Assembly: GCA_001002765.1 (NCBI GenBank)
Contig: LCMS01000004.1
Location: 31,158 to 68,774 of the forward strand
Origin: Candidatus Uhrbacteria bacterium GW2011_GWE2_46_68
GTDB taxonomy: Bacteria; Patescibacteriota; Patescibacteriia; UBA9934; GWF2-40-263
Direction of reading: 5' to 3'
DNA length: 37,617 bases
The notes beneath the pieces were generated by a model. The model was given only the letters and a program-made list of their open reading frames with translations. It was not told the origin of the DNA and did no database searches. The position numbers were made by a program, and so were the translations under genes. Positions 1 to 37,617 of this stretch are shown here, piece after piece (the first letter of the stretch is position 1; every line of letters begins with the position of its first letter).

Positions 1-163
1 CTGCACAGATCGCCAGGACTTCCTCGCGCAAGACATCAAGGGGAACGCGCACATGTTCAGGCAACCTCGCCCGTACACTCGCGTACTCAAAAAGAGAAGT
101 CGAGATGTCCGGGGAAGGGGATCTCGTTTGGAAACGGTGTTCGCGCGAGGAAGATGGACTCAT
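1..163 (-). CDS. Partial CDS, N-terminal 54 residues, unknown
   Basis: An open frame starts with ATG at position 163 and runs off the left edge of the window, so only the N-terminal 54 residues are seen. The peptide begins MSPSSSREHRFQTRSP and ends near LDVLREEVLAIC. The start lies two bases after the stop codon of the VWA gene, on the same strand, so it is probably the third gene of the MoxR-VWA operon. The serine- and arginine-rich start looks disordered, and no family can be recognised from this piece. Confidence is in the reading frame only, supported by the tight spacing. Confidence 0.55.
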   Translation of the reverse strand, partial: MSPSSSREHRFQTRSPSPDISTSLFEYASVRARLPEHVRVPLDVLREEVLAICA

Positions 164-165
164 AA

Positions 166-2610
166 TCATCCTTCTGTTTCATCATCACCCGCAGGTTCGT
201 TCACTTCGTAATAATCAATTTGGAATTGGAGTTTTTTGAGTTCCTCGGCGAGTTGATGAGATATTTCCTCCGCAACTTGTGAAGGGTGAGACACCCGCGA
301 TCCATGGTCACCCCAGACGGCAGTGAATGTCGTTTTTTCTTCCTCACTCAATCCTTGGTCAAGCTGAACCGCACGGGCGATCACACCTTTTTGACCCAAA
401 CGATGTGCGGCATTGCGGCTATCTTGAGCGGCGGCTTTTAACCCCTCTTCCTCTTTTCCACCCTCGAGAGATTCTTTATTTTTACCGCTGTTAAACCCAC
501 TTGTTTCGTTTGTGCCACCGTCTGTAAATAAGAAAAGAAAATCACGGATGCGTCCTTCTTTGATTTGTTGTTCGTCATCGGGTGTAATAGTTTGTGAGAC
601 AAGCCACAAAGGCTCGGCCTCACACGTGCCACCATAGCCGCTATTTACATGTTGAAGAAAAGACACGCGTTCCACTTGTTCCAAGAGTGGATCAGTTTTT
701 GAAGAGGCGAATGTTTTGATGCGACGCGTATTTCCTGCACTTCCATACATCCACACCTCGGTATCAATGATAAAAGGCTCGCTCAACTTGAACGCCATGT
801 TGATTTCCGCTTCTGCTGATCCTAGGGCACCCATGAAAAGGACAGCCATTTGTTGGGCAGCTAAGATACGTTCTGTGCTCATAGACCCAGAGCCATCAAT
901 GACAAGACGCACACGAATGCGGTTTGGATGAAGCGATAAACGACTTTCTACCTCACGACGATCATGGACATTAAGACGTTCCCAATCCACAGAACCATAT
1001 TTTCCCGTGGCCAGTTCGGGCCCGAATTTCGCAATCATTCGGTCCACGTCAAAACGTCCGCTTGTAAAACCGGTCATCCAGAATTGCACCAAACGTTCGC
1101 GGATGGATTCCATGATCTTACGGAATGTTTCGGCAAGTTCTTTGCGATACGGCTCCACTGACTCCGTGAGAGTTAAATACTGTTCAGAAAGTTTTTCCGC
1201 CTCCGGAATATCAAAACGACTCAAGCGGTCAATAATTTCTTGATGTTTGGCGTGTTTTTCGCGGTCTTCAGGAGTCATACGCGCCAATTTATCTTGGAGT
1301 TTTTCGGTTTTTTTTACATCTTTTTGTTGCCGTATAAAATCTTTGACGGTTTTAGCATCTATCCATTCGGGGTTTGTGATATCTGTACCCCACTGTCCTT
1401 CTCCATCACCATCTTTTTGATCTTTTTCATCTCCTTCTCCTTTTTCACCTTTCTCACCTTTCTCACCCTTCTCACCTTTCTCACCTTTCTCACCTTTTTT
1501 ATTTTTGGATGGAGGAGCCATATCCCCGGAGGCCGAACCTTTCCCCTTACCTCCTTTGCCTTGTCCTCCCGCATCTTTCCGTCTTATGGGGAATTTGTTT
1601 TTTTCCAGGTCTTCAAAAAAGAGTTCCAAAAAAGTGGGCTCTACAGCTGCACGAATTCTTTTATAGCGCCATTCTGGGTCCTCGGATTCTTTGATACCCA
1701 CACTCAATATGCCACGAGGGCCAACAATGCGGTCGCGTAAGCTCACAGGAATACTGGGGCTTTGCGGGGATTCTAAAATTTGGCGCACCCGTTCACTCAT
1801 GACCATGGTTTGATGAGGGACCATGACTCCGCGCAGAAGTGCTGTGCAAAATTGCTCACTTTTGGGTTGTGCAAGCATGTCAAAGGGGGCGTCTTCTTGC
1901 GGAGTTTCTCCTTTTTGATTTGGATCGGCTGGAAAAAGAAAATCGTGATAGAGGGCTTCCCACTGCGCTCCTTGTCTTCCATGGATGGGATGCAGGGTAG
2001 GAACACGATGCTGGACCAGGCGATTCACATAAACATCGTCCAGAGAGTTGTACAGACGATGTATGCGCTTATAGAGCCAGACTTGTAGCCAGGGGAGAGA
2101 GCGGCCGGTTTCCTCATCGACCACGATCATTTCCTCAAGATAATCGGGAACAGGATCATGGGTTTTTTTGATAATTTCTAAAGCTTTTGGAAGCAATTCC
2201 CCGGCACGACGCTCCATATAACGAAAGTTATCAAGCATGCCTTTAGGGTTTTTGGCAAGGTCAAAGTAGTGGCCAAGTTCGTGGCAAACCGAAGCAATGA
2301 TTTGCCAAAAGTTCATACCATGCTCTTTCATCATCTTAAATTTTTCCACGCTCAAGTAAATGATTTTTTTTCGGAGATCAATGCACGTTTGCATGCCGGC
2401 TTCAAATTGCAAACTATCGTCTCGCGCCACGGCTCGAAAATGACCGGTGTATTCACGTAAAAATTTTTTTGCCTCTTCCACGTAAGGTTGCAACTCGGGA
2501 GGGTATTCTTTGTTTTCTTCGGTTTCATCTCCGGGCGCAGGAGTTCTTTCCGTATGAAGTCGGGGTCCCAAATCCGCAGGGGAAGGGAAGGGGTGTCCGC
2601 GTTCGCTCAT
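166..2610 (-). CDS. VWA-domain protein with an HExxH motif (CobT-like partner of MoxR)
   Basis: An 814-residue soluble protein with no signal peptide. Near residue 110 it has HELGH, the HExxH signature of zinc peptidases, in a helix typical of that motif. Around residues 370-395 there is a low-complexity lysine/glutamate/glycine tract made of repeated KGE units, encoded by 9-bp repeats. From about residue 565 a von Willebrand A domain begins with DGSGS, an intact metal-ion-dependent adhesion (MIDAS) motif. The C-terminus is acidic. It lies 21 bases downstream of a MoxR-type ATPase. In known MoxR-VWA pairs the ATPase remodels a target, such as a metal-containing enzyme, and the VWA protein bridges ATPase and target. 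The target here is unknown. The peptidase-like motif may be structural; catalysis is not shown. Confidence 0.85.
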   Translation of the reverse strand: MSERGHPFPSPADLGPRLHTERTPAPGDETEENKEYPPELQPYVEEAKKFLREYTGHFRAVARDDSLQFEAGMQTCIDLRKKIIYLSVEKFKMMKEHGMNFWQIIASVCHELGHYFDLAKNPKGMLDNFRYMERRAGELLPKALEIIKKTHDPVPDYLEEMIVVDEETGRSLPWLQVWLYKRIHRLYNSLDDVYVNRLVQHRVPTLHPIHGRQGAQWEALYHDFLFPADPNQKGETPQEDAPFDMLAQPKSEQFCTALLRGVMVPHQTMVMSERVRQILESPQSPSIPVSLRDRIVGPRGILSVGIKESEDPEWRYKRIRAAVEPTFLELFFEDLEKNKFPIRRKDAGGQGKGGKGKGSASGDMAPPSKNKKGEKGEKGEKGEKGEKGEKGEGDEKDQKDGDGEGQWGTDITNPEWIDAKTVKDFIRQQKDVKKTEKLQDKLARMTPEDREKHAKHQEIIDRLSRFDIPEAEKLSEQYLTLTESVEPYRKELAETFRKIMESIRERLVQFWMTGFTSGRFDVDRMIAKFGPELATGKYGSVDWERLNVHDRREVESRLSLHPNRIRVRLVIDGSGSMSTERILAAQQMAVLFMGALGSAEAEINMAFKLSEPFIIDTEVWMYGSAGNTRRIKTFASSKTDPLLEQVERVSFLQHVNSGYGGTCEAEPLWLVSQTITPDDEQQIKEGRIRDFLFLFTDGGTNETSGFNSGKNKESLEGGKEEEGLKAAAQDSRNAAHRLGQKGVIARAVQLDQGLSEEEKTTFTAVWGDHGSRVSHPSQVAEEISHQLAEELKKLQFQIDYYEVNEPAGDDETEG

Positions 2611-2631
2611 AGGTAGTGGAGATAAAATGGA

Positions 2632-5001
2632 TTAAGAGGCTCCCTCTTCTTTTTCAAAGACATCTTCCCCGACTGTAGTGAAAATGTCCTCATACGAACC
2701 TGCGATGCGGGATAAAAGATTTTCGCGTGCGATTCTGTCTTCCAGGGACATTTGTTCTTCAGGAGGCGTTTCTTCCACAACTTCTTCCTGTGGAGCATGA
2801 AGATAATATTCGGGTACATCCGCGCGGAAAGGTACGGGACCAAAGACTTGCTCCAAAACTTGTTTAACGCCAAAATATTCCAGTTGCACTTTGCGGTCGG
2901 GAACCACGGCTTTTTCCCCCTCGGCTGTGCGTTTGTACATTTTATTTTCAACGGTCAGTGATCCTATTTTTTTGAACTCTGAAAAATCCGTTCCCGGCCA
3001 CTCGGTATCATGGAAAAAGTTTCCTTGAATTTTGAGCATGCGATAGAGATTGAACTTTTCAATAGGTCTGGCATCGGACCGTTCGACATATTCCAAAAAG
3101 AGGTAATCTCCAAGTTGACGCTTGAACCCATCTTTTTTCCATTGCTCCAAAATAGGGATGAGGTGGCGCAAAGAAAGGACGTTTTCTCTCAAGATATTTT
3201 TTGCAGACACTTCCTCACCTTTTTCGTTTACAAACTTTTTGTCCATGGATTGCTCGGAGAAAATATCTTGAAGCATGCGTGCCACAAAGGCCAGGTTTGA
3301 GAGTTGAGAAAAAGCATCGCTAGGGAGGGTGGCGCTTAAGTTTCCATCAAGTAAACGTACGACCAGCATTTGGTAGAGTTCGTTTCCTGAGCGCAGTTCA
3401 CGTTCAAGTTCGGGCGAAGCATCATCGGGAATAATCGCTCTTTCTTTATTTTGAGGAAGATAATCGTAAGAAATGATGCCAAAACGGGAGAGATAGGCCG
3501 CATCCATGCGTTGACGTCCGATGTACATAAGGCCATCCTCGGGCTTGTAGTTTCCTGTGGCGATTACACAAAAACCTTCTTTGACAACAAAAGATTTAGC
3601 CTCCGGATAAGGGGGGATGACTTGTTCTCCCGGACGGCGCAGCAACAAATCGTTCATGGCAATAAGAACATGATGAGGGATGGCGTTCATTTCATCCAAA
3701 ATAAAAGGTCGACCATCCTCCATGGCGGTAAGGAGCGGTCCCAAGATGACCTTGGTTTCGACCGGTGAGCGGAAAGACTCCATGAGCATTTGAGTCAATA
3801 GAGGGCGGTCGTTTTGATCCCATTTGGTTTCGAGGTCATGGAGTTGGTTTTCATCCATTCCGTTTCCTTGCGCTTGGTCTAAAATCAATCGGCGATTTTC
3901 GGAAACACGCGCGTGGATTGCTTGCATTTGTTCCTCGGGAAGCATGGCATCTTTCATGCGAATGGCACGAGCGGCCACGATTTCGGTGGTATCACTTGCT
4001 TTATGTCCGGAGTAGAGAACAGGTTCTCTTTGTAGATTACGTTCATCTTCCCATTGTTGTCGCGCTTCTTTTTGATCAGCCGGAGGCGGAGGATTTTGTT
4101 TTTCCCAACGTTCGAGATGGGGGAGGGAAAGGCGATGGTAGGAGATATGGCGCGCAAGGGCGGTTTTTCCCGTACCGAGTTCTCCGTGGATAAAGATAGG
4201 GCGATGGCGTGCGGCCAAGGACATAATGCGATCAATTTTGGAACGGACATAAGGGGTTTCCACGATTTCTCCGCGCGCATCGAATACTTTTTTCATGTCG
4301 CGCAATTGCTGTTTCTTGACAGAGACATAGCCTTCGGGTGTTTTAAGTAAAGCATCCATTGTGGCAAGAAGCGCGCGGCGGTCATCGTCAAGCGCATCAA
4401 AATCATGGGGATCAAAACCTGCGATCGGATCGTTAGCGATCATGTCGCGCATGGCTTCATTTTCCTGAAGATCCTTGACCAAATCGCGATGCGTTTCGCC
4501 GGATTTTTTCAATTCATCTAAGCGCATCTCATAAAAACGTTGGGATTGTTTTTGCTCCAAAACTTGTACGGCTTCGGGGAGCGGTACCTTCCAATCCCCA
4601 CCTTTTTCTTTAAGCATTTCGTAACGATTGAGAAGATGTGAAACGCGGCGAGGAATCGTGACGCGATAGATTTTTTTCTGGAGATCTTTTTGTGCTTTTG
4701 GCAGGCGAGGTGTTTTGTCGACAAGATCATCTATATGGTCCCAATCAATACATTCTTGCACACGACTTAATCGATCGGCTTCATCTTTTACGTTTGCCGA
4801 TTGACAATGCTCATAGACATCGCGCAGATGCATATGTCCACCATTGGGCGATTTGAGCATGCGTCCGTTTTGACGCAGAAGACGAATAATATCTTCGCGC
4901 AGGGAAAGGATTTCATCTGCGTGTTCTTCGAGGTGATGAAGCTTCTCTTGCTCTTGCACCTCGAGGCTTTCTACGGGGACATATCCAGGTCTTGTTTCCA
5001 T
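2632..5001 (-). CDS. MoxR-type AAA+ ATPase
   Basis: A 789-residue protein with a central AAA+ module. Walker A is GELGTGKTALARH near residue 272, and Walker B is FILDEMNAIP near residue 435, followed by an arrangement typical of MoxR/RavA/dynein-like AAA+ ATPases. The first 240 residues are charged and helical with a predicted coiled coil. The C-terminus is acidic. MoxR proteins act as chaperone-like motors with VWA-domain partners, and such a partner is the next gene downstream on the same strand. The start ATG at 5001 follows a plausible promoter. The protein is roughly twice the usual MoxR length because of the N-terminal extension, whose function I cannot assign. Confidence 0.85.
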   Translation of the reverse strand: METRPGYVPVESLEVQEQEKLHHLEEHADEILSLREDIIRLLRQNGRMLKSPNGGHMHLRDVYEHCQSANVKDEADRLSRVQECIDWDHIDDLVDKTPRLPKAQKDLQKKIYRVTIPRRVSHLLNRYEMLKEKGGDWKVPLPEAVQVLEQKQSQRFYEMRLDELKKSGETHRDLVKDLQENEAMRDMIANDPIAGFDPHDFDALDDDRRALLATMDALLKTPEGYVSVKKQQLRDMKKVFDARGEIVETPYVRSKIDRIMSLAARHRPIFIHGELGTGKTALARHISYHRLSLPHLERWEKQNPPPPADQKEARQQWEDERNLQREPVLYSGHKASDTTEIVAARAIRMKDAMLPEEQMQAIHARVSENRRLILDQAQGNGMDENQLHDLETKWDQNDRPLLTQMLMESFRSPVETKVILGPLLTAMEDGRPFILDEMNAIPHHVLIAMNDLLLRRPGEQVIPPYPEAKSFVVKEGFCVIATGNYKPEDGLMYIGRQRMDAAYLSRFGIISYDYLPQNKERAIIPDDASPELERELRSGNELYQMLVVRLLDGNLSATLPSDAFSQLSNLAFVARMLQDIFSEQSMDKKFVNEKGEEVSAKNILRENVLSLRHLIPILEQWKKDGFKRQLGDYLFLEYVERSDARPIEKFNLYRMLKIQGNFFHDTEWPGTDFSEFKKIGSLTVENKMYKRTAEGEKAVVPDRKVQLEYFGVKQVLEQVFGPVPFRADVPEYYLHAPQEEVVEETPPEEQMSLEDRIARENLLSRIAGSYEDIFTTVGEDVFEKEEGAS

Positions 5002-5029
5002 AAGATATTTTTAGAAATGATTACTCCTT

Positions 5030-5058
5030 AGAATACGCCGAATATGAGCAAAAATCAA
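5030..5058 (-). promoter_or_regulatory. Promoter of the MoxR-VWA operon
   Basis: Read on the minus strand, TTGATT (5058-5053) and TATTCT (5035-5030) are separated by exactly 17 bases, ahead of the ATPase start at 5001. The -35 box overlaps the T-run of the upstream terminator, so termination and re-initiation are packed into about 50 bases. Each hexamer matches the consensus at four of six positions. Confidence 0.45.
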
Positions 5059-5085
5059 AAAAACAGGTGTGGAGAAACCTGTTTA
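5056..5085 (-). terminator. Intrinsic terminator after the MazG-like gene
   Basis: On the minus strand an 8-bp stem (5084-5077 with 5068-5061, AAACAGGT/ACCTGTTT) is followed directly by a T-rich run. The stop codon of the MazG-like gene (5083-5085) lies in the stem's first arm. Confidence 0.75.
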
Positions 5086-5391
5086 ATCGACCTCGGATCC
5101 GGCCGAGCCTTTTTGGAGTCGTTTGTCGTATTTTTCAAGTGTGAGTCGGAGAGCTTCCTCAAGATCGATATGAAGACTTTCCGCGAGAGCAAGAAGGGAG
5201 AAATAGACGTCTCCGATTTCATTTTTTATTTCCGCACGCGGCTCGGGCTCCCTGGTTCCATAATTTGTCATTTTGAGGATTTCTTTGGCGACTTCACCCA
5301 CCTCGGAAACCAGATCAAGCGCGCGAAATTGAGCGGGGCATGCAAGATCATTTTTTTCTAAAAATAGAGAGACGTGTTGTTGGGAGGACAT
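5083..5391 (-). CDS. MazG-like nucleotide pyrophosphohydrolase
   Basis: A 102-residue all-helical protein. The pattern EVGEVAKEI near residues 30-38 followed by EIGDVYFSL near 58-66 supplies the acidic residues (E30, E33, E58, D61) that bind magnesium in the MazG/all-alpha NTP pyrophosphatase family. Such enzymes hydrolyse NTPs or dNTPs to monophosphate and pyrophosphate, often as housecleaning. The frame is open further upstream, but the ATG at 5391 is chosen because upstream codons would run through the palindrome at 5405-5459, and because the protein from this start has the usual compact MazG-like length. No convincing Shine-Dalgarno is seen. Confidence 0.75.
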   Translation of the reverse strand: MSSQQHVSLFLEKNDLACPAQFRALDLVSEVGEVAKEILKMTNYGTREPEPRAEIKNEIGDVYFSLLALAESLHIDLEEALRLTLEKYDKRLQKGSAGSEVD

Positions 5392-5404
5392 ATTTACATT
5401 GGGG

Positions 5405-5459
5405 GGCCAGGTCCGGATATCGGACTTTCTATAAAAAAGTCCGATATCCGGACCTGGCC
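5405..5459. repeat. Stand-alone REP/REPIN-like palindrome
   Basis: Two perfectly complementary 24-base arms (5405-5428 and 5436-5459) with a 7-base loop. Each arm contains the core GGTCCGG(A)TATCGGAC, itself a small hairpin (GTCCG/CGGAC). The arms match the ends of the RAYT element at 13484-14404 except for a one-base difference in the core (gatat here, gacat there). It lies 9 bases after the stop of the hypothetical gene and 13 bases before the MazG-like start, so it could also affect that transcript. Confidence 0.85.
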
Positions 5460-5468
5460 TCTTTTCCA

Positions 5469-5870
5469 CTAAGAAAAGAGATTTCCCCAAAAACCTTTGG
5501 GAGAAGAAGGATCTTGGGATTGGTTTTGGGCAGGCGGGGATTGCCAAGAAGTGATTTGAGATTTGATGCGTTCTATCTCTTGTATAACAAGAGGGCCGTC
5601 ATATTCGCCACTATGAGCATGGGCACCCTCATAACTTGCTAATTTTTGATCAAGGTGAAGATTGATTTGCACCCCACCATCGCGATCCTCCACATAGGCA
5701 TGAAAACGAGGGTAGGGGGCGCCACCCGCGCGACGCGCAAAACTTGTTTGCCCGCCATGGCCGACAACCTCTCCATACCCAAGTCGCCGCAGATTATTAT
5801 AGTGTAACACAATTTTTATTGGTGTTTGACTTGGAGTCAACAATCTGGCGCACCGGGATGGTGTATGCAC
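5469..5870 (-). CDS. Conserved-looking hypothetical protein
   Basis: Up to 133 residues from the ATG at 5870. The core (VLHYNNLRRLGYGEVVGHGG, followed by FARRAGG and the FHAYVEDRDGG strand) reads like a compact globular domain rich in glycine and histidine. I think I have seen similar proteins in Patescibacteria genomes, but cannot name a family or function. The first 17 or so residues are doubtful: they abut the IS30 remnant and no ribosome-binding site is visible, so the native start may be a GTG further in. The C-terminal 25 residues are glutamine/serine/proline-rich and probably disordered. It is transcribed towards the palindrome and the MazG-like gene. Confidence 0.55.
   Translation of the reverse strand: MHTPSRCARLLTPSQTPIKIVLHYNNLRRLGYGEVVGHGGQTSFARRAGGAPYPRFHAYVEDRDGGVQINLHLDQKLASYEGAHAHSGEYDGPLVIQEIERIKSQITSWQSPPAQNQSQDPSSPKGFWGNLFS
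5826..5840. promoter_or_regulatory. Perfect 6-3-6 palindrome, possible operator
   Basis: TTGACTTGGAGTCAA is a perfect inverted repeat (TTGACT/AGTCAA, three-base spacer) near the 5' end of the hypothetical gene at 5469-5870. One arm resembles a -35 hexamer on the minus strand. Its role as an operator is inference only. Confidence 0.3.
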
Positions 5871-5914
5871 TTCGTATGAAACAAGGAACGTATGGGTCGG
5901 CTTTTTGATGACGA

Positions 5915-6096
5915 ATGAGAAGAGTGATCACCACGAGAAAGTGTCCCACGGAAATCGTCAGGCACATGGAAATGCAGTATCCTCAAGAGGAGCGTACGCG
6001 CATCTCCCATGAAGCCATCTGCCAATATATCGTGCCATGTTTAGCTTCTACAAGCCTGACGAGACGTTCAACAAACTCCTTGCATTACATTTTTGA
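5915..6096 (+). pseudogene. Remnant of an IS30-family transposase (internal deletion)
   Basis: Frame 5915-6106 encodes CPTEIVRHMEMQYPQEER followed by RISHEAICQYI, which closely resembles the IS30 transposase segment around SPEQIA...RISHETIYxYIY. A second frame from about 6040 encodes FSFYKPDETFNKLLALHF and then a TGA at 6094-6096, which resembles the IS30 C-terminus (YKTPxExFNKLL...). The whole DDE catalytic core that should lie between them, about 200 residues, is missing and the two pieces are out of frame. This is therefore an internally deleted, dead copy. I do not see the IS terminal repeats. Confidence 0.6.
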
Positions 6097-6111
6097 AACC
6101 AAGTAAAAAAT

Positions 6112-6871
6112 ATGGAAAAGTTTGATTCGCAAAAACATAGCAGGCTCATAGATAGTATGCCGTTTTCGTATGTATCCACTGCGGTATATTTAGATTTTTG
6201 CGCTTATATTTTAAAAACCAATGTTTCTCCCACGAAAGAAGGAAAATTGGGAATGTATGTCGGCATCGATGGTTTCAAAAGAAGATATTCAAAAAATCAA
6301 AGATTCAGGCATAGAAGTATCGTGGGAAAATCCTACTGAAACAGAGTTTATTTATTCAACGCAAAATCTTCTCAATCCTACAAAGGGATACAAAAACAAG
6401 ATTAAACGGTTTGAAAATAATTATGAGTACACCATTTTAAAGAAATACGACAAAGAGAAGATTCTATCTTTTTATAATCTATGGGAAGGACAAAAAGAAG
6501 ATCTTAACAATATATTTGCAAAAGAAAGTAACGACTTTTTCTTTTACTGCTTGAATAATCTAGAAAAGTACAACATAAAACAGATATATGTTGAGGTAGA
6601 TGAAAAATTGGTTGGTTTTGTATGGGGAGTAAAGCATTCAAGCGATAAGTGGGTTAGCATACATATTAAATCTGATTATCAATATCGAGGATTAAACAGA
6701 TTCCTAAATCACGAAATAACTAAAGAATTTGCAGATACAAAAATTGTTTCTTTAGGCACCGGTTGCCAAGACGAAGGATTAATTCAGAACAAAAAAGAAT
6801 TGGGGCCGATAGAAGAAAAACAATATTATTATGTAGCGACAACGGGTAAAATACGAAAACTATTCGTATAA
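6112..6871 (+). pseudogene. Frameshifted DUF2156 / GNAT-like acyltransferase gene
   Basis: Two overlapping frames make one protein of about 250 residues. The first runs from the ATG at 6112 to about 6276 (MEKFDSQKHS... to GMYVGIDGFK). The second continues EDIQKIKDSGIEVSWENPTE to the stop at 6871. The join is at the A-run near 6276-6281, where removing one A restores a single frame. The C-terminal half has the layout of the DUF2156 (phosphatidylglycerol lysyltransferase C-terminal) fold of the GNAT/FemAB type: NLLNPTKGYKNKIKRF, KLVGFVWG, YRGLNRFLNHE, then DEGLIQNKKEL. These families transfer acyl or aminoacyl groups, and the substrate here is unknown. It is AT-rich compared with flanking genes and sits beside an IS30 remnant, which suggests acquisition and decay, though a sequencing error in the A-run is possible. 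Confidence 0.6.
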
Positions 6872-6922
6872 TGGAGGGAACCGCCGCCCATTACGCGAAA
6901 TTTATTTTTTACTAATACACAT

Positions 6923-7267
6923 ATGAGGACAGTTTGCATTTGTGCATCAAAGAAATACAAAAAAGAAGTAAGCCAATTTTGCTTAGATTTTCCTGAAGAC
7001 GCATTTTTCAACTCAAAACACGTGACGAAGACTATTTTTAAAGGACTTACTCTCGAGCATTTTGACTGGGTTCGTAAAGCTGATGTTTGCTTCGTTTACA
7101 ATCAAGATGACTATGCTGGCGTGAGCGTCAGTTTGGAAATGGGTTATGCATGTGCTCTGGGAAAACCGATTTATGCTTTAAACGAGAAAACAGGTGATCC
7201 TTGCCGCGATTCGCTCATTGATAAAGTGGTTTCGACACCCGCAAAATTGGCTAAATTGCTAACGTAA
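6923..7267 (+). CDS. Nucleoside 2-deoxyribosyltransferase-like protein
   Basis: 114 residues. It opens with a Rossmann-like strand (MRTVCICASKKY), followed by WVRKADVCFVYNQDDYAG and then SVSLEMGYACALGKPIYAL. The last motif matches the nucleoside deoxyribosyltransferase superfamily, in which a glutamate in the S.S.E.GYA segment acts in N-glycosidic chemistry. It ends with a helix ending LAKLL. Family members salvage nucleosides or cleave nucleotides. This short version resembles uncharacterised members in archaea and CPR bacteria. It follows the frameshifted DUF2156 gene by about 50 bases on the same strand. Substrate is not predictable from the sequence. Confidence 0.65.
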   Translation: MRTVCICASKKYKKEVSQFCLDFPEDAFFNSKHVTKTIFKGLTLEHFDWVRKADVCFVYNQDDYAGVSVSLEMGYACALGKPIYALNEKTGDPCRDSLIDKVVSTPAKLAKLLT

Positions 7268-7616
7268 AAAATAAACATCAGACATGCATGCGTTGTGGCG
7301 AAATCGCTTTGTTTCTTCGCATCAGGCTCCGCCATTCTGCAAAATTATTTAACATCGCACAACACGGCATATCTGGTTCAAAAATTTTTCATTAAGAAAT
7401 GATCGACATAGAATTGGAAAACGCGGGAGTGAATGAAGAGCAACTTCATTTATTCAAAAAAGTCGGTTTGAGCTTCAATAATAAAGTTCGAACCGACTTT
7501 TTGAACCACGCGGAGCGTGGCGAATCCTTGCAGAATCAGTATTTTGTGGGGAAAGTCCGGAACAGATGGCACTTCATGCTGACCACATTTTTGCATCCGA
7601 ACCCGATTTCGATTTC
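7268..7616. other. Intergenic stretch with hairpins, no convincing gene
   Basis: About 350 bases between the deoxyribosyltransferase-like gene and tRNA-Ser. It contains an imperfect inverted repeat at 7453-7475/7484-7505 (core AAAAAGTCGGTT/AACCGACTTTTT), with an A-run on one side and a T-run on the other. That would terminate transcription in both directions. A small perfect hairpin, CCACGC-GGA-GCGTGG, lies at 7506-7520. The open frame from 7399 runs through these hairpins and then antisense through the tRNA, so I do not call it a gene. Confidence 0.5.
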
Positions 7617-7704
7617 TGGCGGAGAGGACAGGATTCGAACCTGCGAGAGCTTTCGCCCTACACGCTTTCCAGACGTGCGCCTTCGACCACTCGGCCACCT
7701 CTCC
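7617..7704 (-). tRNA. tRNA-Ser (GGA)
   Basis: On the minus strand the sequence starts GGAGAGGTGGCCGAGTGG and ends with the T-arm GGTTCGAATCC, the matching acceptor strand, discriminator G and an encoded CCA. The anticodon loop is CTGGAAA, giving anticodon GGA for serine. A long variable arm (AGGGCGAAAGCTCT region) is present, as expected for class II tRNA-Ser. It lies downstream of the methyltransferase gene on the same strand. Confidence 0.95.
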
Positions 7705-7773
7705 AAATGTTTTTGTGCCCGCATCATAGCGGAAAAATTCTGGTTTTGGCAAGACGTCAGTTCAAAATCATGA

Positions 7774-8394
7774 CTATTTTTTTATCACCAATGCGCCGCC
7801 TTTGAGACCACGGATCGGAATGGGGATTTGCTCGAGCGCTATTTCCCAGCGTAAGTCTTGGAAAGTTACACCTGTCTCCTCCAGTTTTTTCTTCCAACGC
7901 GTAAGCGGTACGGGCCAACCACCATCAACTTGTTTTACGGCAGTCGTCGTGACGTCTTCCTCATCATATACATGGATCGCGAGACCGTCCGACATCAAAG
8001 CCTCATAGGAATTTTTGATCACATCCCATTGTTTTTCCGTTTCAATAAATTTGAGCAACACATGACCAAAGGTGATGTGATAAGGAGGATGGGGAATAGG
8101 AAAAGTGCAGTCGTGTTCCACAATACCCGCTTCACCTTGCAAATGTTCAATCGTAATATCAAACGTGGTGAGCTCCACAGGTTTCCCGAGGAGTTTTTCA
8201 AACATCCGTTTGTGATGAGAAACCATGCGTGGATCCACACATCCCAAGACGGCAACACGAATCAGATTATCTGTAGGTTTATAGTTCATTGCCTCAAAAA
8301 TTCTTCGTAACTCCTCTTCTTTGACATCGGCGCGTCTGTGGATTTCTTCGTCAGAGCGCAGGCGATATTTTTGATGATAAGGCATGAGAGTCAT
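7774..8394 (-). CDS. Class I SAM-dependent methyltransferase-like protein
   Basis: 206 residues. The central part fits a Rossmann methyltransferase: a first strand with glycine motif (VAVLGCVDPRM), an acidic residue at the end of the second strand (ELTTFDITIEHL), then a possible motif III/IV region (HDCTFPIPHPPYHITFGHVL). The protein ends in VIKK. SAM-binding is inferred from this order of motifs, and the substrate is unknown. The ATG at 8394 is preceded by GGAG at a good distance, so this gene keeps a Shine-Dalgarno. It is divergent from the DMT transporter, with only 32 bases between the two start codons. Confidence 0.55.
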   Translation of the reverse strand: MTLMPYHQKYRLRSDEEIHRRADVKEEELRRIFEAMNYKPTDNLIRVAVLGCVDPRMVSHHKRMFEKLLGKPVELTTFDITIEHLQGEAGIVEHDCTFPIPHPPYHITFGHVLLKFIETEKQWDVIKNSYEALMSDGLAIHVYDEEDVTTTAVKQVDGGWPVPLTRWKKKLEETGVTFQDLRWEIALEQIPIPIRGLKGGALVIKK

Positions 8395-8404
8395 AGTGTC
8401 TCCA

Positions 8405-8413
8405 TGATATACT
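8405..8413 (+). promoter_or_regulatory. Extended -10 promoter of the transporter-dnaG-rpoD run
   Basis: TGATATACT: a TG dinucleotide one base before a TATACT -10 box, with the ATG at 8427 only 13 bases after the box. The predicted transcript would have a leader of roughly 7 bases or none. Confidence 0.45.
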
Positions 8414-8426
8414 GAAAATATATTCT

Positions 8427-9365
8427 ATGCATACCTATGTGGTCATGGGAGTTGTTTTTTCTCTTCTTGCATTGGTGTTTTGGGGGGTGGGAGATTTTTT
8501 GATTCAGAAAACAACGCGTCTGGTGGGAAGCTGGAAAGCGGTTTTTTATATCGGAGTCACGGGAAGCGTCATTTTATTTCCCTTTGTGATAGGGCAGTTT
8601 CGTTTTTTATCCTGGTCTGAAATCGGTCTTTTATTATTTTTTTCCGTTCTTACCTTAGTCGCTTCCATTTTTGACTTCGAAGCTCTTCGCAAAGGGAAGA
8701 TGGCCGTGGTCGAGCCGATCATCGGTCTTGAGCTTCCCATCACGATCGCCCTTAGTGTTATCATTCGCGGAGAAGATCTTTCTTTTTTTCAGGCGTTTCT
8801 TATGGCCGTGGTGTTTGTCGGTATCGTGTTTGTCACTACATCCAAACGCGTGAGTCGTCGATCTGTTCATGCACAAGAACTCAATCATTCAAACGCCGAA
8901 TCAAGACGTGTATACATTTTTGAAAAGGGAGTTTTATTTGCGATTGTCGGTGCACTGGGCATGTCGGGAATCAACTTTGTAGTGGGGGTGGGAAGTCAAG
9001 ACATTTCCCCCACAATGACCATTTGGTTTATTGATACTTTTCTTGCCGTTTTTTCCTTTTTATATTTTGTCATGAAGGGGAATGGAGAATGGAAAAATCT
9101 TTGGTCTGACATCAGACGTCATCCGCGTATCATCCTTCTTCAAGGCATTTTGGATAATGCGGCATGGTTTACCTATGGCGTGGCCACGACTTGGGTGTCC
9201 ATTTCTATCGCCATTACCGTGAGCCAAGGATATATTGTGTTAGCGGTTCTTCTGGGTCTTATTTTGAATCATGAGAAAATCACATTTTTACAAAAAGTAG
9301 GCATTGGACTTTCCTTGGGAGGCATTCTTATTCTTTCTGCCCTTGTAGCTGATCATTTTATTTAA
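8427..9365 (+). CDS. DMT/EamA-like membrane transporter
   Basis: 312 residues with about ten hydrophobic segments arranged as two five-helix halves, the layout of the drug/metabolite transporter (EamA) superfamily. The first half holds the GKMAVVEPIIGLELPIT segment and the second ends with NHEKITFLQKVGIGLSLGG, both typical of EamA repeats. A short charged loop near residues 143-160 separates the halves. The substrate cannot be predicted. It starts a plus-strand run with the cation antiporter, dnaG and rpoD, and its stop is one base before the next ATG, which suggests translational coupling. Confidence 0.75.
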   Translation: MHTYVVMGVVFSLLALVFWGVGDFLIQKTTRLVGSWKAVFYIGVTGSVILFPFVIGQFRFLSWSEIGLLLFFSVLTLVASIFDFEALRKGKMAVVEPIIGLELPITIALSVIIRGEDLSFFQAFLMAVVFVGIVFVTTSKRVSRRSVHAQELNHSNAESRRVYIFEKGVLFAIVGALGMSGINFVVGVGSQDISPTMTIWFIDTFLAVFSFLYFVMKGNGEWKNLWSDIRRHPRIILLQGILDNAAWFTYGVATTWVSISIAITVSQGYIVLAVLLGLILNHEKITFLQKVGIGLSLGGILILSALVADHFI

Positions 9366-9366
9366 T

Positions 9367-10326
9367 ATGTCATCTTTTCTTGCCGGCATTTTTCTTTTTT
9401 TCGGATGTCTCCTTTTATACAAGGGAGCGGATTTTTTCGTCCAAGGATCCGTGTCTTTTGCGCGACGCTTACACATTCCTCCTTTTTTGATCGGACTTAC
9501 CTTGGTAGCCATGGGCACATCAGCTCCAGAACTTTTTGTAAATATAACAGCCGCTTTTCAAGGAGCTTCTGATCTATCCATTGCCAATATTCTGGGGAGC
9601 AATCTCGTGAACATTGCGCTTGGACTCGGTCTTGCGGCGATCATTGTTCCCGTTACATTGCACAAAGCCACCATTTGGAAAGAAATTCCTTTCACATTTT
9701 TAGCGACGATTTTTCTCATTGCTTTTGCTGTAGATATTCCTTTTGATCACACTATGGGTTTGTTAGGTCGTGTTGACGCCCTTCTCCTTCTCTTGGGATT
9801 TGTCGTTTTTTTGATATATGCGATCAAAACCGTAGAGAAAAAAGAATCACCTCAGTATGAAACTGATGTAGTATCTCTTCCTCTTTCTTTCTGTTATGTT
9901 TTTGGCGGTTTGTCAGCTTTGGGTTTCGGAGGATATCTGACCGTACAAGGCGCTGTGTCTTTCGCAGAAATGTTGGGAGTGACGGAACGAATCATTGGGC
10001 TCACGGTTGTGGCGATCGGGACATCTCTTCCTGAAATTATGACCACGGTGGTCGCAGCCTTACGACGTCAAACCGATATAGCTGTAGGAAATATTGTCGG
10101 TTCAAATATCTTTAACATCCTTTGCATTTTAGGTCTCACCGCTTTTATTCGCCCCGTGGTCATTTCAAGCAATATCTTTTTTGATATTTTTATTGTGTTG
10201 TTTGCCACCTTTCTTCTTTTTATTTTCATGTTTATCGGGAAACGGCACACTCTTGAACGTTCTCAAGGTTGGATATTTGTTCTAGGGTACTTGGGGTACC
10301 TCGTGTATATTGTTTTTAAAGGATAA
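9367..10326 (+). CDS. Calcium/sodium antiporter, CaCA family (YrbG-like)
   Basis: 319 residues, about ten membrane helices. It has both hallmark alpha-repeats of the cation/Ca2+ exchanger family: GTSAPELFVN near residue 50 followed by GSNLVNIALG, and GTSLPEIMTT near residue 218 followed by GSNIFNILCI. The glutamates in these repeats bind the transported cation. The length and two-repeat layout match bacterial YrbG-type exchangers, which use a sodium or proton gradient to export calcium from the cytoplasm. It starts one base after the DMT transporter stop and ends 22 bases before dnaG. Ion preference is not readable from the sequence. Confidence 0.88.
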   Translation: MSSFLAGIFLFFGCLLLYKGADFFVQGSVSFARRLHIPPFLIGLTLVAMGTSAPELFVNITAAFQGASDLSIANILGSNLVNIALGLGLAAIIVPVTLHKATIWKEIPFTFLATIFLIAFAVDIPFDHTMGLLGRVDALLLLLGFVVFLIYAIKTVEKKESPQYETDVVSLPLSFCYVFGGLSALGFGGYLTVQGAVSFAEMLGVTERIIGLTVVAIGTSLPEIMTTVVAALRRQTDIAVGNIVGSNIFNILCILGLTAFIRPVVISSNIFFDIFIVLFATFLLFIFMFIGKRHTLERSQGWIFVLGYLGYLVYIVFKG

Positions 10327-10348
10327 AGATCGTGACAAAATTTTTTCT

Positions 10349-12130
10349 ATGGAACCTAAGGATGAAATCAAACAAAAATTGGATGTAGCCGAAGTCATTC
10401 GGGAATATTTGGAGTTAAAACCTGCAGGTGGAGGGAGTTTTAAGGCTGTGTGTCCGTTTCATCAGGAAAAAACCCCTTCGTTTTATGTGTCGAGCGAAAA
10501 GCAAATTTGGCATTGTTTTGGCTGTGGGGAAGGCGGTGATATATTTGCGTTTGTCATGAAAATGGAAGGGCTTGATTTCCCCGAGGCTTTGCGACATTTG
10601 GGGAAAAAGGCCGGAGTGGAGATAAAACGATTTTCGACCGAGCAAAGTCAGGAAAAATATCGTCTGGCCGAGATCAATCGTTTGGCCGCGGCGTTTTATC
10701 GCAAAGTGCTCGAAGATGCACCGCGTGCTGAGGCAGCGCGCGCCTATCTGGAGAAGCGCGGGATTGATGCGAAGCTGCGAGAATTGTTTGGGATAGGATT
10801 TGCGCTGGACGCTTGGGATACCCTTGCCCTTTTTTTGGAAAAGCGCGGGTTTGCTTCTCATGAATGTCAAAAAGCCGGACTTCTTCTTCCGAGGAAAACC
10901 GGGTCTGGCATGATTGATCGTTTCCGTGCACGCGTCATGATCCCACTCCGCGATCAACACGGGAATGTCGTGGGATTTACCGGACGCGTCCTTCCCGGAT
11001 CTGATGACCAAGGCCCAAAATACATGAATTCTCCAGAAACCCCGCTCTATCACAAAAGCGATTTGTTGTTTGGACTTGATCTTGCAAAAAAAGCGATTCG
11101 TGAGGAAAAGTCTGTCATTATTGTTGAGGGGAATCTTGATGTCGTGGCTTCGCATAAGGCGGGAGTCGAGCATGTGGTGGCAAGCTCGGGCACAGCTCTT
11201 ACCGAGTCTCAGCTCACGCAGCTTAAACGTTTTACCCATACGATTATTTTTTCTTTTGATGCGGATGCTGCGGGGTTGGAAGCGGCGCGGCGTGGTATGC
11301 GGTTGGCACGATCACTGGGTCTTGATGTCCGTGTTGCCGCGCTACCGTCGTCCTATAAAGATCCCGACGAGCTCGTACAAAAAGAGCCCGAGTGCTGGAA
11401 GGAAGTAGTGCGAAAAACTGTTCCCTCCATGCAATTTTTGATTGAGAAGATGACGGCGGGAAAAGATTTGCGTCAAGTGGATGATAAGAGAATCGTCGCA
11501 GCTGCTTTACTTCCCGAGCTTATGGACCTTCAAGATGTGGTGGAACGTGAACATTGGTTGCGCATCATCGCAGACCTTTTGCAAACGGACATGGATGTGT
11601 TGAGATCGAGTTTAAAACCCTCCATCTCTACAGCAACTTCTGCACCGCAAAAATCTCCGACTCCGGAAAAGAAAATTTTTTCCAAGGAAGAAAAAGCTTC
11701 CATGTTATTGATCGGTTGTGGCGTGTTGGACGGTGCTTGGATGGAGCGGATGATCACCCTTTTTAATCCAGAAGAATTGGTGCCAATCGAAGCACAAATG
11801 CTTTACAGAATTCTTGCAAACTCGTATCATAAAGCCCAGCCACTTGCGCAACAAACATTTTTTGAGCGACTCCGTGAGGAACTCGGTGCGACGGCAGAGG
11901 GAAAGGAATTGATTCCTCTTCTCGATGCGTCAACATTAAGCGCTGAACAGTTCCTCCACACATTGTCGCCCCAACAGGCGCAGGCACAATTAGACCTTCT
12001 CGTGCACATGCTGCATGAGTTTTATCATAAAGTGCAAACGCGCGCGTTTGTCGCTCAATTGCGACAAGCCGAGCAGGCAGGGGATACGGCACAAGTGGAA
12101 AAAATCTTGCGCCAGTTTCCCGAGGCCTAA
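10349..12130 (+). CDS. dnaG: DNA primase
   Basis: 593 residues from the ATG at 10349; an upstream in-frame start would add 13 residues unlike other DnaG proteins. The N-terminal CHC2 zinc finger is visible as C35-P-F-H38 and C56-F-G-C59. The TOPRIM catalytic core follows, with the metal-binding glutamate in IIVEGNLDVV (about residue 255) and the DxD-type FSFDADAAG (about residue 305). The C-terminal region is helical, as expected for the helicase-interacting domain. It makes RNA primers for replication. The order dnaG-rpoD is the core of the macromolecular synthesis operon; rpsU, the usual first gene, is absent here and two transporter genes stand in its place. Confidence 0.97.
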   Translation: MEPKDEIKQKLDVAEVIREYLELKPAGGGSFKAVCPFHQEKTPSFYVSSEKQIWHCFGCGEGGDIFAFVMKMEGLDFPEALRHLGKKAGVEIKRFSTEQSQEKYRLAEINRLAAAFYRKVLEDAPRAEAARAYLEKRGIDAKLRELFGIGFALDAWDTLALFLEKRGFASHECQKAGLLLPRKTGSGMIDRFRARVMIPLRDQHGNVVGFTGRVLPGSDDQGPKYMNSPETPLYHKSDLLFGLDLAKKAIREEKSVIIVEGNLDVVASHKAGVEHVVASSGTALTESQLTQLKRFTHTIIFSFDADAAGLEAARRGMRLARSLGLDVRVAALPSSYKDPDELVQKEPECWKEVVRKTVPSMQFLIEKMTAGKDLRQVDDKRIVAAALLPELMDLQDVVEREHWLRIIADLLQTDMDVLRSSLKPSISTATSAPQKSPTPEKKIFSKEEKASMLLIGCGVLDGAWMERMITLFNPEELVPIEAQMLYRILANSYHKAQPLAQQTFFERLREELGATAEGKELIPLLDASTLSAEQFLHTLSPQQAQAQLDLLVHMLHEFYHKVQTRAFVAQLRQAEQAGDTAQVEKILRQFPEA

Positions 12131-12179
12131 TTTCTTTTCCTGACGTTTTGAAAACGCAGGAGAGGACCCTTTTTTTTGT

Positions 12180-13436
12180 ATGACGAAAAAGCCTGTCAAG
12201 AAATTTGTGAAGCCACCAAAAAAGGTGGTGCAAAAAAAGATTGTGAGGAAAATCAAACCCCCTCTTCCCATAAAGCCTTTTCCCACAAAAAGAAAAAAGG
12301 CCGGAGTGAAGTTTAAAGTCGAACCCGAGCGTTCCGCTTATGCCAAAGCGCGCGCTCCTTCCGAGCAAGATATCGAAAAATTATTGCGTAAAGGCATGTC
12401 GCGAGGATTCATCACCGAAAACGAAATCCTTTTTACCTTTTCCGATCTGGAGGATTATCTTCCTTTGTATGAAGATTTGCTCGATCGCCTGGAAGAAAAG
12501 GGGATACATTTAATCGAAATGAAGGAAGGTATTTTAGGGCAAGAGAGTGATCGTGATACCGTGTTTGAAAAAATTCGAGTGACGCATGAGAAAAAATCCG
12601 AACTCATGGAGATCACTCAAGATTCGATTCAGATGTATTTGCGAGAGATTGGAAAAATTCCTTTGCTCAATGGGGAGCAGGAAGTCGCGTTATCAAAACG
12701 CAAAGAGCGCAACGATAAGGAAGCCGAACGTCGTTTAATCGAAGCAAACCTGCGTTTGGTCGTGTCCATTGCCAAAAAGTTTGTGGGAAAGCAAATGTCT
12801 TTGTTGGATTTGATTCAAGAGGGCAATGTGGGATTATTTCGCGCTGTCAAAAAATTTGAATATCGCAAAGGATATAAGTTTTCCACATATGCAACGTGGT
12901 GGATTCGTCAGGCGATTACTCGCGCCCTTGCCGATCAATCACGCACCATTCGCATTCCCGTACACATGGTGGAAACGATCAATCGGTTTCAACAAATTGA
13001 GCGACAACTCATCCAAGATTTGGGACGCGAACCTTTACCCGAGGAGATTGCCGCGGAAATGGGGGAGCCGGTTGAAAAGGTGCGACATATCCGCAAGATT
13101 TCCCAAGATACGGTGTCGCTTGAAACGTCGGTGGGAGATGATGATGAGGATTCCAAACTTGAGGATTTTATCGAGGACGTGAAGACAATTTCGCCTGACC
13201 GTGCGGCCGCGCGAGAATTGCTGCGAGACTACGTGAAATCCGCCATGAGGGATTTGACTCCGCGTGAACAAAAGATTTTGGAGCTGCGGTTTGGGCTTGT
13301 GGATGGAGTGACCCATACCCTTGAGGAAGTTGGAAAAGAGTTTGATGTGACGCGCGAGCGTATTCGTCAAATCGAGGCCAAGGCGCTTGAGAAAATTCAA
13401 GCCAATACGATTATCAACAAACTGCGAGATTACTAA
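12180..13436 (+). CDS. rpoD: Primary RNA polymerase sigma factor (sigma-70)
   Basis: 418 residues. After a lysine/proline-rich basic N-terminus (residues 1-45) come a small region 1.1-like segment (60-115), region 1.2 ([16 protein letters not shown], near 148), and region 2 with the -10-binding helix ([18 protein letters not shown], near 233). Region 3 follows, then region 4 with the -35-binding helix-turn-helix ([17 protein letters not shown]). It directs core polymerase to housekeeping promoters. The start is supported by AGGAGAGG about 13 bases upstream, and an open frame without another good start. It follows dnaG by 49 bases and ends at an intrinsic terminator. The basic extension is unusual; RpoD N-termini are commonly acidic. 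Confidence 0.97.
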
Positions 13437-13438
13437 GC

Positions 13439-13477
13439 AACAAAAAAACGGGCGTGGAAGCGTCCGTTTTGCGTGAG
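13439..13477. terminator. rpoD terminator, copy 1 of a duplicated 39-bp sequence
   Basis: A stem of AAAACGGGCG with CGTCCGTTTT (one G-T pair), starting a few bases after the rpoD stop. A-run and T-run flank it on either side, so it can act in both directions. 36 of 39 bases are identical to 14407-14445 on the far side of the RAYT element. Confidence 0.8.
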
Positions 13478-13483
13478 TATATG

Positions 13484-14404
13484 GGGGCCAGGTCCGGACA
13501 TCGGACTTTTGGTATAATGAAATTATATGACAAGACCTCTTCGTATCGAATACCCTGGTGCTCTTTATCATGTGATGTCGCGTGGAAATGCACATCAAGA
13601 CATCTATTTTGATGATAAAGACCGTCGGAAGTTTTTAAAAAATTTAGAAGATTGTATTGAAACTCATCATTTGATTTGTCACGCTTATTGTCTCATGAAC
13701 AATCATTATCACCTTCTTCTTGAAACTCTTGAAGGCAATCTCTCCAAGGCCATGCGAGATATCAATGGCATTTATACTCAGGGATTTAATAAGAGACATG
13801 GACGTGTCGGTCACATCCTTCAAGGAAGATATAAGGCGTATCTTATTGAAAAAGAAACTTACTTGCTCGAAATTACAAGATATATTGTCCTTAATCCTGT
13901 CCGAGCAGGACTTGTAGGTCAACCGCATTTGTGGCGATGGAGTAGTTGTGGTGCGACCTCTGGTGTGTTAAAAGTTCCGAAGTGGCTTCACATAGATTGG
14001 GTGTTGAAGTTTTTTTCCGCTGATCGGGGTTGCGCACAAAAACTGTATCGACAGTTTGTAGAAAATGTCAGTGTTGGTAATCCTTATGAAAGTTTGAAAA
14101 AGGGAGTGATCCTTGGAAGTCCACAATTTGTGAACTGGATTTGGGAAAAAACCAATGGATCTGAAGATATGAAAGATATTCCCAGAACCGAAAGGGTTGT
14201 TGGCCGACCAACATTGGATGAACTTTTTGATGGAGTAGAAAATTTGGAAGAACGTAATGCTACCATTCAATTAGCGAGAAATAGGTGTAGATATCTGATC
14301 TCAGAGATTTCCAATCATTTGAACTTAGACCCTTCGACCGTCGGGAAAATTGCCTGCGGAAAATATCATAAAAGGTAAAAAGTCCGATGTCCGGACCTGA
14401 CCCC
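13484..14404 (+). mobile_element. RAYT element with 27-bp inverted ends
   Basis: The transposase gene is bounded by inverted repeats at 13484-13510 and 14378-14404 that match at 26 of 27 bases. Each end carries the small hairpin GTCCG/CGGAC. The left end runs directly into an extended -10 (TGGTATAAT, 13510-13518), so the promoter is inside the element. The right end begins in the last bases of the transposase stop codon region. The element is about 920 bp. The palindrome at 5405-5459 looks like a transposase-free relative. Confidence 0.85.
13527..14378 (+). CDS. REP-associated tyrosine transposase (Y1/HUH)
   Basis: 283 residues. The N-terminus (MTRPLRIEYPGALYHVMSRG) is the signature opening of RAYT/Y1 transposases. 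The HUH metal-binding motif is HYH at residues 60-62 (NNHYHLLLET), and the catalytic tyrosine is probably Y119 in RYIVLNPVRAGLV. The C-terminus (LNLDPSTVGKIACGKYHKR) looks like a DnaA-like or helix-turn-helix DNA-binding tail. RAYTs cut and rejoin single-stranded DNA at REP hairpins and are thought to mobilise REP/REPIN sequences. Key residues are intact and there is no frameshift, so the protein could be active. ATG is 9 bases after the -10 box, giving a leaderless transcript. Confidence 0.92.
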   Translation: MTRPLRIEYPGALYHVMSRGNAHQDIYFDDKDRRKFLKNLEDCIETHHLICHAYCLMNNHYHLLLETLEGNLSKAMRDINGIYTQGFNKRHGRVGHILQGRYKAYLIEKETYLLEITRYIVLNPVRAGLVGQPHLWRWSSCGATSGVLKVPKWLHIDWVLKFFSADRGCAQKLYRQFVENVSVGNPYESLKKGVILGSPQFVNWIWEKTNGSEDMKDIPRTERVVGRPTLDELFDGVENLEERNATIQLARNRCRYLISEISNHLNLDPSTVGKIACGKYHKR

Positions 14405-14406
14405 TG

Positions 14407-14445
14407 AACAAAAAAACGGGCGCGGGAGCGTCCGTTTTGCGTTAG
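14407..14445. terminator. Terminator of the lipoprotein gene, copy 2 of the 39-bp sequence
   Basis: Read on the minus strand, ACGGACGC pairs with GCGCCCGT, followed by a run of seven T. The stop codon of the lipoprotein gene (14442-14444) lies within the copy. It differs from the rpoD terminator copy at three of 39 positions, one of which keeps the stem wobble. Confidence 0.8.
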
Positions 14446-16487
14446 TGCTGATCGATTCGGATCTTGGCAGCCAGGAGAGGATCAGCTTCCTCCACCACAG
14501 GCATTATTTCTTGCATCAGTGCTTCGACATCCGGGAAGTTTGTGACTTCCCCTTTGCGATCCACAGGAAGAGATCGTTGCAGTTTTTCATTTTCTTTCCG
14601 TACCTGCTCGGGGAGTTCTAGAAGAGAGATCATCTGTCTCCGCCAGGAGTTTCTGCTCATCAAGATATCGTTTGCGCGATGCAAAATGGCTTCGTGAATC
14701 GTCGTCTGTCCGTCTTGAAGATGCATTCCACGACTCACAAGATCGTAGAGATACCCTGCCTCAACAGGTGTATCCGCGCGAAGGGAATTGAGCGCACAGG
14801 TATCCTTGCCGCTTACACGCAAGAGCCCCCAACAAATATTGGCCGCTTCTTCCATTTTGCCTTGTGTCAAGAGATCTTGTGCCTGCGCGATCAGGATCAT
14901 TTCTTCGGTGAGCGGATAGACCGGCCCCTCATATTCCACCTTCTGGATCTCGAGCTCTGCCCACAGTCGCAAGATGTCTTCTCTGGACAAGTGCCCGGAG
15001 CGATAGAAATCATTAAGATCAAAAGAGGCCATAGTGGATTTGTCCTCAAAGACAAGCGTAAGATTGCTTCCTCCGGAATATTCCGCAGTTCGATACCAGT
15101 CCACTGCTTCCAATGAGTTCGTTCCACCAAAGAGGCGTCCGACAAAATACTGTTCTGCCTGATTCAGATCCGGAGCATTCGGGTTTCCACCCGCGCCCAA
15201 GATTTTTTTGCCCACTTCGCGATCTTGCATGGAAAGCGCAGCAGGTTCTGTCCAATCTTTGCGGTTCAGGATTCCCAGATACGTTTGGATCAGGATCGGT
15301 CCGCCACTTTGCGCCACCTCGCGCAACAAGTTCCACATCAGATGCGCACGCTGCGGATATCCCACATCCCAAGAAAGCATATAGACATCCTGCGGCCCTT
15401 GCTCGACCATAGATTCAATGGGAATTGTTTGCTCTCGCGAAGGATCAAAATAAAGTGGGCGAAACCAGTCATTTACCCGATCGAGATAGGCGAGGGAAAG
15501 ATTCGGGTCTTTGGAAACCATGTTCCAAAATGCCACGGTTCCCACCATGGGAGTGATATTACATCCTTCAGCACACTCGACAGTCGCCACCACGTTGAGT
15601 CTGGGATTTTCGAGCATACGCGTGGCGTATTCCATGGCCTTGGCATGATCGGTTTTATCCTGCATGGCGATATAAGCGAGGATCAGATGATCATGATTTT
15701 GTGCCCCATCCTCATCCATGTAGTCATTGACAAAGTCCGGCAAGATCTCGGGGATGAGATCGGTTTCCCCGCATTGGATGGCCCAAGAAAGGGTTTCCCA
15801 TCCTGCATCGTAAAGTTTCCATTCCATTCGTTTGATGATGTGTTTGGCTGTGCCCGTATGATCGAGTTCAAAGGCATAGCGGATGAGGGTCTGAACGCGA
15901 GTTGTCTGATCGCTTTGCCGTAGGGTATCGACGACCGCATTCAACACATCAAAGTCTCCGAGCTCCACAGCCAAGCGACCCGCGGCCATCCATTCTTGTT
16001 CAGATTGGAGGGCAAGCATGCAACGCTTGGCGTCTTCATGATGCCCGAGGTTCATGTAGATTCGGCTTGCTTGCCATTCTTTATCTTGGGTTTCGAGATT
16101 TTGTGCTTCGGCTTGACTACCCATAACATCTTGATCTTGCCGATGATCTTCTTTTGGACACCAATTTTCATTTCCATTGTAAGAATGCAAAAAAGGATTT
16201 GTTGAACTGATGCCGTACAAGTCCGGGCCGATCAGAGTCTGGAGTGACGTATCATCAAATGTGAAAGAGGAAAGGAGTGCCAGGGAAGCGGATGGATCCG
16301 CAGGCTTGGGTTTTTTTGAGGCCAGGTCTCGTACCATCTCTTTCCACGTCTGGATGTCTTCCGTTGTAGACAGGGAGGTTTCTTGTACGACTTTGATCGG
16401 TTCAGGCGTGATAGTGAAAATGGGTTCTTCTTTTTTCTCGCAGGCACAGATCACGAGGACGAGAAGGGGGAGATGACTCAGTTTCAT
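14442..16487 (-). CDS. Putative lipoprotein with helical (TPR-like) repeats
   Basis: 681 residues from the ATG at 16487, chosen over an upstream ATG at 16535 because it has GGAG about ten bases ahead and directly starts a signal peptide, MKLSHLPLLVLVICACEKKE. Cleavage before the cysteine in VICAC fits a lipobox. The mature part starts with a disordered acidic/proline stretch, then helical segments of TPR/Sel1-like spacing (AKRCMLALQSEQEWMAAGRL, HAKAMEYATRMLENPR, YFVGRLFGGTNSLEAVDWY). It would be membrane-anchored and face outward, perhaps as a scaffold or protein-interaction platform. I cannot place it in a named family. It converges on the rpoD/RAYT unit. Confidence 0.7.
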   Translation of the reverse strand: MKLSHLPLLVLVICACEKKEEPIFTITPEPIKVVQETSLSTTEDIQTWKEMVRDLASKKPKPADPSASLALLSSFTFDDTSLQTLIGPDLYGISSTNPFLHSYNGNENWCPKEDHRQDQDVMGSQAEAQNLETQDKEWQASRIYMNLGHHEDAKRCMLALQSEQEWMAAGRLAVELGDFDVLNAVVDTLRQSDQTTRVQTLIRYAFELDHTGTAKHIIKRMEWKLYDAGWETLSWAIQCGETDLIPEILPDFVNDYMDEDGAQNHDHLILAYIAMQDKTDHAKAMEYATRMLENPRLNVVATVECAEGCNITPMVGTVAFWNMVSKDPNLSLAYLDRVNDWFRPLYFDPSREQTIPIESMVEQGPQDVYMLSWDVGYPQRAHLMWNLLREVAQSGGPILIQTYLGILNRKDWTEPAALSMQDREVGKKILGAGGNPNAPDLNQAEQYFVGRLFGGTNSLEAVDWYRTAEYSGGSNLTLVFEDKSTMASFDLNDFYRSGHLSREDILRLWAELEIQKVEYEGPVYPLTEEMILIAQAQDLLTQGKMEEAANICWGLLRVSGKDTCALNSLRADTPVEAGYLYDLVSRGMHLQDGQTTIHEAILHRANDILMSRNSWRRQMISLLELPEQVRKENEKLQRSLPVDRKGEVTNFPDVEALMQEIMPVVEEADPLLAAKIRIDQH

Positions 16488-16535
16488 GGGGTTAGTCTCC
16501 GTTTGAGAAGTTTTGCGTTTTTTTGGAAAGGGCAT

Positions 16536-16873
16536 TTCTTTGAAGGGTGGAAACCCTCCTCTTACCAGAGGAGAGTGACCCTATAAAGCCATAAAACATA
16601 GCCAAAAATAGGGGAAAAGTCCAGCCCTGGATTGACAAAATGCCTATTTTCTGGTATTTTTTATGGTTATTTTTGTGGATTTTTGCATTCCCGCCATCCC
16701 CGCGGAGACGGGGATCCAGCGTTTTCAGAACCCTGCGCCATGAAGGAACAGAAGACTTTCTGCCTCTTCATCGCGCCGGATTCAAAAGGGGTTACCCTAC
16801 GATCCCGGTGTGAGATAAGCACGTTCTCTACAACTTCACGTTCACAAACTTTCTTTCCAAGGAGAACAGCATC
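16536..16873. promoter_or_regulatory. Divergent upstream region with a strong plus-strand promoter
   Basis: For the GC-rich gene there is TTGACA (16632-16637), a 17-base spacer and TATTTT (16655-16660), implying a leader of about 205 bases. That leader contains a dyad, ATCCCCG-CGGAGA-CGGGGAT, set in a CATTCCCGCC...GGGGATCCAGCG sequence like dispersed intergenic repeats of many bacteria. Then comes AAGGAG nine bases before the ATG. On the other strand, the leader of the lipoprotein gene has a CTCCTCT-GGTA-AGAGGAG hairpin. I see no gene in this stretch. Confidence 0.5.
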
Positions 16874-18568
16874 ATGAGGATGCTCAACTGCGACTCTGTC
16901 CGTGGGCTCCACTTCGACGAACGTCTCTCCATGTGCGGGGATTCCGGAAGCCCGGACTTCTCCGAGCTCGCGTGCGAAAACCTCGGCATCATGGAAGGTG
17001 ACGTGTTCGGGGAAAGCTCGATCCGTCGCCGCGCCCGCCGCGCGGGTCAGGTCGAGTTCATCCCGGTCGACGAGATCTCGGACGAGGACATCCTCGACCC
17101 GGACTTCTTCTCGTTTGACGACGAGGAAGAGGCGATCGAGGACATCAACGACGATTCCACCCCCTACGACTACGACGACGAGGAGGAAGAAGACTTGAGC
17201 TTCGCCGCCGCCATCACCGCCCCCAAGGTCGAGGTGTTCATCAACACCAACCCTGACACTGGTGCGGTCAGCGTGAACACCGAGGACGAGCCCATCGATA
17301 CCTTCGATGTTGACTCCCAGGGCGACTACGATTCCAGCTACGACGACCGGATGGAGTGCCTCGGCGACTACGACGACTGGACGGGTGGTGCCTACGACGA
17401 CAACTTCGATCTGGATGACGCCACGGACGAGTGCGGGGACATCGGTTCCAGCACCTTCCGCGAGGATCTGTTCCTCGATGAGGGTGACCCTGGCTACGAC
17501 TACGAGTACGATTCGTTCAGCCACCCGACCATGCCGGTCAACCCGAGCCGCAAGGATCGGATCCGTCAGCGTATGTGGAAGATGCGGGAGGAGGAGTCTT
17601 CCTTCGACCCCTTCGAGGAGATGCAAGACGAGATGGAGGAGGAAGACGTCAGGCGGTTCAAGAACCGCATGCACTCCGACCGCAGCGATGACCGCACAGA
17701 TGGTCGTGGTAGGAAGTACATCACCGGCAAGATGGTCTATCCCGAAGGGGAAAGGCCCGTTCGGCAAGCGCCTTTCAAGAGCGTCAAGCTCGCGCTCACC
17801 CTCGAGAGTGAGCGGGTCGTGCGTGCCGAGATGATCAAGGATTGGGCCGATGGCCGGAAAATCTTCATCAACCCGCATGGGTGGATGTACTGGTGCCGCC
17901 CAACCGTTGATCGGATCAACACCCTGTATGGTGAGACGATCGAGCGTATCCACTCATCCAGGCAGGGTGCGCGGCTCACGGGCGAGGAGTACAGGTTCTT
18001 CATGAGCCTTTCCCGTGGCGAGCGCAACCACTGCCTCCACCCCAAGTGCCAGTGGCGGGACATGTCGATCTGGCCGAACTTTGAGGGGGGAAAGGTAGTG
18101 AGCCGCTCGAATTCCTGGAAGCACCAGAGGCGGCAGACGCGGCAGTGGGAGAACCCCACCATGCGCCGCTGCGGCAACATGGAGGTCATCCAGACCACCC
18201 CCTCGGTGGAGATGGATACCTTCGATCGTGTCTTTTACGATCGTATTGCGGTTCTCGAGACCCGGATCGAAATCGAGGAGGCCAAGATGGATCCTGACAA
18301 CGACACGATCCGCACGATGAGGTCCGACCTTCGGAGCCTTATGTGGGAGATTGGCTGCTCTGGCGAGCGGTACGATGACATGAAGGAGATCTTCTGGCGC
18401 ATCCGCAACAATGGCCATATCCCCACGGACGTGCAGAGGCGGATGGTCGAGAAGTACGGTGACAGCGGACTTATTGATTTTCTCATGATCGCAGGTATCT
18501 CGCGTGACGATGCTTACGCGATGGAAGAGGATTTCAGAAACGAGTCCTCGCGTCGCATCGTGGCCTGA
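16874..18568 (+). CDS. GC-rich acidic orphan protein, unknown
   Basis: 564 residues with no recognised family. Residues 1-60 are mixed; about 60-215 are extremely rich in aspartate and glutamate with many tyrosines (for example PYDYDDEEEEDLSF) and should be disordered. From about 270 the protein becomes basic and globular, with FINPHGWMYWCRPT and NHCLHPKCQWRDM, then a helical end. It lacks a signal peptide and membrane segments. The coding DNA has strongly C/G-ending codons, unlike the neighbours on both sides. A canonical Shine-Dalgarno (AAGGAG) and strong promoter precede it. This suggests recent transfer, possibly from a phage or a high-GC host. The acid-then-basic layout could suit nucleic-acid mimicry or packaging, but that is speculation. 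Confidence 0.75.
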   Translation: MRMLNCDSVRGLHFDERLSMCGDSGSPDFSELACENLGIMEGDVFGESSIRRRARRAGQVEFIPVDEISDEDILDPDFFSFDDEEEAIEDINDDSTPYDYDDEEEEDLSFAAAITAPKVEVFINTNPDTGAVSVNTEDEPIDTFDVDSQGDYDSSYDDRMECLGDYDDWTGGAYDDNFDLDDATDECGDIGSSTFREDLFLDEGDPGYDYEYDSFSHPTMPVNPSRKDRIRQRMWKMREEESSFDPFEEMQDEMEEEDVRRFKNRMHSDRSDDRTDGRGRKYITGKMVYPEGERPVRQAPFKSVKLALTLESERVVRAEMIKDWADGRKIFINPHGWMYWCRPTVDRINTLYGETIERIHSSRQGARLTGEEYRFFMSLSRGERNHCLHPKCQWRDMSIWPNFEGGKVVSRSNSWKHQRRQTRQWENPTMRRCGNMEVIQTTPSVEMDTFDRVFYDRIAVLETRIEIEEAKMDPDNDTIRTMRSDLRSLMWEIGCSGERYDDMKEIFWRIRNNGHIPTDVQRRMVEKYGDSGLIDFLMIAGISRDDAYAMEEDFRNESSRRIVA

Positions 18569-18580
18569 TACGACCCCGCC

Positions 18581-18660
18581 GCCAGTCGGTACAACTGGCA
18601 ACGGACCCCGGGAAGGGTGTAGCGCTTAGGCGCTGCACCTCACTCCCGGGGTCGCTTTTG
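18581..18660 (+). terminator. Compound hairpin terminator of the GC-rich gene
   Basis: A short hairpin, GCCAGT/ACTGGC, is followed by a long one. The outer stem is GACCCCGGGA (18604-18613) with TCCCGGGGTC (18644-18653); the inner stem is GGTGTAGCGC with GCGCTGCACC around a TTAG loop. CGCTTTTGTTTT then follows. It is longer and more GC-rich than the other terminators in the window. Confidence 0.8.
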
Positions 18661-18680
18661 TTTTAAAGTGGACAGTTCCT

Positions 18681-18709
18681 TTGACGTATATGCCTTTTTT
18701 CGCTAGAAT
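18681..18709 (+). promoter_or_regulatory. Promoter of tRNA-Tyr
   Basis: TTGACG (18681-18686), 17-base spacer, TAGAAT (18704-18709), 23 bases ahead of the tRNA 5' end. Confidence 0.65.
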
Positions 18710-18732
18710 GCCGATGTGTTTTTTTGAAATAC

Positions 18733-18818
18733 GGGTAGGTACCGAAGCGGTCAAACGGGGCAGACTGTAAATCTGCTGGCTTACGCCTTCGGGGGTTCGA
18801 ATCCCTCCCTGCCCACCA
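18733..18818 (+). tRNA. tRNA-Tyr (GTA)
   Basis: Acceptor GGGTAGG pairs with CCTGCCC (one wobble). The anticodon loop centres on CTGTAAA (GTA). There is a long variable arm, a T-arm GGGTTCGAATCCC, discriminator A and an encoded CCA. It leads the tRNA-Tyr, tRNA-Thr, rpmG, tRNA-Trp cluster. Confidence 0.95.
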
Positions 18819-18979
18819 TCCTTCGCTCCTTCGGAGCTTCGGGTGGCAGACCACCCCCCTATTATTCAAGATACAAAAAAGGTTGGCCGTGCCACGCGAG
18901 AGGAGCAAAGGGCAAACACAGTTTGCAAGAAGATTTATGAGGAAGGGTTGCAAACTCTTTATTACAATGAAGATTTTCT

Positions 18980-19054
18980 GCCGGTGTAGCTCAGCGGTAG
19001 AGCAACGGTTTTGTAAACCGTAGGTCGCCGGTTCGAGACCGGCCACCGGCTCCA
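18980..19054 (+). tRNA. tRNA-Thr (TGT)
   Basis: Acceptor GCCGGTG pairs with CACCGGC. D-arm GCTCAGCGGTAGAGC, anticodon stem ACGGT/ACCGT with loop TTTGTAA (anticodon TGT), T-arm CCGGTTCGAGACCGG, discriminator T and an encoded CCA. About 160 bases separate it from tRNA-Tyr, and those hold only a small hairpin, GCTCC-TTC-GGAGC. Confidence 0.95.
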
Positions 19055-19065
19055 TCCAATAATCA

Positions 19066-19094
19066 TTGACGAATCCCGCTATCTTTGATAGCTT
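19066..19094 (+). promoter_or_regulatory. Possible rpmG promoter with operator-like palindrome
   Basis: TTGACG (19066-19071) and TAGCTT (19089-19094) are 17 bases apart. A perfect palindrome, GCTATC-TTT-GATAGC (19078-19092), covers the spacer and the start of the -10 box. It could be an operator or a weak hairpin after tRNA-Thr. Confidence 0.35.
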
Positions 19095-19114
19095 TTGGCC
19101 ACTATCAAAACATT

Positions 19115-19270
19115 ATGTCCCAGGATAATCTCATCAAAATGGAGTGTACGGAGTGTAAGCAGATCAACTACTTCAGCCGTAAAAACAAAAAGACGCTCAA
19201 GGAGCGTCTGGAACTCAGCAAGTTTTGCAAGCATTGCAAAAAGCACACTCCACACAAAGAAACCAAGTAA
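19115..19270 (+). CDS. rpmG: Ribosomal protein L33 (bL33), zinc-binding form
   Basis: 51 residues. It has the L33 core [19 protein letters not shown] with a zinc ribbon formed by C11-x2-C14 and C38-x2-C41 (FCKHCKK). It is part of the large ribosomal subunit near the E site. The length matches the family. It sits just upstream of tRNA-Trp, an order often seen ahead of secE-nusG in bacteria. Here secE-nusG do not follow; the integrative element does. A small terminator follows at 19277. Confidence 0.95.
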
Positions 19271-19276
19271 TCAAAC

Positions 19277-19300
19277 ACCCGCTTTTCAAGGCGGGTTTTG
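19277..19300 (+). terminator. rpmG terminator
   Basis: ACCCGC (19277-19282) pairs with GCGGGT (19291-19296), followed by TTTGGTTTT. Confidence 0.7.
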
Positions 19301-19349
19301 GTTTTCTCTTTTCAGAATCAGGGGATCGGTTATAATGATGCTGCTTTAT

Positions 19350-19423
19350 AGGGGCGTCGTTCAATGGTAGGACGGAGGTCTCCAAAACCTCTGACATAGG
19401 TTCGATTCCTATCGCCCCTGCCA
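19350..19423 (+). tRNA. tRNA-Trp (CCA), integration target
   Basis: Acceptor AGGGGCG pairs with CGCCCCT. The anticodon loop is CTCCAAA (anticodon CCA), the T-arm TAGGTTCGATTCCTA, with discriminator G and an encoded CCA. A TATAAT box lies at 19331-19336. The last 15 bases are overlapped antisense by the 3' end of the serine recombinase gene. A 10-bp stem terminator, CAAAACTGCC/GGCAGTTTTG (19430-19457), follows, and this too lies inside the recombinase reading frame. Confidence 0.95.
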
Positions 19424-20977
19424 GCGTGACAAAACTGCCGCAGACGTGGCAGTTTTGTGTTTAAACATGCCGTTTCCATCCAGTTCTACCAGAGTTAGAT
19501 CCTTATAAAGTTGTGGGGAGTTTTGAGAGAACAATTTCCACACGGGTTCCATGTCTAATGAGAGTTTTTTGTTGAATATAACAAAGTTAGATCCTAGTGC
19601 ATGAACAATCTGTTTTTTGACGTCTGGTGACCCTGAATCAAAACGAGCTTTGGCCTCTTGGGCAAAGAGAAACGTTTTTTCCATTTGATCGATCCAATGA
19701 TCAGAAGTTTGTTCCTGATCATCAAGTTTGGCTTTTAGTCTATCCCGTTCTTCCAGAAGTTCTTGTTTCTTTTTCTTGTATTCTTCCTCGCTTATTAGCT
19801 CACCGATAAGGGCGTTCGTGAGGTTATCAATGCTTCGTTGAGTATTGTTGTATGTTTTTTGTAAAGATTCCCTAGTAGTGGAAAGCGTATCAATCTGGTT
19901 TTCATGAATATAGCGCAACCATCTTATGGCCCATTGAGCAAATTGTTCAGGGATAGTCATTTGAGACAACAAATCAACAATTTGTGCTTCCAAGTCCTTT
20001 TCATTTATTTGTGCTTGTTTGCAATCAATATTCTCTTTTTTCTTTGTGCAACGATAGTAAACATAATGTTTTCCCGACATCTTTAAAATACCGTAGGCGG
20101 TAAAGAGACACCCACACTCCTGACACCGGATAAGCCCCGTGTAAGCGAAATTTCGCGTTTGTGGGCGTGGCACAGGCTCACCAAGGCGTTTCTGCACCTT
20201 CCAAAACTCTTGCTCTGAAATCATGGCTTTATAAGCGCCTTGATATTCAGAAACCTGTCCATCGTGTTTACGTCGTATGCACCCATAATAAAATGGGTTT
20301 CGAAGCATGTGATACATACCACTTCGAGAGAGGGGACGACCACCTACTCGTTTCCGTGTAATCGTTTTAAACCCAAATTCTTTATTTAAGATATCTCGCG
20401 CTTCTTCTGTTGATTTTCCTTCTAAAATCAAGTCCCAGACTTTTCGAATAATAGGAAAGCGATCCGGATCAGGAATAATGGAATGATCATCCAGTTTGTT
20501 GAGATATCCAATAGGGGCCACCCCACACCATCCTCCTTGTTTCATTTTTTGTAAGTTTCCTCGTTTTACATTCTTTGAAAGATCGTCTGTGTATTTTTGT
20601 GCCATTCCAAATTCAAGATAAAGCATGATCTGATTCTCATTATCTGCACTGTACAACTGGGCAGGAGTTTGAATAACAAGGTTTTGTTCTTTCAAAGCCC
20701 AAATCACTTGGCCTCCATCAATCGGATTACGAGCTAAACGATCCAGTTTCCAACAAAGAACACCGTCAATTTTTTTATCTAAAACCTCCTGCATCATTTC
20801 AGCAAACTTTGGACGTCCAAGCTTACTGGCAGATTGAGCTTCTCTGTATGTTTTAACAACACGCAACCCTAGTCTTTGAGCAATATCTGTCATTTCATCC
20901 ACCTGTGCTTCAATCGAGAGTACTTGTCTATCTTCAGACTCCGAAGATTTTCGAGCGTAGATAACAAAATTTTTCAT
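19409..20977 (-). CDS. Large serine recombinase (integrase)
   Basis: 522 residues from the ATG at 20977; an upstream TTG at 20986 would add three residues. The N-terminal resolvase domain has the catalytic serine in IYARKSSESEDRQ (S11), then GRPKFAEMM and CWKLDRLARNPIDGG. The recombinase domain follows, then a zinc ribbon (CQECGCLF ... YRCTKKKENIDC) and a long coiled coil (about 370-450), the full layout of a large serine integrase. It cuts and exchanges attachment sites without needing long homology. Its last five codons and stop are antisense to the tRNA-Trp 3' end, and the preceding codons span the tRNA terminator, so it marks the left end of the element. Integration at a tRNA is less usual for serine than for tyrosine integrases. 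Confidence 0.93.
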   Translation of the reverse strand: MKNFVIYARKSSESEDRQVLSIEAQVDEMTDIAQRLGLRVVKTYREAQSASKLGRPKFAEMMQEVLDKKIDGVLCWKLDRLARNPIDGGQVIWALKEQNLVIQTPAQLYSADNENQIMLYLEFGMAQKYTDDLSKNVKRGNLQKMKQGGWCGVAPIGYLNKLDDHSIIPDPDRFPIIRKVWDLILEGKSTEEARDILNKEFGFKTITRKRVGGRPLSRSGMYHMLRNPFYYGCIRRKHDGQVSEYQGAYKAMISEQEFWKVQKRLGEPVPRPQTRNFAYTGLIRCQECGCLFTAYGILKMSGKHYVYYRCTKKKENIDCKQAQINEKDLEAQIVDLLSQMTIPEQFAQWAIRWLRYIHENQIDTLSTTRESLQKTYNNTQRSIDNLTNALIGELISEEEYKKKKQELLEERDRLKAKLDDQEQTSDHWIDQMEKTFLFAQEAKARFDSGSPDVKKQIVHALGSNFVIFNKKLSLDMEPVWKLFSQNSPQLYKDLTLVELDGNGMFKHKTATSAAVLSRWQGR

Positions 20978-20984
20978 ATAAACC

Positions 20985-21101
20985 AAATGGACGGCCCTGG
21001 CTACCCAACCGCGCTTATACCAAAGTATTCCGCTTGCTGGCAGGACCGCCCATTTAGAGCAGTAAACGAAAAAATAAAACTTTGGTTATCGGTTGGGTAG
21101 C
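20985..21101. promoter_or_regulatory. Interleaved inverted repeats ahead of the recombinase (structure R1)
   Basis: Two arm pairs alternate. A (20985-20997, AAATGGACGGCCC) pairs with A' (21043-21055, GGACCGCCCATTT; two mismatches). B (21000-21025, GCTACCCAACCG...TACCAAAG) pairs with B' (21080-21101, CTTTGGTTATCGGTTGGGTA plus GC). The order A-B-A'-B' is that of a pseudoknot. It fills most of the 138-base gap between the recombinase and the zinc-ribbon gene. It could be a leader RNA, an operator array or an attachment or origin site. Confidence 0.7.
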
Positions 21102-21115
21102 ACAATTATTCTACA

Positions 21116-21721
21116 TTACTCAGTAGCGTCAAGGCAACGAATTAATTTCTCAAGCTGCTGTAAAACTATTGGTTCGGATTCTTCGTATTGACTCAGTTTT
21201 TCTAACCATCTCCGATATCGTTTAGTTGGTTTTCCTTTCCAAAATTTTACCCGCATTTTGGAACATTCTTCCTTAAACTTCTCTTCTTTTTTCCATGCTT
21301 TTCCAAGAGCAGCAAACATTTTGGACGTGTATTCTTGTTGCGAATAGTAGGTAAGATCATAGCAGTGTCTACATTTGAATTTAACCCCTCCTGCGTAAAG
21401 GATTTCAACATGTCTTTCACACTCACACTTAAGCCAATATCTTTGACCACCAAAGTGACAAGGAGTGCTAATTATCAGGATATCTGAACTAACATAAGTA
21501 CGTTCAATCCAAGGATCTCGATAATAATAGGATATATTAAGAGTATGATTTAAGGCATCTACATAAATATCCGCTCTTCCCGTTTCTTCCCCACACGAGG
21601 ACCAGACAATCATTCCAGATTTCGATGTATTTTTGATCAAGTAACCTTCATTTTTGAGGAATTTAATATCAATTCTTTTAAGTGATTCACAAGTGTACTT
21701 TGACATATATCTCGAAATCAT
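21116..21721 (-). CDS. Zinc-ribbon protein of mobile elements, unknown function
   Basis: 201 residues. The middle has CHFGGQRYWLKCECERHVEILY followed by FKCRHCYDLTYYSQQEY, a two-knuckle zinc-binding pattern shared by a family of small proteins that I associate with mobile elements of proteobacteria and other bacteria. The C-terminal third is basic and helical, and could bind nucleic acid. Its ATG at 21721 overlaps the last base of the upstream stop codon (TAATG), so it is translationally coupled to the primase-helicase. An internal start at MSKYTCESL is an alternative. The role may be in excision or regulation, but no direct evidence is seen. Confidence 0.65.
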   Translation of the reverse strand: MISRYMSKYTCESLKRIDIKFLKNEGYLIKNTSKSGMIVWSSCGEETGRADIYVDALNHTLNISYYYRDPWIERTYVSSDILIISTPCHFGGQRYWLKCECERHVEILYAGGVKFKCRHCYDLTYYSQQEYTSKMFAALGKAWKKEEKFKEECSKMRVKFWKGKPTKRYRRWLEKLSQYEESEPIVLQQLEKLIRCLDATE

Positions 21722-23967
21722 TAGGACTTCATACCATCGATAGGGGGTACTTTAATATTTGATGCCTCAAAAGGGGGGATTCCATTAGAATATTTCCATC
21801 CTGGTCTTAAAGAACGCAGTTGCTCACACTCATCAGAACAGAACCAGTCGAATTCTTTTTTAATAGTTACAATCTTTTCTGGTTGTCCTGGTTCACTCGT
21901 ATTTACTTTTTCTATATCTACGATTTTCAGTACGCGGAGTGTTTCAATTTCTTTCAATGCTGTAGGATTGCTACAACTTATAGCTGTTTCAACCAGAGAA
22001 GTTGTGATCGTACCCCCATACTCCAAAAGTACATTTAAGAGTTTAATTCGATTGTATTGAGCTGAGTTAAATGTAACTTCAATTACAGGCCAAAGATCTT
22101 CATTACAGATTTGAGTGCGTTCACAAACGAGAGCGTGACCTCTGGCAAGATTATAAAGGAGTTGATTGATACGTATAGGTTTTTCTATAACGACATTTGT
22201 ATGATGATGTTCATCAACATTCCCTCCATCACTCCAAACATTCACGGTTCCACGCAAATGGGCGAGAAGATTTGCACATCTTGAAATCACTCGGCGGCAT
22301 TCTTCAGGATCATCTTCTTTGTTCCATTCGATTCCATCCTTGTAGTTCTGCCACAGATTTAGTACTAATTCACGCGTAATTTCCCTACAGGAACCTTCTT
22401 TCTTTTTGAAGTCTTTTTGAATAAGAAGATTAGCGAGTTCGTCTTCTGATTTATCACTCGAGTTCAGATTTAAGAAGAATAAACGTGATCCAAGGTTCCC
22501 CATGAATTTCCACACACGGGGAAGTATTGGAGTTGAGGCAGCAAGGAACATAAACGTGTAGTCTCCGAAATAACCACGAGACCCGTGCACCCCACTATCT
22601 GATTCATATCCCTCACCATCAAAGACACGTGTAAGTATTCCCAAGCTTTTTAAGAGGTTTTCTTGACGCTCAGCAAAGATAGGGGCTAAATCGCGGACTA
22701 TCAGCGTCTTGTGGCGTATACGAGGTAATAGATCTATTTTAGCGAGATCCTCCTTCTTTTTATTTGACGCATGAGATACAAATGAAGCAGGGGAGAAATG
22801 GTCGGTCATGTAAGCAAGTTCACGTAAACTAGAAAAAAAATTGAGTGTGATTGTTTTTCCAGAACTAGGAACATCAACGTAGACAAGTCCAAATGGATTG
22901 CGCACGTCCTTGATAAGTAATTGAGTAAAAACAGAAATACCTGCTTCAGCTGCAGCAAAACATTCGGGAAATAGATCCCCTACGATATTTCGCCATTCCT
23001 GGATTGATACTTTTTGTGTTGGTTTTGGGAGTTCTCTGTAGCGATTCCCGCTTTCTTCAATATCAGAAAAAATTTGTCCTGTTTTTAGCAGTTCCATGAA
23101 ATCGGCTAAGTTTTTTCCAAGCTTCAGAAAATAATCCGTAATATCACCGTGTTCACCAACTTCCTCTGGTAAAGAAACAATTTTTGCATGAGGAATAAGA
23201 GCCCCGACTTTTCTTGCACCTTCTCTGCCAGCATCATCAAGATCATAAGTGATATAAACTTCCTGAATTTTTTGGAAGAGCGAACCCCAATCATCATTAA
23301 AGGCTCCAGCTCCTCCAGTACTTGAAATGCTAGGAATATTGAGATTGCGTAGAAGTAAGGCGTCAAATTCCCCTTCAGTAATTACGATAAAAGTTGTGTC
23401 CTTTAGATTTTCAATCCCAAATAATGACATTTTAGCTCCTTTGGAGTTCGTATATTTTGGAATGTTTTGATCTGTAATAAAAGGGGATCTACGTTTTTTC
23501 ATGAACAAAGGATTTCTTTTTTCATCGTAAATTGGAATCATAATTTCTTTACCATTCCAACCTATATTTGCTTCCTTAATTACATTTTCAGAGAGACCCC
23601 TTTCTTTCAAAAGCCAGTTTTTAATTTCAGGAGGTATATTTAAGCTCCACTCTTCAATCATTTCAGCAAGTTGTTTTGATCCCGGTTTTCGTTCAATAGG
23701 TTGTTTCTGCTTTCGTTCAATAAATCCAAGTTCGGCAGGATCGTCTCCAAGATGTCTGGATAGAGTGACAAGATTCCCTTCCGCACCACAGCGTTTACAT
23801 TGGTAGAGTCCTGATTCTTCGTTAATGTAGAGATGACACTCAGTGAGTTTATTTCTTTTTTCATCGCCTCCACAGAAGAGACAAGAGGTTATAAGTTCGC
23901 CATTTCGACTTGCAAACTCAATGTTTTTTGAGTTAAGATACTGCTGAACAGTAAGTATGCTCCCCAT
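21721..23967 (-). CDS. Primase-helicase-like replication protein
   Basis: 748 residues. A CHC2-like zinc finger comes first (C29-x2-C32, C57-x2-C60), then a TOPRIM domain with ITEGEFDALLL (E198/E200) and YDLDDAGREG (D242, D244, D245). An ATPase domain begins with VDVPSSGKTIT near residue 365, where the P-loop lacks the usual first glycine or alanine. Probable Walker B and sensor segments follow (KTLIVRDLAP, FMFLAASTP), and a winged-helix end. This is the layout of self-replicating mobile elements that carry their own primer synthesis and unwinding. It heads an operon with the zinc-ribbon protein, with a 95-residue gene just upstream. It would allow replication of the excised form. Confidence 0.85.
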   Translation of the reverse strand: MGSILTVQQYLNSKNIEFASRNGELITSCLFCGGDEKRNKLTECHLYINEESGLYQCKRCGAEGNLVTLSRHLGDDPAELGFIERKQKQPIERKPGSKQLAEMIEEWSLNIPPEIKNWLLKERGLSENVIKEANIGWNGKEIMIPIYDEKRNPLFMKKRRSPFITDQNIPKYTNSKGAKMSLFGIENLKDTTFIVITEGEFDALLLRNLNIPSISSTGGAGAFNDDWGSLFQKIQEVYITYDLDDAGREGARKVGALIPHAKIVSLPEEVGEHGDITDYFLKLGKNLADFMELLKTGQIFSDIEESGNRYRELPKPTQKVSIQEWRNIVGDLFPECFAAAEAGISVFTQLLIKDVRNPFGLVYVDVPSSGKTITLNFFSSLRELAYMTDHFSPASFVSHASNKKKEDLAKIDLLPRIRHKTLIVRDLAPIFAERQENLLKSLGILTRVFDGEGYESDSGVHGSRGYFGDYTFMFLAASTPILPRVWKFMGNLGSRLFFLNLNSSDKSEDELANLLIQKDFKKKEGSCREITRELVLNLWQNYKDGIEWNKEDDPEECRRVISRCANLLAHLRGTVNVWSDGGNVDEHHHTNVVIEKPIRINQLLYNLARGHALVCERTQICNEDLWPVIEVTFNSAQYNRIKLLNVLLEYGGTITTSLVETAISCSNPTALKEIETLRVLKIVDIEKVNTSEPGQPEKIVTIKKEFDWFCSDECEQLRSLRPGWKYSNGIPPFEASNIKVPPIDGMKS

Positions 23968-23969
23968 AT

Positions 23970-24257
23970 TTATTGATTCATGTTATGAAGAGCTTCGTTC
24001 TCGAGACGAGGCTCTTTATTTTTTAAAAGTGAATTAGGAGTTGGGACGGGGGTCCGTGATTGTGTATCGGCATAAAAGTTTGATTGATTGTTAAAGATAG
24101 CTTCCAATCCAGTAAGGAACTTTTGAGCCTGCACAGAAGCTTCTTGAGAATTCAAAACAACACCTGTGACTTGTTCCCAGATGTTTTTGAACTCTTCAAT
24201 TGCTTGTGTCGGCAGTTTCATGTATAGCCAGAATAACCGACGAAAAATTTCGGACAT
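23970..24257 (-). CDS. Small helical protein upstream of the primase-helicase
   Basis: 95 residues, ATG at 24257, with an alternative start at the internal methionine before KLPTQAIEEF. The segment AIEEFKNIWEQVTGVVLN then SQEASVQAQKFLTGLEAIF resembles short helical proteins found beside replication genes of CPR plasmids and phages, where an E.....G..L...EA....FL pattern recurs. The C-terminal 35 residues are low-complexity and polar. It ends 2 bases before the primase start, so it is likely in the same operon. Function is unknown; a replication accessory or regulator would fit the place. Confidence 0.55.
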   Translation of the reverse strand: MSEIFRRLFWLYMKLPTQAIEEFKNIWEQVTGVVLNSQEASVQAQKFLTGLEAIFNNQSNFYADTQSRTPVPTPNSLLKNKEPRLENEALHNMNQ

Positions 24258-24267
24258 TTAGACAAAT

Positions 24268-24361
24268 CCATCTTGTCCATCTTGTCCATACAATGATCAA
24301 AAAAAGCTGTCTAAATCAAAAATCCCCACTCATATTCATAGGTGGGGTTGTCCGTTTGTCC
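24268..24361. repeat. TTGTCC direct repeats on both sides of a terminator
   Basis: CCATCTTGT occurs twice in tandem (24268-24276, 24277-24285), giving TTGTCC at 24273 and 24282. TTGTCC recurs at 24348 and 24356 on the far side of the terminator. On the minus strand these read GGACAA. The spacing is 8-9 bases within each pair. They lie immediately upstream of the small gene that starts the replication operon, so they could be operator sites or short iterons. Confidence 0.45.
24311..24347 (-). terminator. Terminator of the winged-helix protein gene
   Basis: On the minus strand CCCCAC (24347-24342) pairs with GTGGGG (24329-24324), followed by ATTTTTGATTT. It separates the 491-residue gene from the replication operon. 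Confidence 0.75.
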
Positions 24362-24364
24362 GTT

Positions 24365-25840
24365 TTATTGCAATTCAACTTTTATAAATAACTCTTCTTT
24401 TTCCTCTTCAAGCGATATCGGAAGCTTTAATTTCTCGCACCGCAATGCGTCACGTAATCGGTTCAGTCTTTGGCGCATGGTGTCTTTTGAAATTTTTAAT
24501 TGTCCGGATATCCATTCTGTGGATAGCGGTTGGTACTCTTTATTCATCTCTGTGCCATATCTAATCTCACTTCTATAATCCCACAGAAATTGAAGTGTTT
24601 TGAAAGCCACCCTTTTTCTTACAAGATACGGACGAGTCAGGCTTTCATTTATCTGAATTTGCCCGTCTTTAATAATTTCAAGGTCAGTTATAATTTCTGG
24701 CAAGTCTGTGGATTTTTTTGTGCTCAGTTCAAGAATAAGTAATCGTAGAATACAATTCGCATAGTTCTGATATTTTTCTCTTGAAAATTGCCCCGATGTA
24801 AGTTCATTGAGTGAATTTTTACTATTCAGAATTTTTCTCAGTAAGCTCGCTACCCACGACGCATCTAGAGATCTCATCGATTCTCCAAGGTCTTCGAACT
24901 CGGAAATAATTTCTTCTCTCTGAAATAAGCATTCATGTATTTGTAACAACTCATGCCATTGACCCCATGATCTTGAAGTTCTTATGTTTAGTAATTCGTC
25001 TCTGATATGTTGAAGTCGGATGACGTTTGGTGAGATTTTATACTCCTTGATATCAGTAGTATTTGGCCAGTATTCAATATATGGCTTTGCAAATTCAGCA
25101 AATTCTTGTGTCTCGTTCATTGCCGATATGATCGAGCATAGAGCATTATGTTCCATAATCGGCCACAGCCCTTCTGAAGATGCCATTCCTTTTAATCGAA
25201 ATGCATTCCATCCTTTAATGTTTTCTAAGAGAGTTCCCGATACTTTTTTGTCATCTAATGTGTGTGCAATTTTTTTTGCACAACTACGCACCTCTTGTTC
25301 CGCTTTTGGTAATAGTGCATTGATCTCCTTTTGATCTTTTACCATTTCGGTATCCACCTTAGATTCAATGATATCTCGAAGCTCCTTTGTTTTGAGGACG
25401 AGATCGACCATCTTAGCAATTTCTTCTAACACAAGTGCGTCCGATGAAGCACTAATAATTTGCTTTTGCGCTGTTTCAATCTGACGAACCAATAACGTTT
25501 TATCTACTTTCTGGTATTCAATCTCAATATTTTTCCGTACTTTTTCCTGTCTAAACACAAATTTTGCAAGTTTTAATTTCTCAATGTCTACTTTCCAATA
25601 AAATACTTTTTTACCGAGTTTTTCTACCTCACCCTCTGGTGGTTCCTGATATACAAGAGCGCCTAACACTTGTAACTTTCTCAACGTGAGGTATTGATTC
25701 TCAGGATCAGGAGCACCTTTTATTTCTGAAAAGAGATCTATTTCATAAGAAATTAAACTGTCATCTGATGCCCTTAACAATTCATTAATCTTTAAGACAA
25801 TGTATTGTCGCGATTTGTAGAGATGATCTATTGGTTCCAT
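24365..25840 (-). CDS. 491-residue helical protein with C-terminal HTH, unknown
   Basis: A long, mostly helical protein. The N-terminal 90 residues look like a winged helix (YIVLKINELLRASDDSLISY ... LRKLQVLGALVYQEPPEG ... KKVFYWKVDI). A coiled-coil-like middle follows. The C-terminus has WISGQLKISKDTMRQRLNRL, a convincing helix-turn-helix. No family recognised. It is transcribed alone on the minus strand between the R2 structure and its own terminator, and reads away from R2. Two DNA-binding-like ends suggest a regulator or a replication or partition protein of the element. The TTGTCC repeats lie just past its 3' end and are a candidate target. Confidence 0.6.
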   Translation of the reverse strand: MEPIDHLYKSRQYIVLKINELLRASDDSLISYEIDLFSEIKGAPDPENQYLTLRKLQVLGALVYQEPPEGEVEKLGKKVFYWKVDIEKLKLAKFVFRQEKVRKNIEIEYQKVDKTLLVRQIETAQKQIISASSDALVLEEIAKMVDLVLKTKELRDIIESKVDTEMVKDQKEINALLPKAEQEVRSCAKKIAHTLDDKKVSGTLLENIKGWNAFRLKGMASSEGLWPIMEHNALCSIISAMNETQEFAEFAKPYIEYWPNTTDIKEYKISPNVIRLQHIRDELLNIRTSRSWGQWHELLQIHECLFQREEIISEFEDLGESMRSLDASWVASLLRKILNSKNSLNELTSGQFSREKYQNYANCILRLLILELSTKKSTDLPEIITDLEIIKDGQIQINESLTRPYLVRKRVAFKTLQFLWDYRSEIRYGTEMNKEYQPLSTEWISGQLKISKDTMRQRLNRLRDALRCEKLKLPISLEEEKEELFIKVELQ

Positions 25841-25917
25841 GTTGTAAGGGTACCTCTCTTTTTTCTAATTTTCAAAGCAAATCTGGCTATACGTTTCAGG
25901 ATGATATAGACTATAAA

Positions 25918-26053
25918 TGTCCAAACCCAGCCACTACATGGCCAAGTTTTGGCTGTTTTACCGGAAAGCGCTTAGTAAACGGCACCCGGTTAAAACAGTT
26001 CGAGCACTTTCCGTGTTCGGCTGGGTTTGGACACCACTCGGGTGTCGCTTTTT
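25918..26053 (+). ncRNA. Candidate structured RNA or cis-site R2 with its own terminator
   Basis: An outer 15-bp perfect stem (25918-25932, TGTCCAAACCCAGCC, with 26019-26033) encloses interleaved pairs. CTGTTTTACCGG pairs with CCGGTTAAAACAG (one bulge), and GAAAGCGCT pairs with AGCACTTTC (one mismatch) in pseudoknot order. GCCAA-GTT-TTGGC is a further small hairpin. The outer stem overlaps a perfect terminator, GACACC-ACTCG-GGTGTC then GCTTTTTG (26030-26053), so the two folds compete. It lies between divergent genes. Either a short plus-strand RNA or an attenuator would fit. No strong promoter is evident upstream. Confidence 0.5.
26030..26053 (+). terminator. Intrinsic terminator at the end of R2
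   Basis: GACACC (26030-26035), loop ACTCG, GGTGTC (26041-26046), then GCTTTTTG. It shares four bases with the outer R2 stem. An extended -10 box, TGTTATAAA (26053-26061), starts at its T-run and serves the gene at 26075. Confidence 0.75.
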
Positions 26054-26074
26054 GTTATAAACCCACCTAAAACT

Positions 26075-26614
26075 ATGGGACTATTTTCTAAGAAGAAAAT
26101 CACGATACAAGAATTGATCGATTCAATAATACGAATAGGATATGTGTCTTCGGATGAAGATTTAGATGTTTACAAAAAGTCTTTGAAGGCATGCGGTTTA
26201 TCCAAAGATATCACGAAAAGAAGGAAGGGTGAGATATTTATTTTCGAATTGCTTGCCTCGACACATGCTATACAGTCCGCTTTCACCAAATCTCCTCTCA
26301 TGGGGAATTTTGTATTGGACGCACTTCATGCTTATATCTATTCGGTTTACTCCGAGGATGAGAAAGATCAAACGGATTTTGAGGAATTACTGAATGAACG
26401 ATACAAACGGTACAGAGTAATTTTGGCATCTGATGGTGATATGGTGCCATTTTTTTTGGGCGCAGAGTTCGCTGCTAATTTTTTTGGCGAAGAAGCGCCT
26501 AAGGAGGCTCTGCCTTTTATTCTAACTTCCGCAGAAGTATTTTTTTCACGCATGACCGGTCTCAAGGAATTTTTAGATGAGATTCTTTTGAAATACGAAA
26601 TTATTCCATCCTAA
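26075..26614 (+). CDS. Unknown cargo protein, 179 residues
   Basis: Starts at the ATG at 26075 (MGLFSKKKITIQELIDSIIR), just after an extended -10, rather than the earlier in-frame start at 26027, which would lie inside the R2 terminator. The protein is mixed alpha/beta without signal peptide or membrane helix. It contains LLNERYKRYRVILASDGDM and a hydrophobic FFLGAEFAANFFGEEAP segment. I recognise no family. It begins a plus-strand run of three closely spaced genes, with 8 bases before the next, so they are probably co-transcribed. This is typical of cargo in integrative elements. Confidence 0.6.
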   Translation: MGLFSKKKITIQELIDSIIRIGYVSSDEDLDVYKKSLKACGLSKDITKRRKGEIFIFELLASTHAIQSAFTKSPLMGNFVLDALHAYIYSVYSEDEKDQTDFEELLNERYKRYRVILASDGDMVPFFLGAEFAANFFGEEAPKEALPFILTSAEVFFSRMTGLKEFLDEILLKYEIIPS

Positions 26615-26622
26615 AAATCAAT

Positions 26623-27183
26623 ATGCCCACCGAAATCAATTTTCAAATAAGCTGTGTAGATCAGGAACATTTTTTCGTTCAGTATTCCACTTCTAACAGT
26701 GATGAAGAAGAGAAGAAGAAGGATTCCCTGCTTGCGTTAATTCTCTTAGCACTCCGTCAAGCATCGAACATGAAAGGTAAAGAAGCAGGATCATACCTTG
26801 GAGGAGCACTATCTCAAATTGCTGAAGAAGGTTTCGACTATTTTCCAGAAAATATAAGAGAAGGATTATCGGCACCAGAAGAGAGTGCGAAAAAGCGATT
26901 TGTTGGATTGATTAAGTTTGATGGTCAGAGGGGTGTACTCAATTTTAAAATGGATGCAAATGGATTTGGTTTGTTTTCACAAGACGTTGAAATTTATGCT
27001 GTACGTGCAACATTATTTTTCTCGCTTTATTTACTAAACTTGTATAAAGATTCTGATTTTGAAGATACTATGAAGAAAGCTTTAGGGTATTGCGGCGCCT
27101 ATATTTCTGGTGGTTATGCAACGCTCACCAATCAAAACGATCTTACAGCTACGATAATGGATGAACTTGGAATGCCTTTATAG
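26623..27183 (+). CDS. Unknown cargo protein, 186 residues
   Basis: Starts at ATG 26623, eight bases after the previous stop. The N-terminus looks like a beta-strand domain (EINFQISCVDQEHFFVQYST), followed by an acidic stretch, a helix (LLALILLALRQASNMKGKEA), then FVGLIKFDGQRGVLNFKMDA and a hydrophobic segment (ATLFFSLYLLNLYKDSDF). The last segment is only moderately hydrophobic and may be a core helix instead of a membrane segment. No family recognised. The order and spacing suggest it works with its neighbours, for example as a membrane-associated complex with the following three-helix protein. Confidence 0.6.
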   Translation: MPTEINFQISCVDQEHFFVQYSTSNSDEEEKKKDSLLALILLALRQASNMKGKEAGSYLGGALSQIAEEGFDYFPENIREGLSAPEESAKKRFVGLIKFDGQRGVLNFKMDANGFGLFSQDVEIYAVRATLFFSLYLLNLYKDSDFEDTMKKALGYCGAYISGGYATLTNQNDLTATIMDELGMPL

Positions 27184-27187
27184 ACAT

Positions 27188-27535
27188 ATGGTCATCCTAA
27201 CATTTATATTTGGCTACCTATATGGATTCTTTGCCTTAAGTAATATCATTTTTCCAATTTTTTATTCCATTCCAAAATCGATTCAACTCCACAAGAGTAA
27301 CAAATTGATAAAACGCATACCCTTGATCCAACTTGTTGCCCCATCAATCCTTTGGGCATTGATTACTCTTGGATTACTCTGGCTGATCCATCAAGTTTCT
27401 CCTGGTCAGCAAGAAGTCTTTTTAAGCGCTATGCTTTTCGCACTTGTTTCTATGCTTTTTCAAGTTAAGAAAACTTGGCGGGATCTCGAACTTGACTTCA
27501 ACTCGACTTGGCGCGAGTACCTAAAAGATAGTTAG
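27188..27535 (+). CDS. Small membrane protein, three helices
   Basis: 115 residues from the ATG at 27188, four bases after the previous stop; an alternative start at 27161 would overlap that gene and add nine residues. Three hydrophobic segments: VILTFIFGYLYGFFALSNII, LVAPSILWALITLGLLWLI, and VFLSAMLFALVSMLF. The C-terminus (KKTWRDLELDFNSTWREYL) is charged and cytoplasmic by the positive-inside rule. No family recognised. It is the third gene of a compact cargo set in the integrative element. Membrane proteins at this position of an element often serve entry exclusion or defence, but nothing in the sequence shows which. Confidence 0.6.
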   Translation: MVILTFIFGYLYGFFALSNIIFPIFYSIPKSIQLHKSNKLIKRIPLIQLVAPSILWALITLGLLWLIHQVSPGQQEVFLSAMLFALVSMLFQVKKTWRDLELDFNSTWREYLKDS

Positions 27536-27592
27536 TCTTACAAAACTCATGCAAACTGATTAGATGAACAGTAAACATGAATACTGAGAATC

Positions 27593-28309
27593 CTACTCAG
27601 GCATCTCTACGCCGTTCTTTATAAGCTGCTGTCTTATGACAAAACAGAGATTGAACATTTCCATGTAAAAATACTGCAGGCCTCTAAGATACTGAAATTT
27701 TTCGCCTCGTCGCTCCTGAGAAGCACGCAAAGATTTACTTACACGATACATCTCAAATATTGCGGACTTTTTAAGGTGTTCGAGATTATTTATCAGATCT
27801 TCAGGGATGTAGGCAAGGTATTTATCAATGATAGCATCTAGCTCTCCGCGCAGTCGGTCGGCAAACATAGTATTGTGTGCTTGCCAGTTTGTTGGTCGTT
27901 CGTAGATCGTACTACATGGACTATCAGGATCAAGACTAGCGCAAATCGTGTTAGCAATCTCTTCCGTGAAAAGTTCATCCCAGCGCACTGGCGAGAGTGC
28001 TGTGCCTGAGGCGCTTTTTTGTTGTTCTGCCACTAATTCGGCCAGACGTTCAAGTTGTCCGCATATCTGGGCAAACGCCAAACGGCTCAATTTATAGTTT
28101 CTTCGTTCTCCTTCAAACGAAATAATCACATCCAAAATGAAGACGGTTATGCAGATTCCAATTGCTTCGGCGAGCAGGTTACTCGCCAAGTCTCCTCCAT
28201 AGCCTTGCCAGTAAACTACTAAAATAACCGACATCAATACTAACAAGGCGGAATACAAAATACATCTGCGTCTGAAAATTATCCTAAGTATTGTTTGCCA
28301 CTCTTTCAT
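27593..28309 (-). CDS. Two-helix membrane protein with cytoplasmic helical domain
   Basis: 238 residues from the ATG at 28309. The frame is open to a TTG at 28420, but that extension is not hydrophobic or domain-like. Two membrane helices lie near residues 18-35 (LYSALLVLMSVILVVYW) and 46-65 (LLAEAIGICITVFILDVIIS), joined by a short loop. This is the pattern of a widespread uncharacterised family with LLAE.IGI....FI.D in the second helix. A charged helical domain of about 170 residues follows, presumably cytoplasmic. Codon use is less AT-rich than the neighbouring cargo. It is on the opposite strand to them and could be an independently acquired unit. Confidence 0.6.
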   Translation of the reverse strand: MKEWQTILRIIFRRRCILYSALLVLMSVILVVYWQGYGGDLASNLLAEAIGICITVFILDVIISFEGERRNYKLSRLAFAQICGQLERLAELVAEQQKSASGTALSPVRWDELFTEEIANTICASLDPDSPCSTIYERPTNWQAHNTMFADRLRGELDAIIDKYLAYIPEDLINNLEHLKKSAIFEMYRVSKSLRASQERRGEKFQYLRGLQYFYMEMFNLCFVIRQQLIKNGVEMPE

Positions 28310-28626
28310 GCCAAGATAGTGTACAGAAGGAATAGCCCATTGGAAACATGCGTGTTGAGCCACTACATCTTGCACCACTGAGACCTCTAAGGTGTACAAG
28401 TTGTATCTGTCCTTACGCAACCAATCCTATAAATCGGTTTTCAAAACACTCTAAAATTTGACGGTCGATCTCATCAACTATAATCGTTTGTAGATTTTCT
28501 GGTAGTGGAGCTACAATGTAGACTCAAACTACCCACAAGAGTTCTTACCGACCTCACGAGACCTTACCACAAGAGGCGATCATTCTTGGTTATTACCTTA
28601 CTGATATAGAGGTGTGAATAAATTTT
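28310..28626. other. Intergenic region holding 150-bp repeat copy 1
   Basis: About 317 bases. The first part (28310-28418) is the leader of the minus-strand membrane protein gene. The rest is mostly repeat copy 1 (28419-28569), with a hairpin GAGCTAC-AAT-GTAG-A-CTC inside a GGTAGT/ACTACC stem. A short AT-rich stretch precedes the gene at 28627. I see no small gene. Confidence 0.5.
28419..28569. repeat. 150-bp direct repeat, copy 1
   Basis: Aligns along its whole length with 30092-30241 in the same orientation, roughly two thirds identical by eye. Exactly shared blocks are GTTTTCAAAACA (28437-28448) and AATCGTTTGTAGATT (28482-28496). Both copies end in CCA (ACCTTACCA here). GTTTTCAAAAC is itself a perfect palindrome. 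Confidence 0.75.
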
Positions 28627-29172
28627 ATGACTTTTTGGATCCTACTTCTGATTATCTTCTTGCTTTTCTTAATTCTTAAAAAGCGAGAAGATCAACCCAC
28701 ACTTACTGAAGAGTCGTCATCTATTTTAGAAGAGGAACAAGTTCTTGAGATTCAACGTAAATTTGAGAGAAGGAGGAAGGAGTTGAAATATGCTCCCGAC
28801 ACACCTTCAGAAAAAGAGATGTATATTTACGAAAACTTAATGCGTGGTTGGTTTTATACCCTATCTGGTAAACATAGATATGATAATGAAATGATTCAAA
28901 AGATTCGAAAAGATTGGGTTAACTACATGAGTCTTCTTGAAGAAGCTAGCACAGACAATTATTTAGCACTGGAATCTGATGATGAAGAAACAGAAATGGA
29001 TTACCGTGATGATCACATTAAGGCGGTATTGCAATTGAATGCGATCGAAGATGCTTTTGCGCATCTCATGGGTGAAAAAGAGTTCCAGCAACTTGAAAAC
29101 ACTCGTAAACAACCGTACTCATTTTTTTTGAAAGATGGATCAGATAAAGATTTGATCACAAAGATGGAATAG
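28627..29172 (+). CDS. Single-pass membrane protein, 181 residues
   Basis: An N-terminal membrane anchor (FWILLLIIFLLFLILKKRED) without cleavage site, so the rest is likely cytoplasmic. It continues with a charged coiled-coil segment (EEEQVLEIQRKFERRRKEL) and a soluble helical domain with an acidic loop (ESDDEETEMDYRDDH). No family recognised. It is flanked by the two 150-bp repeats with the collagen-like lipoprotein gene, and ends at its own terminator. TGTG and weak purines precede the ATG; no clear Shine-Dalgarno. Confidence 0.6.
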   Translation: MTFWILLLIIFLLFLILKKREDQPTLTEESSSILEEEQVLEIQRKFERRRKELKYAPDTPSEKEMYIYENLMRGWFYTLSGKHRYDNEMIQKIRKDWVNYMSLLEEASTDNYLALESDDEETEMDYRDDHIKAVLQLNAIEDAFAHLMGEKEFQQLENTRKQPYSFFLKDGSDKDLITKME

Positions 29173-29309
29173 ATCTAAAAAGATCGATTCTTTCAGAGCA
29201 AACGAACATATTGTTTTGGATCTTTTTAATACCGAGATTCGTTTTATTAAGGTTAAATTTTGGTAGCACAAGTCAAAATTGAGTCGTGCTAAGTAACAAA
29301 AAAAGATAA

Positions 29310-29340
29310 AACGCCCCTCGTTTGGGGCGTTGCGTTTTTT
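29310..29340 (+). terminator. Terminator between the convergent cassette genes
   Basis: AACGCCCC (29310-29317) pairs perfectly with GGGGCGTT (29324-29331), followed by GCGTTTTTT. The 140 bases between the upstream stop and this hairpin hold nothing I can identify. Confidence 0.8.
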
Positions 29341-29380
29341 AGACTGATGGCATCAGTTGCGTAGAACCAGGTCGTTGACC

Positions 29381-30022
29381 TTACTGAACCACCACGTCGA
29401 ATGGACCGACGAAATCGAACGAGACTGGCTCTACTTCGATTTGGTTGATCAGTTCCGTCGTCGTCACCTCACAGTCCCACTCACCTGTGACGTAGTTGTT
29501 CAGACGTGAGTACCCGGTCAGATCGCTCGGTGTGGCACCCTCTTGGACTCTGTAGTGCCAACCCTCATGCCCACGCAGAAACGTGTGATCTAGAATGTTC
29601 TCAATGTAGGCTTGACCAGTGCAGTCCGTAGTCGTGAAGTTGATGTTCTCGTTTTGATCAACAACTTTCGGAGGGAGTCGACTGACGTAAAAGAACAGCT
29701 CAATGTCCGTATTGAAGACGAGGAAGTTTGAACCACCTGGGCTTGAGTATGCGGCTGACGTTACATCGACGATGTTGCCGATGTATGCGCCATCCCCATC
29801 CACGATCGCCAGGCTGAAGCCAGGCACACCTAGGTTTCCTTGCGGACCTTCGACTCCCTGTGATCCTTGATCACCCTGCGGCCCTTGGATCCCCTGAGGC
29901 CCAGGATCACCTTGTGGACCCGATGGACCTTCAGGGCCCTCCAGACCTTGCTCACAGACACATGGCTCAGGTTGGCAGCCAACGCAGGCCAGGAGAAGAA
30001 CTGTCAGAGTCAGATGCTTCAC
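29381..30022 (-). CDS. Collagen-like lipoprotein
   Basis: 213 residues. The GTG start at 30022 is supported by a canonical GGAGGTG four bases upstream. The signal peptide [15 protein letters not shown] ends in a lipobox (CVGC), so it should be lipid-anchored outside the membrane. Residues about 25-67 are 14 Gly-X-Y triplets ([19 protein letters not shown] and so on), able to form a collagen triple helix and hence a trimer. A C-terminal globular domain of about 140 residues with cysteines ([13 protein letters not shown]) follows. Codons are more GC-rich than the flanking genes. It may be a surface stalk or adhesin; for CPR bacteria, host attachment is a possible role, by inference only. Confidence 0.8.
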
Positions 30023-30091
30023 TCGTCACCTCCAGGTGGTTAGTCCCGAAATCGGAACCGACGACCTTATTCTACACAGGAGCCTCTGTCA

Positions 30092-30241
30092 AACCAACCC
30101 ACTAAATCAGTTTTCAAAACATGTAAAAATTTGTCGGACGATCTTATAAAAATCAATCGTTTGTAGATTCTTGGGTGGGGGGGCTAAGATGTAAGTTCAA
30201 ACACACACCAAAGTTCTAACCTCCCTCGCCAGCCCCTGCCA
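30092..30241. repeat. 150-bp direct repeat, copy 2, ending in the tRNA-Trp 3' decamer
   Basis: Companion of 28419-28569, with the same exact blocks at 30110-30121 and 30155-30169. Its last ten bases, GCCCCTGCCA, equal the tRNA-Trp 3' end (19414-19423). GGGGGCT (30179-30185) can pair with AGCCCCT (30231-30237), like an acceptor stem before GCCA, but no D-arm, anticodon arm or T-arm is present. Proposed as attR or a remnant of it. Confidence 0.7.
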
Positions 30242-30276
30242 AAATTCCTTCGCTAAATGAGCGAAGGAATTTTTTG
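30241..30276. terminator. Bidirectional terminator at the right element boundary
   Basis: A perfect 14-bp stem, AAAATTCCTTCGCT (30241-30254) with AGCGAAGGAATTTT (30260-30273), flanked by A and T runs. It serves the convergent minus-strand gene at 30285 and anything transcribed through repeat copy 2. Confidence 0.85.
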
Positions 30277-30284
30277 TTAACGGA

Positions 30285-30773
30285 TCACGGTGTATATACC
30301 GGCATCGTTATGACCAGATACTTTTTTTGATCAGTTTTGATAACGGCGAATGAAAACATCGACGTGCCACCTAGTTGTGTGAACTCTGAAATTCTGTCCG
30401 GATTATTGAACCAGACGTTAAAGAAGAACATATTTTTATCAGGTTGTGAAGCAAAATCTGTGTTTCGGATTTCCATACATTGAAGACCGTTTTGCTCGCA
30501 TCCTCGTTTCCAGAGCAAGGCAAGATCGGTAGGCTCAACATCAGGGTTCCAATCTCGCAGTTGGTCGTAATCGCCACCATAAACGGCAGTAGCCGCGTCA
30601 TAATCTTTTTCGTAGAGCGAATCAAGGAATGTGATCAATACTCCTTCCGCCTCATTTTCATCAGTGGTTTCGATAATGGTGACTATCGATGAGTTCAGAA
30701 ATTTTTGGAAATACATCCCAAGAAATAAGGCAATAATGGCGGTTAGTCCAATAATGAAGATAATTTTTCTCAT
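30285..30773 (-). CDS. Membrane-anchored hypothetical protein
   Basis: 162 residues. One N-terminal hydrophobic helix (KIIFIIGLTAIIALFLGMYF) anchors it, with the rest outside. The exported domain begins with a helix containing FLDSLYEKDYDAATAVYGG, like the opening of small NTF2-like or DUF4878-type domains, and ends with two strands (FSFAVIKTDQKKYLVITMPV). Two cysteines (CEQNGLQC) could form a disulphide. This looks like a lineage-specific envelope protein; the function is unknown. It is the first gene outside the proposed element. Confidence 0.65.
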   Translation of the reverse strand: MRKIIFIIGLTAIIALFLGMYFQKFLNSSIVTIIETTDENEAEGVLITFLDSLYEKDYDAATAVYGGDYDQLRDWNPDVEPTDLALLWKRGCEQNGLQCMEIRNTDFASQPDKNMFFFNVWFNNPDRISEFTQLGGTSMFSFAVIKTDQKKYLVITMPVYTP

Positions 30774-30881
30774 ACGAAATAATTCTAGCAGACAAAGACG
30801 GTTTCATCTAACACAACGGTTCCGACATCCTTGCATAGCTCATGTCAGCTTTTTTGTGAAGCGACGGAAGGGCTGAATGTC

Positions 30882-30890
30882 TGGTAGAAT
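30882..30890 (+). promoter_or_regulatory. Extended -10 promoter of the Cys-repeat protein gene
   Basis: TGGTAGAAT: TG one base before TAGAAT, 46 bases ahead of the ATG at 30937. An open frame from 30877 begins inside this box, which argues for the later start. Confidence 0.4.
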
Positions 30891-30936
30891 AGTGACATCG
30901 CATATCCATCACAACATAAAACGAAAAACTATTTTT

Positions 30937-31839
30937 ATGCAATCAAAAACATTTTTTTTCGGCATCGTAGGAGGTGTGATTCTTTCTCTGTTTGGTTTCG
31001 GACTTTTTACTGTATGGACGGCAGAAAAAGAACAAGCATCTTTTTCTGACGCTGTCCCCACTGCCGTTATTTCCACCACCACAGAATCCATCACACCCGC
31101 ATCAGAACCTATAGTCAGAGCCTCTGTGTTACTACCCGAAGACCCTTGGCGTGAAGTGACACAAGGACAGGTGCTTTCCAATGGGAACGTCTGGCTTCTT
31201 ACCCGTCCTATTTTCGAGAAAGGTGACCCCCCGGTAGTAAATCCCTGTGCGGAGCAAAATATTTGTCCTATCCAAAGCTGGATGGTGAATCTCAAAGAAG
31301 GTGTTGCTCATCTTTCTTCAGAACAAAACAGTTATGGCTCTTCCGCAAATGTCTCGGTGTATGAACCAAACATGCTTGGAGAAAAAACATTACACGTCGC
31401 TTGGATCATCTATGTCGGTTTTTCACATACGACACGCATGGATAGAATCGAGCAAATCAACATGGAAGATGGCACGATTTTGATGACAATCGGACCAACA
31501 GATTTGGATAAAAACAAGTCAGATCTTCTGGGTGCAGCACAATATAATTGTGAACTAAGCGGCGGAAGCTTTGCCAGTGAAACATGTGTCTGTCCAAATA
31601 CAGATTTTGTAACAGGAGAATATTTGTTTGATGGCAAGACGGGATATTGCATTTCCGAAGCGGGCGGTCCTATGGGTGATGCATTTTTTGCTTCCATCGG
31701 TCTTCCTTACGGTGATTATGGCTATTGGAGAAACACTATCTTCGGTTTGTGTGAACAAAGCGGCGGATCTGTCTCCGGCGCATCCTGCCAATGTCCGAAT
31801 GAGATGATCTATAATAAAGAAACAGGGGCGTGTGAGTAA
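30937..31839 (+). CDS. Exported protein with two Cys-rich repeats
   Basis: 300 residues from the ATG at 30937, which directly begins a signal anchor (SKTFFFGIVGGVILSLFGFG). A threonine/serine-rich linker follows, then a beta-rich domain with CAEQNICPIQSW. The C-terminal third carries the same cysteine module twice: CELSGGSFASETCVCPN ... TGYC and CEQSGGSVSGASCQCPN ... TGACE, probably each held by disulphides. Similar modules occur in exported CPR proteins, as far as I recall. It should be anchored to the cytoplasmic membrane and face outward. It precedes a lipoprotein gene by 18 bases on the same strand. Confidence 0.65.
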   Translation: MQSKTFFFGIVGGVILSLFGFGLFTVWTAEKEQASFSDAVPTAVISTTTESITPASEPIVRASVLLPEDPWREVTQGQVLSNGNVWLLTRPIFEKGDPPVVNPCAEQNICPIQSWMVNLKEGVAHLSSEQNSYGSSANVSVYEPNMLGEKTLHVAWIIYVGFSHTTRMDRIEQINMEDGTILMTIGPTDLDKNKSDLLGAAQYNCELSGGSFASETCVCPNTDFVTGEYLFDGKTGYCISEAGGPMGDAFFASIGLPYGDYGYWRNTIFGLCEQSGGSVSGASCQCPNEMIYNKETGACE

Positions 31840-31857
31840 ATAATTTCCTCATACTTT

Positions 31858-32307
31858 ATGAAAATTTTTGCAATCGTTTTGTTCACTCTTTTGTCTCTTG
31901 GTATCGGTTGCACACAAGTTACTCAGTATGAATTACCATCCAACGTAGATTCCATCAGTGGTGTTGTGAGAGCAGGTAGATTCGGTGGGACTGAAAAAGC
32001 TTGCACGTTCGACACAGAGGCAATGATCGGTGATCGCATTAAGTGTAATGTCGGTTCAGTAAACCTTGCCATTGTAAATAATGAGAACGCATATACTTGG
32101 CTTGATGGGTATCAATGTGATGCGGTCGAATATTTCATCAAAGAAGTCGACGGCCAAAGTGTGAGTTATGAGACAACAAACTGCACCTCCGAGGTTCTTG
32201 TTGGGGAAACTTATACATTCAGAGGTGTTTTAGAAACGCGGATAAACCAATGGTATCAAGGGCAACAGCAGGATGAAGTTTGGCTTCTTAATGCGATTGT
32301 CAGATAG
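31858..32307 (+). CDS. Small lipoprotein, unknown
   Basis: 149 residues. The signal peptide KIFAIVLFTLLSLGIGC ends in a good lipobox (LGIGC), so it is lipid-anchored. The mature part is beta-rich (SISGVVRAGRFGG, ETYTFRGVLETR) with three further cysteines, and resembles an OB-like or small barrel domain, though I cannot name a family. It follows the Cys-repeat protein by 18 bases and may be co-transcribed with it. Confidence 0.65.
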   Translation: MKIFAIVLFTLLSLGIGCTQVTQYELPSNVDSISGVVRAGRFGGTEKACTFDTEAMIGDRIKCNVGSVNLAIVNNENAYTWLDGYQCDAVEYFIKEVDGQSVSYETTNCTSEVLVGETYTFRGVLETRINQWYQGQQQDEVWLLNAIVR

Positions 32308-32362
32308 AATGCATCGTATCTTGTTATACAAATATTTTTTGTCAGCAAGGTTTTTGCCCCTC

Positions 32363-32371
32363 TGTTATACT
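32363..32371 (+). promoter_or_regulatory. Extended -10 promoter of the DUF5671-like gene
   Basis: TGTTATACT, with the ATG 27 bases after the box. No -35 hexamer at the proper distance is convincing. Confidence 0.45.
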
Positions 32372-32398
32372 GTCAATAAACCACTTTAACTTTTTTCT

Positions 32399-33346
32399 AT
32401 GGACATTCCTTCCCGCAGTACGGCCAAAGATGTTTTTTCCCATCTCTTGGCTATCGTGACCTTGTATATGGGCGTCATCAGTTTTATCGCGTTGTATTTT
32501 CAGTACATCAATGTGAGGTTTCCCGATGTCTTGGAATTTTATTATGCTGCTGCGCTCGATATTATCCGCATGTCCATGTCGGTACTTATCATTGCCTGGC
32601 CGGTTTTTATTTTTATTTCCTGGATGATTTACAAAGATTTGCGCAGCACACCGGCGAAAACGGGAATGGGTATTCGCAAGTGGCTTTTGTATCTCACCTT
32701 GTTTATCGCTTCCATTACGATCATGGTGGATTTGATCACACTCATCAATTATTTTTTAAACGGGGAGATCACCACGCGCTTTGTGTTGAAAGTCGCTGTT
32801 GTGTTGATTGTCGCGGCTGCGGTGTTCGGTTATTACCTTTGGGATTTGCGACGCGAGATCGGAACGAAAACAGTATTGGCGCGAAACGTGGCGATCATAA
32901 CCGCGATTCTTGCCGCAGGTACAATCGTGTTGGGATTTGTATGTGTGGGAACACCGGCAGAGCAGAGATTAGTGCGTCTGGACGCACAACGTGTGACGGA
33001 TTTATCCATCATCCAAAACGAAGTCATTAATTATTATTCGCTCAAAAGAACTTTGCCCGCCACCTTGGACGATCTCAATAATTCCATTTCCGGTTTTGTC
33101 GCGCCCATGGATCCAGATGCACAGGTGGTGTATGAATATGCGGCAATGTCTGATATTGATTTTGAATTGTGTGCCATATTTTCCACGACATCGGTCGAGG
33201 GTCAACAGGCTTCGTATCCATATTATGGCAGTGCCTATGGTCAAAATTGGACGCATGAGAGCGGTCACGCTTGCTTTACCCGTACGATAGATCCGGAGCT
33301 GTACCCACCCACCTCCACAGGCAAAGAAGAGTTCTTGTATCAATAA
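32399..33346 (+). CDS. Multi-pass membrane protein, DUF5671-like
   Basis: 315 residues. Five hydrophobic segments are visible, including LLAIVTLYMGVISFIALYF near residue 17, MSVLIIAWPVFIFISWMIY near 59, and later helices to about residue 185. It ends in an exported domain with HESGHACF and a type-IV-pilin-like SIIQNEVINYYSLKRTLPAT stretch. The membrane part with SRSTAKDVFSHLLAIVTLYM is typical of a Patescibacteria family I know as DUF5671. Its function is unknown. The stop is one base before the ATG of the CPBP protease gene, suggesting coupled translation. Confidence 0.7.
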   Translation: MDIPSRSTAKDVFSHLLAIVTLYMGVISFIALYFQYINVRFPDVLEFYYAAALDIIRMSMSVLIIAWPVFIFISWMIYKDLRSTPAKTGMGIRKWLLYLTLFIASITIMVDLITLINYFLNGEITTRFVLKVAVVLIVAAAVFGYYLWDLRREIGTKTVLARNVAIITAILAAGTIVLGFVCVGTPAEQRLVRLDAQRVTDLSIIQNEVINYYSLKRTLPATLDDLNNSISGFVAPMDPDAQVVYEYAAMSDIDFELCAIFSTTSVEGQQASYPYYGSAYGQNWTHESGHACFTRTIDPELYPPTSTGKEEFLYQ

Positions 33347-33347
33347 C

Positions 33348-34034
33348 ATGTCTTCCGCTTTTCTCTGGCGCGTTTTTCTTGCCACAGCATTAGTCCAGGC
33401 TGTTGGCAATTTTTTGTATTTTGTTTTGTTGGAAAATGAGATAGCGATTCAGCTCACATATGCGGCCACAAAGGCTGTCATGGTGCTTGCTCCGCTCACA
33501 CTTCTTTTGTGTGGATTTAAAATCCCGATTCTGACAAAAGGAGGAAAACACGTTCGTTCTCTTTTGTGGGGAATAGGGTCAGGGGCGATCATCTTCATTT
33601 TTATCTTGATTGTTTACCGACTTTTTTCCTTCGTGTTTGCACCCTATGCTCCCGCTTTGTTTGCAAAGATCGTTGAGGTCGGCATCCAAGAACATTATTG
33701 GATGGTCGCCATTGGGATCAGTTTGGTTCATTCGCTTTTGGAGGAATATTATTGGCGTTGGTATATCGTGAAAGGACTTGAGACCTATTTAGATTTTCTT
33801 CCGTCTCTGTTGATAGGGAACGTGCTTTTTACCTTGCATCATTATCTTATCCTTTCCCAGTTTGTTTCTTTGCCTTTGACGTTTCTTCTTGGAACGTGCG
33901 TTGGGATTGGTGGATGTCTATGGTCGCTTATGTATCGCAAGACAGGATCACTGTTGGGCGCGTGGATAAGTCACGCATGTGCCGACCTCGCGATTTTTAT
34001 TGTCGGATATTTACTCACATTGTCCCTCACATAA
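33348..34034 (+). CDS. CPBP-family intramembrane metalloprotease
   Basis: 228 residues with about seven membrane helices. The CPBP (CAAX protease and bacteriocin-processing, ABI) motifs are present: EEYYWR at residues 132-137 (E132, E133, R137), a histidine in FTLHH near 164, and HACAD near residue 209. In the Rce1-type fold the glutamates and histidines activate water for cleavage inside the membrane. Bacterial members process peptides or give bacteriocin immunity; the substrate is unknown. It starts one base after the DUF5671-like gene, which is its likely partner. Confidence 0.85.
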   Translation: MSSAFLWRVFLATALVQAVGNFLYFVLLENEIAIQLTYAATKAVMVLAPLTLLLCGFKIPILTKGGKHVRSLLWGIGSGAIIFIFILIVYRLFSFVFAPYAPALFAKIVEVGIQEHYWMVAIGISLVHSLLEEYYWRWYIVKGLETYLDFLPSLLIGNVLFTLHHYLILSQFVSLPLTFLLGTCVGIGGCLWSLMYRKTGSLLGAWISHACADLAIFIVGYLLTLSLT

Positions 34035-34039
34035 TATCC

Positions 34040-34048
34040 TGTTATAAT
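34040..34048 (+). promoter_or_regulatory. Extended -10 promoter, leaderless coiled-coil gene
   Basis: TGTTATAAT with the ATG at 34057 only nine bases on, so transcription would start within a few bases of the start codon. Confidence 0.5.
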
Positions 34049-34056
34049 TTTTCTAT

Positions 34057-34314
34057 ATGGAATCAGATCAAACCACAACAAATGAGATCATGGAGTTTTT
34101 GCAAGAACACATGGTAACAAAACAGGAGTTGAAAGAGGAGCTTAAAAACATGGTAACAAAACAGGAGTTGAAAGAGGAGCTGCAAAAGCTTCGACTTGAT
34201 TTTCTTGATTCCTTGGACGAAAAGATCAGCACACTCAAGGGAGATCTCACGGTGATGATGCGGGGGGAAGATAAAAAATTAGTTGCCTTGATTGACCTTC
34301 TCAAACATAAATAA
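34057..34314 (+). CDS. Small coiled-coil protein with internal tandem repeat
   Basis: 85 residues, highly charged, predicted as one long helix. The 13-residue unit MVTKQELKEEL-xx occurs twice in a row, encoded by 34-base perfect direct repeats at 34109-34142 and 34148-34181 (period 39). A leucine-rich half follows (LRLDFLDSLDEKISTLKGDL). No signal or membrane segment. Such short proteins are frequent in CPR genomes and probably form coiled-coil oligomers. The function is unknown. The start is supported by the leaderless promoter. Confidence 0.7.
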   Translation: MESDQTTTNEIMEFLQEHMVTKQELKEELKNMVTKQELKEELQKLRLDFLDSLDEKISTLKGDLTVMMRGEDKKLVALIDLLKHK

Positions 34315-34388
34315 GTGATTGATGAACAGGAAGCTCATACGTTATTATCCCTGCACCCATTTCCTCAATTTTGAAAAAACAGAAAAAC

Positions 34389-34425
34389 AAAAACCGCTTC
34401 TCATTATTTTGTGAAGCGGTTTTTT
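34389..34425. terminator. Bidirectional terminator
   Basis: AAAACCGCTTC (34390-34400) pairs with GAAGCGGTTTT (34413-34423), flanked by A-rich and T-rich runs. It lies between the convergent coiled-coil and DUF5698-like genes. The rest of the 167-base gap shows only CTCCGGAG. Confidence 0.8.
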
Positions 34426-34481
34426 AAGTCTCCGGAGACCCAAGGTACGACCCAGGGTAAGGAGATTCTTCTTGTGTCATA

Positions 34482-34754
34482 TTAGTCGAGGGCGACGGGG
34501 CTTGGTTCTTCCCGAGCACTCTTATAGCGGAGCCAAGCTGTGGTCAACATCGTCCCGACGGCACAACCGATCGCGTACAAAAGAATGTTTTGTACGTTCC
34601 CGATATTGTCCATCACGGACTGAAGCACGTAGTACCAAATCAAAATGTTGAGAACAGTCGTGAGACCGCTGGCAATGACCCTGGTCTCGGAGACCATATG
34701 TGTCCAAGCAGAGATGACGATCATCTCGAGGATGCCGACAAAAAAGAGGATCAT
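34482..34754 (-). CDS. Small membrane protein, DUF5698-like
   Basis: 90 residues with three hydrophobic segments (MILFFVGILEMIVISAWTHM, IASGLTTVLNILIWYYVLQS, ILLYAIGCAVGTMLTTAWL). The pattern LEM......TH.V..TRV.ASG and YAIGCAVGTML matches the DUF5698/COG4843-type membrane domain, here as a stand-alone short protein. The family's function is not established. It is a single gene facing the coiled-coil gene across a shared terminator. Confidence 0.65.
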   Translation of the reverse strand: MILFFVGILEMIVISAWTHMVSETRVIASGLTTVLNILIWYYVLQSVMDNIGNVQNILLYAIGCAVGTMLTTAWLRYKSAREEPSPVALD

Positions 34755-34966
34755 AGGACAGGCGGTTAGAATAAAATGGGCGTGTGGGTTCGACCTTTTA
34801 TCGCTTCTTTTTGGGTTCCCACATCCAAAGAAGGGCGAACAAAAAACGTCGGTTGTCAGACGCTTTTTGCCCTTAAATAATAGCTTTTTTTGAGGATTTG
34901 GTCAAGGTCGGCATCCACAGGTGGAAGGGGGAGCAATCGTGGAGATTTGTTATACTAGAGTCCTCT
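34755..34966. promoter_or_regulatory. Divergent upstream region with leaderless promoter
   Basis: About 210 bases. The plus-strand gene has TGTTATACT at 34948-34956, and its ATG at 34967 is ten bases on. An inverted pair TGTGGG/CCCACA lies around 34783-34825. I see no gene. Confidence 0.45.
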
Positions 34967-36052
34967 ATGACCCATACAAAAAAATGGATTTTAATCTTAG
35001 GAGTCCTTTGCTTTGCGATTGGCGTTGCCGTTGTTACATTTTTTTTCCAAAAACCTATAGTACAAACGTCCGACAGTTCTGTTACAGAGGAGGTGCCAAA
35101 TCTCGTTTCCCCCGATACTTCGTCGGAAATGGAAGATCTTCCCACCGGGACTTACATGACCTTTATCATCAATGTGCATGATTGGGTGTATCCGAAAGAA
35201 AGCATAGCAACGGTGAATCGTGTCTTGGATCTTCATGAGCAATACCAAATCCCCGTGGATATGTATGTGGATGATCCTCTTGTACAACTCTATGTGAATG
35301 AGGCGCCCGAACTTATCGAGCGTTTGAAAACCTCTCCTCTTGTTGCCGTGTCCTATCATGTGCGTCCACCCGCTCCGTATCATTCATTTGATTTCGTTGG
35401 AATGGACACGTTGAGTCAAGAAGTTTTGGAAGATCTTTTATACGATTATGAAACTTCTCGTGTAGATTTGGAAACAGGCGAGCCCACCGATGATCCTGGC
35501 GGATACGCGTATCTCAAAGAAGTGATGGGCTATGCGCCCTATGCGGTTGGTGGTAATTCCGCAAACGTGCGTGTCGCAAAAGCGCTTGCCGATGTGTATG
35601 CGCACATGGGGGCTACGTTTTGGGTTTCACATAATCGTCTGATCGAATGGAGGGATCAATATGAAGATCTTTGGCAGCGCCCTGAAGATGTGGAAGTGAA
35701 GATGTATGAGCGCAAGACGTATATGTCCGCGCAAACGCTTATAGAAGAAGCGCTGAAAGATCTTCCTTCGTATCGTCCGGCCTTTGTCAATCTCAAATGG
35801 CATGAAAATAATTTTTATACGTCAGGAACAACATGGGGGGCTGTGTATTGGGAAGATCCGGAAAGTAAAAATGGAGATTTTGAACCGCCGTTTGATTTAT
35901 CACGGGCGGGGGAGGGTGTTCTTATGAAAACCGAAGATCAGCAAACCGAGCAATGGCGTCGGTATGAAGAGGCCCTTCAATACGCACAAGATCATGCAAA
36001 CACGATAACAGTCGTGAACATGCGGATGTTGGCCGAGTATCTCCCGAAGTAA
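34967..36052 (+). CDS. Membrane-anchored polysaccharide-deacetylase-like protein
   Basis: 361 residues from the ATG at 34967; an earlier in-frame start would precede the promoter. A signal anchor comes first (WILILGVLCFAIGVAVVTFF), then a disordered acidic linker. From about residue 64 it looks like a NodB/TIM-barrel deacetylase: a first strand TFIINVHDWVYP with H71-D72, a second IPVDMYVDD, and SYHVRPPAPY with H131. Catalytic metal residues are plausible but less canonical than in NodB (TFDD motif absent). It would act outside the cell on cell-wall or capsular polysaccharide. A clear terminator follows its stop. Confidence 0.6.
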   Translation: MTHTKKWILILGVLCFAIGVAVVTFFFQKPIVQTSDSSVTEEVPNLVSPDTSSEMEDLPTGTYMTFIINVHDWVYPKESIATVNRVLDLHEQYQIPVDMYVDDPLVQLYVNEAPELIERLKTSPLVAVSYHVRPPAPYHSFDFVGMDTLSQEVLEDLLYDYETSRVDLETGEPTDDPGGYAYLKEVMGYAPYAVGGNSANVRVAKALADVYAHMGATFWVSHNRLIEWRDQYEDLWQRPEDVEVKMYERKTYMSAQTLIEEALKDLPSYRPAFVNLKWHENNFYTSGTTWGAVYWEDPESKNGDFEPPFDLSRAGEGVLMKTEDQQTEQWRRYEEALQYAQDHANTITVVNMRMLAEYLPK

Positions 36053-36072
36053 ATTCAAAGGATTGGTTTCAA

Positions 36073-36098
36073 AAAAGCTCCCGATTTCGGGAGCTTTT
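36073..36098. terminator. Bidirectional terminator shared with recR
   Basis: AAAAGCTCCCG-ATTT-CGGGAGCTTTT, 11-bp perfect stem. The recR stop codon (36097-36099) overlaps its right end. Confidence 0.88.
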
Positions 36099-36699
36099 AG
36101 GTTTGTTGTCTTCCGCAAATGGCACTGCCCAGAGTGATATCATCAGCGTATTCGAGACTGGCTCCTGCAGGAAGCCCGCGCGCTAAACGAGTTATTTTGA
36201 TCGGAAATTCTGATAAACGTTTTGCCAAATAAAGCATGGTGGTTTCTCCCTGAATCGTGGAAGGGAGGGCTAAGATGACTTCGGTGATCGTGGATGAGGA
36301 ACGAAGACGATCTATGAGTTCCCGTATGTGAAGCGTTTCCGCCGTGATTCCATCCATGGGATTAAGCAAACCACCCAGCACATGGTAACACCCTTTGTAC
36401 ACGTCTGTGGATTCGATCGTCGCAATGTCGCGTGATTCTTCCACCACACACAAGAAGTTGTGGTCACGCGAGGAATTTTTACAAATGTCACAGATCTCGG
36501 TTTCCGTGTAGGTAAAACATTCCGGACAGATATGAATGTGTCCGTGAAGATGTTGCAAGGCATGAGCCATAAGTTCCGCATCAGCCGTCGGTTGTTTCAA
36601 AACATAATACACATAACGCAGGGCCGTTTTAGGCCCTACACCGGGGAGCCTCGCAAAGGCGGCCATGAGATGCTGGATCGGTTCGGGAAACCGACGCAT
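36097..36699 (-). CDS. recR: Recombination mediator protein RecR
   Basis: 200 residues. A helix-hairpin-helix (LPGVGPKTALR, residues 18-28) is followed by a four-cysteine zinc finger (C58-x2-C61, C70-x2-C73) and a TOPRIM domain (CVVEESRDI to about residue 175), with a Walker-B-like end (ARGLPAGASLEYAD). Order and length are those of RecR, which with RecO helps load RecA on SSB-coated DNA. It starts two bases after the YbaB gene; the ybaB-recR pair is widespread. Confidence 0.97.
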   Translation of the reverse strand: MRRFPEPIQHLMAAFARLPGVGPKTALRYVYYVLKQPTADAELMAHALQHLHGHIHICPECFTYTETEICDICKNSSRDHNFLCVVEESRDIATIESTDVYKGCYHVLGGLLNPMDGITAETLHIRELIDRLRSSSTITEVILALPSTIQGETTMLYLAKRLSEFPIKITRLARGLPAGASLEYADDITLGSAICGRQQT

Positions 36700-36701
36700 A
36701 C

Positions 36702-37001
36702 CTAGAGCCCAAGATTTTTGAATGCATCAAGTCCACCCATATCTTTCATACGTGAGGCCATCTTGTGTTGGATTTTTTTGATGACGTCTTTGAACGCTTC
36801 TTTGAGTCCGTTTGTGAGCCGCTCTTTGTTTCCCAGGAGCTCATCGTCAATGTACAAATCCAAAATTTCCTGATTTCCATTCATGGTCACACGGATTTTT
36901 CCATGAGAGCCTTCTCCTTTTTCGATAATTTGATCAAACTCATTTTTCATGGTTTTGGCTTGATCGCGCAATTCTTTGATGGCTTTGATTTTGTTGAACA
37001 T
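36702..37001 (-). CDS. ybaB: YbaB/EbfC family nucleoid-associated protein
   Basis: 99 residues, of the usual size. Typical features are the N-terminal helix ELRDQAKTMKNEFDQI, the central beta hairpin GKIRVTMNGNQEILDLYIDD, and the C-terminal helix GLKEAFKDVIKKIQHKMASR. The protein forms dimers shaped like tweezers that bind DNA. Its gene is immediately upstream of recR with a two-base gap, supporting the call. dnaX, which often precedes the pair, is not seen in the window. Confidence 0.95.
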   Translation of the reverse strand: MFNKIKAIKELRDQAKTMKNEFDQIIEKGEGSHGKIRVTMNGNQEILDLYIDDELLGNKERLTNGLKEAFKDVIKKIQHKMASRMKDMGGLDAFKNLGL

Positions 37002-37028
37002 ACAAGGTGTTAAAAATGATAAGCATGA

Positions 37029-37617
37029 TTATAGCATATCGAGGTCAATGACTCGTTTTACAATCGTTTTTTTCTTTCCGTTTTTTTCAAGCGCCAGGAC
37101 ATAGAATCGATGATCATCCAGTTTTTGAAGTGCAAAGATACGTTCAAAAGGTTCCGTGATTCTTTTGTGTCCATGCCAGATGGAATAAACATCCCCCTCT
37201 TGTTCATAAGAAGCTGCGTAGACAGGCTTATTTTGCATCAAGAAGATGGAAGTGTCTTGGGTTGAACAAATATGTATGAAATCCTCGGGGACAAAAAAAC
37301 GTTTTCCTTCAACGATCATAGTCCAACCTTCTTCATCCAGATCTTCCCATACCTGCGCACATTTTTCTTCCGGAGTTTTTTTGGGAACTTTTTCCAAGTC
37401 TTCGTGGACGTTTCCATCCATACCCACGTAAAAAGTCTGATGACCTTTATGCACTGTCCATGATTGAAGCTCAAAGAAGGAACCGTTGTTTGTGACCGTA
37501 TCATATCCTTCCGGGTCCCCAAACGTTTCTCCATTGAAACGAAAGGGGTGCCAGCGACCGTTTTTTTGGTCTTTCACAACACAAGCAAGGTCAGAAGGAG
37601 AAACGGCGACCACAGGT
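37029..37617 (-). CDS. Partial CDS, C-terminal 195 or so residues, unknown
   Basis: The frame is open to the right edge, so the N-terminus is missing. The visible part consists of beta-strand units of about 25-35 residues with aromatic residues and charged turns (SWTVHKGHQTFYVGMDGNVH, TSIFLMQNKPVYAASYEQEG, ERIFALQKLDDHRFYVLALE), like a WG-type or beta-propeller-like repeat protein. It has no membrane helix in this part. It lies 27 bases upstream of ybaB on the same strand. No family recognised. Confidence 0.6.
   Translation of the reverse strand, partial: PVVAVSPSDLACVVKDQKNGRWHPFRFNGETFGDPEGYDTVTNNGSFFELQSWTVHKGHQTFYVGMDGNVHEDLEKVPKKTPEEKCAQVWEDLDEEGWTMIVEGKRFFVPEDFIHICSTQDTSIFLMQNKPVYAASYEQEGDVYSIWHGHKRITEPFERIFALQKLDDHRFYVLALEKNGKKKTIVKRVIDLDML

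Follow-up and report, generated by a model that had tools for sequence, protein, structure and literature searches.

Some integrases lose their intact gene upon integration. The SSV-type suicidal integrases (SSV1, pTN3, pT26-2) carry attP within the integrase gene and usually target a tRNA gene, and their integration breaks the integrase gene, which is intact in the free form only (PMC8371274). The intact gene has been proposed to serve as its own directionality factor, and self-disrupting recombinases have been stated to be exclusive to archaea (PMC8371274). Mycobacteriophages such as BPs show integration-dependent immunity, in which attP likewise lies in a coding gene, and insertion at a tRNA gene swaps the C-terminal tail of the product and supplies a new stop codon (PMC9262239). 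Serine integrases have been described at other kinds of site: those of phages and IMEs insert within protein-coding genes, tRNA genes are not among the targets of mycobacteriophage serine integrases (PMC9262239), and serine-recombinase IMEs insert within genes, disrupting the target (PMC5704250).

Here, we analyzed a 37,617-nt stretch of a Candidatus Uhrbacteria genome (hereafter, the window), in which the gene of a large serine recombinase ends inside a tRNA-Trp gene. The best explanation of the locus is that the window carries a 10.8-kb integrative element at the 3′ end of tRNA-Trp, inserted by its own recombinase.

Recombinase gene, tRNA-Trp and the element ends

The tRNA-Trp gene (19350–19423, + strand; ARAGORN, Rfam) encodes its CCA, has a fully paired acceptor stem and is the host gene serving as attachment site, with its 3′ end as attL. 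On the opposite strand, the large serine recombinase (LSR) gene (19409–20986, − strand) is an intact open reading frame of 525 amino acids in its integrated, truncated form, and its product ends in LSRWQGR. Resolvase, Recombinase and zinc-ribbon domains (PF00239, PF07508, PF13408) score above the Pfam cut-off, and the best PHROG match is an integrase family (phrog_95, 8e-84). The catalytic YARKSS motif and DRLARNP are kept in alignment A2, with the catalytic serine and arginines present, and the coiled-coil region is modeled as long helices at residues 344–391 and 397–448. By every feature tested, and by its homologues, the enzyme is a large serine recombinase.

An earlier note, made from the letters of this DNA, had counted the last five codons and the stop of this gene inside tRNA-Trp; the overlap is real and spans 15 nt, but it holds four sense codons (W, Q, G, R) and the stop. 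That the preceding codons cross a terminator hairpin, as the note had also claimed, is confirmed by an element-supplied hairpin 3′ of the tRNA (19429–19458, + strand), which has a 13-bp stem (−20.6 kcal/mol, z −4.7, 0/200 shuffles as stable) and also encodes the recombinase residues just before W. Equivalent hairpins occur in many homologues, and this one acts as the tRNA-Trp terminator on the strand opposite the recombinase.

At the other end of the element, the right copy of the 10-mer GCCCCTGCCA (30232–30241) is attR; the 10-mer has just two copies in the 37.6-kb window, the other at 19414. Because chance 9–10-mers occur in many elements, a boundary was not called from a ten-base match alone. 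The right boundary at 30232–30241 is common to four related tRNA-Trp elements: the same right end lies beside the same core, at the same position, in L083 (G011), L075 (G048) and L076 (G089). The recombinases of these three share 72%, 48% and 45% identity, respectively, with that of the window. This shared right end, together with tRNA overlap in 55 of 67 homologues, is more than chance. Next to attR lies the displaced original tRNA-Trp terminator (30242–30272, + strand; −17.2 kcal/mol, z −6.1), and terminators of this kind directly follow tRNA-Trp in element-free relatives (G019, G003, G021, G031 and others). The host gene that follows the empty site (30877–31839, + strand) has homologues in G031, G052, G062 and G066, located on the tRNA-Trp contig, downstream of the tRNA and with no recombinase between. 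Element-free tRNA-Trp sites in relatives are therefore followed by the terminator alone, in some by the same downstream gene, and the recombinase frame is absent there.

Joining the two ends at the 10-mer in silico gives exactly what the earlier note had predicted, with the final R and stop giving way to eleven residues, LAREVRTLVCV, before a TGA. These are encoded by the element right end (30197–30232, − strand), so that at the predicted attP joint WQGLAREVRTLVCV and its stop replace WQGR and its stop. The proposal that the integrated and excised enzymes differ at their C-terminus is thus supported by the element-free sites and by a right boundary that holds across related elements.

Acceptor-stem pairing was used to place the crossover. 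Across 23 right ends from 18 elements, attL is fully paired, except for a tRNA-Met case with the first position unpaired, and in attR copies the pairing is broken from position 7 or beyond; in L140 and L142, the final CA of CCA is absent from attR and present in the attL tRNA. These features point to exchange at positions 3–6 from the tRNA end, which in the window puts the probable crossover zone at CTGC around the discriminator base (19418–19421). The core shared by attL and attR is ~4–10 nt, a short crossover identity as in serine integrases. A crossover ~8–9 nt from the tRNA end, considered from inverted arm motifs, contradicts the acceptor pairing and was dropped in its favor. By this reading of the pairing, the element provides at least the last part of CCA and the new terminator, and the remaining tRNA comes from the host. 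As a separate observation, the L140 and L142 attR sites suggest that CCA is contributed by the element where the host tRNA gene had none.

Other observations concern tRNA-Trp loci in related genomes. In G002, identical copies of tRNA-Trp stand at or close to the ends of two contigs (C1 and C9), a pattern that would arise from a sampled population holding occupied as well as empty sites. A palindrome, GCCAGGCAACTGCCTGGCGTGCC, follows tRNA-Trp in L002/L029 (G006) and L054 (G017), and in G006 ~1.25 kb separates tRNA-Trp from the displaced terminator, possibly a small mobile unit.

Within the element, the gene adjoining the recombinase (21116–21721, − strand) is conserved in related elements (34–61% identical in L075, L083 and L138), and it adjoins the gene of the element DNA primase (21721–23967, − strand; phrog_47, 4e-35; Pfam Toprim_2; 56–77% identical in related elements). 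A collagen-like repeat protein (Pfam PF01391) is encoded near the right end (29381–30022, − strand). Most element genes received no function from PHROGs or Pfam, and no known RDF, the separate protein that sets directionality in serine integrases, was recognized in the window element, RDFs not being recognizable from sequence.

Homologous loci and the tail encoded at the far end

The search for recombinase homologues covered the class and the phylum, with up to 400 genomes for each. A tRNA lies at the recombinase 3′ end in 55 of 67 patescibacterial homologous loci, and in every one of these 55 the recombinase frame ends inside or runs through the tRNA. The target tRNAs cover 14 amino-acid types (Trp, Asn, Ser, His, Gln, Asp, Leu, Ala, Arg, Met, Val, Lys, Glu and Cys). 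CCA is read in one same frame, as TGG (W), in 47/55 tRNA-adjacent loci; the overlap varies from 11 to 142 nt and the sequence of the integrated tails varies with the tRNA. Two further loci, at first sight without a tRNA (L077, 12985–13300; L080, 6724–6961), carry a group I intron directly before a tRNA 3′ half at the recombinase end and are read as having introns in what appear to be the target tRNA-Asn genes, the element still ending at the tRNA 3′ end. Some of the homologues are fragments and the contigs are drafts. A single-sequence search for close relatives in genome and viral contigs gave one useful locus, the named close relative being a Patescibacteria MAG; phage and plasmid collections held relatives just 22–29% identical, none of them informative.

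We searched the far ends, at the expected place, for in-frame continuations after the tRNA-like core. Eighteen elements (23 sites) encode a conserved C-terminal tail in frame at this place, with the consensus W..IV.DVRT..Q..EYIYIPDL. Examples include WLRVVNSVRTIIQQQNEYIYIPDL (L163) and WLRVVRNIRTIIQRQTEYIYIPDL (L153) in Asn elements, WRNIVNDVRTIIQQEQEYIYIPDL (L167, Ser), WGRIVRDVRMIIQQQDEYIYIPDF (L079, His), WLSIVDDVRTAMKEDFYIPN (L146, Met) and WYRVVDDVGTAIRQFDGYIHIPQL (L141, Leu). The tail codons belong to the recombinase reading frame only when attP is rejoined, in a circle or in tandem.

Five well-aligned tails (codons 4–24) give a pN/pS of 0.23. The other two forward frames of the same tails give 1.1–1.4 and the reverse frames 0.37–2.1, the lowest with stops, and alignment-column shuffles average 0.80, with 0/2000 reaching the observed value. 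In the window, the tail is 32/36 nt identical to that of L083 through the stop codon and then 10/36, the chance level. Selection on the tail as protein, which the earlier note had missed, is thus well supported by these comparisons for the group with the YIYIPDL motif and plausible for the window’s own subgroup, in which the tail is short and the relatives few. Since the tail codons appear to be selected and are readable only when attP is joined, the joined state is probably expressed and matters, and the excised (or tandem) enzyme would be the form that selection maintains, with integration as the truncating step. Integration, as read from the joined ends, removes the selected tail and puts tRNA-antisense codons in its place.

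We regard the anatomy and the tail swap as secure, with very little doubt. The element ends, the restored tRNA, the swap, the protein-level constraint on the tail and the generality of the arrangement are all carried by the sequence comparisons. The best explanation, to which we give a probability of about 60%, is that the tail swap, which results from attP lying inside the gene, acts as a functional switch of the enzyme.

Tail swapping could also be inconsequential: in a compact element the gene would simply run into attP, the tail would be made in the circle and both forms would work equally. The integrated tails are free in sequence and in length, so the enzyme evidently tolerates many ends, as this explanation expects; a tail with no role should not, however, show a pN/pS of 0.20 or a similarity that stops at its stop codon, and retention of the CCA frame in most tRNA-adjacent loci also speaks against it. 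We consider it unlikely.

The right end might alternatively be kept as DNA, as the recombinase-binding arm of attP, with its coding capacity incidental. The 9-mer GTTAGAACT looks like a recombinase-binding motif: most right ends preserve its third positions, and the left arms contain, in inverted orientation, a similar TGTnnGAAC-like stretch. DNA-level constraint on attP therefore contributes to tail conservation, but the pN/pS remains low (0.20) without the three GTTAGAACT codons, and the conserved YIYIPDL part lies at least 50 nt from the core, with third positions the most variable (34/12/65 differences by codon position). As a full account, DNA constraint is improbable overall, and for the YIYIPDL group it is already refuted in large part.

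Tandem units and structure models

Among the 67 loci, only L161 has a contiguous, tail-bearing recombinase gene, which is part of a tandem array beside a tandem att site and not of a free circle. The gene is contiguous with its tail because a 0.7-kb unit separates the recombinase from tRNA-His, and its natural C-terminus is LTHWGRIVCDVRTEMILQV. This unit (18149–18832, ~0.7 kb) has one open reading frame, ParB-like by eye only, and gives the recombinase back its tail. In L150 (G199:C1, 8217–16314), six tandem att right arms lie downstream of tRNA-His, delimiting units of ~0.7–3 kb, mostly with one main open reading frame each and with a terminator at each start; the whole resembles an integron-like array of cassettes based on a serine recombinase. 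Extra right-end copies in L076 (at 16316 and 19064) and L146 (8643–9035) suggest tandem or nested insertions. A viral contig (L182/L191), with an end containing DDVRT, was considered as a free form and rejected: its GTTCGAAC is tRNA T-loop-like, end repeats are absent, and its tail and the core fail to align.

AlphaFold models L161 with its tail as one C-terminal helix (residues 521–548) at a confident pLDDT of about 78–84, and the integrated form of the window enzyme at 40–47 across its C-terminal 22 residues, a comparison between different proteins with tail-bearing rows scarce in the alignment. Among solved structures, the L161 model best matches complexes of serine integrase with RDF and of integrase with attL.

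The swap might control protein stability and not catalysis, one of the two ends being a degradation signal as in mycobacteriophage integration-dependent immunity. The hydrophobic end of the window’s excised tail (LVCV) and the mycobacteriophage precedent (PMC9262239) fit this, but most tails have varied, non-ssrA-like ends and AlphaFold suggests a structured helix, so that we hold it to be a little less probable still than DNA constraint. It is very improbable that these are ordinary defective islands with a dead integrated enzyme, given that, despite the draft contigs and some fragmentary homologues, most homologues have intact catalytic motifs and full frames, the tRNA targets are many, and the distribution is sporadic, the same site in relatives being free of the element.

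Proposed mechanism and comparison with known systems

The mechanism that we propose for the functional switch starts from an attP that overlaps the recombinase gene at its 3′ end. In the circle, the reading frame would continue across attP into the other end of the element, giving an enzyme with the conserved tail, presumably the integration-competent form. Recombination with a tRNA 3′ end restores the tRNA, brings in a new terminator and separates the gene from its last codons; the integrated copy thus encodes an enzyme ending in tRNA-antisense residues, probably impaired or altered. Integration itself would switch the enzyme and stabilize the insertion until tail-bearing enzyme came from elsewhere, either from another element or from a tandem unit restoring the tail. 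Insertion would in this way limit itself, on the same logic as has been proposed for the archaeal suicidal integrases (PMC8371274). The tail swap may thus be a built-in one-way switch. A further, tentative possibility is that throughout this patescibacterial serine recombinase family integration is a directionality switch that needs no RDF: the tail-bearing enzyme would integrate and then be inactivated or converted, and small att-bounded units captured beside the tRNA could re-arm the resident recombinase. The idea amounts to a testable, simple model for a one-way serine integrase without an accessory protein, and is relevant to integrase tools.

The mobile elements of this phylum are little studied. 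The conserved tail and the tRNA 3′ end together provide a sequence rule for locating exact element ends, and the overlap explains proteins with DSNPRP-like C-termini, which are tRNA T-arm antisense.

With the large serine integrases (phiC31, Bxb1, SP-beta, TP901-1, A118), the window family shares domain architecture and fold, but it inserts at tRNA 3′ ends, and in the open-access literature we found no example of a serine integrase whose attP encodes its own C-terminus. Phage P22/L (int-attP-thrW) is similar in that int adjoins attP and the tRNA is rebuilt upon integration; its integrase is, however, a tyrosine enzyme, attP lies downstream of int, and a C-terminal swap is not described (PMC8022706). 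The best analogues are the suicidal tyrosine integrases of archaea and the integration-dependent immunity of mycobacteriophages. In BPs-type immunity, it is the repressor gene that switches, integration is carried out by a tyrosine enzyme and the tail serves as a degradation tag of ssrA-like type (PMC9262239), whereas here the recombinase changes, not a repressor, and the tails have no ssrA-like LAA end. SSV-type integrases, like the window family, have attP within the integrase gene and usually a tRNA target, but they are archaeal tyrosine enzymes (Phage_integr_3) divided into two large gene parts, with the catalytic part separated. The window enzyme has serine recombinase domains instead, and its family is bacterial, keeps all known domains and loses just a 10–35-residue tail. 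The family contradicts both the view that self-disruption is restricted to archaeal tyrosine integrases and the view that phage serine integrases avoid tRNA genes. The window enzyme would work like a suicidal integrase, yet it stands outside that family, being a bacterial serine recombinase that loses only its tail.

What the first reader, a model, noticed from the sequence alone, without database searches (positions are those of the whole stretch)
25918..26053. Second interleaved structure (R2) with competing terminator, apparently related to R1
Seen: a 15-bp perfect outer stem, interleaved inner pairs, and a terminator sharing four bases with the outer stem, so two folds exclude each other. 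R1 and R2 share AGTAAACG (21061-21068; 25974-25981) and arms of the type CCCA(A/G)CC/GG(T/C)TGGG. Inferred: the element carries a family of structured RNAs or cis-sites, one before the recombinase and one in the divergent control region of the cargo genes and the winged-helix protein.
Basis: partly seen in the sequence, partly recalled or inferred. Interest (0 to 1): 0.65.

Follow-up and report, generated by a model that had tools for sequence, protein, structure and literature searches.

The report
Knotted leader RNA before cargo genes
A mobile element in a tiny uncultured (Patescibacteria) bacterium carries a knotted RNA, about 135 letters long, that seems to start at its own promoter and ends in a stop-like signal right before the element's cargo genes; relatives carry the same RNA before unrelated cargo and antiviral-defence genes, and no catalogue searched here holds it.

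Summary
R2 is real, conserved, and read on the + strand (window 25918-26054). A covariance model finds it in 16 of 380 genomes of the class and 4 of 172 drawn from the phylum, own genome included in both. Fold: a long outer stem P1 and two pseudoknots. PK1 (10-14 bp, 23 of 23 copies) joins an inner loop to the last bases before a U-run; PK2 joins a second loop. On 12 copies 97.3% of 407 cells pair and 17 of 35 pairs change on both sides (shuffles 6.5). The competing terminator is present in 20 of 23 copies. A -10-like box lies 5 nt before P1 in 18 of 22 copies. A same-strand gene starts 4-85 nt after the RNA in 22 of 23: restriction-modification genes, GmrSD, a protease, lipoproteins. R1 is a second family, before serine recombinases in 40 of 41 loci. 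R1 and R2 share a layout, not alignable sequence. No Rfam match. Best reading: a cis-acting RNA switch (attenuator) between promoter and mobile-element genes. Mechanism inferred; no transcription data.

The parts
25918..26054 (+). R2 RNA, whole conserved unit
   Evidence: model match 143.2 bits, E 1.2e-38 in class search (the model was built with this copy); 82% identical over 192 bp to the element of G305
25902..25917 (+). -10-like box before R2 (TGATAT / TATAAA); the transcript should start at about the first base of P1
   Evidence: position conserved: box 5 nt before P1 in 18 of 22 R2 copies, 6 nt in 2, 10 nt in 2; the consensus scan found no full sigma-70 match here
25918..25932 (+). P1 5' strand
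   Evidence: 15 bp, no wobble; 8 of 15 pairs changed on both sides in relatives
26019..26033 (+). P1 3' strand
25953..25960 (+). P3a 5' strand CTGTTTTA, pairs 25991-25998 TAAAACAG
   Evidence: read from sequence; both sides changed together in the G305 and G416 copies (by eye)
25962..25968 (+). PK2 5' strand CGGAAAG
   Evidence: the 5 counted pairs all have changes on both sides in relatives, 100% paired
26007..26013 (+). PK2 3' strand CTTTCCG, in the loop of the hairpin 26002-26007/26013-26018
25980..25989 (+). PK1 5' strand CGGCACCCGG
   Evidence: 3 of 300 shuffles as good; at least 10 bp in 23 of 23 copies
26038..26047 (+). PK1 3' strand TCGGGTGTCG, directly before the U-run
   Evidence: 98.4% paired over 12 copies
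26030..26046 (+). competing terminator hairpin GACACC-ACTCG-GGTGTC; shares GACA with P1 and GGTGTC with PK1
   Evidence: at least 6 bp in 20 of 23 copies
26049..26053 (+). U-run
26075..26614 (+). first cargo gene, 179 aa, no family found; ATG 21 nt after the RNA
20983..21103 (-). R1 RNA, second family, 6 nt before the ATG of the serine integrase
   Evidence: model match 97.7 bits (the model was built with this copy); 40 of 41 loci read precede a serine recombinase
19409..20977 (-). large serine integrase; its 3' end overlaps tRNA-Trp (19350-19423)
   Evidence: Pfam Resolvase, Recombinase, Zn_ribbon_recom; tRNA

Best explanation
R2 is a cis-acting RNA switch placed between a promoter and the cargo operon of an integrated element. 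Transcription starts at about the first base of P1 (inferred from the fixed place of the -10-like box). The nascent RNA folds into P1 plus two pseudoknots (supported by covariation). The last dozen bases before the U-run have two exclusive partners: the inner loop (PK1) or the end of P1 plus CC (local terminator hairpin). When the local hairpin forms at the U-run, RNA polymerase stops and only a short RNA is made; when the pseudoknotted fold captures that strand, the hairpin cannot form and more polymerases run on into the cargo gene (inferred; the direction is uncertain, since PK1 also abuts the U-run and might itself stop polymerase). What shifts the balance, a ligand, a protein or a partner RNA, is unknown. 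R1 has the same layout before the recombinase and probably gates integration and excision in a like way (inferred).
For: Fold: 97.3% of 407 cells paired, 17 of 35 pairs changed on both sides, 0 of 500 shuffles as good, slid versions at most 5; PK1 at least 10 bp in 23 of 23 copies. Promoter: -10-like box 5 nt before P1 in 18 of 22 R2 and 20 of 31 R1 copies, most often with the best -35-like box at 17 nt. Gene: same-strand start codon 4-85 nt after the RNA in 22 of 23 R2 copies, too close for another promoter in most, so the gene must be read through the RNA or from upstream. Terminator hairpin at least 6 bp in 20 of 23 copies; bases 2-4 are GTC in 22 of 23 although much of the rest of P1 varies, as expected if GAC must also pair with the tail. 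Two copies (L097, L113) carry GACAACC/GGTTGTC, changed on both sides of the hairpin and also in PK1.
Against: No transcript or protein data. Terminator plus inner P3 covary little on the 12 aligned copies (2 of 12 pairs, 72 of 500 shuffles as good), and three copies (L095, L104, L101) lack a 6-bp hairpin at the U-run of this kind but keep PK1. One R2 copy (L101) has no gene after it and one R1 copy (L081) has no recombinase, which fits a free RNA better. PK1 is far more stable than the hairpin by simple duplex energies (-15.6 vs -7.9 kcal/mol in the window), so the pseudoknot may be the normal end of the RNA rather than an alternative. R1 has no such local hairpin (by eye).
Confidence: 0.5

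Rival explanations
1. R2 and R1 are free-standing small RNAs that act in trans (for example bound by an element protein, or silencing incoming copies of the element); the gene downstream is expressed by leaky read-through.
For: 5' end and 3' end both lie in the fold (box just before P1, PK1 reaching into the U-run); conserved unpaired core such as TAAAACA; one orphan copy of each family.
Against: A gene follows on the same strand, within 85 nt, in 22 of 23 R2 copies; R1 is before a recombinase in 40 of 41 loci read.
Confidence: 0.25
2. The RNA binds RNA polymerase or an elongation factor and makes it read through later terminators (like phage HK022 put or Bacillus EAR RNAs, both recalled, not tested).
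For: Stands at the very start of mobile-element operons, with a conserved pseudoknotted core.
Against: The first signal after the RNA is its own U-run; no match to a known family.
Confidence: 0.1
3. Translation control: the fold governs ribosome access to the cargo or recombinase start codon.
For: Start codons lie 3-43 nt after most R1 copies.
Against: Distance to the start codon varies widely (4-85 nt in R2; 206-218 nt in three R1 loci), and a U-run follows the fold.
Confidence: 0.1
4. A DNA site (recombination or replication site that folds as single strand), not an RNA.
For: Perfect long inverted repeat in an integrating element; copy L098 looks chimeric in P1.
Against: Conserved G-U pairs in one sense only (PK1 columns 79-147 GU in 11 of 12), fixed promoter-like box, U-run, directional link to the downstream gene.
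Confidence: 0.05

Closest known systems
Riboswitches and attenuators with a pseudoknotted sensor and terminator platform (preQ1, SAM-II, fluoride, ZTP; recalled; of PMC11625349 and PMC9373788 only the search listings were seen)
   Same: pseudoknot, strand shared between sensor fold and a terminator-like hairpin, leader position
   Different: start fixed at P1; linked to unrelated mobile-element cargo rather than one metabolic pathway; no Rfam match; two pseudoknots
Phage P4 CI RNA immunity (recalled)
   Same: structured leader RNA of an integrating element with a premature end before its genes
   Different: relation not tested; the P4 RNA acts by pairing with its leader, here the strand exchange would be within one RNA
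IS110 bridge RNA (recalled)
   Same: structured RNA just before a recombinase gene (R1)
   Different: the R1 loop strand is conserved, not a variable guide; the recombinases are of the serine type

Membership tests
Any Rfam 15 family | match at gathering score | tested here: not met
   only tRNAs in the window; R2 region best E 1.1, far below cut-offs; R1 region none; 20 relative loci none at the RNAs
Transcription attenuator / riboswitch | leader position, same strand, before the regulated gene | tested here: met
   22 of 23 R2 copies; 40 of 41 R1 loci read
Transcription attenuator / riboswitch | terminator hairpin plus U-run exclusive with another conserved helix | tested here: met
   at least 6 bp in 20 of 23 R2 copies, overlapping P1 and PK1; weak covariation; not seen in R1 (by eye)
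Transcription attenuator / riboswitch | a signal changes termination | not testable with these tools
   needs transcription assays
R1 and R2 as one family | sequence or model match between R1 and R2 | tested here: not met
IS110-type bridge RNA | IS110 (DEDD) recombinase and variable target- and donor-matching loops | tested here: not met
   recombinase is Resolvase/Recombinase type; R1 loop strand GGGC is near invariant
Integron attC site | tyrosine integron integrase and cassette array | tested here: inconclusive
   the window element has a serine integrase and serine recombinases lie in 14 of 21 R2 regions; no search for tyrosine integrases was run

The most novel reading that the evidence does not exclude
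R1 and R2 are two branches of one phylum-wide class of mobile-element RNA switches: a promoter-borne knotted RNA that Patescibacteria elements place in front of whatever must stay off until the right moment, the recombinase on one side and defence or other cargo on the other, both answering one common signal.
Probability: 0.3. Interest if true: 0.87.

Novelty: new variant of a known kind. Interest (0 to 1): 0.75.

Why it matters
It gives a testable handle on how mobile elements of an almost wholly uncultured phylum control integration and the timing of restriction and other defence genes. If it is a switch, it is a portable RNA control unit tied to accessory genes of very different kinds, which is unusual for cis-regulatory RNAs.

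Tried and rejected
Protein search for the divergent gene in viral, genome and plasmid collections gave no relatives, and in 379 genomes of the phylum one besides its own. The primase gave one named record, the G305 contig (SCSL01000005.1), none in viral contigs, and only partial, low-identity phage matches (536 records, all below 60% identity, none covering 80% of the query). DNA patterns for conserved R1/R2 stretches gave none in viral contigs except one R2 copy in IMGVR_UViG_3300025154_002045. BLAST of R2 in phages and plasmids and of R1 in plasmids gave nothing. The shared 8-mer AGTAAACG was rejected as evidence of kinship (opposite sense). attL/attR: the repeat search treated the two stretches separately and showed no shared repeat, so the far end of the element is not defined. 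Divergent genes are not one family: only the window and G305 ones match. A purely topological scan found 9 R1 and 4 R2 units, plus four other hits (three in the window scoring 14-17, one in L029 scoring 25), and missed the window's own R1, whose U-run is short; the tenth R1 was added. Paper searches showed listings and abstract starts only; no paper was opened and none listed describes these RNAs.

Full report
Setting. The window is G000:C4:31158-68774 of a 1.06-Mb genome. Part of it, about 19.4-29.2 kb, has lower G+C (0.37-0.41 in nine 1-kb steps from 20 to 29 kb, against 0.415 to 0.60 elsewhere with one exception, 0.33 at 6-7 kb) and carries a large serine integrase (19409-20986, minus), a 201-aa protein, a primase-like protein (21721-23967, minus), a 491-aa protein (24365-25840, minus) and cargo genes on the plus strand from 26075. 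The integrase 3' end overlaps tRNA-Trp.

Check of the observation. The plus strand folds at -60.3 kcal/mol against -36.9 for shuffles, z -6.1; the minus strand also folds well (z -5.3), as any long inverted repeat would. Relatives decide the strand: the model scores the sense match at 143.2 and the antisense at 34.7 bits, and conserved G-U pairs of PK1 stand in the plus sense.

Conservation. In G305 the 192 bases around R2 are 82% identical, more than the 70% of the 4.9-kb core, while the divergent gene is only 34% identical over some 90 residues and the first cargo genes do not match. R1 is likewise conserved. In both, stems change on both sides: in R2, P1 C-G to G-C and one PK1 base pair lost from both strands; in R1, the inner stem and one pseudoknot pair.

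How the families grew. Primase searches gave related elements; a script that looks only for layout (outer stem, loop pairing with the tail, U-run) then found R1-like units before their integrases and R2-like units in four elements. From 10 R1 and 4 R2 sequences two covariance models were built. R1 matches 38 of 380 genomes of the class (41 matches) and 13 of 172 drawn from the phylum (two of them already counted). R2 matches 16 of 380 (22 rows, three of them antisense shadows of sense matches) and 4 of 172 (own genome included). One R2 copy lies in an IMG/VR contig. Five genomes hold both families (G000, G305, G402, G425, G462), where about 1.6 would be expected at random (38 x 16 / 380).

Fold of R2. 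On 12 copies of the commoner subtype, P1, PK1, PK2 and the PK2 hairpin give 97.3% paired cells of 407; 17 of 35 pairs have a change on both sides (shuffles 6.5), and sliding the partners drops this to 5 or fewer. All five PK2 pairs counted covary. The structure was drawn on one of these copies (L092), which favours it on cells paired. Left out of the 12: L098, whose P1 does not pair (6 bp at best); six copies of a second subtype (L090, L096, L097, L099, L100, L103) whose core does not align; L101; and the three copies. Over all 23 sense copies PK1 has at least 10 bp in 23, a terminator hairpin at least 6 bp in 20 (not L095, L104, L101), and bases 2-4 are GTC in 22. Terminator plus the inner part of P3 give 88.1% paired cells and 2 of 12 pairs changed on both sides, not beyond shuffles on that measure (72 of 500). 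So the pseudoknotted fold is strongly supported and the competing terminator is supported mainly by presence and by the invariance of the shared GAC.

Fold of R1. On 31 copies P1, the inner stem and the loop-to-tail pseudoknot give 93.5% of 820 cells paired, 19 of 27 pairs changed on both sides (shuffles 12.2, slid versions at most 14); the pseudoknot alone is 98.2% paired. This alignment was fitted to a model that held P1 and the inner stem, but not the pseudoknot.

Place. A -10-like box ends 5 nt before P1 in 20 of 31 R1 and 18 of 22 R2 copies; 30 of 31 and 20 of 22 reach a score that 5 and 2 reach in a control stretch further upstream; the best -35-like box is most often 17 nt away (L101 not included). 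In the window itself the box is at 10 nt (or directly at P1), and the simple promoter scan finds nothing. After the RNA a same-strand start codon follows within 4-85 nt in 22 of 23 R2 copies; L101 has none. The first gene is a C5 methyltransferase followed by an NgoFVII-type nuclease (L090), a type III methyltransferase (L092), a GmrSD/HEC-06 protein (L104), a trypsin-like protease (L091), or a Glucodextran_B-domain protein (L086, L096); second genes include a Cap4/LmuA-like nuclease (L102), an HSDR_N protein (L103) and a trypsin-like protease (L099). Of the 20 relatives' proteins tested in Pfam ten had no family at E 0.001; defence labels are. The window's own cargo matched nothing convincing. 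Of 21 R2 neighbourhoods searched (two of them short contigs), 14 hold a serine recombinase, in many cases next to a tRNA gene. R1 stands before a serine recombinase in 40 of 41 loci read (29 of 30 loci, which had 41 matches; 11 of 11 new ones); L081 is the exception (the recombinases were recognised by eye from their N-terminal motif). Elements L046 and L049 have the integrase but no R1.

Are R1 and R2 kin? By sequence no better than shuffles in RNA sense and no model match. The layout is the same. One distant R1 copy (L140) has a tail, CAGGTGTCCCTTTTG, that resembles the R2 tail by eye; this is a hint only.

Mechanism. Shown by comparison: fold, strand, place of the promoter-like box, place before genes. 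Inferred: start site, use of the terminator, switching, signal. The main reason to prefer a cis switch is that gene and RNA stay together in nearly all copies with little room for a promoter between them, and that the tail has two recurring, exclusive partners. The main reasons for doubt are the orphan copies, the greater stability of PK1 and three copies without the hairpin.

Known work. No Rfam 15 family matches. Eight paper searches listed nothing on such RNAs; only listings and abstract starts were seen. Comparisons with riboswitches, P4 CI RNA, put/EAR and bridge RNA are from general knowledge.

Noticed in passing
window 20983-21103 (-): R1, a second pseudoknotted RNA family that precedes serine recombinases with quite different N-terminal motifs across the phylum (40 of 41 loci read).
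   Followed up: yes
L101 (G203:C3:33547-33683) and L081 (G750:C64:37332-37459): Orphan copies of R2 and R1 with no cargo gene or recombinase downstream; may be free RNAs or remnants.
   Followed up: partly
L098 (G414:C17:14069-14205): R2 copy whose two P1 strands do not match each other, as if the halves came from two different copies; the contig also holds masked letters upstream.
   Followed up: no
L115, L119, L122, L128, L129, L024, L028, L047 and window 19350-19423: Recombinase genes of these elements end beside or inside tRNA genes (Glu, Asp, Trp), suggesting tRNA genes as integration targets for serine integrases in this phylum.
   Followed up: partly
L046 and L049: Related elements with primase and integrase but without R1; in L049 the bases just before the integrase resemble those of L025, as if R1 had been lost.
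   Followed up: no
L108 5379-5513 (IMGVR_UViG_3300025154_002045): R2 copy in a contig filed as viral; may be an integrative element rather than a virus.
   Followed up: no
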